From Bactericera cockerelli (taxonomy: Eukaryota; Arthropoda; Insecta; Hemiptera; Triozidae): a stretch of 64,000 nt of DNA. The stretch covers positions 12,298,818 through 12,362,817 of the forward strand of contig CM044960.1 in assembly GCA_024516035.1 (NCBI GenBank), given 5' to 3'. The notes under the pieces were generated by a model. It was not told where the DNA came from and searched no databases. It worked only from the letters and a program-made list of their open reading frames with translations. Shown piece after piece: positions 1 to 64,000 of this stretch. Position 1 is the stretch's first letter, and each line of letters opens with the position of its first letter. The position numbers were made by a program, and so were the translations under genes.

Positions 1-3000
1 TTGATTACCGTTGAAAAGATATGAAAATAATCTAATAAAATTTAAAAAGTGCGCGACCAGTTTTGTTTACATTCTAAAGATAAGAGATACAATGTTGTCA
101 AGTTAATTTCATAGCTAAATTTCTACAAACTTCAAGAGCTATATTTTAAATTTAAAGAAATCCCTCAAATCATGTAAGACGTATTTATTTATTTAAAAAA
201 ATAATACTACACCGCCTGAACAGAATTTTCTCTTGAGAATTTCATTTCAACACGTCTAATTTCATGATTTTTTTTTAAAGTGGTTCCATAGTCAGGATCT
301 TAAACAGGACCACCATTGTCCCTATTTAAAATCTTCTTGGAACAACTAGATACCAGATTATCTTATTTGGCTCAATTTCGGTACCTACATTAAATAATAA
401 AATTATTTCCGAGATTTGACTTCAATCGAGATGTCCTTTTTAAGACTATAGTTGACAAGATACATAAATAGTTAAAATTTATTGGTATCGGCTATCGTTT
501 AGGAACTATGTACAAAACTAGAACCCAAAAAATGAGAAATAATATCCAAAATTCCTGACACAAAATCCTGCTTTCCTAACGCCTACGTTATTATTATTAT
601 TATTTTTTTTTTTTTTTTTTTTAATATTACAAGATTGTGCTAGATATGGGAGGCTAAATCATTGAATGGTTTCCTAGGTCTGGCATGCTACTGGCAACAA
701 TGTTCATATCAAAAACACATGACATCGCACATGGTATGTGGCTTCGTGACATTTCGTATGAGGTCGTGTAGATAATGTAAACTGAATACAACTGAAGACT
801 GTCCTCAGTAGCATATTACATAGATATAGTTCTTGCCTAATATTTCATGATACCTACTTGGAAATACTCAACTCTGATTGGTTGATTCAAGGACAACTGA
901 AGACAATTTCGAATTGTCTTCACATTTGGTGTTCTCCTTGGAAAGTAACATGAAATGTTAAGCAGCATTGATCTATTTTACACAAAGCTTACTCTTTTTT
1001 TTTCTTTTTTTTTTTCTTTGAGTTGGATCAATTGTGCCATGTTCAAGGGATTATGAGTAGTGTTTTCACTGTTCAAAATTAGGTGAAAATGTCTTCAGTG
1101 TCTTCACCCGACGAGCCGCCACTGGTTTAATATAGTCTGTGTCATCAAACTTGTCAAGGAGTTCTTTTGTGACTCGGGCTTGGCTTTTGCCTCTATTTCT
1201 ACGAGACATGTTGGTTATTCTCAAGGAAAATAATAATATATCACTCTGGTATTAGTCGTAATTTTTACGCGTGAATCGTATTTATTTCGATAGAGTTCCC
1301 AGCGTTTGAGAACAGCTTGTAACCAGGCTAGACAGACTGGCGCTTCTCTATCACTTTGAGAACCGCTCGTCTATCAAGCTAGATATACTGGCACCTACTC
1401 CCGATGAAACTCTTATCTCGGGTCAGAGGTGAGGTGGGGTCACTGAAGTGAATGACCTTGACGACCTCACCGAACCGAGCCTATGCACAGAGATTCACTT
1501 GAAACACGATAACTTTAGTATTTAATTATTAAAATAATTGCACTTTTAATTTTAAGATAGAACTTTTAATGATTAACTTTAATTGTACTTTTAATCACTA
1601 TTATGAATAAAAAAATTCACAGAATATACTTATCTAAATCAAATTGAAATCACTTTAAGGGAACTATTTTAAAATGACATTTCAAAAGTAAACGGACACG
1701 GAACATATTGACACATGACCTGCTCGGTTGAGAGCTGTTAACCATTGTTTTACATTGTTTTACTTAAATCAATAACTTGATTGATACACCTACATTACAT
1801 AATTACTCGTATGTACTTATATTTATGTAAGTATTTCAAAATAATAATAATGACGTCTACACTGCTATCAGTTTCACACAAAAAGCTTTTATATAAACAA
1901 TAATGTAAAATTGTAAATACATTAGGTACTAATAATACAAATATACCTATTACATCAAAAAAGGACAGGATTATTCTACACACACTAAATATCCAGAAAA
2001 AAAACTTTGTAAAATACAAACAAACAAAAAACTGAAAACACTAAGGTCGACAGATAACTAAGTTTGTAATTATCTACAAAGGCTATACGAAAGTTTGCCG
2101 ATACAGGTTCTAAAAGGGTTTTAGGAAATTCATTTATTTAATGCATGACATTTTGCAAGAGTTTCATGTAATTTGAGATGCACAGTAGGGCAGGTGACTA
2201 CAAACGATGCTTTCACGAACAGAGTCCTCAGGAAATCCGTTCACACAAAATGAAATTATCCCTCTCCACGTCTTGTCGAGGATGATTTTTTCAAAATGTT
2301 TTAATATACTTTGCTTGTAACCTCTCTGGACCCTCTGCCTTATCGTTCTCTATCTCACTCTGCCCTTCTCTCTCTATTTTATCTCTCAACTTCTCTACTT
2401 TATGTTTAAAATTTTGCGTTTAAAAGATCCTCGGCAATTCGTGATTTCTGCGTTTTCACACATTTACTAGACTGTATTTGTCCTATTTTCTTATAATATC
2501 ATCTACATTCTGTCTTTGTTTTACAATAGGAACCTCAACTTTTATTCAAAGAATAAAACTATTTCAAGAGGTTACTAAAAACTATGTAAATAAAATAGAT
2601 CAAATATCACACAAAACATCATAGTTACTCACACTGCATGGTTGAAAAACAGGCATGAGTACAGGCATACTAATTCTAAGCTTTTTCTTAAATGATTCTA
2701 ATGGTAACTTGATTATAACCGGATGATCAGGTTCATGTAAGTTATTTAAAAGAAAACCCACAGAGGAAGAAAGGATGATACCCCCAACATAAATGACCAC
2801 ACTAGTTGATAGTGACGTAACAAAAAAAAGAAGTGAGGTGCACTTTTTAAAAGTCAACATTGTCCTCAAAACAACCATGATGTTGCATTATGTTGTGTCA
2901 TAAATCATATTCTTTGAGAAGTGTATGTTCCCACTCCTATACTTGAGAAAATGAATTACACGCTCTGCCAGGACAGAAAACACTCTTTCTATTCTTCTGT

Positions 3001-3627
3001 TTCACCGTGTTCTCCAAATGTCATTTCTAATTTCGCAGTTTATACTTTACGTTCTGTAATTGCAAACGTAGAATGGAGCAAATGGAGCCTGTGTTTGCTC
3101 GCGAAAGCAGGGATTTTGAAACGGTAGTTAATTACTGCTAATATACTGACATGTGTACAAAGGGTGCTTTCTTCCGCTTTTGACGAGATTTGTATGTACA
3201 AAACATTCGTGTAAACAAATTGGGAGTTCACAATAGAATGTGCGTTAGAGAAATACATAGAGAGATTAAGAAACTTTTTTTTTGCTGCTTTTTTAAACAA
3301 GTAGATACAAAAATACTGCAATATTCAACAGATAAAACTTGAACAAATTCAAATGGAATACTAAAACAATACTTTGACATTGATGAATCGTCAAACTGTA
3401 AGAGATGACATTACAAAATTCAACAGTGATAGTCCAAGGGGTGGTTAAAGACCGATGTAAAGAAAGAGAAAACTTAACGAATCAAATCTAAAACGAACAT
3501 TATTTTGCCATACAAGAAAAGACATTAGAACAATCCAAAGTTTTTCATACAAGAGGATATTGAAGACAGAATTTGCTCAAATCTTGTAAGATTCTAAAAA
3601 GGTAGATACTCAAACTCATCAAACAAG
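1..3627. other. AT-rich sequence 3' of the pore exons; no exon seen
   Basis: On the minus strand this is where M3 (SYTANLAAFL-type) would follow if the next intron were short. I read both strands and found no such segment. It holds a poly-T run (about 602-622), a small palindrome near 905-922 and weak pyrimidine-rich stretches (2330-2400). The next receptor exon must lie left of the window. Confidence 0.5.
1066..1209 (-). other. Short open frame fused to a hAT-like terminal repeat
   Basis: An ATG at 1209 opens 47 codons beginning MSRRNRGKSQARVTKELLDK. The frame then runs into a sequence that on the minus strand reads CAGTGGCGGCTCGTCGGG (about 1108-1125), which resembles the terminal inverted repeat of many hAT-type MITEs. 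The opposite repeat was not found. I do not recognise the basic and acidic N-terminal part. It may be a fragment of a mobile-element protein or chance. Confidence 0.25.
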
Positions 3628-3866
3628 AGAAGACTCTACAAGATTCATCTAAGTTGTGAAATACAAGTGGTGAAATAGCTGGTAGAAACAAAACAAGAAG
3701 TGGTAAAAGACCGAAGAAGCTCAAATCTTAGAGGATTACTCAAACTCTTACATTGGCAAATGACAGAAGACTCTACAAGATTCAACTAAAGTTTATTATA
3801 CAGGTGAAACAACTGGTAGGAATAAAAGAAGAAATGGTGAAGGACAGAAGAAGCTCAAACCTTGGG
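3628..3866 (+). repeat. 137-bp tandem duplication abutting the donor of exon B
   Basis: The unit starting AGAAGACTCTACAAGATTCA occurs at 3628 and again at 3765. Each copy continues with (A/G)GTGAAA.A.CTGGTAG and GAAGAAGCTCAAA. The second copy ends in exon B's donor. The matching place in the first copy (about 3718-3730) has AAGATTTGAG instead of AAG|GTTTGAG, so the decoy donor has lost its GT. A third, more decayed copy may lie at 3540-3600. Confidence 0.7.
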
Positions 3867-4172
3867 ATTCAAATCGGAGCCCTGCTGCATAAGGGACCCA
3901 ATGACGAACCAGAAGCTGTTGGACAAGGTAAACTTATTCTCTAGGACGAGGAGAGACGCAAGGTGAGCGTCCTCGTCTTCACTCTCCTCAATGTACTTCT
4001 CATACTCGCAGACAGGGCACTCTGTGGGCTCACACCACTCGTAGGGGGAGAAGCGAGCCACTATCCAGAGCGTGATGGACACAATGATGTACGCCCCGAG
4101 CAGGTACTCCCAGATCTGAATGGCGAGGGGGTTCATGAAGGAAAACAACGTGGCAGGCTTGCGCTCGGCTTT
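3861..4172 (-). CDS. iGluR alternative exon B: M1 and pore loop, Gln at the Q/R position
   Basis: This 312-bp exon (104 codons) starts [20 protein letters not shown] after acceptor TTCTCTTCTAG and ends ...[11 protein letters not shown] at donor GTTTGA, phase 0 at both ends. M1 is [20 protein letters not shown], followed by RFSPYEW and pore helix [14 protein letters not shown]. The Q/R position is Gln encoded by CAG, so it could also be edited. The M1-pore loop is 18 residues longer than in exon A and contains CPVC and the acidic run [14 protein letters not shown]. The donor is weaker than that of exon A. No S1 exon separates A from B, so B is read as an alternative exon of the same gene rather than a second gene. 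Confidence 0.91.
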
Positions 4173-7123
4173 CTAGAAGAGAAGCAGACATGTGGATTAA
4201 AAAAAAATATTTCAAGTACATTTTTCATTTATTTTATTTTGAAGTTGAGTGATTTACAGTCCTCTTGAATCCAATCTTGACAGCCACAAAAAATAGACGC
4301 TTGTCGTCTTCAATACAGCATGTCCTCCTTTCGGACGGTTCAGAAGGGACACAAAATTTCTCATTTTAGGTAATGGGTCATCATGAGAGCACCAAAATTT
4401 ATCCTTTACAAATATGAATAAACAATTCTGTCGTGTCTAGGTTTTGGGATTATCAGCATGACAGGAAAGCTCTCTGTACTTGTACCATACCAGTATTTGT
4501 CTGGGGATTTAATTAACTTTACGTCCATTTCCAATAAATATCATGTAAAATGTTACATACATCCAGAGTATAATAAGTATTTCAAGGAAAGGTAATTGAT
4601 AAAAACGAGGTTGGCTTCAGGCGATAAGAGGAAGAAAAAATATCAACGGTCAAGGCTCACGATGCTGAAGTAGAGTCCGATGTATACCCATGTTTCTTGA
4701 AGGTGAAAGAAATTGCTGGTCGGGGGATCCTGCGGCTGTTTTCATTTAACATAGAAAATATTGTGTGAGGTTTACCTTTGAAGAAAAAAATACACGCAAT
4801 ACTGCACTAAAAGAGAAAAATGGAACAAAGCAATCGAGTACAGAGGACTGAAATTGAAATATTTAGAACACCAGACGGTGTATTATGACGATAATTTGAA
4901 TAGAAAATAATAAAGATATGCTCTGATTACGAGATTTTCATCAAGTAAACAACAATTTACGTATTTCATAATGAAAAACATAATTTGGAGCAACAAGAAT
5001 GACAAAATTAGAGAGCGCTATAAATTAGACGGTAAATGAAATGAATACTCTGCAAATTTGCACCCAACATACAATGTATGATAATAATATATAAACACTC
5101 TTGTATGCTCATGGAATGCATTTCTGTACAATGTACATTGTACATGCATAAATTATTTACCCAACGAAGTAAGACGCAGGAAAAGGAAACACATATTTCA
5201 TGAAAAACACAAACCCTGATGATATTAAGAATCTCAGCAAAACATAGTTTTACCTCAAATTATCTTACAGTCTATGTTTGTGAAATTCAAGAAACCATAA
5301 CTTATGTTAAGAAAAAACAACGTAAACCTGACATGAACATTCTAAAACGAGCTTGAATACTACATGACACACCATACATGATCACTATTTTCCAATATTT
5401 ATTCGTAGCACTGTACCAACATTATATGCGGATGTATCTATTTGTCTTCCTATTTTCAGGATTTGAGCATGCAAGTTGAATATTTGCGAGCTTTGCACAA
5501 ACCTTGTTTACCCACTTTACACGTTCCTGTTGTATGCACTTTTCCATTTTACCACACGAAGTCAATGATACTATAAACAAAATGTAAACGATGTGTTACC
5601 AATGGTAATATTTTATTCAGCATATCAAAACATCTCCTCAGGTTTGACTTTTCACATGCTTCATTTGTGACGGTCTAACAATTCTCTTGAAGTTTTAATA
5701 CTTTCAATCAAATTATTGCTAATATCATTCATTTTCTAATGATTTTTAATTTTCCTAAAATATTTTTGCTAATAATACAGGGCGCTTACTTTTTTGTAAT
5801 TTGCTCACCAGTCAATCAATCTCAAATATCGGAAGTATAGCACGGAAGTACAAGTATCACGATGCTACATAATATTTGTATAACACAATACCTATCAGCC
5901 ACTTGAAAAAATAATGATGCAACAGGAAAAGAACAAAAATAACCACACAAACAACGATGACAATCAATAGCATCAACACAAAAATCAATAATATTAACAA
6001 AAACAAGAACAACGACCATCATTACTACCAAGTACGAACACAAGTATAACAGTCCCACATTTGTTACTTCCACCAATACCTACATTGAAAATTGCAATTT
6101 TCTTTTTTCTATTCTGACATTGATTGGAATTTATGAATTAAATGGATTCAAAAACCACACACTTTTTCTCTTCTAGCTGTGGTTAAAAGTTAATCCATAA
6201 TTCATGATGCATTAATTTGTAATGTGTATTGTCAAATATGTATGTCGGTTGTACAATGTACATACATATTAGTTAAAATAATTATGATAAATTGATAAAG
6301 CATTTGAAATAGAACATGCTGTGAAAATGGAGAGATAGAAAGAAATATGCTCTTCTCTCTCCAATTTTTTACGTTCCGATTCCCTCATTTTAGTATCTTC
6401 ATTTTTTTTTAGCTGTTATCACCTATTTTTAATGTATTTTGCCCAGAAGTGGGAATTTGGAAATTGAAAATAATCTGAAATACAAGAGGGGAGGAAAAAA
6501 CAAATTGTCTAGGTACTATGTAAAAGGATATGAAAGGAAATGGAACAAAAGTGAAATCTGTTGGTAATAGCAAAACATCAGCTGGAAAAATGTTAGAAAG
6601 CATGGAATTAGGAATAGATGCATGGAAAACAAATTGAACAGAATTTTCAAATACGTATTGAAATAAGAAACGGGAACACACAAAAATAAGCGGAAACGAA
6701 GAACAATGAATCTGAGAAAGATAAAACAAGAATAAGATGAAAAAAGAAAGATAAAAGCATTGGGTTAGAAATATTGTTGTGATCTTCTGATTTGAAAGTA
6801 ACATGTGTGCTGATGTGAGCAAGAAAATTTCCAGACAACTGATTTATAAAAAATCTGCATCAATGTTGCTCGGGAACAACAACATCAATCGATGTGACAT
6901 TAGCTCACATCGATTTGTTGAAATACCTACGTATGTACGTAGATTTGCTAGTATCAATACATGTACCTACAATACAGGTACCTACTACCTAACTACGTTA
7001 TTCATTAACAAAAACAAGGTTTTCGCCAGAATATCAACATAGTACATGCATTAGTAACTGAAATTTATTTTCCTAAGGCAACGGTCGTGCTGACCCAACA
7101 CGAAGCTCCAAGCATGCAGGTAC
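4173..7123. other. Intron sequence between the two M1/pore exons; no exon supported
   Basis: This is ~2.95 kb of AT-rich sequence separating exons A and B. It has no second S1 exon, so B cannot be the pore exon of a complete separate receptor lying here. A slightly GC-richer patch at 4637-4735 is open on the minus strand but is not a convincing exon. The rest shows no coding signal or recognisable mobile element. Confidence 0.6.
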
Positions 7124-7381
7124 CTTGGGGTTGAGTCCGGAGCCCTGACGTAGGAAAGTCCCAGTGATGAACCAGAAACTGTTGCTGACTGAGAACTGGT
7201 TCTCCACGATGGGAGACTCAACGAGGCAAGGGTGCGGGTTGCTCCACTCGTACGGAGAGAACCGAGCCATCACGAAGAGCGTGAAGCTGACGAGGAGGTA
7301 GGCGGCCAGGACGTAGAGCCAAATCTCCACGGCCAGGGGGTTCATGAAGGAGAAGAGGCGAGTGGGCTGACTGGTCGGCAC
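7124..7381 (-). CDS. iGluR alternative exon A: M1 and pore loop, Arg at the Q/R position
   Basis: This 258-bp exon (86 codons) starts [20 protein letters not shown] after acceptor CCCTCTAG and ends ...FLRQGSGLNPK at donor GTACCT, phase 0 at both ends. M1 is IWLYVLAAYLLVSFTLFVMA, followed by RFSPYEW, a short cytoplasmic loop, and the pore helix NSFWFITGTFLRQG. The Arg in FLRQG (codon CGT) sits at the site called Q/R in AMPA and kainate receptors. There it normally lowers calcium permeability and polyamine block. The exon lies 530 bp after the shared S1 exon. A homologous exon follows at 3861-4172, so the two are probably used alternatively. Confidence 0.93.
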
Positions 7382-7582
7382 CTAGAGGGTTCCCCGCGGG
7401 AGACATAATCACCACAGTGGTTTAAAAAGAAATGGTGCTGTCGGAAGTATGACCAAAGACACATTTAAATGTTTTAAGTTGAGATGATTTTTCTTAAAAT
7501 ATTTATCCTATAAAATATATAAGACCTGTTTGACTGCTGGAGTAAAGGGACTTTTCAGTCTTGCCTCGGCAGTATAAACAAG

Positions 7583-7612
7583 GTATATTCTATTCTATTC
7601 TATTCTATTCTA
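7583..7612 (+). repeat. (TATTC)n microsatellite at a SINE tail
   Basis: Six near-perfect pentamers (TATTC) follow a sequence matching the end of the SINE family seen at 9117 (GCAGTATAAACAAG). This is a typical simple-repeat tail on a retroposed copy. Confidence 0.8.
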
Positions 7613-7911
7613 TCTTTCAGGTTCAGATCATCGTCATGAGTATGACCAAAGACAAGTTTAAATGTTTTGAATTCAGATCATCCTTCAGGTTATTTAGATT
7701 CAGATCATCTTTAACTTTTTTGATTTTTTTCTATCTCTTTTTTTTGCTAAGTGTCTTGTTAAATTTTAGTACCTAAGTAATCTATCTATCATCCATAAAT
7801 GCTTCTTCTCTTATGGACGCTTTTTTGGTGTCTTAAATATCGATAGGATTTTACTTTTTTCGTGATGTCCTATTTTTTTTTCTTTTTCAACTACCAACCT
7901 ATTTTGTTTAC

Positions 7912-8016
7912 CTTGAAAAGTATTCCGATGCCCAGGTTCATGAAAGGTTTGGTAAAGTCTATGACACTCTCTCTAGCATAATTGATTGTCATGGAGGCAA
8001 CGGCTAGGTCTGCTTT
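7912..8016 (-). CDS. iGluR exon: ligand-binding lobe S1, second half with binding Arg
   Basis: This 105-bp exon (35 codons) reads [20 protein letters not shown], then [15 protein letters not shown], before a GTAAAC donor. The acceptor CATTCTCTTTCCAG is strong. It is phase 0 at both ends. The Arg in [10 protein letters not shown] is the family's ligand-carboxylate-binding residue, and FTKPFM is the conserved S1 end that leads to M1. This is the last exon shared by the two possible M1/pore exons downstream. Confidence 0.94.
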
Positions 8017-8663
8017 CTGGAAAGAGAATGTTCAGTAATATTAGTGACATAATATTGTATTATGTAGGTACTCGTATCCTCTGTATAGGTATTTTAATAA
8101 TAACGTTAGAAATACTCTCCTCTGATTCGAACTATTAGAAATAGATTTAATTATTACTATTTAGAGGTACTTGTAAATAGCAATTCAACTAAAGATGACA
8201 AACCGTATGCTGAATATTTGTCGTTAAATAATTTATTGCTGATTGAGTTTCAGAAGATCTTTCACCGCGTCAGTACTTAACATGATCTATCCTGAACCCA
8301 AGTTGACCATCTTGTGACGAATCTTATGTAGCATTTTTACCTTTAATGCCAGTTGGTTAGAATGGTTGTTGTAACCAGCAATCATCATGCTATGGCCGGG
8401 TCTCCAGCAGTCCAGCCACATCGACTAAGCTCATCCTGAACTACGTATTCTTAGGTCCGATGAACCATCATGAGAAGCTGAAAATTTTCTTTATAAGCCC
8501 AAAAACCCTTTTGTTAGAACCACGGAGCGAGTAATAGAGAACTCATAACGTACCTACGCAAATATCTCATGGCTAATGAACCTATCTCATAAAATTGGCC
8601 ATTTTGGATAATTTTAATGCAGTGGAAAAACACAAAAATAACAAATTATTACATGCTTTAAGG

Positions 8664-8787
8664 CAGGGCTGCCCAACCAGTCGATCGCGCAGTGATTTTA
8701 TGTCGATCACGTCTAGAGAGGTGAGATGACGTCCTAAAAGTCTAGACTTTATAGAAGATCGTCTTCTGTAAAGGTTGGGCACCCCTG
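8664..8787. mobile_element. hAT-type MITE
   Basis: A 124-bp element begins CAGGGCTGCCCAACC and ends GGTTGGGCACCCCTG, near-perfect terminal inverted repeats of the hAT (Charlie-like) pattern. The flanking 8-mers CTTTAAGG and CTAGTAGG look like a diverged 8-bp target duplication. It has no coding capacity and lies in the intron between the two S1 exons. Confidence 0.8.
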
Positions 8788-8900
8788 CTAGTAGGTAATA
8801 GCACTTATGACGGTTGCCATATTGGATAGTTTACGTGACAGGTTTGAGGCACTACGAGTGATCCATTGCTTATTCCTCTATGGTTCGAATGGTTAGTTAC

Positions 8901-9104
8901 CTTGTCCATGAGTTCCTTGACGATGCCGTTCCACTCCTTGGTCTCGTGGTCATAGACCCCGTACGTGTGGTCAGGCACCAGCCGCAGCACAAAGTGGAAG
9001 CCCACCTGGGCCGCAATGCTCCTCAGTAGGTCTATGCAGAAACCTTCAAACATGGCGTTCCCTGTCAGGTTCTGGTCGTTCTTGACCATCACATAGGGCT
9101 TTTC
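8901..9104 (-). CDS. iGluR exon: ligand-binding lobe S1, first half
   Basis: This 204-bp exon (68 codons) starts EKPYVMVKNDQNLTGNAMFE and ends ...NGIVKELMDK before a GTAACT donor, phase 0 at both ends. The PYVM, F.GFCIDLLRSIA and WNG(I/M)VKELMD blocks belong to the S1 half of the glutamate-binding domain. The acceptor reads GAATTATTCCAG. It has few pyrimidines because a SINE (about 9117-9300) begins only ~12 bp upstream of it. In-frame ATGs upstream of the exon lie within the SINE and are not starts. Confidence 0.94.
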
Positions 9105-9116
9105 CTGGAATAATTC

Positions 9117-9300
9117 TATGATTAGCTCAGTGGTAAAGGCGGCACTCTGTGAATCCAGAGATTCCAGAGGTCGTGGGTTCGAAACCCAGCCGGAACATGA
9201 CAAGTTATCCTCCCATTTGGGATTTTTACCACATAATAATATGTCTTGGGCTTACTGCTGGAATAATGGGACTTTGATAGTCCTAATCGGGCAGTATAAA
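9117..9300 (+). mobile_element. tRNA-derived SINE (family A) next to the S1 exon acceptor
   Basis: The head reads GATTAGCTCAGTGGTAAAGG (box A) and GGTCGTGGGTTCGAAACCC (box B), a tRNA-like pol III promoter. The body contains CTTGGGCTTACTGCTGGAAT and GGGCAGTATAAATAAG. The same body occurs at 48437-48635 and, without a clear head, near 17285-17450 and 7520-7585. It lies antisense to the receptor gene and supplies the sequence immediately upstream of the 3' splice site of exon 8901-9104. Confidence 0.85.
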
Positions 9301-9569
9301 TAAGACGATATTATTATTAAGATTGAGCTCTCTTATATTTTATATAAATAAAACGAACAAATCTATTACTTAATCAATTTTTCAATGATTGAAAGTGTAC
9401 TTCAGATGTAAATTTATACAAACTATAGCGACAAGAATGAACTCAAATATTAAAAAAATCAATGAGACCTTATGACAAGTCTCTTTTGGAAGACGTCCTT
9501 TCCAATCCAAATGAACTTATAAAGAAATTCCACTGCATTCGCCACCACTAGCAGGGCCTAGTCTCTTAC

Positions 9570-9773
9570 CTCTCTCGTCATCACGATGAGAGTGACGTTG
9601 TTGGTGCTGGTCTCATAGAAGGCACTTCGATCGGTGATGTTGATTCCTTCGGCCGGGGTCCAGTGGCCCACCTTCCTCAACTCCTCTCTCTTCAGTTTCA
9701 GCAGGTCCAGCTTGAAGTTGTCTCGCTTGCCCTCTTTGAATTCGATGCGGCCCGTGAGACCGCTGATGCTGAT
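9570..9773 (-). CDS. iGluR exon: end of amino-terminal domain and linker to S1
   Basis: This 204-bp exon (68 codons) starts ISISGLTGRIEFKEGKRDNF and ends ...NNVTLIVMTRE before a GTAAGA donor; the acceptor is TTTTTTTCACTTCAG. It is phase 0 at both ends. GLTGRI.F is the conserved closing strand of the amino-terminal domain, HWTPAEGINI is the linker, and TLIVMTRE is the first strand of the glutamate-binding domain. A pogo-like MITE starts about 20 bp upstream of the acceptor. Confidence 0.94.
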
Positions 9774-9794
9774 CTGAAGTGAAAAAAAATTATT

Positions 9795-9988
9795 CAGTCG
9801 AACCTGGACAATCTGGACATAAGTGAACTGGATATAAGAGAAAACTGTATACATATAAGATAACAACTTCAAGGTACATTTTATCTCTCCACATGGGAGA
9901 ATAACCTCTTTATAAGAGAAACCTGGTGGATATAACAGATATAACAAATTTTCGGACCTTTCAGTTCTCTTATAGCCAGGTTCCACTG
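9795..9988. mobile_element. pogo/Tigger-like MITE
   Basis: A 194-bp element with terminal inverted repeats CAGTCGAACCTGG and CCAGGTTCCACTG, matching the CAGTGGAACCT pattern of pogo-type Tc1/mariner elements. The right end is followed by TA. It holds several ATATAAGAGAA repeats and no coding region. Its left end is ~20 bp upstream of the acceptor of exon 9570-9773. Confidence 0.75.
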
Positions 9989-10000
9989 TAATAGTAATCC

Positions 10001-10073
10001 GTAACCTTACACTCTGCCGGGCTGTCTCTTTCTTTGTATAGGCGTTCTTCCCAGCTCGGCCGAGGTGTTTGAT
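10001..10073 (+). repeat. Dispersed repeat with CTCGGCCGAG palindrome, copy 1
   Basis: The run GTAACCTTACACTCTGCCGG, then CTGTCTCTTTCTTTGTATAG and GCGTTCTTC, ends in CTCGGCCGAGGTGTTTGAT. Further copies lie at 13950-14003, 34287-34400 (minus), 40866-40988 and, decayed, 51598-51655 (minus). The constant end suggests a 5'-truncated retroposon 3' end. Confidence 0.7.
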
Positions 10074-10523
10074 TCTATTTTACTTACTTACCAGTTACCA
10101 GTGGCTTTGGCTTTGACGAACGAATACCTCATCAACAAGTTTTTTCCATTAAAATCCATCATCTGCTGTTTCCTGCCAGGTCATATTACTTACTTTCCGT
10201 GTTTATGATGGTTGTCATGGTGATAGGGGTATTAACCCCCGTGGACTCTCAGCAGCAATGTTCTGAGCTCCAATATTTGGTTGGTTGTATCTTCCAAATA
10301 TTTCATAATACTATTTTTAATACGTATTATATTAATTTGTTTTGCAATAGATGTAGGTATCAGTTATAATTATTATGTTTTCTAACTTATTATTTTTTAA
10401 ATTAAACATTTAAAAGGAAGTAATATTTCCTGTGTTTATTATTAAGATTAGTGTTTTTTCTTGTATGCATTTATTTTTAAAAGGAATAAGGGACTATTGG
10501 GAATATTTTCCCGGGATACTCAC

Positions 10524-10676
10524 GGTATTGATGTAGTTGTACAAGCTCAGACCATCTCGCCAGGGAACCTCAAGATCACAGGACAAATTGGAGCTCTTGA
10601 TAACAGAACTCTTGTCTAGGAGTGCCAACCCTGCTGCTAGAACATGCACGGAATCATACATCAGGGCTGGCTCGGC
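10524..10676 (-). CDS. iGluR exon: amino-terminal domain, part 5
   Basis: This 153-bp exon (51 codons) starts AEPALMYDSVHVLAAGLALL and ends ...SLYNYINT before a GTGAGT donor; the acceptor is CCATTCCAG. It is phase 0 at both ends. ALMYDSVHV is the conserved helix near the end of the amino-terminal domain. The 3' splice site and the first part of the exon are repeated twice more in the intron just upstream (see the repeat at 10624-11110), giving decoy acceptor-like sites. Confidence 0.93.
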
Positions 10677-11110
10677 CTGGAATGGAACAACAACAATTTG
10701 GTGTGGGGAAAAGTATTAGTCCGACCCTGCTGCTAAAACATGCACGGAATCATATTTTAGCATGATATTGCCTAAGGCAATAACCCCGCCCTTTAGTTAG
10801 GACATATATTTTGTATATATTCATTTATTTTTTCTTTTAATTTTTTTTTCTTCTATTATATTGTATATTGTATTTTCATTTGTAATTATTTGTATTATTT
10901 GTCCTATTACCTAATCAAGTGTAAATAGATAAATAAATAATAAATAAATAAATCATACATCAGGGCTGGCTCGGCCTGGAATGGAACAACAATAATTTGG
11001 TGTGGGGAAAAGTATTAGTCCAACCCTGCTGCTAGAACATGCTGGAATGGAACAAAAACAATTTGGTGTAGAAAAAGTATCTGTCCAACCCTGCTGTTAG
11101 AACGTGCTTA
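10624..11110. repeat. Triplicated ~95-bp unit spanning the acceptor and start of exon 10524-10676
   Basis: The unit CCAACCCTGCTGCTAGAACA, then the ATCATACATCAGGGCTGGCT exon stretch and TGGAATGGAACAACAACAAT intron stretch, occurs in the real exon edge, then at about 10720-11025 (interrupted by an insertion at 10754-10950), then as a third copy lacking ~30 bp (about 11026-11110). The copies carry acceptor-like CCATTCCAG sites on the minus strand. Confidence 0.85.
10754..10950 (-). mobile_element. LINE 3'-end fragment inserted in a duplicated exon copy
   Basis: The insertion is flanked by AATCAT on both sides (10748-10753 and 10951-10956). On the minus strand it ends GTCCTAACTAAAGGGCGGGG, then TTATTGCCTTAGGCAAT. 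The same end lies 3' of the jockey-like LINE coding remnant at 29460-30430 (about 29270-29330). It splits one copy of the tandem exon-edge repeat and so is younger than the duplication. Confidence 0.7.
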
Positions 11111-11885
11111 AGATCAGGACGAGATATGAATATCAGTAAGTATGTTTAAGTAAATCTACAAAACTCTTATGAATTAAGATTAAAGAGTATCTAGTCACTG
11201 AGCTAATCGTGCGCTAATCTATAAAGTTTAAAATAACTTCAGAGCTATTTTTCATTGATTGTTTGTTTTACCGCCCATGTAATTCGAAGATGATGATTTT
11301 CTTTTGAACAGTCCGACCAACGTACTTCGTATAATCAGTCCTCCTTGATGGTCTTTGCTAAATGATGGTAAATAATATTTTGAAATTTCTTCTTTTTAAC
11401 CCTTGAAGTTGCCTCATACGAGTTGCCTCAACCCTTGAAGTTGCCTCATGTCATGTTTTTGTTACTATCCAAATCAATCTGACAGACCAAGAAAACTTGA
11501 GAGGATTTACGTCGACAAATTTTCAGTCGTTCATCCACAAGGATTGAATTTCAGGATTTTTAGCTCACAAATGATCACAAAGTCTCCTGGGCAAAATACT
11601 AAACTTCCGATTCATAAATTGAAGAACGAGAGAGGACACAAAAGTAATGAAATTAAATTCAGCTTTAAAACTTTTTTATATTAAAATCCACTTTCTCCTC
11701 TTTGAAGACCCCTTGGGATGATTTAAAACGAATAACGATTATTTACTTCCGAGAATATCGAAAATAAATTATGAATGAGATAATACTATTATATTCTTTT
11801 TTGTAAACCAACACAATAGTTCCATCTGTTCACAATATCTCTCAATCTGTTTAAATTAAACTAAATTTTGTACACGTATACCGTA
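11111..11885. other. Intron sequence without recognised features
   Basis: AT-rich intron between the exon-edge repeat and the mariner element. The open frame at 11448-11684 on the plus strand has no family resemblance and no coding bias that I can see. Confidence 0.5.
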
Positions 11886-11887
11886 TA

Positions 11888-13176
11888 CGTAGGTAGATCA
11901 ATAAGTACCCGTGTTTAGGGACATGTTACATCATTGGTGAAACTTGTTGATACTTGTTGATGGAACGACATCTCAAATGACCACATCCAAAGTTTGAAAC
12001 TGATTACTCTCTTAGTTTTCATTTATCGGTCACTTGAAGTTGTTGTGTTGCGTATAGTTGAGTGATATGGAAAAAGAACAGTACCGAGCAGTTATTCGAT
12101 TCCTTTTTTTGGACGGGAAAAAATGTGATGAGATAAAATTAAAGTTAGATGCTGTGCACGGGAGCTCTTCACCTTCTATGACCACTGTTCGCTTTTGGTT
12201 TAATGAATTTAAACGAGGGCGCACAAGCATTTTTGACGAGGACCGCCCAGGACGCCCAGAAGACGTGTGTACCGAGGAAGTCGTGGAAAAAGTGCATGAT
12301 ATGATTCTCAAATATCGCCGAACAAAAGTGCGTGAAGTAGCTGAGAGTGTGGGCATTTCATATGGAACTGTTTTTAAAATCCTTCATGATAAGCTGGGCA
12401 TGAGAAAACTATCGGCGCGATGGGTGCCGCGATTGCTCACAATTGACAACAAACGAATTCGTCTGAATTGTTCAAAGGCTAGTTTAGAACTCTTCAATCG
12501 CAATCCAGATGATTTTTTGCGTCGAGTTGTGACCGTTGATGAAACCTGGATACATCACTATACCCCAGAAACCAAACAGCAGTCAAAAGAATGGACTTCG
12601 GTTGGAGAATCTGCCCCAAAGAAGGCGAAATCGGTCCAATCGGCCGGAAAAGTCATGGCTACCGTTTTTTGGGATGCAAAGGGAATTATTCTTATTGACT
12701 TCTTGGAAAAAGGAAAAACAATAACTGCTGCATATTATAGTGAGTTATTGACACGATTTGATGCAAAATTGAAGGAGACACGCCCCCATTTGGCGAGAAA
12801 GAAAGTCTTGTTTCACCATGACAATGCACCAGCTCACTCATCTGGAATTGTTGCTGCTAAAATCCATCAACTTGGATACGAATTATTGCCACACCCACCT
12901 TACGCACCTGACCTAGCCCCCTGCGATTATTTTTTGTTTCCTAACTTGAAAGTTTGGCTCGGTGGAAAGAGGTTCAGCTCAAATGATGACGTCATAAGCC
13001 AGACAAAGGGCTATTTTGAGGAGTTCGAAGGGAGCTACTTTTTGGAAGGGCTAAAAAAGTGGCAGGATCGCTGGAAGAAGTGTGTAGCCTTGAAAGGAGA
13101 CTACGTCGAAAAATAGAACCCAAAAATGTAAGTATCTCGCACTCTTTTTTCAAACACGGGTACTTCTTGATCCTCG
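11888..13176 (+). mobile_element. Complete mariner transposon
   Basis: A 1,289-bp element bounded by TA dinucleotides (11886-11887 and 13177-13178). The left end CGTAGGTAGATCAATAAGTA and the right end (minus strand) CGAGGATCAAGAAGTACCCG form imperfect terminal inverted repeats sharing AGTACCCGTGTTT. It encloses one uninterrupted transposase gene in the antisense orientation to the receptor gene, inside its intron. Length, TA target duplication and DD34D transposase fit the mariner family. The few differences between its ends and the intact frame suggest recent arrival. Confidence 0.95.
12067..13116 (+). CDS. Mariner transposase (DD34D), apparently intact
   Basis: This 349-residue protein is the full length expected of mariner transposases (~345-350). 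The ATG at 12067 gives MEKEQYRAVIRFLFLDGKKC, a paired-like helix-turn-helix start. A TTG nine bases earlier is in frame but unlikely. The N-terminal half has two helix-turn-helix regions, with the linker GRP-like motif in EDRPGRPED. The catalytic domain has VTVDETWIHHYTPE (first Asp), HHDNAPAHSS (second Asp) and YAPDLAPCDYFLFP (third Asp, 34 residues between second and third). The enzyme cuts and pastes the element at TA sites in the nucleus. No stop or frameshift is seen. Confidence 0.96.
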   Translation: MEKEQYRAVIRFLFLDGKKCDEIKLKLDAVHGSSSPSMTTVRFWFNEFKRGRTSIFDEDRPGRPEDVCTEEVVEKVHDMILKYRRTKVREVAESVGISYGTVFKILHDKLGMRKLSARWVPRLLTIDNKRIRLNCSKASLELFNRNPDDFLRRVVTVDETWIHHYTPETKQQSKEWTSVGESAPKKAKSVQSAGKVMATVFWDAKGIILIDFLEKGKTITAAYYSELLTRFDAKLKETRPHLARKKVLFHHDNAPAHSSGIVAAKIHQLGYELLPHPPYAPDLAPCDYFLFPNLKVWLGGKRFSSNDDVISQTKGYFEEFEGSYFLEGLKKWQDRWKKCVALKGDYVEK

Positions 13177-13178
13177 TA

Positions 13179-15915
13179 CTATAGGAAACGTGTTGTAGAT
13201 GGTACTATTTTAATTTACATGAAGATAAAAACCTTGTATGTCACCTGTGATATCTAACTTTTGTTAAACTTTGTTTTGCATCAGTCTGTCAGTTATTGTA
13301 GGTATTTATTTTGTCATAATAATATTTGTATCTTCCATAAAACAAAACTTCAACAACCGCTCCAGATTTTTGGTAAAATTGAGAATATTTGGATAGACCT
13401 ACAAGTGATTCAGTAAAAAAAGCTATGTCTTGTATAATATGTATGATAAGAACCCTTCACGAGGAAGTATTGTGTCCCTAAGTGTCTGTGTATTTATTTT
13501 TCGTCCTCACCTACCTGTATGCCATTCTTTCTTCAACTTCTATCTCACTCTCTCTTTTTCATCTTCCCTATCTCTTTGTCTCTCTCCTAAAAAAAAATAT
13601 CCCTGGCTTTTTTCTGCCATTTTAATTACCTTTAAACTTTTTTTTAGCAGATTAAAAAAATGTATTAGATTTTTTCTTTATTTTTAATTGCTCAAATAAT
13701 AATTTCAAATTAGAAAAACAAACTTGAACTTTTGTTTAATTAAATTTACGAGGATAATAATTATTGTTGGGTATTATTTTATTTTCTTCAAGTTATTGTC
13801 ATTTTGTTTCTCCAAAAAGTATAAAAACGGTAGAAGAAAAGTTGGCTTGTTTTTGTTTTAAAGTTTCCGAGGAGTTAAAATTTGAGTGAATTTAACGGTC
13901 AGCATTAAATTGCTTTCATGTTTATGACTAGTTGTAGGTGTGTATCAAGTATGTCTCTTTCTTTGTATAGGCGTTTATTCACACCTCGGCCGAGGTGTTT
14001 GATCTAGTCTAGAAGAACTTTCAAAACAGAAATCTATATCCTAAATAATATGTCGTGTATTTTCTGAGGTGAACCATTCATTACATACATAATATTTAGG
14101 TATCAGAATTTCGCTGAAGTGAAATCCTGTTAGAAATCATAAAAACAATTCGATTTGTCGCTAAAACAATAGCAAACACAACATCAACAAATATAATATG
14201 TAACAATAATCATCAAGGTATGAGCGCTGTTCACCCATTTTCCTGCAATTTCCGGGCACGTATTCTTCTCTCTTTCCACAACTTTTTTTTATTTATAGAA
14301 ATTGAAATGTTGAGTTGGCAACCATTTCATCAGCGCTTAAGTCCTGACGGATTTGACCATGTTCATCAATATTGATAATGTATTTTCGTCCCAGGCCTAT
14401 TGTTTGAGCTCGAGAGGATTTACTGAGAGAGCGCGAAAGAGAGGAAGCTTGGTTTTCCTCTTTTTCGCGTTCTCTCTTTCTTTTTTTCTCACTCTCGCTT
14501 TCACCAAATCCTATGGAGGAGACTGAAAGAGAGTAGGATGAGAAAATAAGTGAGAAAAAATTATTATTGAAACATTTCTATATATCTAGGATTCGAATTT
14601 TGTATATTTTTTTGTTAGTTTCATTCACAAATAATAAACTTTTACATAAATAATGCTTCATTGTTTGATTTAAAATAGCTTTGATGCGTCGAGGAGGCTA
14701 TTTTTGACAAAATGTTCGTTATAGTCGTAATTAATGCAGTGTTTTTTATTATTATTATTAGAGTAATTATAAAAAATAGAAAGATTATAATAAATTTAGG
14801 AAAGGGCAGCAAAATGGAAGAAGATGATATGAATGTCTATGTAGATAATTAAATTACGAGGATGATCTTTTTTTTTTACGTGTAAAAATTAGAAGCTCTT
14901 CAAAATTAAAAAAAAAAAATATATAATATTAAATGTCTGCTTTTAAACTAGAGGAAAGTCCTATCTTTAGTCCTTTCCTTAAATCCTTATTTAATCCTGG
15001 CATCGTTATCAGACCAATAATTACGCAAATTTCTCTTTCAATATTTGTAAGGAAAGCCCTATAAAGATCGTTTTAATTCAGTTCTTATTCGCAACATTTA
15101 AGCCTTTAATTTGCTTCCTTTGATCATTTCTGCCTCATTATTGTTGCTAGTATTATTTTTTTATCACTTCTATTTATTCCTTATCATCATCATTCTTAGG
15201 TATTATTATAATAATAAAATTATATTCTTACTCAATCCTCGTTCTTCTCCCCTCCCTCCTATTAGGCCTGAAGGAGATCGTTTAAGAAAGACATTTTGTT
15301 GGAATATTGCACGACTACAGTGAATGCCTCTTTGAGTTTCTTTCTTAATTTAATTATGATAGGTATTTAGCAGATATTTTCGAGCTAAGAAAGGAGTGCT
15401 CCTAATAGAACGTAATGATATTATTATTTTTCTTGTCTACACCTTTTCCCAAACTTACTTAGGGGCTCAGGGGGGCCTTATCAATTATATTAAACTGTGT
15501 GGTCATTATTAGGTTTCTATGATACATAGGTAAGGCTTCCTTTCTCTTCCAGCTGGGTTGCAGTGAATGCTTGCTAAAACCACCGTTGGTCGTTCTAATG
15601 GTATTAGCTTCACCAGGTACTTCGAAGTTTTTATTTCTTTTGTAAATTTCTATTATTAGAAATCGGAAGTATTGTGTTCGTTTTTGTAAAAATAAATATT
15701 TTTTTGTTCCGATTTCAATTTATTTCATATTTCTGGACGTTTCATAACCTCTCGATCAACTTTTCTTTCTCTAACAAAGTACATACCCTCAAACTACAAA
15801 CATACTCTCTAACTCTCTTTGCTCCACAGAAGTTTTCATAAACTCTGACTAGGAATCAAATTTATTGTGCTCTATTAGTAATCATTGTTAAAATAAAATA
15901 GACAATGCCTACTTT
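13179..15915. other. Intron sequence: pyrimidine-rich patches, one palindromic-end repeat, one hairpin
   Basis: No exon was found. Contents: pyrimidine-rich 13500-13620; a copy of the ACACCTCGGCCGAGGTGT-ended repeat (13950-14003); a long hairpin at 14425-14476; several poly-T runs. Short open frames (13430-13687, 15111-15323) are low-complexity T-rich translations. Confidence 0.5.
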
Positions 15916-16090
15916 TGGCTCAGTGGTTAAGAGCATTGGCTACTGACCCGGAGGTTGCAAGTTCGAATCCCGGCCGGAGCAGAAAATTCGGAAAAAGTTT
16001 TTCCGTTTTCGGAATGGCATGTATGTAAAGGTAAAGTGCCCTGAAGTAATGCGAAAGCGATTCCGGGGCACAATTACACTTCAAATAAAA
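15912..16090 (+). mobile_element. tRNA-derived SINE (family B), head and tail
   Basis: The head has GGCTCAGTGGTTAAGAGCAT (box A) and AAGTTCGAATCCCGGCCGG (box B). The tail ends with a 47-bp segment (16031-16077) whose inverted copy lies at 16436-16482 on the far side of exon 16194-16358. It ends ~100 bp from the exon's donor. Confidence 0.8.
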
Positions 16091-16193
16091 ATTATAGCTA
16101 CTTATATTACAATTTATTTTAGACAATTCAAATTCATTTTCTATCCCTCTTTCTTTCTACCCACCCCACCCCATCTATATCTCTGTCTCTCAC

Positions 16194-16358
16194 CTGTATA
16201 ATTCCGCTTCGGTTAAGGATGTGGTGCCCCAGTGTCTGGTAGCGCTCCATTTGTTCCAGGAGGTTGTTGACTCTTCGGCTCTCGAGGTCCACAATGCGGA
16301 AGGCTGTCATGTTGACGCTGTTGTACTTGAAGTCCTCCAGGTCAAACGTCTCGATATC
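16194..16358 (-). CDS. iGluR exon: amino-terminal domain, part 4
   Basis: This 165-bp exon (55 codons) reads DIETFDLEDFKYNSVNMTAF and ends ...LNRSGIIQ before a GTGAGA donor; the acceptor is TCGGTTCCAG. It is phase 0 at both ends. The block FDLEDF(K/R)YNSVNMTAFR(I/L)VD is a hallmark of arthropod kainate-type subunits. NMT and NRS are potential N-glycosylation sites in the extracellular domain. The exon lies between two inverted copies of a 47-bp SINE-tail sequence (16031-16077 and 16436-16482), which could pair in the pre-mRNA. Confidence 0.92.
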
Positions 16359-16435
16359 CTGGAACCGAAGAGGCATTTGCAGGGATACTATGATGGAGAA
16401 AAGTAGATATCGCATAGTATTATTATTATTTTAAG

Positions 16436-16482
16436 GTAATTGTGCCCCGGAAGCGCTTTCGTATTACTTCAGGGCAATTTAC
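16436..16482 (-). repeat. Inverted SINE-B tail, partner of 16031-16077
   Basis: This 47-bp stretch matches the reverse complement of 16031-16077 at 43 positions. Together they flank exon 16194-16358 at distances of ~117 and ~78 bp and would form a long duplex in the transcript. Confidence 0.85.
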
Positions 16483-16804
16483 CATTATTATTCAGTTACC
16501 ATAATTATTATGGGTGTGAATCGCAACCGCTCAAACTATCTTCTTTTTCTACTCTGTCTTATCCTGCTCAAGCAGGGTCGACGTTGTTCAACCTCATGGT
16601 TTTCTGGCTGGATGCCCGTCCTAGCGCCAACGACTCTATTTGATTTAAAGTCCTGGATTAGGATAGGGTTGTGTGTGTATGTGTATTATGGGTGTAAATC
16701 ACAATTGCTCAAACTAGCTTCACTAAATATCTGCTTAACTTGGGACTTGAAACACTGACCTCCAGATTACAAGTACGCCGCCATATCGATCAAGTTACGG
16801 AAGT

Positions 16805-17165
16805 CTATCTATATCTATAAAAGAAAGCTGTCTGTATGTGTGTATGTATGTATGTGTGTATGTATGTTGTTCTAAAAGCAGCACTTTCGACGTTTTCTTA
16901 CCTGTCACAACAGCACTTTGGACTTCAGGCGGAGCACTTTCGACGCGTCGAAAGTGATGCTGTGACAGGTAAGAAAGCAGCAGTTTCCTCAGGTATTACA
17001 TATAAGATTGCAGCACTTTCGACAGGCGTTTTTCATTGTGTCTCAAAATATTCTCCTTTGATGTGTTCACTCCTTAATTTGCCCGTGTTTATTTGATACG
17101 TACGAGGCAGATTATTTTGTAGAAAATCTTATAACGATCCAGCACTTTCGACAAGTCCAATGTAC
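16805..17165 (+). repeat. Helitron-like start followed by repeated CAGCACTTTCGAC palindromic motif
   Basis: TCTATAAAAGAAAGCTGTCT and (TGTA)-rich sequence resemble the 5' end of the Helitron-like elements here. CAGCACTTTCGAC then recurs at least four times (near 16879, 16934, 17012 and 17140). A 22-bp perfect palindrome (CACTTTCGAC, centre GC, and its mirror) lies at 16935-16956. It sits inside a larger inverted repeat with arms CTTACCTGTCACA (16897-16909) and TGTGACAGGTAAG (16961-16973). Confidence 0.7.
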
Positions 17166-17284
17166 TGCGTTCTTACCAATCTCATCTGATAGACGCAAGT
17201 ATTTATTTTAAAAGTGATACATTATTATATTTTGTTATTCTAATTTTTGCTTTCTATGGCCTACAACCTGGCCGAGATAACATG

Positions 17285-17450
17285 ACAAGTTAGCCTCCGA
17301 TTAATATGATTTTTAGAAGATTTTAATACGTCTCGGGCTTACTGCTAAATTAATGGGACTCAATAGTCCTGATCGAGAATTACTATGCATAAACTGTTAG
17401 CGTAATGGGACTTCTTGTTTCAAGCCGACAGTCTAAATAAAGCACTACCT
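17285..17450 (+). mobile_element. SINE family A body fragment
   Basis: The pieces AACATGACAAGTTAGCCTCC, CGGGCTTACTGCTAAATTAA and TGGGACT.AATAGTCCTGAT match the body of the family A SINE at 9117-9300. The tRNA-like head is mostly lost. Confidence 0.65.
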
Positions 17451-17599
17451 ACTATAATATTTATGCGTACCACTAGGCAAATACCTATCGTATTAATAAA
17501 TCGTAGTAATATTTTTAAATCGGATTTAACCGTTAACGTCGCTTTCAACTTCATGGTTATGTATTGTAACACGAAAGAGTTTTACGGCCCCATTCGCAG

Positions 17600-18230
17600 G
17601 AAACATATCAACCTGTTACTCAGATGAACCTCACCTCGCCTGAGTCGGGCCGGGAATAGCCTACATAACGAGAGAATATTTTTGCATGAGGTTGTTTGGG
17701 TAGTAGCTTTGTTAATATTCTGTGTATCACCGAAGTTAAGTAACGTCCAGCTTCGTGATAATCGTGATGCTGGAATTCCGTCCCAACCCAGGCTGGATGA
17801 GGTTGTTGGGTAGTAGCTTTGTTAATTTTCTGCGGATCACCGAAGTTAAGTAACGTCCAGCTTTGTGATAATCTTGATACTGGCACTCGGTCCCAACCCA
17901 GGCTGGATGAGGTTGTTTGGATAGTAGCTTTGTTAATTTTATGTGTATCACCGACGTTAAGTAACGTCCAGTTTCGTGATAATCGTGATGCTGGAACTCC
18001 GTCCCAACCCAGGCTGGATGAGGTTGTTTGGGTAGTAGCTTTGTTAATTTTCTGCGGATCACCGAAGTTAAGTAACGTCCAGCTTCGTGATAATCGTGAT
18101 GCTGGCCCAACCCAGGCTAGGTGAGGTTATTGAAGCTAGCAGGTTTGTTATAATTTCCTGCGAATGGTAGTTAAAATCTCCGTCGTGATATGATCATCCA
18201 GTTGAAAGCGACGTTAAACCAACAACAAAA
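17600..18230 (-). repeat. Tandem array of 5S-rRNA-derived SINE units (~111 bp, four copies)
   Basis: The units start GTTGTTTGGGTAGTAGCTTT at 17691, 17802, 17912 and 18023. Each contains GATCACCGAAGTTAAGTAAC, which matches the 5S rRNA internal promoter region, then GTCCAGCTTCGTGATAATCG and CCCAACCCAGGCTGGATGAG. A SINE core with a C(G/A)CCTGAGTCGGGCCGGGAA stretch precedes it at 17625-17660. This is not a functional 5S array: units are too short and carry only the middle of the gene. Confidence 0.75.
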
Positions 18231-18361
18231 CAATTACAAGCTAACCAACGTCCAGCGAGGTGAAGGCTTTGAACCTTTTTTTATAGTCAGTCACGAGGTC
18301 GTGTAACTGAGAGGTCCTTAATTCGATACCGCATCAGCACATTTGCTTTAATGTTTAAGGA

Positions 18362-18600
18362 TATAATAATAATATTTCTTTATTGACAAGAAATATATTG
18401 ACAAAGGCGTGGTTATGGCCTGAGGCTATCTCTGCCATCAAACCCATGTTTTTTTTATGTAACCTCACCCAGCCTTATATTGAACAGTCTTAGGGCTCAG
18501 GTTGAACTTTCATTATAAAGATTTCTAGAGATTCTTTTGTTAAGGCTGTGTTACTTAACCCCAGACAGCCTTTCAGACACCTTTTGGTTTCCAATTTGAA
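18362..18600 (+). mobile_element. LINE 3'-end-like fragment
   Basis: TTTCTTTATTGACAAGAAAT and the GGCCTGAGGCTATCTCTGCC stretch match, inverted, the sequence at about 24690-24905. They resemble the LINE-associated end near 10760 and 29280 (GGTTATTGCC..GGCAAT). No coding remnant is attached. Confidence 0.55.
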
Positions 18601-18659
18601 CGGAACTTGTTTTATATAACAGGAAATGTATGCCCGTCTTCGGCTATTATTATTATTAT

Positions 18660-19090
18660 TGTGACAAGTATTCAAGAGGAAAAGTTATAACTGCAAATGA
18701 ATGTACAATTATGTCCTCCGTTCAATCCAATCCGGATCAAGAATTAACCAAGTTCCTCATATCCGGTGGGTGATTTAGGCGGTCTTTTATGCCTATTTTT
18801 CTCATTTCTTTTATTATTATTATATCGTTAAACATTAAAAAATATGAGACGATGCGGTATCGAATCCAAGACGTCTCAGTTACACGACCTAAAGGCTGAC
18901 TATAAAAAAGGTTCGAATTCTTCACCTCGGTGGACGTTGCTTAACTCGTATATTTTTGTTGGTTTAACGTCGCTTTCAAGTGGATGATCATATTATAACG
19001 ACGGAGATTTTAACTACCATACGCAGGAAACTAAAGAACCTGTTTGCCATAATAACCTCACCCAGCCTGGTTTGGGCCAGAGTGCCAGCA
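18660..19090. repeat. Segmental repeat, copy 1 (partner 24917-25349)
   Basis: About 430 bp starting GTGACAAGTATTCAAGAGGA and ending GGGCCAGAGTGCCAGCA is nearly identical to 24917-25349, with only a few substitutions and one extra ATT. It includes a region with CGGTATCGAATCCAAGACGT (tRNA-like box B) and an inverted 5S-SINE tail. The high identity suggests a young repeat family or recent local duplication. Confidence 0.85.
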
Positions 19091-19439
19091 TCACGATTAT
19101 CACGAAGCTGGACGTTACTTGACTGCGGTGATACACTGAAAATTAACAAAACTACTTTACCCAAACGACCTCATCCAGCATAGGTTGGGACGGAGTGCCA
19201 TCAGCATCACGATTATCACGAAGCTCGATAGAAGCTGTTATCGTTGGGTTACCAGTAGCGTTACCAGTAGCGAAATTTAACTCTATTTTAGAAATACATT
19301 ATTACTAATTGTAGCTCTGGAAAATAAATCACGGTGACAAACTGATTTTCTTATTATTTTTTTTTTCTGTCATTATAATAATTATTACCTCAAATATTAT
19401 TACTTTTTTAACTGGGTATAACAGTTAGTAATATCATAA

Positions 19440-19685
19440 TTATATTAAAGCACTTTAGACATGTCCAAAAAAATGCTGCTGCATATATATTAAAGCACTT
19501 TGGACATGTCCAAAGTGCTGCTGCTCAATGTATATTAAAGCACTTTGGACATGTCCAAAGTGCTGCTGCTCAATGTATATTAAAGCATTTTGGACATGTC
19601 CAAAGTGCTGCTGCTCAATGTATATTAAAGCACTTTGGACATGTCCAAAGTGCTGCTGCTCAATGTATATTAAAGCATTCATGTC
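19440..19685. repeat. 45-bp minisatellite built on a 22-bp palindrome
   Basis: About five units (TTAAAG, a palindrome with arms CACTTTGGAC and centre AT, then CTGCTGCTCAATGTATA). Perfect palindromes lie at 19496-19517, 19541-19562 and 19631-19652; the others have one or two changes. Because the period is a multiple of three, long meaningless open frames appear on both strands. A single related copy lies at 25677-25698. Confidence 0.9.
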
Positions 19686-19835
19686 CGATTTTAACTACCA
19701 TTCGCAAGAAACTAAAGAACCTGTTTGCCATAATAACCTCACCCAGCCTGGTTTGGGCCAGAGTGCCAGCATCACGATTATCCCGAAGCTGGACGTTTCT
19801 TGACTGCGGTGATCCGCAGAAAATTAACAAAACTA
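19686..19835 (-). mobile_element. 5S-derived SINE fragment
   Basis: On the minus strand it reads (GGATCACCGCAGTCAAGAAAC) in two pieces, GGATCACCGCAGTCAAG and AACGTCCAGCTTCGGGATAA, then the shared SINE core (CCCAAACCAGGCTGGGTGAG) and tail TTTCTTGCGAATGGTAGTTA. The same tail occurs at 18995-19090 and 25270-25345. Confidence 0.7.
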
Positions 19836-19970
19836 TATTCTGGGAAATTTTCTAAAAAAATGTATCATTAACGAGATTTGCCTTGTGAAATGGTCAACAT
19901 TACTGTCTTATTGCCATGCACGGATATAGCCCTCTTGTACTGGGGGGGCACAATCGCACAATATACCTAA

Positions 19971-20510
19971 CTAGCAAGCCGCTTCGCAAGCCTATCACAC
20001 ACACAGACACATACACATACACACACAAATTTCAATATTTTTTGTATCAATTTCTTGTCTTTACTGGAGCTCAAGAATGGCTCATCAGAATGTCAAATGA
20101 ACACTCCAACCCTTGCAAAAAAAATTCTCGCTTTGAGTTGATAGTTCGTCACGACATATTTCGAGAAAAAATGTCATTCAGGTCAAAAAACGTAAATACT
20201 TTTTGTTTACCCATCCATTTTATGTCCTTACTCAACGTAGCTCAAGAACGGCTCATCAGAATTTCGTGATTGATATCTCAAATGAAAAATTGAACCCTTG
20301 CTTAAAACTTTCTCTTTTTGAGTTGATACGCCGCCGCCGTGGCACCGTCACGATAAATTAAAAAAAAAAATGTAATTTCGGTCGAAAAATGTGATTTTTT
20401 AGCGTCACCTATCCTTTTTTTGTCCTTACCCCGTGTAGCTGAACCCTGATCCAAATGGACCTATAGGTAAAATTTCAGGTTTCTCGGACAATCTGTGTGG
20501 ATTTGAAATT
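19971..20510 (-). mobile_element. Reversed Helitron-like element fragment (family B)
   Basis: On the minus strand it ends GGCTTGCGAAGCGGCTTGCTAG followed by T, in pieces GGCTTGCGAAGCGG and CTTGCTAG, i.e. a stem plus CTAG with insertion before T. A CA/GT-rich stretch and the body (GAGCCATTCTTGAGCTCC; GAGAAACCTGAAATTTTACC) match the element at 25799-26390. Its 5' end is not clear. Confidence 0.6.
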
Positions 20511-20535
20511 TTTATTATTTAGTTATTTCTTATTG

Positions 20536-20757
20536 GTCTTAGAATTGGGAATTATTTTGGGTCCCGTGCCCCCCTAACTTATTGAGATCTTTTTTTGTTA
20601 ACGGGATTAGTCTTAGAATTGGGAATTATTTTGGGGCCCGTGCCCCTCTAACTTATTGAGATCTTTTTTTTTACGGGATTAGTCTTAGAATTAGGAATTA
20701 TTTTGGGGCCCGTGCCCCCCTAACTCATTGAGATCTTTTTTTTTTACGGGATTAGGT
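20536..20757 (+). repeat. ~73-bp tandem repeat inside the transposon
   Basis: Three units start GTCTTAGAATTGGGAATTAT at 20536, 20610 and 20682. Each carries GG(G/C)CCCGTGCCCC(C/T)CTAACT and GAGATCTTTTTTTT.ACGGG. Confidence 0.85.
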
Positions 20758-20841
20758 ATAATGAAATTTAAAAAACACCGCTTACCGAAAAAATCTGGGG
20801 GGGGCACGTGCCCCCCGTGCCCCCCCCTATATCCGCGCATG

Positions 20842-22000
20842 CTTATTGCCCCTTCAAGTATGACCAGGTATGCAAAATTTTGTTACAATTCATTCTTGAA
20901 GGCTCTTATTGCCACCAGCAAGCTTCACTTCAAAATTTAAAAAAATCTCTTAAGGAGTTACAAAATGGCGACATTTATTCGTAAGTTTACACTTGACCTG
21001 ATATTTTCAATATCTTCGAAATTTTCACAAAAACCTATCTCTTGAACGGTGTGTCCAATTTGAACAAACTAAACTGTTTTAGAAGTGTTCTTGGCAAATA
21101 CATGAATTTATAATATCGCGTATTTTCTGCCACATTAACCCAAGTGTCACTTTTTTGACAAAAAACACTTTTGATGAACGTTTTGCTCAATATCTCAAGA
21201 ACATTATTAACTAGAATAATAAATTTTGTCTATGAGATTAGCAGGTATAAAACACAAATAAAAAATACGTACTGATCGAAATAATAGGTAAAAATTGGTT
21301 AACCCGTTTATACACAGGCGTCTTTTCTTGGGTTAAAATTTCTTTATTTTATTGCAGTCTTGTTATACTTCAAGATAGAAAAAATATATGAGAACATAAA
21401 ATGTGTATTTTTCAAAACAAATAAAAAATATTCTCGGAAATTTTCTCAAAAAAGGTACCATTAACGAGATTTGCCTAGTGAAAGGGTCTAAATTACATAT
21501 TTCCCCTTCAAGTAAGACCAGGTATGCAAAATTGTGTTACAATCCATTCTTGAAGGCTCCTTTTGCCACCAGCAAGCTTCAGTTCAAAATTCAAAAAAAT
21601 CTCTTCAAGATTTACAAAATGGCGACAATTATTCGTAAGTTTACACTTGACCTGATATTTTCAATATCTTCGAAATTTTCACAAACCTATCTCTTGAACG
21701 GTTTGTCCGAATTGAACAAACTAAACTGTTTTAGAAGTGTCTTGGCAAATACATGAATTTATAATATCGCGTATTTTCTGCCAAATTAACCCAAGTGCCA
21801 CTTTTTTGACAAAAACACTTTTGATGAACGTTTTGCTCAATATCTCAAGAACAGTATTAGCTAGAGTAATACAATTTCGTATGTGAGATAAGCAGGTATA
21901 TCACACAATCCACAAGTTCGTACTGATCGAAATAGTAGGTAAAAATTAGTTAACCCGTTTATACACAGGGGTCTTTTTCTTGAGTTAAAATGTCTTTCTT
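20842..22000. repeat. Two copies of a ~500-bp repeat
   Basis: The segment CCCCTTCAAGTATGACCAGG through CGTTTTGCTCAATATCTCAA and AACCCGTTTATACACAGG occurs at about 20848-21345 and again at 21505-22000, with many small differences. The interval 21395-21505 repeats the sequence left of the transposon at 19835-19915. This is a diverged tandem duplication of unknown type with no coding capacity. Confidence 0.8.
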
Positions 22001-22856
22001 TTTTTGCTAAATGTTTACGATTAGGTACAGGTAAAATTGGCAATCTGAGAACATCACATGCTTTTATTTGAGCCCTTTGTTGCCATATTCTGACAAAACC
22101 ATTTTCGAAATATAGGCCAGTTTGCTACATTATCCGCTATGATAGATTTGGCTCGGGATTTTGAAATGTACACTGATGATGATTGCGGATATGTGGGTGG
22201 GTGGTGCGAGTGTGTGATGGCTGAGTGGAGCGGGTGCAGCCCGCTATCCCGCTAATACATATTAAAAGTGGGTAATTTAGACTACAATAATACAAAGTTT
22301 GTGTACAGCATACGATACATAATTCGTTCGAAAATGCCCTAGAACGGGTTATCTTGCTGTTAACTATTCATTTTTTTTTTTTCAATTTTTTTTTAAAATG
22401 AATTGGTAATTTTTGAAGTCCGCTATTTTAAGCCCAATGGTTCCTATCCCATTGGGATTTTATCCATTATTAGACTATTAACTATTAAATTTTTCTTGTA
22501 GAACACAGAAATGAGTCAGTTTTAAATCTGTTTTTCATATGAAAGTGAGAAGTTCAGAGAAAAATAATGCAGTACATTGGAGTAGTATATTCGAAAACAA
22601 GTAAGGGGTTTTATATCAATGAATAGGTTTTATAGAAATGAAGGGGTTTTGTTTTATTTTTTATTTCCTAAGTGTTAATTTAGTAAAGTTGAGTTAGATT
22701 AGCTGTCATATCACTATTTTATAACTTTGTTAAGTTACTGAGCTATTTAATGTCTGAAATCAAAATTAAAAATGGATGCACCACGGAATCACCAGCTTGA
22801 CCAGACGTGGCTTCTGCACATACATATCTGAGGATAATGTGACTCTCTATCCAGAC

Positions 22857-23100
22857 TCCATGGCGTAACGGTTGTGACTATTGCCCGTAGTTCAGAGATC
22901 CTGAGTTCGATTCCCGGTTGGAGCAGAATTTTCGCACAGAAAATTCTGTTTCCTCCGAACATGTGAGGCTAGTGATTCCGGCCCTACCCAGGCTGGGCGA
23001 GGTTGATGTGGGTACCTGGTATGATTCCCAGCGAATGGAAGTTAAAACCCCCGTCCTGTCTACCTCAAGTCAGGACGCTAAAACCAAATAGAATCAATGG
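22857..23100 (+). mobile_element. tRNA-derived SINE (family C) with shared core
   Basis: The head TGGCGTAACGGTTGTGACTA and CTGAGTTCGATTCCCGGTTG are tRNA-like boxes A and B. The core CCGGCCCTACCCAGGCTGGG and tail GATTCCCAGCGAATGGAAGT, TTAAAACCCCCGTCCTG follow. Other copies lie at 31017-31190 and 32203-32400. The core is the same one attached to the 5S-headed SINEs. Confidence 0.85.
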
Positions 23101-23439
23101 ACATGAAAGGAGCTTGGACATTGGATCTGGGCGTCCATATAATCCTCTCACCACCGTGATTTAGGTATGAATACCTATCTCACGGACACGGAATTATACA
23201 AGTTGAATATCTGAGTCGCTGGAATAGCCAATGCCTGATGGTAAAACCCCTCTAATAATAATATCTGCAGTGAGTTGAACATTAATAATAAAAAAAAATT
23301 AAACACATTTTACTTTTATTTTTTTAATATTAGGTATACAACTTGAATTTATTCATTTGCGAAAATTAAACCAAATTAACGAACATGTTATTTTTTTGTA
23401 ATGTTTCAAAATGACCAAAGTTTGAAATAAATAATCACT

Positions 23440-23565
23440 AAGACGATTTCTTCATAATTTGACCCCCTGAGCTGAAAAGCCTCTCGACAGGAGCTGATGA
23501 CGGTAGTAAGGTGTTATATTCAAAAAATATTTTTTTCACTTCATTGTATTTTAACACTGAGTTTG
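23440..23565 (-). pseudogene. hAT transposase C-terminal remnant
   Basis: The minus strand reads [20 protein letters not shown], then GGQIMKKSS and a stop. This is the hAT dimerisation-domain signature (SSAxVERLFS). Upstream sequence (to about 23700) is broken by stop codons, so only the extreme C-terminus is preserved. It is a decayed transposon, not a host gene. Confidence 0.85.
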
Positions 23566-24148
23566 TGTTCTTTCACTTATTATTGAGATATTGCGAGAGA
23601 ATGCTTTCAGCAGAATATATAAAGTTTGGTGTTGTTTCAGAAAATTTGGGCGGATCTAATAATAATCTGAAATCTATAATCCGAAAAATGTATTATGATT
23701 TTTAAAAGTTGACTTGAGAAAAAAACTCCTCAATTGTGCTTCTGCACCCCAAAAATCTTAATTTTTGTTTCCCCAGAATTATTCCTTTACCACAAACAAA
23801 TAGGTACTTAGCATTATATTTAAAATTCATTGCCAAAAATTTAGTTTTTATAGTCATGGTAAAACTGGAAAGGTCAAAAGAACTAAAGACAATATCAAAA
23901 TAATATACTCTTTAGTGAAAGGTAACCAACCACCAGGCGATGTTATTGCTATTGGTTATCGCGCGTCATATTGTTTTTTTCTTAGTATCAAAATAGACGC
24001 ATTCCCGGCATACCACATATTCTGAAACTATTATATTTTGTACTTTTTTGCTTCACCTCCTAGCGTTTAGTAGTTAGAGGAAAACTGAAAAAATCATAAT
24101 AATGACCCTCTCCCGCCCTCACTTGTGTCAGCAAGTATCTTTTGAGTG

Positions 24149-24236
24149 AATGTGTGTGTGTGTGTGTGTTTGTGTGTATGTGACTGTGTTTGTGTGTATG
24201 TGACTGTGTTTGTGTGTTTGTGACTGTGTTTGTGTA
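24149..24236 (+). repeat. GT-rich microsatellite (TGTGTTTGTGTGTATGTGAC units)
   Basis: A (GT)n run is followed by three 20-bp TGTGTTTGTGTGTATGTGAC-like units. It lies ~20 bp left of a reversed Helitron-like element. Confidence 0.85.
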
Positions 24237-24253
24237 CGTACGTTTATCTATTA

Positions 24254-24511
24254 CTAGCGGACTGTCGCCCGCTTTGCGGGCCGAGGCATGGCCGTGCGGA
24301 GAAATAGCGGTGAAAGCAAAAATCCTTTTTCCCCAATGGCAGGTGTTGTAGTGAGAATTTTGAAAAAATCCCGTCTTAGTGCACATCTATTAGACAATAA
24401 GACAAAGCTTATACCTACCAAATTTCAGCTTCCTAGGACTTACCAGTTCGGAGAAACAGTGATGAATCAGTGAGTCAGTCAGTGAGTGAAACTTTCTTTA
24501 ATAAGTATGGA
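24254..24511 (-). mobile_element. Non-autonomous Helitron-like element (family A), reversed
   Basis: On the minus strand it starts TCCATACTTATTAAAG after A and ends with the hairpin GCGGGCGACAGTCCGCTAG before T, the rolling-circle pattern (TC…CTRR, inserted between A and T). The interior AAGCTGAAATTTGGTAGGTA, TAAGACGGGATTTTTTC and CGGCCATGCCTCGGCCCGCA match the elements at 49586 and 54509. Confidence 0.8.
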
Positions 24512-24639
24512 TGTTTTATGTATTGTCTAATTTATTTTTTTTTAAAACAATGTTCTTTGTAAATAATTATTCATTTCTCTGTGTTTTTCAGCAATAAATA
24601 TGAGACTGTGAGATTTGTTTAGACTGTGAGAGTAAAGGG

Positions 24640-24910
24640 ACTCTGTCTCATTCTTGTAGGATTGTATTGTATTGTATGCTCGTATATAGCCCCAAACAGA
24701 ATGGCTGTCTGAGGTTGAGTAACACAGCCGTAACAAAAGAATCTCTAAAAATCTTTGTAATGAAAGTCCAACCTGAGCCCTAAGACTGCTCAATATAAGT
24801 CTGGGTGAAGTTACATTCACAAAGACATGGGTTTGATGGCAGAGATTGCCTCAGTCAATAATCTCGCCCTTTGTCAATATTATTCTTGTCAATAAAGAGT
24901 TATTATTATT
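24640..24910 (-). mobile_element. Inverted LINE 3'-end-like fragment
   Basis: The reverse complement matches 18362-18600 (pieces CCATCAAACCCATGTCTTTG, AGCAGTCTTAGGGCTCAGGT). It directly precedes the second copy of the 430-bp segmental repeat. Confidence 0.55.
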
Positions 24911-24916
24911 ATTATT

Positions 24917-25349
24917 GTGACAAGTATTCAAGAGGAAAAGTTATAACTGCAAATGAATGTACAATTATGTCCTCCGTTCAATCCAATCCGGATCAAGAAT
25001 TAACCAAGTTCCTCAGATCCGGTGGGTGATTTAGGCGGTCTTTTATGCCTATTTTTCTCATTTCTTTTATTATTATTATTATATCGTTAAACATTAAAAA
25101 ATATGAGACGATGCGGTATCGAATCCAAGACGTCTCAGTTACACGATCTAATGGCTGACTATAAAAAAGGTTCGAAGTCTTCACCTCGGTGGACGTTGCT
25201 TAACTCGTATATTTTTTGTTGGTTTAACGTCGCTTTCAACTGGATGATCATATTATAACGACGGAGATTTTAACTACCATTCGCAGGAAACTAAAGAACC
25301 TGTTTGCCATAATAACCTCACCAAGCCTGGTTTGGGCCAGAGTGCCAGC
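24917..25349. repeat. Segmental repeat, copy 2
   Basis: Near-identical partner of 18660-19090. It ends at GGCCAGAGTGCCAGCA, where copy 1 continues with the rest of a 5S SINE but this copy passes abruptly into GT-rich DNA with a Helitron-type 3' end. Confidence 0.85.
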
Positions 25350-25664
25350 ACGTGTGTGTCTGTGTGTGGTGTGTGTGTCTGTGTGTGTTGTGGTGTGTTT
25401 GTGGGTGTGTGTGGGTGTGGGTGTGTATGTGTGTTTGTGTGTGTGGGTTTGTGTGCTGGTGTAGGTGTGTGTATGGTGTGATGTGTGTGGGTGTGTGTAT
25501 GGTGCGATGTGTGTGGGTGGGTGTGTGTGTGGTGTGTGTGGGTGTGGATGTGTGTATGGTGTGATGTGTGTGGGTGTGTCTGGGTGTGGTGTGTGTGTAT
25601 GGTGTGATGTGTGAGCGTTGTGTGTGTTTGATGGGTTGGCGAAGCGGCGGGTGTAACCCGCTAG
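25350..25664 (+). mobile_element. GT-rich tract with Helitron-type 3' end
   Basis: About 280 bp of irregular (GT)n/GGTGTG repeats ends in GATGGGTTGGCGAAGCGGCG, then the GGGTGTAACCC stem and CTAG (25661-25664) before T. The same end follows GT repeats at 44937-44970. The A^TC 5' end was not found, so this is probably a truncated copy. Confidence 0.65.
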
Positions 25665-25798
25665 TGTATTTTAAAGCACTTTGGACATGTCCAAAATGCT
25701 GCTGCTACATGTAAGAATTCCATGGTTTGGGATCCCTTAATCTGATTTGTCGAAACTGCTGCAAACCTATATGTAGTGTCGAAAGTGCTGCTTTTACA

Positions 25799-26381
25799 TC
25801 TATATATATATGTGTGTATGTGTGTATGTATGTTCTTTATACAAATCCACACCGTTTGACCGAGAAACCTGAAATTTTGCACATAGGTCCGCTTGGATCA
25901 GGAAATTCTTCTAGGCTAGATTATATCTCTCTGAGGTTAAGCTACAATGAGTAAGGATAAAAATGGATGGGTGACGCAAAAAAATGCACTTTTTTTGACA
26001 TAAATGACATTTTTTCTCGAAATTTGTCGCGACGACCTATCAACTCAAAGCGAGAAAGTTTTAGGCAAGGGCTTGAGCTTTCAATTGACATATCGATCGC
26101 GAATTTCTGATGAGCCGTTCTTGAGCTACGCCGGGTAAGGTAAAAAAATGGACGGGTAACATGTAAAATATTCACGTTTTTTGACCTAAATGACATTTTT
26201 TCTCGAAATTTGAAGTGACGACCTATCAACTCAGAGCGAGAAAGTTTTAGGCAAGGGTTTAGGCTTTCATTTGACATATTGATCGCGAAATTCTGATGAG
26301 CCATTCTTGAGCTACGCCGGGGAAGGCCAGAAAATAGATGGGCGACAAAAAATATTCAGTTTTTTTTTCAAACCTAAATGA

Positions 26382-26390
<9 letters not shown>
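25799..26390 (+). mobile_element. Helitron-like element (family B), 5' part with ~190-bp internal repeats
   Basis: It starts TCTATATATATATGTGTGTA after A. ACCGAGAAACCTGAAATTTT follows, then two and a half units containing TTTGACCTAAATGACATTTT, GCGACGACCTATCAACTC and GATGAGCCGTTCTTGAGCTA. It runs into the long GT tract at 26388. A 3' end is not obvious. Confidence 0.65.
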
Positions 26391-26421
<31 letters not shown>

Positions 26422-26762
26422 TGGTGGTGTGTGTGTGGGGTGTGTGTGTGTGGTGTGTGTGTGGTGTGTGGTGTGTGTGGTGTGTGTGTGGTGTGTGTGT
26501 GGTGTGTGTGTGGTGTGTGTGTGGTGTGTGTGTGTGTGTGTGTGTGTGTGTGGTGTGTTGTGTGTGGTGTGTGTGTGTGTGGTGTTGTGTTGTGTGTGTG
26601 TGTGGTGTATGTGTGTGGTGTGTGGTGTGGTGTGTGTGTGTGGTGTGTGTGTGTGTGTGTGTGGTGTGTGGGGTGGTGTGTGTGTGTGTGTGTGTGGTGT
26701 GTGTGTGTGTGGTGTGTGTGTGTGTGTGGTGTGGTGTGTGTGTGTGTGGTTGTGTGGTGTGG
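26388..26762 (+). repeat. Long GT/GGTGTG microsatellite (~375 bp)
   Basis: Almost pure (GT)n broken by extra G (GTGTGG) at irregular intervals. Every frame is open on both strands because stop codons are scarce in this composition; these are not genes. Confidence 0.95.
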
Positions 26763-27315
26763 TATGGTTGCATGTGCGCCATATAGCTAGAGAGACCCAC
26801 CTGGAATTTCACACAATAGGAAGGACATACACATACACACGAACAAGTACAAGGACAAAATCAGGTCCGTGTAATTGTTTCAATGAATTACTTTAATATT
26901 TTAATAATTTTATGCTATTTTTCTTTAAAAAAACATTGGACTGGTATGTTTCTGAGGAAATTGGAGATTTTTTTTTTTTTTTTTAATGTTACTCACATCG
27001 TGGAAATCACTGTTTTTCGGTGGTGTCTCGTGGTCTCTCTAGCTAAGGGTGTTTTTCGTGTGCAGCTACAGAGACTTCGTGGTAGTGTCGTAGAGTAGAG
27101 GATATTACGAAATTTTTTATTTTTGTATGATTGTTTATTTTACTTCCGAGAAATTTCTAATATTAGAAATCGGAAGTATTGTTTTTATCTTCTTTTCTTT
27201 AAATTTATTTTTGAAGGGGCTTTTTTCAAATATGTCGTCCAAGAACTTCACGCTAATCTTCTAGCTCACTCGTCGGTCTATTTACATGTATTAATTTAGG
27301 GGTCGCTCGGTTGAT

Positions 27316-28500
27316 AATATTTCCGACTAGGTATTGGTTTTTTTCTATCTTGCTCCGTTCGGCGGATATTCCGCCCGGAAGCGTCGCCAGGTCGTTGCGG
27401 CCTTACACTAAGAATTAAGAAAAAAATTCTTGGAATCAAAAGAATTTGTCTCTGCGAGCTGACACTTTTCCACCCTGAAACGACACCCCCGGGTGGGCGG
27501 AGACGCCCAGGGGCGGCAATCAAAGTTGGTCGAAAAATATGTTCATATATTATTATCGACATTTGATTTTTGTTCTACGTAAAATTTAAAGGGATTTTCC
27601 GACTATTGGTTTTTTTCTATCTTGCTCCGTTCGGCGGATATTCCGCCCGGAAGCGTCGCCAGGTCGTTGCGGCCTTACACTAAGAATTAAGAAAAAAATT
27701 CTTGGAATCAAAAGAATTTGTCTCTGCGAGCTGACACTTTTCCACCCTAAAACGACACCCCCGGGTGGGCGGAGACGCCCAGGGGCGGCAATCACAGATG
27801 GTCGAAAAATATGTTCATATATAAATATCGACATTTGATTTTTGTTCTTCAAAAAAATTAAAGGGATTTTCCGACTATTGGTTTTTTTCTATCTTGCTCC
27901 GTTCGGCGGATATTCCGCCCGGAAGCGTCGCCAGGTAGTTGCGGCCTTACGCTCGGAATTAAGAAAAAAATTCTTGGAATCAAAAGAATTTGTCTCTGCG
28001 AGCTGACACTTTTCCACCCTAAAACGACACCCCCGGGTGTGCGGAGACACCCAGGGGCGGCAATCAAAGTTGGTCGAAAAATATGTTCATATATTATTAT
28101 CGACATTTGATTTTTGTTCTACGAAAAATTTAAAGGGATTTTCCGACTATTGGTTTTTTTCTACCTTGCTCCGTTCGGCGGATATTCCGCCCGGAAGCGT
28201 CGCCAGGTAGTTGCGGCCTTACGCTCGGAATTAAGAAAAAAATTCTTGGAATCAAAAGAATTTGTCTCTGCGAGCTGACACTTTTCCACCCTAAAACGCC
28301 ACCCCCGGGTGGGCGGAGACGCCCAGGGGCGGCAATGACAGTTGGTCGAAAAATATGTTCATATATAAATATCGACATTTGATTTTTGTTCTTCAAAAAA
28401 TTTAAAGGGATTTTCCGACTATTGGTTTTTTTCTATCTTGCTCCGTTCGGCGGATATTCCGCCCGGAAGCGTCGCCAGGTCGTTGCGTCCTCACACTAAA
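27316..28500 (+). repeat. 272-bp satellite array, about 4.4 copies
   Basis: The unit start AAAGGGATTTTCCGACTATT recurs at 27588, 27860, 28132 and 28404, exactly 272 bp apart. The unit contains the GC-rich blocks GTTCGGCGGATATTCCGCCC, GAAGCGTCGCCAGGT and CCCGGGTGGGCGGAGACGCC. Successive units alternate between two types (TATTATTATCGAC/CTACG versus TATAAATATCGAC/CTTCA). Decayed single copies lie at 28960-29130, 30670-30880, 31190-31810 (split by a MITE) and, inverted, at 43380-43540, 43590-43770 and 44020-44160. Confidence 0.95.
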
Positions 28501-28692
28501 AGCGGTTTTTTTTTATGTGAACGAAGCGAACCGAAGCTGACCTGGTCACTGAAATTCACTTTTTTTTATTTGACCGGACCGAAAAATCCTGACCAAAGTG
28601 GACCGGCTCGTTCGTTCGGTCATGGGTTTTGGTTCGGTAAGAAGAAGAAGAAGTGGATAAAAAATCATAATGTATTATTATTTTATTTTCAC

Positions 28693-28696
<4 letters not shown>

Positions 28697-28730
<34 letters not shown>

Positions 28731-28731
28731 C
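28697..28731 (+). repeat. Poly-T run
   Basis: About 33 consecutive T. Its length in an assembly is unreliable. Confidence 0.9.
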
Positions 28732-29459
28732 AAAACTCCCTGTTATGTGAAGAGTTTTATTGAGACACCTACCTACGCATTAAGTTTAGACATTTTCTTT
28801 TCTCTTGACTTTTTATTCTCTACTGATTCCTGTATCTTTATTTAGTGCTAGTTATAATTTTATTTTATTCATATTACTTTTGTCATATTAAATGGTCACT
28901 TGATGGATACAAGTTTATATAGAGTAAAAAACATAGGTAATCAGTTTTTTTATGAGATTGTCGAAAAATATGTTCATATATTAATATCGACATTTGATTT
29001 TTATTCTACGAAAAATTTAAAGGTATTTTCCGACTATTGTTTTTTTTTCTATCTTGCTCCGTTTGGCGGATAATTTCCACCCTTAAACACGCCCAGGGCG
29101 GCAATCACAGTTGGTAAAAAAAAAATGTTCATAAATCGAAAAAAAAATTGTGAAATTTATTGAAGTGTGCCAACATTAGTGATGTTATATTTCTACACTA
29201 TAAAAAAAATTACATTATTAATCTAGTTTTATTCAGAAAAGTTAAGATGGGATAAGGGTTGGGTTGAAGAGATTGCCATAGGCAATAACCCCACCCTTTA
29301 GTTAGGACATATGTTTTCAAATATTTTCTATTCTTTTTCATTTTTATTGTATATATTGTTTTTTTTTTCTTCATTTTTTCACTGTTAAAATTATTATTTG
29401 TATATACAATTGTACATAATGTCCTTTTGTATCTAATAGAGAGTTGTATAATAATAATA

Positions 29460-30430
29460 ATAATGGCACTTTCATTTTCAATTGAGCAAAATATTAAATC
29501 ATCTGGGTCTCTTAACGTTTGGTACTTAATACTATCTCTTAGGATGTGTTTTACTGTTAATCTACATGAACAAACTTTGCAGAAAGGGGGAGGGTTCTTT
29601 TTTATTAGATAACAATGGGTGCGGTAGTGTGTCTAATGCGGAGACGTGTGAGAGAGACCTGCTCGATCCTTTTCATGTAGAAAGGGGGGTGCCAAGGATT
29701 GTTCTCAGGCTTTATTTCTCGCAATTTGTTTTCAGTTAAATTTTTCCATTCATCATGCCATTGTGCCATTCACAACATTCTTGTAATCATGGATCGGTAT
29801 TCTATTAATCAGCGGGATGTTATAGGTACTATTCAATCCCTTCTTTTTCGAGTTGTGAGGGGATCCATAAGAATTCTAGATGGAATTTATGTTGTATGTA
29901 TGATTTCGTTTGTGGTGAAGCACTAGGCCTCTTCACAATTTTTGTGGGTAGCACAGCATTACTAAGAGCCTCCTGTACTTTTCGAATTCTATTACTTACA
30001 TTAATTTCTTTTTACTCTGGTAATGCCGCTACTGGTCGTTACTCACACAAGTAACTACTCATTTTTCCTCACGATGTATAAGTAGACCCCGAAAATCCAA
30101 GTACAGAGCAGAAAAATTCCTGTCCCGCTGGGAATCGAACCCAGGTCACCATGCATGCAATGCCTAGCGCGCTAACTCACTCTGCCACGGTGACTGCTTG
30201 TAATTTATGTTTACGTATTATTGTGGAGGATAGATATTATTATATTATAATTTCTTGTGCTTTGGAGTTAGAGGAGGGAAAATTTTGTAACGACTGAATG
30301 GCACTCAATGAGTCAGAACAGATTAGAAATTTTTCGATTGTTATTTGTGAACATGAAGATACGTCATATTATAATAAAGTGTATTGTATACAGTTTAGCT
30401 GTAAGGTCGGCATTGCTAATTCAACATAGG
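29460..30430 (-). pseudogene. Jockey-like LINE pol remnant (RNase H and C-terminus), split by a SINE
   Basis: On the minus strand, TIEKFLICSDSLSAIQSLQN (about 30270-30345) is the RNase H motif of jockey/I-type LINEs. After the SINE at 29922-30198 comes NKLREIKPENNPWHPP, then EQVSLTRLRIRHTTAP and, after a frame change, FCKVCSCRLTVKHILRD, the usual C-terminal CCHC region. Several stops and frameshifts make it dead. Its 3' end continues to about 29270 (AAAGGGTGGGGTTATTGCCT on the minus strand). Confidence 0.85.
29922..30198 (-). mobile_element. tRNA-derived SINE (family D)
   Basis: On the minus strand: CAGTCACCGTGGCAGAGTGA (box A), GTTAGCGCGCTAGGCATTGC, and CCTGGGTTCGATTCCCAGCG (box B). The body runs to CTTCACAATTTTTGTGGGTA and GCCTAGTGCTTCACCAC in inverse. 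It matches 55171-55457 almost throughout and interrupts the LINE remnant. Confidence 0.85.
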
Positions 30431-31016
30431 GGATTTAGTTTCATACTAAAGTTGTAGTTTTCATTACAAAAAAAGCGGCTGACACATGATTTGCATTTTT
30501 TTATTCATCGGTAAACAATAAATAATAGTCAGATATTTTATCTATGACGGAGTAGTAAGCGTGTAATTTTTCTTGAGGGAAAGCAATATTTTTGTCTAGT
30601 TTTCGTAGGTCATAGTGAACAATAGGGATACACATTGTCCAGAATGTCCAGGGTGATGATACAGGGGAAAATCGACATTAAATTTGATTTTTTACTCTAC
30701 AAAAAAATTCAAAGGGATTTTCCGACTATTAGCTTTTTCTATCTTGCTCCGTTCGGCGGTTCTTCCGCCTGAAGCGTCGCGAGCTAGTTGCGGCCCTATT
30801 CCTGGGTCGGAGGAGCCGCCGAGGGGCGGAAATCACAGTTGGTCGAATAATTTGTTCATTCGTCATCTCCTTTCAAATATGTCTTCTTGAAGTCTTCTTG
30901 TCGTTTCACGCAAATCTTCTTGCTCACTCGTCGGTCTATATAAATATGTACATGTATTAATAATTAATTATTAAGAAGTTGTGTGGTTGTATGCCAGTCA
31001 CAAGCGTTACGCCATC

Positions 31017-31190
31017 CTCCGTGGCGTAACGGTTGTGACTACTGCCCGAGTCCAGAGATCCTGAGTTCGATCCCCGGTTGGAGCAGATTTTTCAAACAGA
31101 AAATTCTGTTCCCTCCGTTCATGTGAGGGTAGCATTTCCGGCTGGGTGAGGTTAATGTGGGTAGCTGGTACGATTCCCAGCGAATGTAGG
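31017..31190 (+). mobile_element. tRNA-derived SINE (family C)
   Basis: The GTGGCGTAACGGTTGTGACT and GAGTTCGATCCCCGGTTGGA boxes are followed by a shortened core GGCTGGGTGAGGTTAATGTG and GATTCCCAGCGAATG. Confidence 0.85.
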
Positions 31191-31322
31191 GATGGCCAAA
31201 AATATATTTAAAATTTGAAATTGACTCAATACTACAATTTTTTTAAAGGTATCCTATTCGTTTTTTTTGCTCCGTCCGGCGGGCATTCCGCCCGATAGCG
31301 TCACAAGGTAGTTGCGGCCTTA

Positions 31323-31682
31323 AGGTAGGATCACACGATATGGCAGAGCGACATATAATATGCCAATCTCCCTTGCCATAGCGTGTGATCGGTCTTTGTT
31401 TACATGACCATAAAACTATTTTTGTCTATGGCGACAAGTGCCATAGACGTATGGCAGGATCTATGGCATTCGTGTGAGTGCTTCATCACACACATGTACT
31501 ACAATATGATATGGTGACGACTGGCAGGCTTGTCTATGGCAAGGGGGAAGACATACAATGCCATAGAGTTTTTTTGCCACATTATATGGCATTGTATAAG
31601 TGTCATATATTATATGTGCCATTTGTTTTTCTTTCTCGCCATAGAAAATATGGCATCTGTGCCATATAGTGTGATCCTACCT
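31323..31682. mobile_element. MITE with TTA target duplication inside a satellite copy
   Basis: A 360-bp element starts AGGTAGGATCACAC and ends GTGTGATCCTACCT, flanked by TTA (31320-31322, 31683-31685). The interior is rich in TATGGCA and its inverse TGCCATA. The flanks GTTGCGGCC and GGTAGGAGATAAAA are the two halves of a decayed 272-bp satellite unit. The 3-bp TTA duplication suggests PIF/Harbinger-type mobilisation. Confidence 0.8.
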
Positions 31683-32202
31683 TTACGGTAGGAGATAAAA
31701 AAAAATCCTGGAATCCAAAAGGAGTTGTCTTGGGCGGAGACCGCAAGGGGCGGCAATCACGGTTGGCCAAAAATTATTTTCGAACTTTAAAATTGACATT
31801 TGATTCGTATTTATGGTTTACAATCCTGGGACTGTTTCAATCCCGAAAAATCGGAATTGAAAATTAGCGATCTTGGGATAACGGGATTTGATAGCGCTTT
31901 AAAATACCTATGATAAAGGCAAACTGTTAGATCTTGTAGTTTGTTCATCCACGATTTATGTATTTCCCTTATGGACTGGCAGCTTGATCCATGAATAAAT
32001 CAGTTCCATTTCTGAAAATTTGAACGTGTATTTTCTCTCATCCTACACATACTACAAAAAAACAACATATTTTTGTGTTTTTCAATAAATAAAAATGGTT
32101 TATGAATTACTTCTTTCAACATTCTATTAACAATGTACAAATTTAGTATAAAAATAATAACAATAAATGTGTAGATCAAGTTCTATTTATATACCCCAGC
32201 TT

Positions 32203-32515
32203 CCGTGGCGTAACGGTTGTGACTACTGCCCGTAGTACAGAGATTCTGAGTTCAATTCCCGGTCGGAGCAGACTTTTCACAAAGAAAATTCTGTTCCCCC
32301 AAACACGTGAGCCTGGCAATGCCGGCCCTACCCAGGCTGGCTAAGTTTAATGTGGGTAGCTGGTACGATTCCCAGCGAAAAATCAAATAGAATCGTTGGT
32401 GTTAGGAAGGTCATCTAGCCGTAAAACATTTGCCACAACCAACCTCAAAAATGAGGTTGAACAATGCCGACCCCAAGTAGGATTAGGAAAGACAAAGTGA
32501 AAGAAGAAGAAGTTC
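32203..32515 (+). mobile_element. tRNA-derived SINE (family C), longer copy
   Basis: CCGTGGCGTAACGGTTGTGA and TGAGTTCAATTCCCGGTCGG are the boxes. The core CCGGCCCTACCCAGGCTGGC follows, then GATTCCCAGCGAA, and a tail with GTTAGGAAGGTCATCTAGCC and CCGACCCCAAGTAGGATTAG. Confidence 0.8.
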
Positions 32516-33702
32516 TATTTATACACGAAGCTCGGAGAAGCTCTGTCGGATCGTTTGACTTGACCTACTACACCATCAAGCGCTGTCATTCTCGCCAAAA
32601 CATCATTGACGGTGTCACCTGAAATTGAGCTTGTGCTTGTGAAAGCGTAATCTTCTTTTTCTCTATTGTTGAGGTTCATGAGCCGCAGATTTCTCCACCA
32701 ATTGACTCGTTGATGTTGATGGTCTGAGATCATTTTTCTTGTGTTTTGTGCAAAGATGTGTATGTAATCCTTTCGTAGATTTTCCTAGGTCCTAGGGTCT
32801 TGAGTAGGGAATCACATGTTTTACACTTGGCACTATTTCAATTACAAGAAACAAGGTAATAGCTCCAAATCGACTAAATATCGGAATCTTTTTTGTTACT
32901 TGTATAATTATTTATGTTTCATTACATGGGTAATTTAAGAAACTAAAAGAATTGTCAAGGTAAAGTATATACAACATAGATTTATCAATCACTCGATTTT
33001 ACAGGTTTTCAAAACACTACTTTTAGCTAAAAAAGCAAAAATTACTCTGCCAATTATGGACTCCATACTTCCTCGTGAATCCGATTACTAAATTTCTCTG
33101 AAGTAACAAGCAAAAATCTATTTCTATTCGAACAAATTCTGGAGTTAACATCACACGACTTTCCTTGTCCCCCAAAAAGAAGTCGAGTTCAGCCACTGGT
33201 GACTCAACGGTAACAGATAGCTAAAAATCAATGCCCAATTCGTAATCAACACTTCATAATCAATAAATTTGATATGTCACAACCTCAATCTAGGATAAAT
33301 AATAATAAAAGTTAGTCAAAGCGGACGCGCGGAACAAATGGCTGAAAACATCTTTTTAGATATACTGAGGCTGATTCCTCCAGAAATGTGAAAAAAATAG
33401 GTCAAATTTTCGACGAATACAATACTTTCCTTATTATAGGATAAGGAAAGTAATAAGAAGACAAAAAAATAAGAAGCAATTCAAAGGGTACTGCTCTATC
33501 ACCGTTTTTATATTTGTCTTAAAAAGCCATTGTTTTGGCATCGTTCAATGATTCATAGAATCTCTTGTTGAAAACGAGAAAGGCACTCATGAACTGATAA
33601 ACCTCTCGAGTGTGAGTCATCAATAGATACCACAGGTCTCATGGATACAGAAATACAAAACATACGAATACATAATATTGAGTATCTAGGATTAGGAACA
33701 AG
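32516..33702. other. Intron sequence without recognised features
   Basis: I see no exon, RNA gene or mobile-element end. The minus-strand frame at 32515-32733 has no recognisable domain. Confidence 0.45.
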
Positions 33703-34506
33703 TTATAGCCGAGTTTATCACAACTCCACCAATCACTGATTCGCCAACCACCCTCGAATCTCGAGGGTTCACGAATCCACCAATCGGGTTTTATCACGAA
33801 AATTCAAGCTCGAGTTCGCGAATCATGATTGGCGTTACGGCAACATCGCAATTATACGAAAACTCTCATAAAAGCCTCTGATTTTTCGAAAATTGCGATG
33901 TTGTTTTGTTAACTTTTTACATTTTGAATGCTAACATTTCTGAAAGCATTTTGAACGTTTTTTTTTTGTGTCGTTCACATGGTCATTCCATAAGTTTCAT
34001 ATTGATCAATGATCATTTTGTGTGACTTGGGTTCAATTCTCAGCAGGGCAAGATATAATAAATTACCTTATGAGTAAGAATGCTGTTTCAATGTGACTAT
34101 CAGGGATGGAATTATGGTCAAAATAAGATATTGGGACAGATGGTGATCTCGGTTTTATTCCCAGCAGGGAAGAAATTTTTCTGCCCTATGTCCACTGTAT
34201 TTCCATCACGTTTTCATTAATGTTGTGTACTAGAATTATAATTATAATTCTCACACCTAGCTGTTTAAGAATTCTAAATATTATCAAACACCTCGCGCCG
34301 AGGTGTGAAGAACGCCAATACAAAGAAAGAGACAGCCCGGCAGAGTGTAAGGTTACGGAAAACATAGTTCCCATACATTTCATGTACTTTCAGCCAGCGA
34401 GGTTTTCAGCAGGAGTTTGTACATACTGGTGTGGAGAGATGATATAGGACCTGCACTCATACCCAGAGTCACCAAGAAGTTTTAGTACATGTGTTTTAAA
34501 GTCTAA

Positions 34507-34635
34507 GGGCGGAATTAATAGACGTTTTTGTAATACCTCTGTGGCGCTAAGTCACGGATTGCGTACTGTGTAAGATAGGGAAAACCGACACTTACCAACG
34601 ACTTAAGTTATTGATGTTGTCTATTAATTACGCCC
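34507..34635. mobile_element. 129-bp MITE with TAA target duplication
   Basis: Starts GGGCGGAATTAATAGAC and ends GTCTATTAATTACGCCC, flanked by TAA on both sides (34504-34506, 34636-34638). The same element in the other orientation is at 37980-38111, and partial copies lie near 50598-50690 and 55690-55772. Confidence 0.85.
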
Positions 34636-34784
34636 TAAATCTTGTAGGAACTGAGATTCGGACAAATTCAGAATGTTCCCGAATGAGCTTTTATCTTCCT
34701 GGGATTAGCTCGTTTTCAGGAAATATCATATAGACTTAGAAATTCAAATTGTGGTGAAGCACAAGCAGAAAAAGCACAGGTGAA

Positions 34785-34878
34785 GCACAGAGCAGAAAAA
34801 TTCCTGCCCCGCTGGGGATCGAACCAAGGTCACCATGCGTGCAATGCCTAGCGCTAAATCATTGGGCAACGGTGACTA
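34785..34878 (-). mobile_element. tRNA-derived SINE (family D), head fragment
   Basis: On the minus strand: AGTCACCGTTGCCCAATGAT, then GCTAGGCATTGCACGCATGG and GGTTCGATCCCCAGCGGGGC. It resembles 61031-61220 and 55171-55457. Confidence 0.75.
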
Positions 34879-34885
34879 CTCACAA

Positions 34886-34912
34886 ATCGCTTCTCGGCCT
34901 TTTGGTTAAGAT
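34886..34912 (+). ncRNA. U2 snRNA 5'-end fragment (pseudogene)
   Basis: ATCGCTTCTCGGCCTTTTGG, followed by TTAAGAT, matches the very conserved 5' end of U2 snRNA over 27 bases with one change (C to T). After that the match stops, and the branch-site recognition region (GTAGTA) is absent, so it is not functional. It lies eight bases from the 5' end of an oppositely oriented SINE. Confidence 0.7.
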
Positions 34913-35479
34913 GTAATATCACAAAAATAAGTATTAATTAATTAATTTTAATAGCAATCGCGTGATAATGGCCAGTTTGAAAAAATTTCAAGTATTTTTT
35001 TAGGAATAATTCAAATTTATTTCAGTCTTTATTACAAAACTTTTATAAACTTAGCACATCAGGATAAGATGACAGGTTTATGAAGAACAAGGACAAGGAT
35101 AATTAAATAATGGGCAAAAAAATAAAGATATCATGAAGATAAACAAGTATTTGAATTTTGAAAAAGATAAACATTTTATCTTTGTTTACGATTTAAAAAT
35201 TCCAAAGAAGAAATTCTATAGTATTTTCAATATTTTTTTCTCTTTGGGAAGCCAATCGGTCCTCGAATCACTGATTCGTGAATCAAGGTTACTTCCTCAA
35301 ATTGAGTGCTCCGAATCACCTGCGAATCAGAGATTGGAGATGATAAAACCCGATTCGTCGAGCCAATCCGGAGTTCGAGTGAATCCGGGGTGAATCTTGG
35401 ATGATAAAATCGGCTATTAGTTTTATGATAGGAGTCAAAAGTGTTCGTATCGGCAGGCAGACACTTTTTCACCTTTGAA

Positions 35480-35830
35480 ATGGCTACAGATTCTCCTATC
35501 TTTCACTATGGTTTGTTACCAACTATTGAATACTTAATACCTATAGATAGAAGGAAGGCTAGAGGGAGGAGTCCGTTACCCATCGAATTCATTTCTGATG
35601 AAATAAAAAGAAATCTTGCACAATTACTTGGTCACTACTCGTGGAAAAAAGTGTCATTCAAAGATCCTACATCGTTGTTTAAGAAGTACCTAGAAAATTT
35701 CTCTTTTGATTTTAATGTCTTGGTGTCCTGTCGATTTGGTATAAGCCAAGTAGGTGACAAAAAATCTTTGATTTTTTTTATAAACTTTTTTTTATTATGG
35801 TACCACCAACGTATCTGCCTCGAATATTAA
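35480..35830 (+). CDS. Unrecognised open frame of 116 codons
   Basis: The ATG at 35480 opens MATDSPIFHYGLLPTIEYLI, continues through a charged stretch (DRRKARGRSP, KRNLAQLLGHYSWKKVSF) and ends with a hydrophobic, low-complexity tail. I recognise no domain. It lies just outside the TTA-flanked element and could be a fragment of a mobile-element protein or chance. No splice or polyadenylation context supports it. Confidence 0.2.
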   Translation: MATDSPIFHYGLLPTIEYLIPIDRRKARGRSPLPIEFISDEIKRNLAQLLGHYSWKKVSFKDPTSLFKKYLENFSFDFNVLVSCRFGISQVGDKKSLIFFINFFLLWYHQRICLEY

Positions 35831-36985
35831 CGAAAACGAAAATATTTTTTGAGTAACATGTAGGGTAAAAAAAATCTGGTGTGAACATAAAAGATTGAAG
35901 TACCACGCTACATTGTGACGGTATAACCATTACCTTGTTAAAATGTACCTTTGTATTGCCAATTTTACCCCCACATAAAATGAATATGCAACTACATAAG
36001 TACATTAGGTTAAAACGACATTCGCCTATAACGACGAAAAGTTCCCGGTCCCTTGACCGTCGTTATAGGCAAAGTTTACTGTAGTACATTTATGTACAAA
36101 TGAGGTATTTATAAGGTATATTTTAAAAATCATGCAGCATTAGTAGTTGATGTGGTTACGGCGCGCCGTATCTGTAATGTAAAAAATCCAGCGCGTGGGG
36201 ATCCGTGATTCGTGGATCGAATCCCACCCCATGCTTGGATTTTCCTCATTTATTTTTTTCTTAGATTTTATCCATTAGTGCAAAACTTTAAAATACAGAC
36301 TTAATGCTTTAAGTATGCTTTTACAGTTTTACACCATCAGCTCAGGTGGACTAGGGCCGTGGAGATGCCAGTCTCCAAATACAAGTTTACAATATCCTGT
36401 TAAAGTATTGCAACCGTCCTGGTATTATACACAATAATCCTTGCATTGCAAGCTTGTACCCCGTTGGATTTATTTTATTTTATTATTATTATTATTATTT
36501 TTAATAATAATAATAGTAAAAAAATTGGGTTTAACATTGCATTCAACTACATGATCACAACTCAAAAATTCAGACCCTTGCTATAGACCATTGTATTCTT
36601 TCCTACTACAGTCGGAATTACACCCTAAAAATAATATAATATATTATATTATTATACTACATTTGTTTTAATTAGGTACATTATTTAAAAATGCTCTTTC
36701 CAAATGGTTGAAATAACCGCAGTGAACCTACGGTTATTTGCGCCATGTATTTTGAAACAAGTCTCGCAACCGTTCATTTGGTACCTAATACTTATAGATT
36801 TAATCCTATCAACCTTTATCGAAATAAAAGGCTATGTATGAGTTCGGTGCGGAAAATAAAAAAATGTATGAGTTCGGTGCCGCCTAAAAAAGGTCATGTA
36901 TGAATTCGGTGCCCTGGTAGGTACTTGCCCTGATGATCAGGTAATTATAGTATTTTTTTCCTTATAGGCATGGCCTTCAATTAAT
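35831..36985. other. Intron sequence with one hairpin and one tRNA-like piece
   Basis: A perfect 13-bp inverted repeat (GCCTATAACGACG … CGTCGTTATAGGC) lies near 36025-36072, probably the remains of a small DNA element. A box-B-like GGATCGAATCCCACCCC is near 36215. The rest is AT-rich with no exon. Confidence 0.5.
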
Positions 36986-36999
36986 AAACCGAGGCATGG

Positions 37000-37145
37000 C
37001 CGTCATTGTATTTTACCCAAACCTACTATAAACCCAAGGCATGGCCTTCATTGTATTTTATCTAACCCTACTATAAACCCAAGGCATGGCCTTCATTGTA
37101 TTTTACCTAACCCTACTATAAACCCAAGGCATGGCCTTCAAGGAG
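37000..37145 (+). repeat. 45-bp minisatellite with AGGCATGGCC core (three copies)
   Basis: Units AGGCATGGCCTTCATTGTAT plus TTTACCTAACCCTACTATAA and ACCCA repeat three times after a variant first unit. An inverted set is at 39545-39665 and a decayed one near 41640-41790. The core AGGCATGGCC is shared with the 21-bp array and with the 3' part of the family A Helitron-like elements. Confidence 0.85.
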
Positions 37146-37809
37146 GAAATGGACAGTCTTGCTGAATGTAACTATCTACAAAATAATCTACTAACTTAAT
37201 AACAGCAGGATGAATGTTAACAAGCAACTAGTACATTATAAACAAAAAATCAATTTATAAGTCATTAAGACCGCACCGAACTCGTACATCACCTTTTTTA
37301 GGCGGCACCGAATTCATACATGCGAAAAAGGTGCGGGTAATCTTCGCACCGAACTCACCTATTGCCAAATAAAATGACTCTCGGACTGATTTTAGACAAG
37401 TAGCCTGGCCCGCGTAACATTCCTACTCGTACCTACAACTGTAGACGAGTAGTCTGATCCAGGGATGATACCAGCAGTAGACAGCTAGACACTGAGGCAT
37501 CTAGAGACTACTCGCACTAGATTACCCCAGCTTGTCTGTACAAATTCAACTCTGAGATATTCCCTATTATTATTAATCTTTACGAAGCGACGGAGTTCAT
37601 CAGATGAGCCAAAATCTCATTAGAAAAGGTCATTTTACGTGCGAAGGGATCAAAAAAAATCCATCACTTGGGCCATTTGAAAAAATATGATTCAGGTATT
37701 TTTTCATTCAGTGTGGATCACAAGTTAGGACCTTGTTTAAACTTGTAAAAAAACAATCCACAACGACCTCAAGATCCCATTTGTTATTGAAGAGATAAAA
37801 GACAGAACA

Positions 37810-38870
37810 TGACCTTTAACTCAAAAACATGATTTGAGATTATTCTGGGATCTAGAGACGCTAGGCATTAAAGATAATCCAGCAGTTACTGATGACGATA
37901 TTGCCTTACAAAAATTTAAATCTTGTGATATTTTTCATGATGCTTCGCTAAATCTGCGCGCATGGTCGACTAACTGTAAGGGCGAAATTAATAGACAACA
38001 TCAATCACTGAAGTCTGAACGTCAAAACGTCAATTTTCCCCATCTTACACAATACGCAATCCGTGACTTAGCGCCACAGAGGTATTACAAAAACGTCTAT
38101 TAATTCCACCCTAAGAGTCCTAAGTTCGATTCTCTTCCTGACGAAATAAAAAAGGAGGCTTTTTATTCCTTAGAAGAATTTTTGAGTTGTAGTTTGAGTG
38201 ATATGGTCCAGCTTACAATTTACTTAGTTTGTTACTTCTTAAGTTCTATTATGTCTTTTCCTTCCCCTGCCCCATTTCTGTATATGTATTTGACTTGTGT
38301 AAACAAATTGTAAATTTGATGTACACCAATAAATAAATCTTACCTTAAAATAAAAAGTGTTCAACCCGTCCAAAATGTGTTGGGTATTCACTGGCATATA
38401 GATACTGACTATTAGCTTGAAGCATATTAACTTAAAAGTTAATCCTGAGGCCAAAGTAACTAAACGAGAGTTCATTTTATGATCTTGGACACAAAACAAG
38501 GATTGGGACACAGTACTTACTGATAAAGACACTAGAATTTTCTTAGAGATAGTTGACGACTTACAGAAGATTTCAACTTATGAACTACCCAGATTATTAC
38601 GTGTAATATTACACTACACCTGACTCTAAAATTGAATTCCATGTCTTTTCTGACGCTTGCTTATATTGCTCTTACGGGGCAACTGTTTACGTTCGTTGTA
38701 TAAATGCCTCTGTGGCATAACTTGTGATATGATATTTTCAAAAATAATAGTGTCCCCTAAAAATATAACTTTCCCGCGACTCGAACTGATGGGTGCGCTC
38801 ATTGCACATCGTAGTTTATTATATGTTATTAAATCGTTAAATCGCCCAATTCACGGTTTTTACTTATGGT
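37810..38870 (+). pseudogene. BEL/Pao retrotransposon pol remnant
   Basis: The plus strand reads RLFWDLETLGIKDNPAV, then FKSCDIFHDASLNLRAWSTN, and after a gap FHVFSDACLYCSYGATVYV and ITFPRLELMGALIAHRSLLY. These are the reverse-transcriptase-to-RNase H wording of BEL/Pao elements (HVFSDA, LPRLELMGAL). It is broken by frameshifts, by a MITE (37980-38111) and on the right by a Helitron-like element (38875). No LTRs were found. Confidence 0.8.
37980..38111. mobile_element. 132-bp MITE with TAA target duplication inside the BEL remnant
   Basis: Starts GGGCGAAATTAATAGAC, ends GTCTATTAATTCCACCC, flanked by TAA (37977-37979, 38112-38114). It is the opposite-orientation relative of 34507-34635. Confidence 0.85.
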
Positions 38871-38874
38871 CAGA

Positions 38875-39480
38875 CTAGGGGGCTTTCGCCTGCTTTGCGG
38901 GCCGAGGCATGGCCGTAGTGTATTGAGGCATGACCGTAGTGTATAGAGGCATGGCCGTAGTGTATTGAGGCATGACCGTAGTTTATTGAGGCATGACCGT
39001 AGTGTATTGAAGCATGACCGTACTGTATTGAGACATGAACGTAGTGTATTGAGGCATGGCCGTAGTGTATTGAGGCATGAACGTAGTGTATTGAGGCATG
39101 GCCGTAATGTATTGAGGCATGAACGTAGTGTATTGAGGCATGAACGTAGTGTATTGAGGCATGGCCGTAGTGTATTGAGGCATGAACGTAGTGTATTGAG
39201 GCATGGCCGTAGTGTATTGAGGCATGACCGTAGTGTATTGAGGCATGGCCGTAGTGTATTGAGGCATGAACGTAGTGTATTGAGGCATGAACGTAGTGTA
39301 TTGAGGCATGAACGTAGTGTATTGAGGCATGACCGATGACCGTAGTGTATTGAGGCATGGCCGTAGTGTATTGAGGCATGAACGTAGTGTATTGAGGCAT
39401 GGCCGTAATGTATTGAGGCATGACCGTAGTGTATTGAACCATGGCCTTAGTGTATTGAGGCATGAACGTATTTTATATAA
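38875..39480 (-). repeat. 21-bp minisatellite grown from a Helitron-type 3' end
   Basis: On the minus strand the array finishes with CGGCCATGCCTCGGCCCGCA, then AAGCAGGCGAAAGCCCCCTAG before T, recognisable as the family A Helitron-type terminus. To its right are about 27 units of GTGTATTGAGGCATG(G/A)(C/A)CGTA. The 21-bp period (seven codons) gives long artificial open frames in several registers. One 6-bp slip lies at 39330-39340. Confidence 0.9.
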
Positions 39481-39539
39481 GAATCATCTTTTTATATGGA
39501 AATCTTTAAAATGTCTAACTTATAAAAGGTATAGAACCT

Positions 39540-39690
39540 TGAGTGTATAGTAGAGTTAGGTAAAACACATAGAAGGCCATGCCTCAGGAATATAGTAGGT
39601 TTAGGGATAATACATAGAAGGCAATGCCTCGGGTTCATAGTAGGGTTAGGTAAAATACATAGAAAGCCTATTAGGTATTTCTATTATATA
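39540..39690 (-). repeat. Inverted 45-bp minisatellite units
   Basis: Three units containing AGTAGGGTTAGGTAAAATAC and AAGGCCATGCCTC are the reverse complement of the 37000-37145 array. Together with the 21-bp array they form a ~2.6-kb inverted arrangement. Confidence 0.75.
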
Positions 39691-39894
39691 ATTTATGCTA
39701 GGCCTAAACTATGTAGGTATAAACTCAGGTAAAAATGCAATCGACGGGAGAAAATTCGGTGTTGATAAAATCCTGAGCGGGAGTGAACTCGTGGTACCTA
39801 CCTGAACAAAATTTTGGTCGGGAGAGAACTCGATGACGTCCCTTATCAAGACCTCACGAGGTATGAGTGTACCCTGGACAACTGGACATACATG

Positions 39895-39985
39895 GACAGA
39901 GAAAAAAAAACTGCCCTGATGGGGATCGAACCCAAGTCAGGCTGACTAGTACGCTACCCACTTAGCCAAGGGCACTACTTTGTCA
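39895..39985 (-). mobile_element. tRNA-derived SINE head, reversed
   Basis: The minus strand has GTAGTGCCCTTGGCTAAGTG (box A) and CTTGGGTTCGATCCCCATCA (box B), with a GCAGTTTTTTTTTCTCTGTC tail. Related to family D. Confidence 0.7.
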
Positions 39986-39989
39986 CAAC

Positions 39990-42195
39990 ATTTAGTGAGT
40001 AGCATCGACATTACGAGAGCTAATTCATCATATTTTACCTCCATTCAACCATGATTGTTAAAAAACAATTTCGTAATGCCGCACCACAGGTCATTGCCCA
40101 ATTCTACAACTACTACAATTTTCCTCGCGAGGGTAATAGGGTAAGATCAAAACAACAACGTGAATAATCAAGATGCGAAAGATAAATAACAAACGAAAAC
40201 AAAACGCGCTTGAACTGGGTTTCATGTCGAGTATACTACCAATAGACAAAGTTGTCTTCTAAAAACGAGGACAGAAAATGATCTAACTAAATTAATACTT
40301 GGAAACTTAAACATTAAAGTTTTGCAAAGAGAGAGCGAGGTCATCTCGAAAAATACATACTGGTCAAGATCTGACCACTGTGCTAAGGATTCGAAGGTAC
40401 CTACTCGCCAAAGAATGAAAGGCCACCAGGTGCCACCCAGTGGACCGGATGAAGGAATAAAACCAATAAATTAGGTATCTGCTCATCAAGATCTTTCATT
40501 TGATACCACTTAAGAATAGTTTTATCCTTCAATTCCCGATTTGGGCTCCAAAACCGAGGCCGCCCAAATGGGCCGCCGATTATAATTAGAATTTTTTGAT
40601 CTGGCTCATCTTCATTATATCTTGATCACTATAGACAACTCACTTAATCTTCAATGCCAAGTTAAGGACACTAAGTCGGGTCTCAAGGATCCGTATGAAA
40701 AAAAAAAACAAATTTTTTTTTTTTTTATGAATCTTTCATGTCTTTCACGATTGATGGGGGATCTCGAAAATAGGGTTCCCGTTGCCTAGGAAGTCAAACA
40801 AAAAGTCAAATCAACTTATTTTTCAACGTAGAGTCCATAAAAATCACAATTTTTGAAATTCATGTTGCACTTTTCGCTGGCTGAAAGAACATGAAATGCA
40901 TGGGAACTATGTTTTCCGTAACCTTACACTCTGCCGGTCTGTCTCTTTCTTTGTATAGGCGTTCTTCACACCTCGGCCGAGGTGTTTGATATCTTCAATA
41001 TTCACGAATGGATCGAAGGCCATATACTTCTCTGCCTTAGGAAGTTTTCCTAAAGGCATTCACAACCATTTTCATACCAGTCTATAAAAGTCTACCAAAA
41101 CCTACCAAGTGGACTATTCTTACGATCTAAATTATCAATAAAACGTCCCAACTATATTATTACGAATAAACAATTTCTGTGTATGTATTTCACGACACTT
41201 CTTACCTTCCGTCACTTCCATATATTGTTTCATAGCACCCAAACCTATTTCAGACAATATTTATGTCTTTTATTTGTATCGGGCGCACTTAAACCTCAGC
41301 CAATGTGTTTGATAGAACAATTTTTAGGTAGGTTTCAAATAAATATAACCAAATTGTGGTTATTTCTTGTGGTTATTTCAAAATGATGGGTTTAAAGGAA
41401 CCATAAAAAAAGTCAGCCGTAAAATTTATTTCATTTAATACCTAAATGATAGAAATTTTACCTAGTTTCGGTCAAAAATGTTTCGACACAAGCTTGCGTC
41501 AGAGTATTGCAGGTATATCTCATATAGTATGGATCAAGTTCAAATCCCTAGGACTAGATCGATGTTATAACATTTATTTTTTGCATGCGTTATTGAGTAA
41601 GACGTATGCTAAATATTAGTGTCATACAGTAGGACTAGGAAATATACACGGCCATAAGGTTAGAAAAACACATACTTCGCAATGTCTCAGGTATGGAGCA
41701 GGACTATTAAAAACAGAATTAAGGCCACGTGTGTAAAGTACGAAGGGGAAATACATAGAAGGCCGTACCTCGGGTATCAAGTAGGGTAAGACGGTGGGTG
41801 CGGGTGTTTGAAACACCAAGGCATCAAACGTTAACATTTTAGGTGTCTCGGTATTTTTTATGAAAATAGGAATATAAACAAAAGTATAAAATTTCAAAAT
41901 TGACTCGTGTATACAATGTGAACCAATCACGAGGAACTAATGTGTCCATAATTGGTCGGGAATAGTCACCAGAACGTCAAGAGATGGTTGATATCGAAAC
42001 CACCAATTTCCTTATTGTGAGAATGGACATTTTGCTGGCTATTCCCGACTCTATTATGCTGGGTATCCCTATCGTGATAATAATAATAATACTCTTTTGT
42101 GGAAGCTAATCACGGGTTAGCTAATAGCTAACCAGGCGAGGTTAATGCTCACAGCATTTTCTACCACCTAACCTCAGAACCTTATTATTATGTGG
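39990..42195. other. Intron sequence with scattered repeat fragments
   Basis: The only clear feature is a copy of the ACACCTCGGCCGAGGTGT-ended repeat at 40866-40988 (perfect palindrome 40968-40985). Decayed 45-bp minisatellite pieces lie near 41640-41790. No exon was found on either strand. Confidence 0.5.
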
Positions 42196-42199
42196 TCAC

Positions 42200-42315
42200 A
42201 AACTCAAATGAGGAAAAATTCATACACTGCGTGGGATTCGATCCAACGAATCCCTAAGCAACCTGGATTACTAGACCAGCGCGTTAACCACTTGACTACT
42301 AGCGGACGATTCACA
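42200..42315 (-). mobile_element. SINE with tRNA-Ser/Leu-like head, reversed
   Basis: The minus strand reads TAGTCAAGTGGTTAACGCGC, TGGTCTAGTAATCCAGG, a long variable-arm-like TTGCTTAGGGATTCGTTGG, and ATCGAATCCCACGCAG. The long variable arm suggests a class II tRNA ancestor. Flanking mismatches and lack of an acceptor stem argue against a functional tRNA. Confidence 0.6.
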
Positions 42316-43379
42316 ATTTTTCACTTGTGGATAAGTCAAAAGTTCGTAATGGACATTATTAACTACTGTCTATTATAATGCAGTAAGTAAGGTCAGTGTA
42401 AACACCGCGTTTATATTATGCAACTGGTTTTAATCCGAATTTCGGTTATTCTCAAGAAGAAATTCACAGTTCTTATCTAACATAGAAACTAGAAACCAGT
42501 TTGAGTTTTAACTTCAAGGGTATCTGTGTTCTCATTACCTATTGCTAAAAAAGGTCTACAAGATTATGATGTGTTGAAAATTCCGGTTTTGGTTCAATGG
42601 ACTAGAGTCCTTTCTGTTTTGTTCTAGTTATATTCCATTTATTTTCGGTTCTCCAAGTGGGTCACATACTCTGTAGACCTACATTAGGTGAAATTATTAT
42701 TTTTCTCTTTCTGGAAATTCGAAGTTGTGGAAATAGTATTTTTTTGTAGATGTGCAACATTTCTCATGCATGATTATGATGCTAAGACTTCTCGCACTTT
42801 AATAATGGGACTGGGTTCAGTAGATAGTGTACACTAAACTCATCTGGGATAATCAGAAATATCAGTACGAATAATAATTTTCACATTTAGTAGTGGTTTT
42901 ACCCAGGCCATAATTAATGTGTTTCAGTATGTTAATATTGACTATAGCGAATTCCCGACTCTGCTAGGGCTGGGTGAGTACGATCGGGAGTGACAACTTT
43001 CATTCTGCCTAAGTAGGGTATCACAACGGAACACCCTATATCCTAGACCCAAGTGCGCTAACACAACGAAGCCCTAGGGTAGCCCCGGTACCCGGTACGA
43101 CATAGAATAATAATCCTACCATGTTATTAAAATACTCGTATGTAAGCGGCCTCAGCGATGTATTGAAATTCGTCCATATCAAGTTGTAGGTACCAGACTA
43201 TTTATTGCTAGTTGAAAGCTAGCAAACTTTTCAACCCCAAACCAAAGGGTTGTAGGTTTGATTCCTACTGTGGCAGCATATTGTATTTAATTTGATTATG
43301 CTTTTGGATAATTATTCTTTATTATCTTATGTATTCAACAGACCATACTTAAGCCTAAAGCCGTATGCAACCCAGTTCA

Positions 43380-44160
43380 AAGGTGGAAAAGTGTCAGCCC
43401 GCCGAGACGAACACTTTTGATTCCAGGATTATTTTTTTTGTATCTCCTAACGAAAGACCCCATCTACCTGGCGCCGCTTTCGGGCGGTATACACGCCGAA
43501 CGGAGCAAGATAGAAATAAACCAATAGTTGGCAAATTACTTTAAATTATTTGTAGAATACGAATCAAATGTTAATTTTAAAATTCGAACATAATTTTCGG
43601 CAACGGCACCCCCGCCCTCCCGGTGGTGCCGTTCAAAGGAAAAAAAAAGTGTAAGCCCGCCGAGACAAACACTTTTGATTCCCGGTAAAGTTTTGTAACT
43701 CCTACCGTAAGGTCGAAACTGCCTGGCGCCGCTTTCGGGCGGAACACCCGCTCAACAAAGCTATATGAAACACCAATAATTGTGTAGAGGGTTGTAAGTT
43801 CTGAGTTGGAATAAAATGACTATGTCCAGTCCAGCCACGTTTAAAAAGTTTAGATATAGATTTTACATTTCGATTTTTGGATTTTAATTTCGTATTAATT
43901 TTTAGGTTGGGTTTGGGTAGTCATTACAGTGTAAAAAGATGTAAAAGTGAGAAGTTCTATACATTTTTAAACAAACATGAAAAATAGTACAGCATTTAAT
44001 ATAACACGGCGCACGCTACAGTTGGAGGAGTCTTTTAAATTTTTCGTAGAATACGAATCGAAAATCAATTTTAAATTTCGAACGCATTTTTCGGCCAACT
44101 TTGATCGCCGCCCCTGAGCGGGCCCGCCTGGCGGTGCCTTTCAGAGGTAGAAAGAAATCA
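43380..44160 (-). repeat. Decayed inverted copies of the 272-bp satellite
   Basis: Three copies (43380-43540, 43590-43770, 44020-44160) carry AGTGT(C/A)AGCCCGCCGAGA and CGGGCGG(T/A)A in inverse relation to the array at 27316-28500. They are strongly diverged. Confidence 0.7.
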
Positions 44161-44224
44161 GCCTAGCGAGCGCTACATGATTGATTCTCGAGTCGAAATA
44201 AGTATCTCGCAAGATCAAAGGTAC

Positions 44225-44460
44225 ACCCTAGTAGCACCGGTTCTCGTTCTGTAACCGAAGTTAAGCAACATCCAGCGAGATAAGGAGTTGGATTGGTGAC
44301 CATTCAAATTCGAATTCTCGTGATGCTGGCTATTCCCGGCCTCACTCAGGCTGGTTGAGGTTATTTTGAGTATCTGGTTTGTGAGTTTCCTGCAAATGGA
44401 GGGTAAAAATCCCATCCTGATATAACCATACAGTTGATGTAAACTCTAGTCTAGTATAGA
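44225..44460 (+). mobile_element. 5S-rRNA-derived SINE, best full copy
   Basis: The head CTAGTAGCACCGGTTCTCGT and AACCGAAGTTAAGCAACATC match the 5S rRNA gene (ATCGGTTCTCGTCCGATCAC, CGAAGTTAAGCAGCGTCGGG). The core CCCGGCCTCACTCAGGCTGG and tail TTTCCTGCAAATGGAGGGTA follow. The 5S internal promoter (A box, IE, C box region) would drive pol III transcription. Confidence 0.85.
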
Positions 44461-44804
44461 AAATAAACACGGCTTAATGATTCATTCTAAACATGAATAC
44501 CTACTCATATATAACATGGCATCTCTACGAGTATGCAACATGCAATGACCTTTTCACTCTTTGTACTAAAAAGACACTGATTCCATACTGTCCGCTGTTA
44601 GTACATTTTTTAAAGTACATTTTTAGAAAATGCTTAATTTCGTTGGAAAATAATTGAAAAAAAAAATTGAAAAATATATTTTTTTAAATGAAAACAGTCA
44701 ACGTCTTCATTTATGTAAAAAGAAATACCAAACTATTAAAAAAAATCGGGTCTCTGTAGCTGCGTGAAATTCCGGTCCCTGTAATTATATGGTGTGCATG
44801 TATA

Positions 44805-44970
44805 GGGGTGTGTGTGTGGTGTGTGGGTGTGTGCGTGTGTGTGCGTGTGTGTAGGTGTGTGTGGATGTGTGTGTGTGGATGTGTGTGTGTGGATGTGTGT
44901 GTGTGGGTGGGTGTGTGTGTGCGTTGTGTGTGTTTGATGGGCTGGCGAAGCGGCGGGTGTAACCCGCTAG
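44805..44970 (+). mobile_element. GT tract with Helitron-type 3' end, copy 2
   Basis: GT/GGATGTGTGT repeats end in GATGGGCTGGCGAAGCGGCG, then the GGGTGTAACCC stem and CTAG before T, as at 25350-25664. Confidence 0.65.
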
Positions 44971-45596
44971 TTGTTGCATAAAAATAGGGGTTTAATTTTG
45001 ATTTGTGTTTCACATTATGATCTTAAAAAAAAAAAAAAAAATACAAGAAAGTCATACTGTCCTAAACTCTATCATCAAAATTGAAAAACTATTTTAAATT
45101 TTCAGCTGTCGTGAACTGGTATTTTGCTAAGGAGTCCGCATGCATTTGAGATCATCGCCACATAATGATTGCTCTGCAAGAGCTGTAGGAAATAAGGAAT
45201 TCTGAGACCTTATAAAATTGGGCAATCAGTAAGAAGTATTAATATTATTGTTAAATGTTTATATGTATAAATATCACAATAAAATATTTTAATTGACCAC
45301 GAAATGACCGCAGGGCATACCTACTACCTTCAGAACAATCCCTCCTTCCTACACACCCATCATTTTAATAAACTTTATTGGCAGTAAGAATGATTCAAGG
45401 TTTTTCTTTTCTTTCAACTCTCTTTTACACATTTTTTTTTCATCCAAAAGAAAAGTTATGGAGGCGAACACAATTTTAATGATTATAATTTGTAATTATT
45501 TATTTATGTAAATTCATGAAGACTCTCCAAACTCCAAGGCTTTTGAATAACGACCAGAGGAGGGGGAGGTTTATGTCGGCGCCTTGAGAACATTTT

Positions 45597-46160
45597 TTTT
45601 TTTCTTCTTCTAAAAAACTCTTTTCTTTTTCTCGGTTTCTCTTTCCTTCTCTTTTTCTTTTCTTAAACCCAATTTCTCTCGAACACTTTTCTCTCTCTTC
45701 CCCCCCACTTTTTCTTCTTCCCCCTCTTTCTCTTCACACTTTTTCTCTTCCTAAACTAATATTTTCTCTCTCTTCCTCCCACTCTTTTCTCCAAACTCTT
45801 TCTCTTTCTAAACCAATTTTCTCTCTCTCTCTCCCCCCCCCCAATCTTTCTTCTTCCTCCTCTTTCTCTGCACACGCTTTCCCTTCCTAAAACAATACTT
45901 TCTTTCTCTTCAACCCCCTTTTTCTTCTATTTCGCTCTTTTCCTTCTTGAACTAATTTTCTCTCTCTCTCTCTCTCTCTCTTCCCCCGAACTCTTTCTTC
46001 TATTTATCTCTACATATTTTCTATTCCTAAACCTATTTTCTCTCTGTCGCTCTTCTGTCTCATCCCATTACTCGTTCTCTTGTTTCTTCCCAGACCCATT
46101 GTCTCTCTCTCACACTCCTCCCTCACTTCCCAAACCCTTCATCTCCACGCTCTTTCAATG
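45597..46160 (+). repeat. Pyrimidine-rich tract with diverged tandem units
   Basis: About 560 bp is almost wholly C+T. A diverged unit of roughly 70-110 bp is visible through recurring TTCCTAAAC.AATTTTCTCTC followed by C-runs and ACTCTTTCTTCT. Similar tracts lie at 48860-49100, 53400-54200, 56740-57110 and 57590-58150. Confidence 0.8.
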
Positions 46161-48436
46161 TTTCAATTCCTAGATTTTAATAAAAAATATTTAATCAAAC
46201 GAGAGAAATTTTTCCGGTGCAGAAATTAATACTTCCTCTGTTAAAAAACCAAAACGGAGCGCGGTTTGTGGTGTGGATGGCTAGGGAAGGAAAGAGTATT
46301 TTAAAAAGTAAGCAATTGCAAAGGAGTAACTCTTTCTATCTGAATAAAAGTTACTGCAGCGGTTGTCAAATTTATCACCTTGTTGCTTTCATGAAAGAGA
46401 TTATTCTTAGAAAGGAGCACTTAATTAATTACAAAGACTACTTACATTATTTTGTAGGATATAAATAAATGCAGTTATCTTCTTTATGTGAATGAAATAA
46501 AAAAAGTACCTGTAAGTATATCTTGTATTAGATTTTTTATTGTTTATTTTCATATTTGTTCATGTGCCATTTCTCATCTTCGAGATGTTACTAAGATGAG
46601 CGGGCTCGACGAAATTGAAAAATGACAGTTTGATCAGCTATTTCGGTACTGATTAAAAATAAATCGAAAAATCAAGTTGAAAACCTCTCGAAAACTTGGA
46701 GAATACTATATTCAGCACACAGTAAAAACTTGTGTTCTAATTTGCCACATTGGGAAACTTTTTCTTTGCTAACTTCTCCTCAAAGTTAAGGAAAACAGAG
46801 AAAGGAATACCGTCTAATTTTTCAGACCCCGCGGAACTGCACAACTAGATCCCAGCCCTACTCAGGCTGTGTGAGGTTTATATGAAGGAGGCTGTATTGT
46901 GACTGACCACAGTCGTTATATCGAAATCTAAAATAATGAAACTAGTCTACTTAATGATACCTATCACTTTCACTTGAATTATGTTTACAAAGCAGTATGA
47001 CATGGAGTTGAATCCCAGGGCAGCGTTTATTATTAACTAGGTAGTCTAGTAGGTACCATTACTGTCGATTCTTCTACCAACTGAACATGTAATGGTAAAT
47101 CATAAAATTTAGTTCCAAATTTTTTACCCTCGTGTACTATGACATTTTTTTGGTAATACGAAAACTTAATAGGTGTTGGAAGCGGCTTCATTTTTCTACT
47201 AAAGTACAAATTTGTCAAATAATATATTTTTTTTAGAGATAATTTATAATAGTAAATCATAAAAATTTATTACGAAAATTTCTACCCGTGTACCTTTATT
47301 GTTATGATACCTATGACAATTTTTGCAAATACGAATAACTAGTAAAACTTGATATGAACAATAATACAAGATAAAGTTGTCAAGAACTCAGGAGAGCACT
47401 TAATATAATGCCTATTGACATAAAAAAATAAAATAAAATGGTTCACCATGGAAAGCCAACGTAATTTGAAAATCATAAGAATCGTTCACAAAATCACAAT
47501 TTCTAGTATCTGAAACCTGAATCAGTAAGTAGTTCTGCTTTTTCTTCAAAATGACCATGTGAACGGACCTTGTCATACGGAAGGTCTCGTAAAGTTTTAT
47601 GTTGAAACGTACGAGGGGCCGGCGCGGCGTAGGAAATTAAAAAAAGTCATAAACAATAGGGTCACTTAAAGGCCTTTGATGTTGAAAGTTTATACTTAGC
47701 CTTTATATGTTTCTTTTTATTGGTTGACCTAAGGGACATACGAGAATCTTTGTTTTTCCTCAAGAGACTTAAATTATTTTCTTTTGTTTTTTTTTTTTTT
47801 TAGTTTTAGGGAAAATTGCTGTATAGTGTCAAGAGTAAAAGAGTTTTACCATTAATTTGCTAGACAAACAATGAAATTATTTCTTCTGAATAGGAATGAG
47901 CTAACAGAATAATAAATTAATTGATTTCTTGACCACAAACGTATTCGAAACAAAAATTTGAAGAAGATAATTAAATAAATTATCTACAAGGTACTGTCAG
48001 TAAGTACATATTACAAATCTACTCACAGTAGACGTTAAAAATTTTCACACCCTTTAGACAAAAATTGAGAAAAATTAAAATTCCTACCATCAAGTAGGGT
48101 TCAAATATTGGGCTTCTCCCCTGCTACGTTTTCACAGGGGCTGTGTCGAAGAGGTGGACATTAAACATGACAGGGGGGATAGTCTTCCATTTTTCCACCC
48201 CCACTGAATTTCTCCCAAATTAATACAACCCCTTCCTTCATTCCCTGAAATTAATCCCCTTTCACAGGAATTTTTTCCCTGTTCTACCTCCCTTTCTCCT
48301 TAGTTTTCTACATTTTCTCCCCTCCCATCTAATACTATCCCCTCCTTTCTCTCCCAGTACCTTAAATTTTTCCTCTTCTCTCTTTAGTCCTCAACGCCAC
48401 ACAATATTTGCCATTCTCTATCTTATTTGTTTATCT
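46161..48436. other. Intron sequence, nothing recognised except a lone SINE core
   Basis: CCCAGCCCTACTCAGGCTGT near 46850 is an isolated copy of the shared SINE core. No exon, tRNA or intact element is seen. Confidence 0.45.
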
Positions 48437-48635
48437 TGGTAGCTCAGGCTTCGCTTCGGCCTGGAAATCCAAAAGTCGTGCATTCGAAATCCAGTCGGGT
48501 CATGACCAAATGTCCTGCAATTTTGTATTTTAAGTTGACCACAACATGATCATATGTCTTGAGCTTACTGCTAGAATAATGTGACTCAATAGTCTTCGTC
48601 CGACAGCATAAAATAAGCTCATTATTACTATTATT
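48437..48635 (+). mobile_element. tRNA-derived SINE (family A)
   Basis: TGGTAGCTCAGGCTTCGCTT (box A), GTCGTGCATTCGAAATCCAG (box B), CTTGAGCTTACTGCTAGAAT and GACAGCATAAAATAAG match the element at 9117-9300. An (ATT)n-like tail follows. Confidence 0.8.
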
Positions 48636-48859
48636 ATTTTTTAAAAATCTCCTCTCTTTATCGCTCACACAATAACATCTATCTTACTTCCTCTGATATT
48701 TCCCCAAATCTACCATTTTCTTCGTCGCGCGTTGGTTGAACGGAAAGCCTCTCTTCTCCACTTCATCTGCTAAAAATATTTCCCTTTGCACTCTTTCACA
48801 TTAGAGAGAAAATGTTCTGCTTGCTTAAAGCTTACCTACTAAGTCCATCACACACCCAC

Positions 48860-49100
48860 TGCTAATAAAAACAAATGAGGACTCCTAAATATCTAGGAAT
48901 CCTTTCTTCAACCCTATTAAGAAACAACAGCTATGCCTTTTCTCTCTCTATTTCCAACTTCTTTTTAATCTTCCTTTCTCTCTTCTCTCTGTTCTCTTCT
49001 CTTCACTCCCTGTCCCATTCTCTTCTCTCTCTGTTCCCATCTCTTACTTTCACTTGATGCACCCATCTCTCTGTCCTCTCCTCTCCTTCTTGCTCTGTCA
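48860..49100 (+). repeat. Pyrimidine-rich tract
   Basis: CTCTTCTCTCTGTTCTCTTC-type sequence with no regular unit. The open frame across it is a composition artefact. Confidence 0.7.
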
Positions 49101-49452
49101 TCCTTCTTAATACTTGTATTAATACGTACAATATTTCTTTTCGTCTTACTTCTCCTCCTCCGCCTTTGATTCTGTATTTTACTCTTTCAGTTTTTCTCTA
49201 AACATTTATTTTAATGTCGAATGTAGGTAATTTCGTAAAACGGACCTAAACAGTGTGTGGATACCTGATTTGTTTAATTTTTTTCATCTTGCCTTTCTAA
49301 TGCGTTTTAAATTCAAAATAAAAAAATCTTGGAAAACAGAAATTTCTGTTATCCAAGGTTGTTCAAACTTGAAAAAATTCCAATTGAATTCCAACAAATG
49401 AACAACATTGTCAACGTATAAGAAAAGCGTATCATTGAAAAACAGTACTTAC

Positions 49453-49506
49453 AAATGAAGTGAATATGTAGTGGTATCGGTAGTCATTCATTTGAAGCTG
49501 CAACAT
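49453..49506 (-). CDS. iGluR exon: 54-bp amino-terminal-domain exon
   Basis: This exon encodes 18 codons, MLQLQMNDYRYHYIFTSF, between a GTTTCAG acceptor and a GTAAGT donor, phase 0 at both ends. The LQLQMNDYRYHYIFT wording is the kainate-receptor amino-terminal-domain segment that precedes the D(I/L)ETFDLEDF segment, which is exactly what the next exon starts with. It is isolated by a ~9 kb intron upstream and a ~33 kb intron downstream. It was too short to be noticed as an open reading frame and was found from the receptor order. An element with Helitron-type termini lies 80 bp away on the 5' side of the transcript. Confidence 0.88.
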
Positions 49507-49585
49507 CTGAAACACAGAATCAATAATAATAATTGTTTTGTTTTTTTTTTTGTATAAGTTTTATAAGTTATAGGTATATGTATTA

Positions 49586-49819
49586 TCTTAATATATAAAT
49601 GTCAAAGTCACTGACTAACCACTGACTGATCATCGCTCTACAGCCCAAACCGTAAGTCCTAGGAAGCTGAAATTTGGTAGGTAGCTTTGTCTTATAGTCT
49701 AGATGTGCAATAAGACGGGATTTTTCGAAATTCCCACTACAACACCTGCCATTGGCGAAAAAGGATTTTTTGCTTTCACGGCCATGCCTCGGCCCGCAAA
49801 GCGGGCGACAGCCCGCTAG
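49586..49819 (+). mobile_element. Non-autonomous Helitron-like element (family A)
   Basis: A 234-bp element starts TCTTAATATATAAATGTCAA after A and ends GCGGGCGACAGCCCGCTAG before T. The 3' stem (GCGGGC/GCCCGC) followed by CTAG and insertion between A and T are the Helitron rules. There are no terminal inverted repeats or coding. It lies ~80 bp upstream (transcript sense) of the 54-bp receptor exon. Confidence 0.9.
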
Positions 49820-49821
49820 TA

Positions 49822-50034
49822 TTGTATAAGTTTGTGGAAAAAATGGGCCCGTTCTGCGAGGAGATGTCTCTTTTCATCGACTCCTTGGGAATCTACCTTG
49901 GGAAGACCGGAGACTCCCAGGGAGCATCCTTCCTCGTTCAAAGGATCTCACTGGCCGTTCAAAGAGGACACGCTGCCATTGTACTGGGCTCATTCCCTTC
50001 TACCTTTGACGATGTGTATAACATTTTTAACTAA
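49822..50034 (+). pseudogene. C-terminal fragment of an unidentified, probably mobile-element protein
   Basis: A GC-richer open frame reads FVEKMGPFCEEMSLFIDSLG, then TGDSQGASFLVQRISLAVQR and GHAAIVLGSFPSTFD, and stops at TAATAAATA. The (S/T)FLxQR(I/L)S(L/V)A(I/V)QRGxAA(S/I)xLG wording resembles C-termini of retrotransposon-type polyproteins I have seen in arthropods, but I cannot name the family. It starts two bases after the Helitron-like element, has no N-terminal part, and is probably a truncated insertion. Confidence 0.4.
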
Positions 50035-52396
50035 TAAATATGTATATCCAATGTAAATAGTTATAGGTTCATCTCTTAGGATGACTCGGTATTTATAACT
50101 AATCGATAAAGAGAGAAAAGAGTATTAACAAAAGGTAAAATGGTTCAATGGAATATATTTGTAAACTGGAAATGGAAAAACCGAACGTATCGGTGACCCT
50201 TTGGAAAATCGAAGATAATTAGCGTGATTTATGAGGGCAGAACAGGAAAGAGAGATACAGATGAGAGAAAGAGAGAGACAGAGAGAGATAATTGATAAAG
50301 ATGGTAAAAAGGGACAGAAAATCTTCTCTTTGTATGTAAAACGAGACTAATATCTCTTCATACCCCTCTCCTATTCCACCTTTTCTCGAAGTAGGCATTG
50401 TAAAAAATATTTTATGTTCTAGTTAAACTTTAACCCTAGACTTAATTTACTCTTGGAAGCAAAAGGCTGATTACATTTTTATGTGCTCCCTTGTTGGATA
50501 TTGAACGGAATGTGCTGAACGAAAGGCCAAGAAAAAAAACTTCACTGTCTTCGATTTATTACGGTAGTATCCCGCTTACTCGAAATTCAAGAGACTTTGG
50601 GCGAAATTAATAGACAAAATCGATAACTTAAGTCATTGCTTAGCATCGGTTTTCCCGATCTGAGACAGCACGCAAATCTAGTAATTTCATCATTTAATAT
50701 TTCCTTGGAATACAAAAAAAAAAAAAAAAAAATACTTCCGATTTATAATATTAGAAATTTACCGAAAGTAAAAAATGAATAATAGGTATAAGTTAGGTAT
50801 GGGTAACCTTAAAATAATGGATATATACAGTTCTTGGCGTTACACAAAACAACACTACAACATCGTGATCTCCTGGTTGTGTCTCTAGTTTAAGCGATCG
50901 TATCGTTTATCAACAGTTTTTCAGTTCATAATCTCCTCTCCTCTTCTTGAGAAGAAAATAATAACGAAAGCTGTTTAGGTAGCTTTTACGGCGAATCGAT
51001 GAAAAGTACCTTGTTGGTAAAGTTATACCTATGTAGAAGTAGGTGTTCATGTACAATGTACATACGAATACAAAAATATCAGTCTATCTCTTTATACTCG
51101 TACCTACTCTTTTTGAATCTTTCCTGTTTGCTTTTTTTTCTCCTTCTAATGCAAGATAAAAAAAATATTTACCTATAAAACTCTGCCACGTGAATTATTT
51201 ATAATACATATGTATATATTATAAATAATTCAATAATAATACATACTGCATAATATATAATGTATGAAAATACATATGTATTATAATTGAATTATAATAC
51301 ATAATATGAAACAGAATATAATATGTATAATATGTAGCCAATGAAAGAGCACTAAAAATTGGAAACCCACAAGACAAGGTAAAATGTTGAACTTTACTTT
51401 TCTCGAAGAGAAATTTTCTTTCCTGGAAGACTTCCAGATTTTTCGACGGTCTGCCCCCGATTCTTAATGAGCGCTCATTGAGTAAGTCTAGGTATGCTTG
51501 TTACAAAAGTAGAGAGTGGAGCAGAGAATTTTCGACGCCTCATTACAAAATAAGGCTAGAAAAAAATGGTTTTTAAAAATAATATTATCACAAACGTATC
51601 AAATAACTCTGCCGAGGTGTGAAGAACCCCTTATACAAAGATAGAGGCATACTATTTTAGTATAACCAACTTCTTCTTTCACTTTGCCTTTTCCCAAACC
51701 TACTTGGGGTCGGCATTTGTTCAATGAATCATTTCCTTCCATATTTTTCTACTTAGCGCGTCCTCTTTCCTACAGTTTTTCTCTCTTAGGTCTTATTCAA
51801 CTTTGTCTCTCCATCTCATCTTTGGACTTCCTCTCTTTCTTTTCCAACATCATCCACAAAATCGAAATCATCATCACACTCAACAGCGATTTTATTACAA
51901 TACTACCACAAATACAATATAATACAGGTAGAAGTTTATACAAAGCTAGAAGTTTCATCATGGAAGATGGAGCCGGCGTGCATTACCCTGAATTTTAAAA
52001 CTAAATAATTATGTAATTTTTAATGTTATAATACTTTTAATATAGGTACATATTATATTCGTTAGTTCGAAATGATATCAGTTTGTAAAAAATAAAATAA
52101 TACAGGTGGTGAAACTACAACCAGCAGGTGCTTTAATCACTGCCACCACCAACTCAACAATCTGAATGAAATAAGACAAAAATTCCTGATGGAGTAGCAC
52201 TTGTGAGAAAATTGTGTATTGAAATCAAGTTGTTCTCCGAAGTAAAAAATTCAAGATGCTTCTCCAGGAGTTAGATAATGTTGAAGGAAAGAGCACAAAG
52301 TAGGAGGAGGTGAAATAATTTAGGATAAAAAATAAAATGAGAGAGAGGATCAAAGGTGACAGAGATAAAAATTCAGGAGCAAGAATGAGAGATAGA

Positions 52397-52400
<4 letters not shown>
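50035..52400. other. Intron sequence with MITE and hairpin fragments
   Basis: Contains a partial GGGCGAAATTAATAGAC MITE (50598-50690), an AT-rich hairpin (51192-51231) inside ~150 bp of ATACATATGTAT-type palindromes, and a decayed palindromic-end repeat (51598-51655). No exon. Confidence 0.5.
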
Positions 52401-52402
<2 letters not shown>

Positions 52403-52450
<48 letters not shown>

Positions 52451-52459
52451 GGGGTAGGG

Positions 52460-52490
<31 letters not shown>

Positions 52491-52492
52491 TT
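52403..52492 (+). repeat. (GA)n microsatellite
   Basis: About 90 bp of AGAGAG with a few G substitutions. Confidence 0.95.
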
Positions 52493-53399
52493 TCAACAAC
52501 TAGAAAAAATCTACCCACAGAACCAATTCATGTTCAGAATTAAATTGAAATCACTTACTATTTTTTCTCTCTCTCAAAATTTATATCTTTTCAAAGTAAG
52601 TACAGGAGAGAAAAAGGAGAAGGCGTGAAAGAAAAAAAGGAGACGGAAGGTGTGTTCTTCATTTAAATAAATCTACAAGTATTTCAGGAAAACCTCTTTC
52701 TTGTATTTTCCCCATTTTTGTTAGGTTTGCTTGTTTCCAATACCTCCAACCTCCAAGGTCTTTTTACGCTTGGAACGTGATATTATTAAAATAATATCCA
52801 TTTTAAGAGAAATTGATAAAGTTTAGGACAGAAACCAAGTTTTCCGAACAATCATCAATATTTGTTTAGTGTTGCGTTTTTGCAACACCACCGCATACAC
52901 AAGAGATACATCTAAACCTAATTTTACTCGTTTGTACTATCAGAACGCAATGATAAGAAATATATTGCATTTCATTTAGAAAATAAACCATATCATTCGC
53001 GAACTAGATGCACAAAACACATAAGAAACATGCAAGAAAGTAATATTGATGATTTCACAAAATACTACCGTCTCAACAACTGAACAAAGAATATTATACA
53101 CATTGTGAAGATTTTCTACCTCATTTCACCTTGGTTCTATTTTTTCTTCCATTTTCTTTATCACTAAATTTTGCTTTATATTTTGTGTCTTTTGCAACTA
53201 TTTTGTCTTATGAAAAACAAAATACAAAAAAAACCGAGAAAAACGAAAAAAATGTTCTTACCCGCAAAAATGTTCTTAAACGTGCTAATATGTATTAATT
53301 AATATTGGTCTCTCAAGAATTCTAAAAAAGTCTTATGTATCTCAAATTCTCTATTATTCACTTATTTCTTAAATTTACCAAATGATATTTGCACCGACA

Positions 53400-54200
53400 T
53401 TCCTCTCTCCAATACTTTTTACTTTCCATAATTTCTTTTCCATTGACGTTACTCTATAATCTAATTAAATAACAAACAAAAAAAGGTTTTTGGTTAACAG
53501 TCTTTCTAATTTAACCTTTCATATTCTTTCTTTAAAGTGTCCAAAAAATCTCAAAACTATAAGTTTTCTCTTCTTGTGGTCCTACTTTCAGAGTTTTTCA
53601 ATTTTTGAATCTCTATCTCTTCTTTTGTCCAATGTATTCTTTCATTCCCTCATCCAATGTCTTTCCTCTTTGATGCAAAGTTCTTCTTTTGTCTTCTCTC
53701 TTCCCATCTTTTCATTTCTTTCTTCCTCATTCAGTTTATTCGTTTACTCTTCATAAATTCTTTAGAATAATATAATAATCATCTTCTTTATACTCACAAA
53801 GAAACACACTTAGAACGAGGAACTCTCTTCATTTTATTTCTCACATCATCATACGCCACCCTACTTCTTCTTCCAAACATCACGTTTTCTATAATGTCTC
53901 TCTCTTCTTTTTCTCTATCTCTCTCTTTATCTCTCTCCTTTCTCTCCGTCTCTAAATATCTTTCTCCTTCCCCCCCCCCTTTCTAGGTTTTCCCCTTTCA
54001 TTTCCATCCTCTTATCTTAGGGAGAGCCCCTTTCATTTCCCTCTTGCTCTCTATTATGTTTAGCTTTCCCTATCTATGTTTCTCACTCTCACTCTAATTC
54101 TTTACTCTTTCTCTATCCATTCTTTACTTAATTTTCTATTCCGTTCTTTTGCATCTTATCTTTCAAGATTTATTTTATCTCTTTTTTCCTCTAGTTAGCC
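53400..54200 (+). repeat. Pyrimidine-rich region
   Basis: Strong C+T bias, densest at 53890-54170 (CTCTCTCTTCTTTTTCTCTA). No gene; open frames here translate to Ser/Phe/Leu-rich strings. Confidence 0.65.
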
Positions 54201-54508
54201 CTTTCCTCTGATGTTCCCCGCTACTCAAATTAATTTACTTTCTCCGCTTCTTCTGCTCTGTGATGTTTGTTCATGTATTATTTGCTTTTTTCCCAAGATT
54301 TTTCCTTCTCAAGAAGAATTCATGTTTATTTGAATTTCAATTTAAACTGGTCTTGTTTGAATATTATTTTCACAAATTGGGTATTAAGTATTGATACTTA
54401 ACTTGTTTTTTTTTGATAGTTAGGTAATAATAAATTGAGTGATGGTGAATTACAATAATATTTGTAAATATAATTTGAATCTTTGACTCATGATGTGACT
54501 ATATTTTA

Positions 54509-54739
54509 TCTTAATATATAAATGTCAAAGTCACTGACTGACTGACTGATCATCGCTCTACAGCCCAAACCGTAATACCTAGCGAACTGAAATTTGGTAG
54601 GTAGCTTTGTCTTATAGTCTAGATGTGCAATAAGACGGGATATTTCGAAATTCCCACTACAACACCTGTCATTGTCGAAAAAGGACTTTTTGCTTTCACG
54701 GCCATGCCTCGGCCCGCAAAGCGGGCGACAGCCCGCTAG
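54509..54739 (+). mobile_element. Non-autonomous Helitron-like element (family A), second copy
   Basis: A 231-bp element starts TCTTAATATATAAATGTCAA after A and ends GCGGGCGACAGCCCGCTAG before T. It differs from 49586-49819 at only about a dozen positions, so the family moved recently. Confidence 0.9.
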
Positions 54740-55170
54740 TCATTAATAAAATGAAGTCATTAATCACAGAATTTTCAATCTTTATAAGGTTGACAACATA
54801 ATATACCTCAATAGTCCAACCACCCTGTATTTTAGATTTTAGCATCAATTATTATTTTAGAAACGTGAACAAAATTTACAAGAACCTGTCATTCCCAATT
54901 ATTTTCATTGATGAAATATCATTAAATTCGTTTCAGCTCTTCTGATAATATCCTCTTTTAATTATTAATTACTAACAAAATAAATTAATTCTCATTATTT
55001 AATGAAAAAATATTCAACATCGGTTGAGCTGGTCTATTTGTTAGTTTGGATTTTCTCGATTTGTCAGTCCGTCTCCATTATTAAAGCTGAAATCATCAGA
55101 GTAGGGCATGTATAGTGTATAGTGATGTATGTACAAACATACATACCTATACATTTATGTATGTACAAAG

Positions 55171-55457
55171 TAGTCACTGTGGCAGAGCGAGTTAGCGCGC
55201 TAGGCATTGCACACATAGTGACCTGGGTTCAATTCCCAGCGGGGGAGGATTTTTTCTGCTCTGTACTTGGATGTTCGGGGTTCACTCATACCTCGTGAGG
55301 AAAAATGAGTAGTTACTTGTATGAGTAACGACCAGTGGCGGCATTACCAGAGTAAAAAGAAATTAATGTAATAGAATAATTCGAAATGTAAAGGAGGCTC
55401 TTAGTAATGCTGCGCTACCCACAAAAATTGTGAAGAGGCCTTGTGCTTCACCACAAA
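55171..55457 (+). mobile_element. tRNA-derived SINE (family D), long copy
   Basis: TAGTCACTGTGGCAGAGCGA, GTTAGCGCGCTAGGCATTGC and CCTGGGTTCAATTCCCAGCG form the tRNA-like head. The body ends AAAATTGTGAAGAGGCCTTG and TGCTTCACCACAAA. GTACAAA before it and GTACATAC after it suggest a decayed target duplication. Confidence 0.85.
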
Positions 55458-56739
55458 GAAATTCGTACATACATACATGTATGTACAAACAAAATTGAGC
55501 GCACGATTGGCTCCGTGGTAAGATACGCGACTGCCATTGGAAGATCTAAAGACCTGATAAATTTTTGCATTAAACATTTGGTTTAGAGCTGTTTGCAAGG
55601 GATACCTTCTGGTTGACCCAGCACCTAAATAGAAAGTAAGGTGTCACTTCTCGCCCATCGAGGTATAATATGGAATGGGCAAGCTACAACACAAACCCTA
55701 TCTTACACAATACGCAATCCGTGAATTAGGCCACAGAGGTATTACAAAATCGTGTATTAATTCCGCCCTAAATCTCTGTTTCTACTAAGAAAATTCTTCA
55801 CTGCTTGCATTATCTTCAACAATGACCCCCCATCAACAAAATATTAAAAAAAAAACCAACAATAATATTGGAAACGAAGGAAAAACTGAAGGGTATTTTA
55901 TTTTGGTTTTTAAAACTAATGAGTTTGTAGATGGGAAGAGAGAGGGGGACGTATAAGGGAGAAATTAATGTATACCTTCCTGTTCGCCGTCCGATTTTTG
56001 ATGGTAAACCCCTCCCATCGGAAATTTATACATACGCCAGTGATCAAAATCCCATACGTACGTCTTACAAACTTCTGATTTCTCGAGTCAAAGGCGGCAC
56101 TAAGAACGTACAAGACATACATGTCATTACAGAGTAAGACGAGATCTTCATAAGCTCGGGTTTAATAATAGTTCTCTCATCCGGTATGAAGCGAGGCGTC
56201 TGGGATAGACATCAGGTGATGGGGGTAGGGGAGGAAGGAGTTAACAAGACAGAATGAATATTATTTGCATGTTATTACCCCGCGAAAATATTTCCTGTGT
56301 GAAAGATGTGACAAGTATCCATGGAATTAAGTTTACGTACAGTGTTAAAAATTTCAGTGAATTAATAATAATCGGAAGAAAAATCCAAAAAAATGTATTG
56401 TTTCTATGGTCGCCGTGTATTTTTTTTAAATATGCAAAGTGGAATACTAAAGTTGAATTTTTTTGTCACTTTCCTCTCTAGTGATTATTTTATCGTATCT
56501 TCTGTCTCCTTATTTTTCTTGTTAATTATATTATTTAACTATATTGTTTGCTTATTTATAATTATACTGTCGGTATTCTATTCAAGCAGCCTTTCAAAGG
56601 TACAATAGTAAATTGTACTTAGAGGGGAACTTATTTCCAATAATAATAATTATTATTATTACCTCCATGGAGTGGGATCCTGCTGTTAGAACTAGTTTGA
56701 ATCCTGGCGTTTTGCAGCACGACCTGTCAATTGCCTTCT

Positions 56740-56813
56740 GTTTTCATGTTGTCTTTTCAGTTTTTACAATCTTACATATCTCTCCTTCATTTTACCTCTT
56801 TATCTTCTCCTTA

Positions 56814-56851
<38 letters not shown>

Positions 56852-57110
56852 GACTCTCTCCCGCTTTCTACTGTCTCTCTCTCTTTCTCCTCCTCCTCTC
56901 TTCTTCATCTCCATTACTTAACTTAACATACGGATTCAATGTTCTATGATTAGACAACCCCTCCTCTCCTCATTGGAACCCTGGCTCCCTCTTTCTTTCC
57001 CATCTCCTTCTCCAACTCACCTTTTTCCTTCTCCTCCTTATCTCTCTTCCCATTTTTTTCTTTTCCTTTTTTTATCCTCATTGTTCAACTTTGAGTTCTT
57101 ATCCTTATTT
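56740..57110 (+). repeat. Pyrimidine-rich tract with (CT)n
   Basis: (CT)15-type run at 56815-56846 flanked by C+T-rich DNA. Confidence 0.8.
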
Positions 57111-57589
57111 AGCCTACATTATTGTAAAACAGCGCTTCTCAAAATATTCTGAGATTGGCTCGTGCATCATATATTAAGAAAACACTTTGATTTTAATATT
57201 AGGCGTGTAAAGATTAGGAATTAGCATTAACCATAAACGGTTTACGTCCGAGAGAAAACTCTCCTCTCTTCTCATTTGGAGACGCAACAAAACACAACGC
57301 GAATCATTGAAATCATTGTACCTCAGTACTGCCGCAGTCATGTACAAATGTACATTGTGCAGTAACCATGCCACTGCCACAGCATTGGACATCACTCACA
57401 CGCTTGAATACTATTAGGACGCTGAAATCACTTACACATTAACGTAGAAGGGTAAGCTGTTATTGTTTTTTTGTTGTTGTGGATATTAAAAAAAAACACC
57501 CATTCATTCTCAATACAGATTTTAAGAAGCGTTGATGTAATGTTTTCAAAGTTAACAAGAGCGAGAGTTGATTTTGTATTTATCTTATT

Positions 57590-57634
57590 TTTCCTTTCCA
57601 CTTTCCTTCTTCAATTCTTTCATTATACCTCTCA

Positions 57635-57668
<34 letters not shown>

Positions 57669-58150
57669 GCTCTCTTCGTCTCTTCTTATAGAAAAATAGG
57701 AGTAGTTGGAAGATAGTAGAGAAAGAGATGGAGGGAAGAAGAGGAGGTTGACAGAGCGAGAAAGGCAAGGAGAGCGAGAGAAAATGATAAAATAGATAAT
57801 ATTATTAGGTAGAAAGAGAGAGAGAAAGAAAGAGAGAAAGAGACAGAGAGAAATAGAGAGAAAGAGAAGAGAGAGAGGAGAGAGAAAGAGAGGGAGGAAA
57901 AAGAGAAAAGAGAGGGAAAGTTTCCATAAATCATGTAATTTTTCCGGTGCAAAATGTTTTAAAACAGAGAGACTGAAATTTTTCTTCAAAATCATATTGC
58001 TACCCTCGTTCTCTCTACACCTCCCTTTATTCGCTCCCTTTCTTTTTCCCTCTTTCTTAATTTTCCAGTTTTTTTCTTCTCTCTTCTCCTTTTTCATTAT
58101 CCTTCTTCTCCTGTTATGTTGCCATTTTTCTTTCCTTTCCTCTTTTTTGT
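57590..58150. repeat. Back-to-back pyrimidine and purine tracts
   Basis: The C+T-rich strand at 57590-57685, including (CT)n at 57633-57670, switches to a G+A-rich strand at 57710-57920 and back to C+T at 58000-58150. The two halves are partly complementary and could fold back. Confidence 0.75.
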
Positions 58151-58461
58151 TTGTTTCTTATACGTCAACTGTTGTAATCTCATATTTTCTTGTTGTTGCA
58201 ATATTTTAAAGTTATAACAGTACAAACCATTTTCGTTCTTTAGTTGTATAAATAACATTGACTTATAGAGATACATAATCTAAACATTATAGTCAATTGA
58301 AACAGAAATTGCATTTATAGATTAAAAATAATTGAAATCAAATATTTCTGAAGAATGATATTAATAGCTCAATATTTTGATGAGATGAATCTCCATAGAG
58401 ATCTCTGCAACTTGACAAAGTAAGTTAAGATTAAAAGTACAAATTAATTTTCCTGACTTAC

Positions 58462-58633
58462 CGCCTGAAGAAACTGACTGGATATGGGTGGTGCTGGTAT
58501 CTATGATGAGATGTAGATCTCCTTCTGTCGTATCTCCCGCAGTACTTGCCTGTAGTGTTGGGATTGGCGTGTCGAATGTACATCTCGTTTAAGCGTCGGC
58601 GGCGTTTTGACAGCTCTTGAAGTTTGAAAAGAC
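58462..58633 (-). pseudogene. iGluR exon: amino-terminal domain, part 2, with apparent frameshifts
   Basis: The exon has a good acceptor (TTTCCAG) and donor (G|GTAAGT), and its phase-1 start joins the preceding exon to give GLFKLQEL. Recognisable receptor pieces then appear in different frames: NEMYIRHANPNT in the entry frame, YRQVLREIRQKEIY one base off, and HLIIDT in the third frame. The length is 172 bp, one base short (mod 3) of what is needed to enter the next exon in phase 0. Read in the entry frame, splicing into the 54-bp exon meets TGA after six codons. The presumed missing bases fall in short homopolymers, which suggests base-calling or assembly errors. True decay of the exon is the alternative. 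Confidence 0.75.
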
Positions 58634-59432
58634 CTGGAAATCGAGTGGGATAGTAAGTGACTTCTTAAGTATTTACAAAATTAAGGTAAGAATCATGTGT
58701 GATGCATGAGAACATCTTGATTGATGTTAAAGAAAGCCAATTATAGACAGCTTGAGTGAAACAGAAAGGAAAAAATACCTATTCTATTTCGTAATGAAAA
58801 GTTCTCATATTTGTGTTAATCACTTTCGTGATGTCACAATGACTCAAACTCACACTGCTAATTTTTTACCGAGCTTGGGATTGTAACCACCGGTCTCCAC
58901 GTTACATGTCCACCGCCTTATCGATCAAGACACTGATGTCAGATTACGCGATTTCGTAATTTGTCACCATTTCGACTGTAAATGGAACGGTCATTCCCCA
59001 AAACTCGTGCATTCATACATAACCACAAATTTCCATCTACATACTGATGTACTACGTAGAATTTGTAATATTTATTATATTAAACATAATAATTACATCT
59101 ACACTCGTCCCTCCCTTTAGCTCCCTATGTAATTGGGCGTCCTGTGTCCCATTAGAACGCACTGAACTGTCAAAACTCGACCCACTGACTTCCTCATTTG
59201 AATAATTCTCAATTAGCTCGATGACTTCCAACAATACGCGTTCCGGTCTTTTGGAACTGCACACTGCTCCGCCCTTTTCCTACTCGTGATGAGAGAAATT
59301 AAATGGAGCTATTTCCATACTACTGGGGTGAGGAAGGAAAAGTTAACCGTTTTTCGACCTTCTTTCTTTCCAGGGTACCATTGTTTGGTGACTGAGTGAA
59401 TATCCGCTTGCTCTTAAGAAATGTGTACCTAA

Positions 59433-59643
59433 TGCCGGGTCCACACTAAGCGAACATTGTTAGCTAACAATGTTCGCGAAACAATTTATCCGCACATTTT
59501 GTTCGCGAGCATTGTTAGCTAACAATTTTCGCAGTGTGGACCCGGCATTAGAAATGTTTTTACGACTTGTTTGAAATAACATTGTTAGCGAACATTGTTC
59601 GCGAAATTGTTAGCTAACATGTTCGCTTAGTGTGGACCCGGCA
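59433..59643. mobile_element. MITE with TAA target duplication and an internal repeat end
   Basis: Starts TGCCGGGTCCACACTAAGCG and ends CGCTTAGTGTGGACCCGGCA, perfect inverted repeats flanked by TAA (59430-59432, 59644-59646). A third terminal copy, AGTGTGGACCCGGCA, lies inside at about 59533-59547. CATTGTTAGCTAACAAT and TGTTCGCGAAC palindromes repeat within. Confidence 0.85.
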
Positions 59644-59844
59644 TAAGCTACTGTTTAATTATTACTATTTTTTTCACCACATTTCAAAAGACATTTTCAC
59701 AAATTTTCTTCAGTATAATCTGATCTACCAATGACTTTTAGTTTGTATAGTTCATAGATCTCAAAGAAAAGAAGAAAAAAAAAAGAGGCAATTTAGCCAG
59801 TAATAGTAACAATTTAAACTATATTTAATAATCCACGGACTCAC

Positions 59845-60096
59845 CATTGTCCTCTTCATACACGATGGCCACTTTGGTCCAGTTGAGGAAGCGAATCACA
59901 TCCTTGAAGGCCGCGTTGAGCAGTCTCTGAGAGGGGTACAGGTTGATGGAGAACTCCTTGCTGTTCAGTTCCAGGTCCAGACGAGACTCCATGTGCGGGA
60001 CGTCCAGAGCTTCGCAGATGGACTGGACGTGAGGACCCAAGATGGAGTCGGACGGACCGAAGAGGGCCGTGGGGCCGTGCTGCAACTGACGACATA
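59845..60096 (-). CDS. iGluR exon: amino-terminal domain, part 1
   Basis: This 252-bp exon begins two bases into a codon after a TTTCAG acceptor and reads CRQLQHGPTALFGPSDS and onward, ending ...WTKVAIVYEEDN plus one base before a GTGAGT donor. The FGPSDS block and the FLNWTKVAIVYEEDNG block are typical of the first lobe of the LIVBP-like amino-terminal domain of kainate receptors, which lies outside the cell and drives subunit assembly. It is the most 5' exon seen. The upstream exon must end with one base of a codon and was not found between 60097 and 64000. Reading is uninterrupted. Confidence 0.9.
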
Positions 60097-61030
60097 CTGA
60101 AACAGAAGAGGAAAGTTGACACTCAGGACCACGTTATGAAACAAGATTAAAGTTGAGCTAAATCCAGACACGCCCTCAAGTCGGAGTTTCAACCAATGAA
60201 TAGTGACCACTTTAGTTAAATCTTATCCTGTTTTATAATTTAGCCCTGATAAAAAATGCAGATGGTGTGTGGAAAAACAACACAACATGCATGCAACATT
60301 GTCGTTATGAAACTACAATTTTTGATGTTGTTGGATGACAATATCAACTTTGGTTTTACTTTCCGAACATAGCTTTTCATTATTCCTATTCATACTAGGT
60401 ATAGGTATATGTATATTAATTTTCTGAACGTGCTACGACTTGCCAAGCACCAAGTATTTTAAGTAACTTAAACCCAGGTGAAGTAAAATATTACTGCCAT
60501 TTTCTTTTGCACACAAGAAAACTGAAGTAGGTATCTCAGCATTTTTCTTTTTTATTCTCAGTGGTTAAGTGCTCTATGATTTCTTTGTTGTTGTTATCTT
60601 TGTCTCATTGTTCTTTTTCGTATTTCTTCTTTTCTTATAGCTCTCTCTTTCTTTTTCTACTCTATCTCCCTATATCACTCTGTGGTATACCTCTTTTTCT
60701 CTCACATTACTTTTGCCACTTGCCTCTTTATCTATCTCTCTTCCAATCTACCTGTGCCTTTCTTTTCTTCCTTTGTGTTGCTATCTCTATCTTTATTGTC
60801 TAGCAGGGGAGGTTTTTATTGTTGCACATTTTTGTTCCCTCAAGTTTATCATGATTTATCGTATTTATTTTCATCACTGCAACTCGCATGGAGTAGTAAA
60901 AAAGACGTATTTTACCTTCCTCTTTTTACCTCTTCTTTTTTAGTATTCATCGCCTGAATATTATCTCCTTCCTTTATCTCTATTTTCTATTCTATCTAAC
61001 TACATATTATTATCTATATTATCTTTTCTC
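60097..61030. other. Upstream intron sequence; no further exon found
   Basis: The receptor exon that should precede 60096 was looked for here and not found. 60540-60790 is pyrimidine-rich. Confidence 0.5.
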
Positions 61031-61220
61031 AGTAGTCACCGTGGCAGAGTGAGTTAGCGCGCTAGGCATTGCACGTACGGTGACCTGGGTTCGATCCCCA
61101 GCGGGGCAGAATTTTTTCTGCTCTGTACTTGGGGGTGTTTGGGGTCTACTCATATGTACCTCGTGAGGAAAAATGAGAAGCTGATTTAATGTTAGCAGCG
61201 ACCAGTGGTGGAATTATAGG
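61031..61220 (+). mobile_element. tRNA-derived SINE (family D)
   Basis: AGTCACCGTGGCAGAGTGAG and CCTGGGTTCGATCCCCAGCG are canonical boxes A and B. The body GGTCTACTCATATGTACCTC and GTGAGGAAAAATGAG matches 55171-55457. It has the best-preserved head of the family here but lacks a proper acceptor stem. Confidence 0.85.
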
Positions 61221-63060
61221 CAAAAATAAGATATTCTATTAAAGATACGGAAAAGTGCCAGGTTTTCGCTAGTATAATAATATAGTACTAGTATAATGAA
61301 AGTGGCGATAATTGACATACTCGTAAGCTCTATAAGGGCTATTTTGATCATATTTTATATGTTAGAGTGGTCAGAGCTGCTGCCTTTTTTATATCTCGCC
61401 ACTTGAGAGAGGAAGCATCTCGAATTGTTCTTTCCAAATCTCGAACCTTCAGGAATCGATATCTCTCTAGGAACCACTGAATTTGTTCTTTTCTTGAACA
61501 CATTTCTTCACTTACTTACCATAAAATCCAATAAAGCGCGCTGAGCATTTCATCTCAATCATCTTTCGCTGGTTTATAACAATATACCTACATTATAATT
61601 ATAGAAAAATAATGGATTTATCAAAAGTAAAAATAAATAAAATATTATTATAATTTATATCATTCATACAAAACTACGTACAATGTATATATACTGGTAA
61701 TTGAGTTTTATGTGAAATTTATTAAATTTTATTGAAGTTATGGCGCCAGATAAATCATTCCTTATTGCGTATCACTGTTGTGCTGTGTTCGAAAAAACTA
61801 AACTACACGTTCAAGATATCATACATGTTCAAAAGAACGTAAAATTTCGATTTCACGTACTGTTAGCGAGAAAAACAGGGATTTATTGAGTTTTAAGGGC
61901 AAGGGTCAAATTTGGGTAGTAAATTAAAGAAACATTTATCCAAATTGATGATGTTGGAGCGGAGAAGTACTTCTTTATAATGTTGCTTTTTCTCCTTACA
62001 TTGTTCTGTTGTTTTTTATTGTATTCCCTGCTGATGTGATGATTCTTAATATCATCATCATAGGTACATATAACTACAAGACCCAGAACAGGATTATTAA
62101 TGGCTTAATTTTTTGTCTTTAATATCATGCATATATCAATTAAATATGAGAATTAATGCCATTGATCCCGAAAGTTTCTGAAAACTTTGCTCAGGATTAA
62201 AAAAGGATGAGTGTTTCACAGCCCTTTTTAATTCGTAGCCATGAAACAAAATCAGCTACTTACTATAAAAGCTTCTGGTCAGTTATGTAGCTTGCCCATG
62301 CCTCCCCCCTGATTGGAGTGAATTTTTTCCTTACTACTTTTCCACTGAACTTTAAGAAGTTTTATTTCTAGGAGGTTTTTTCGGAATGTTTTAGGTATTC
62401 TGACTCCTGATATTCACCAGTAAGCTCAATCCCCTGGTGGTATTGCAAAGCTTTAATGGTATTAGTTTGTATTATTAGGAAACTGGATGTATTTTCACAT
62501 TTATGACCAAAACTTTTTAATGAAATGCGTGTGAAACAAATATTGGGGTGAGGTTTGCTCTCTTGGTGTGTATGTACAATGTGTGTTTGTGTAGAGGAAA
62601 TGAGAGGTTTAAAAGCATTCTGTAGTTTTGATATAATATTGAGATATTGTAATTTATAGAACTAAAGAGTACCTACATTATAAAAATATTATGTAGGTTT
62701 TAACTGTCATTGCTTCACCATTCGGCCATTCCACGAAAAAGAGGAATTCAAAAGTGAAAAATAAATGTTATGACTGTGTATCCTAATTGCTGTCAGAAGA
62801 TAGTAAATATTTTATAATTAATAAATCCATTTTGATTTTTCGATTTTTTTATTTTTTTAACAAAAATTCAGTAACTTTTTGAGAGGTCGGAAAAGAAAAT
62901 TTTTGGTTGGCATTCTGGAGCTAATTTAGAGAAGTCAAATGAGCTGTTTTTATGGATGGGACATAAACAGCTGTTATAACTTCAAAATAAACATGCTTTC
63001 AATTTATTATCCTTTTCAGATTTTTTTCTTAGAAGTAAACTGTTTTCATGAAATTGAAGG
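61221..63060. other. AT-rich sequence without recognised features
   Basis: No exon of the receptor and no mobile-element terminus could be supported on either strand. Confidence 0.45.
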
Positions 63061-63424
63061 ATGAAAATTTGAAAAGTTAATGTAGTGTCCGTTACAAAAT
63101 TTATAGTTTTTTTTAGGTTAAAAAAGCAGTGAAATAAATTTTGATAAACCATTTCGGCTAAAGTAAAACCAAAGGTTTTAGGTGAGTGAAATACATTTTC
63201 TTGTTTTTTTCATTATTCTCTTTATAGGTTTTTTTAGTGTTGCGGACACTACTGTTACGGACACTACTATAGTATATGTAGTGTCCATACATCCTGTATT
63301 TGCCAGTTTGAAGAGTATAAGTCAACCTACTACTAAATATGTAGTAGATATGTTGTTTTATTATTCAGTACGATCTATTCATCAATCAACAATCTAAAAC
63401 TAGAATTGAAGAATTTCATGCAAT

Positions 63425-63588
63425 TTGTCAGAAGGCGAACTTAAAGTTATGTTTTTAAAGAAAGCTAATAATCTCTATATTGCCGATGCCACAGATGAGA
63501 AGTATGTCTCATTTGATCAAGTGATAAGAGTATTACCTGCTCCTGACATGATTAAGAATATTCTACAAATTCTAAGCAATATGTACTA
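63425..63588 (+). pseudogene. C-terminal remnant of an unidentified, probably mobile-element protein
   Basis: The plus strand reads EGELKVMFLKKANNLYIADA, then TDEKYVSFDQVIRVLPAPDM and a stop at TAG after NMY. Short tails of the form (D/E)xxVxFL...(Y/F)xxPxxxDxxxVxxxxVVxxLPxP are common at the end of arthropod mobile-element proteins. No matching N-terminal part is visible. The flanks carry repeated GTAGTGTCC motifs (63082-63090, 63278-63286, 63960-63968). Confidence 0.35.
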
Positions 63589-64000
63589 GGCATAACTACC
63601 TATATGTCACAATTCACAAGTAGGTATACCTGTCTGGTTAACATTCTTTACCCATAATTAGGTATTCATGTTTAATTTTGTTACTTTTCATGTTTCATTT
63701 TAAAAGATTCAAGTGAGAAAATTTATTTTTTTTTAATTACGACTCCTATCCCAAAGTTTTTTTTTTTATACAAGTACTTAGTACGTACTAATTGATCTCA
63801 AAGTTTTCATTTTTTCTAATTAAGTAATAAATATTTTTTGTACTAACATTTCTCATTTTGTTTTTATTGCTTTAGAGTATCTCTAGTTCATGTGTTTTCA
63901 TCAAATAACCGCATAAGAGTGAAGATAATTACTATAGAACTTTTTGTAGAGTCCGCGATGTAGTGTCCGCAACATGACACATAATTTTTGGAAATGCAAA

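Follow-up and report, generated by a model that had tools for sequence, protein, structure and literature searches.

Control of an ion channel by RNA editing has its textbook example in the Q/R site of glutamate receptors. A choice between exons is known from AMPA receptors, whose flip and flop forms come from mutually exclusive tandem exons in the ligand-binding domain. In vertebrate GluA2, GluK1 and GluK2, passages of two papers describe ADAR editing at the Q/R site, which gives either glutamine or arginine (PMC7020516, PMC3391646). For Drosophila muscle receptors, rectification and toxin block of polyamine type are reported in part of a further paper (PMC11188076). The passages on Drosophila kainate receptors in PMC4382183 and PMC11297484 mention no pore-exon pair, and nor do those of a survey of metazoan glutamate receptors (PMC6307864). 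Our search of the open-access literature, with most subscription journals and supplements outside its scope, returned no description of such a pair.

Here we analyse a receptor gene of the psyllid Bactericera cockerelli in which two neighbouring exons, A and B, encode arginine and glutamine, respectively, at the Q/R site. The position in the pore loop and the two residues are the same as those described for ADAR editing in the passages cited above. However, ADAR editing changes one codon, whereas the psyllid arginine is a genomic CGT in a separate exon, and the M1 segment, the M1-pore loop and the residue four positions after the Q/R site (+4) change with it. Like other tandem ion-channel exons such as flip and flop, A and B are adjoining homologous exons of equal phase with common neighbours. 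Unlike flip and flop, the pair carries the pore, and proteins with both units in series exist (66 of the 259 listed proteins). The Drosophila receptors Ekar (CG9935) and CG11155 belong to the same receptor class and are candidates for the fly members, and Drosophila proteins with both Arg and Gln units were found among the matches listed.

Two pore exons in one kainate-type receptor gene

The window, i.e., the whole 64-kb stretch of DNA analysed, corresponds to C6:12298818-12362817 of the 565-Mb genome and carries the receptor gene on its minus strand, on which all of the exons below are located. Exon A (7124-7381) has 258 bases and encodes 86 amino acids, and exon B (3861-4172) has 312 bases and encodes 104. 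Both are open and in phase 0 at both ends. Exon A has an AG acceptor (AACCCTCTAG, followed by GTG) and a GT donor (AAG followed by GTACCT); exon B likewise has an AG acceptor (CTTCTCTTCTAG, followed by AAA) and a GT donor (AAG followed by GTTTGA). Each encodes M1 and a pore loop, with matches to the Pfam domain Lig_chan (PF00060; 5.8e-18 for A and 1.5e-15 for B). Open frames, splice borders and domain matches thus agree with an earlier sequence-only reading, which had described two homologous M1/pore exons at this place. The codons at the Q/R site are also as that reading gave them, CGT in exon A versus CAG in exon B, and its estimate of about 30% divergence in M1 is borne out by 11 differences in 38 residues (29%). 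The +4 residue is glycine in exon A and aspartate in exon B. Exon B is 18 residues longer than A and has an acidic stretch in the M1-pore loop. The intron between the two exons is 2951 bases long, and the pyrimidine tract is weaker before A (13/20) than before B (16/20).

Both exons are closely matched by the Diaphorina citri protein P0004 (85 of 86 residues equal for A and 98 of 104 for B). We also searched the open frames of the window with a pore-module profile built from 69 unique modules, the window's own two included. Only A and B matched (5.8e-54 and 1.1e-48; next 0.98), and on this result we reject chance resemblance of the two exons. Among solved structures, GRIK2 and GRIK3, which are kainate rather than AMPA or NMDA receptors, rank first for both exons. 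The protein relatives carry the names kainate 1 or 2 (best 120 of 3101 and best 120 of 809 matches), and the closest protein among the matches listed is from D. citri, with 97% identity over the last S1 exon and both pore exons. The S1 exon matches the glutamate-binding domain PF10613, and the M3 exon contains the SYTANLAAF motif. Judged by these similarities, the gene is a kainate-type ionotropic glutamate receptor.

A tblastn search with D. citri and Lycorma proteins, covering the window plus 40 kb of flanking sequence at either end, recovered a single minus-strand exon chain that runs from a first ATD exon through the window's ATD and S1 exons to A, B, the M3 exon and five more exons. Over this span there is one S1 set before A and B and one M3/S2 set after them. 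The first ATD exon (C6:12366728-12366886) lies outside the window and was located by tblastn. Within the window it is followed by ATD exons at 59845-60096 (CRQLQHGPTALFGPSD...VYEEDN), 58462-58633, 49453-49506 (a small exon, MLQLQMNDYRYHYIFTSF, matched by tblastn and with approximate borders), 16194-16358 (DIETFDLEDF...NRSGIIQ) and 10524-10676 (AEPALMYDSV...YNYINT); the borders of the exons at 59845, 16194 and 10524 were set by eye. The window contains one copy each of three S1 exons: an ATD/S1 exon at 9570-9773 (ISISGLTGRIEF...VMTRE), one at 8901-9104 (EKPYVMVK...ELMDK), each with 66 of 68 residues as in D. citri, and the last S1 exon at 7912-8016 (KADLAVASM...ILFK), with 35 of 35 residues as in D. 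citri, which is the upstream partner common to A and B. No M3/S2 exon was found in the 64-kb window by comparison with the profile, the open frames and tblastn. Downstream of the window, tblastn placed the M3 exon at C6:12289351-12289566 and the five exons beyond it down to C6:12284687. The M3 exon begins after an AG acceptor in phase 0, and therefore S1-A-M3, S1-B-M3 and S1-A-B-M3 are all in frame.

Three further features of the gene were observed. The exon at 58462-58633 is the only ATD exon with a broken reading relative to D. citri P0004 (its pieces are in several frames, the other exons being clean), reflecting either decay or a fault in the local assembly. In the intron that precedes the exon at 10524-10676, at approximately 10690-11110 (minus strand), inspection by eye showed incomplete copies of that exon's acceptor and opening part. 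An intron of the gene also holds an open frame of 352 amino acids on the plus strand (12058-13116) for a Mos1/mariner-type transposase (Transposase_1, 1.9e-23; HTH_48, 7.5e-9).

Linked residues and the proposed switch

To describe the residues that distinguish the two kinds of exon, we used the modules of 43 chosen proteins together with the two window exons and rat GRIK2, rather than all 262 sequences; the same set was used for the tree below. Across orders, the +4 residue is glycine in 34 of 34 Arg exons and aspartate in 35 of 35 Gln exons, and six alignment columns, including the Q/R site and +4, separate the two groups. Counting all 328 loops gave 144 with Arg/Gly, 180 with Gln/Asp, one with Gln/Glu (P0026) and three others, namely Gln/Leu in the ostracod P0262 (one residue shorter), Gln/Asn in Carabus P0027 and Arg/Asp in the spider P0060. 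Elsewhere in the psyllid genome (20 loci of 40 matches), kainate-type loops have glutamine and an acidic +4 residue at five places, and the loop at two further loci is of a different type. Section 7 of PMC6307864, the part of that survey drawn on here, ties both the Q/R site and +4 to calcium permeability and polyamine block. By alignment, both of these known determinants switch together with the exon. Because exon choice swaps the two residues at once, the change is beyond the reach of one edited codon.

We propose that this is one kainate gene with tandem in-phase pore exons that are used as alternatives between a shared S1 and a shared M3 exon, and we put the probability of this reading at roughly 0.8. 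The proteins with both units in series, the broken ATD exon and the altered pore exons of a second psyllid kainate gene (described below) count against it. The last S1 exon would join either A or B, so that the choice would be made by splicing, with the arginine written in DNA; RNA editing is excluded as the source of the exon A arginine because its CGT codon is genomic. By analogy with edited vertebrate subunits, receptors with A, having arginine and no acidic +4 residue, would pass little calcium and escape polyamine block, and those with B, having glutamine and aspartate at +4, would be calcium-permeable and polyamine-blocked. Neither reading frame nor intron length enforces exclusion, and so a regulator or an RNA structure would be needed. 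Exon A could be the regulated exon and B the default, which would fit the weaker pyrimidine tract of A in this one sequence, and the choice may depend on cell type or stage. For insect neurobiology, such a switch would be an unrecognised axis of calcium permeability, and a cloned insect kainate receptor may represent just one of two pore types.

An alternative, which we find doubtful, is that both isoforms are made and the Arg form serves assembly or export of mixed receptors rather than calcium permeability. In its favour, the cassettes also differ in M1 and the M1-pore loop. However, the acidic +4 residue, which is linked to calcium permeability and polyamine block, changes along with the Q/R residue, and the two roles are not mutually exclusive.

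Use of the two exons in other arthropods

Three protein searches, the first two of which contributed the best 120 of 3101 and the best 120 of 809 matches, yielded 259 proteins, leaving out the window's own pieces. Among those listed, 76 have the Arg loop only, 116 the Gln loop only, 66 Arg and Gln units in series, and one has two Arg units; these counts are not frequencies, as many proteins are isoforms of one gene and the Gln-only proteins mix two genes. Proteins with the exon pair range from mayflies to flies among the insects, and among the crustaceans from shrimps to Daphnia. A paired exon at the same place, for which the sequence-only reading had suggested searching arthropod kainate-receptor genes, is thus present in both groups. 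The pair is already contained in automatic annotation, in which the proteins are named "isoform X", and the exons themselves are thus annotated.

Each exon is used without the other in relatives of the psyllid. Athalia rosae, Diprion similis, Neodiprion pinetum and Megalopta genalis have annotated Arg-only and Gln-only isoforms with identical flanks, with identity over at least 120 residues before the exon and at least 91 after it. Compared in full, these isoforms are identical over the 517 residues that precede the exon and over more than 230 that follow, except that the sawfly tails differ. In D. citri, P0065 is Arg-only and P0124 starts with the Gln exon and continues into M3. The contigs of the Arg-only proteins P0073 (1000 amino acids on 3189 bases) and P0097 (743 amino acids on 2958 bases) barely exceed the coding sequence, as does that of the Gln protein P0178, and we take all three for spliced transcripts. 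In other insects, orthologous Gln exons connect to both S1 and M3. Given this pattern in related sequences, the psyllid gene is expected to be spliced in the same way.

The sequence-only reading had proposed an Arg/Gln switch by mutually exclusive splicing and had named joining in series as evidence against it. One gene with alternative Arg and Gln exons stands, but strict exclusion is uncertain, since Arg and Gln units occur together in 66 of the 259 listed database proteins, many of which are gene predictions. The series proteins include named isoforms of several Drosophila species, Halyomorpha, Lycorma and Schistocerca, as well as a Clastoptera protein (P0203) of the second kainate gene described below; no genome contig is listed for this protein, and its source may be a transcriptome. 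Such isoforms may be prediction artefacts, splicing noise or a real silent form. It is conceivable, though in our judgement improbable, that A and B are often or normally included together, giving a protein with two M1-pore units in which the usual topology is lost and which could act as an off-switch or a dominant-negative form. These series proteins, P0203 among them, speak for double inclusion, and so does the phase of both exons, which keeps it in frame. Against it, the first search was queried with both exons, which ranks series proteins first, and many of the proteins are predictions. Moreover, the Arg-only and Gln-only proteins number 76 and 116 of the 259 listed, four species have matching pairs of isoforms, and the diagnostic residues of both loops are kept across orders.

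That exon B is instead a remnant of another tandem gene copy, or a dead exon, is barely credible and is rejected on the genome layout, since only the faster evolution of B and the broken ATD exon elsewhere in the gene speak for it, whereas B is open, has kept its splice borders and its match to D. citri, has orthologues joined to S1 and M3 in other insects, and is surrounded by no second S1 or M3 set. The single gene of the earlier claim is thereby upheld, as the tblastn search for a second S1 set around B, across the window and its 40-kb flanks, found none.

Two proteins have unusual arrangements. P0025 (isoform X2 of Bombyx mandarina) lacks a Gln unit and has the same Arg unit twice in series, probably an assembly or annotation duplicate. 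P0060, from the spider Caerostris darwini, is a single predicted protein with two S1-M1-pore units, the first with Arg and Asp at +4 and the second with Gln, and represents either fused neighbours or a pair of a different kind.

A second kainate gene and the age of the exon pair

A second kainate gene (gene 2, the psyllid gene above being gene 1), in which a separate Arg exon likewise precedes a Gln exon, was found in Lycorma, Schistocerca, two termites, three beetles and a mayfly. Lycorma has Arg-only (P0205 and P0206), Gln-only (P0198) and series (P0053) isoforms of gene 2 on equal-sized contigs. They are identical around the exon, except that the S1 exon before it is missing from P0198 and is a different one in P0206. 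Psyllid gene 2 is located at C6:12530344-12572860 on the plus strand, with pore exons at C6:12560931-12561224 and C6:12562173-12562439. Its Arg exon is strongly diverged, having kept the arginine and glycine at +4 but having no plain GT donor at phase 0, and its Gln exon is present without the +4 aspartate codon. In a gene tree reconstructed without the pore exon, insect gene 2 grouped with sequences from Homarus, Panulirus, Daphnia pulex and an ostracod (81% SH-aLRT); Clastoptera P0203 was left out of this tree, as the M3 pattern missed it. On this grouping, both kainate genes are probably older than crown insects and crustaceans.

The tree of pore exons separates the Arg exons of both genes from all Gln exons together with rat GRIK2 and the spider units (100/99, from few columns and with an unsettled bootstrap); the second, identical Bombyx Arg copy was left out. 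As a control for circularity, the pore loop was cut off and the spider Arg unit was also removed. The node uniting all Gln exons then retains 92% SH-aLRT, but the four malacostracan Arg exons fall at its base, with few columns remaining. A single origin of the Arg exon is likely on the strength of these trees. In gene 1, mean identity is 90.2% for the Arg exon (79-81 residues) versus 63.1% for the Gln exon (80-176 residues), and gene 2 shows the reverse, with 65.7% for the Arg exon versus 86.0% for the Gln exon. By these identities, one cassette of each gene has evolved slowly and the other fast, with the roles of the Arg and Gln exons exchanged between the genes. The earlier proposal of an old duplication kept by selection accords with the presence of the pair across insects and crustaceans and the conservation of the diagnostic residues across orders. 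The linkage with +4, the second gene with its own pair and the spread over insects and crustaceans are new relative to that reading.

On balance, we lean towards a history in which a splice-encoded Q/R switch is older than the split between insects and crustaceans. A single origin of the Arg exon would have preceded the separation of the two kainate genes, each of which would since have carried Arg and Gln cassettes. A cassette would fix the charge at the Q/R site and at +4 in one step, and inclusion of both cassettes might provide a third, silent state. Splicing would then give arthropods the control over calcium entry through kainate receptors that vertebrates obtain by RNA editing. An arginine fixed in DNA and chosen by splicing, in two genes and in both insects and crustaceans, would show strong selection on the Arg/Gln choice itself, independent of ADAR.

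Gene 2 also varies outside the pore. The psyllid gene has two S1 exons for the same ligand-binding part (C6:12552470-12552667 and C6:12555730-12555945), and Lycorma P0205 and P0206 use different S1 exons of gene 2. The start of D. citri P0065 is closer to C6:12530344-12539365, in gene 2, than to gene 1, but this protein is identical over long blocks to the gene 1 protein P0004 from residue 236 onwards. As genes 1 and 2 lie head to head on opposite strands in the B. cockerelli genome, P0065 would be an assembly chimera or a product of trans-splicing rather than of read-through.
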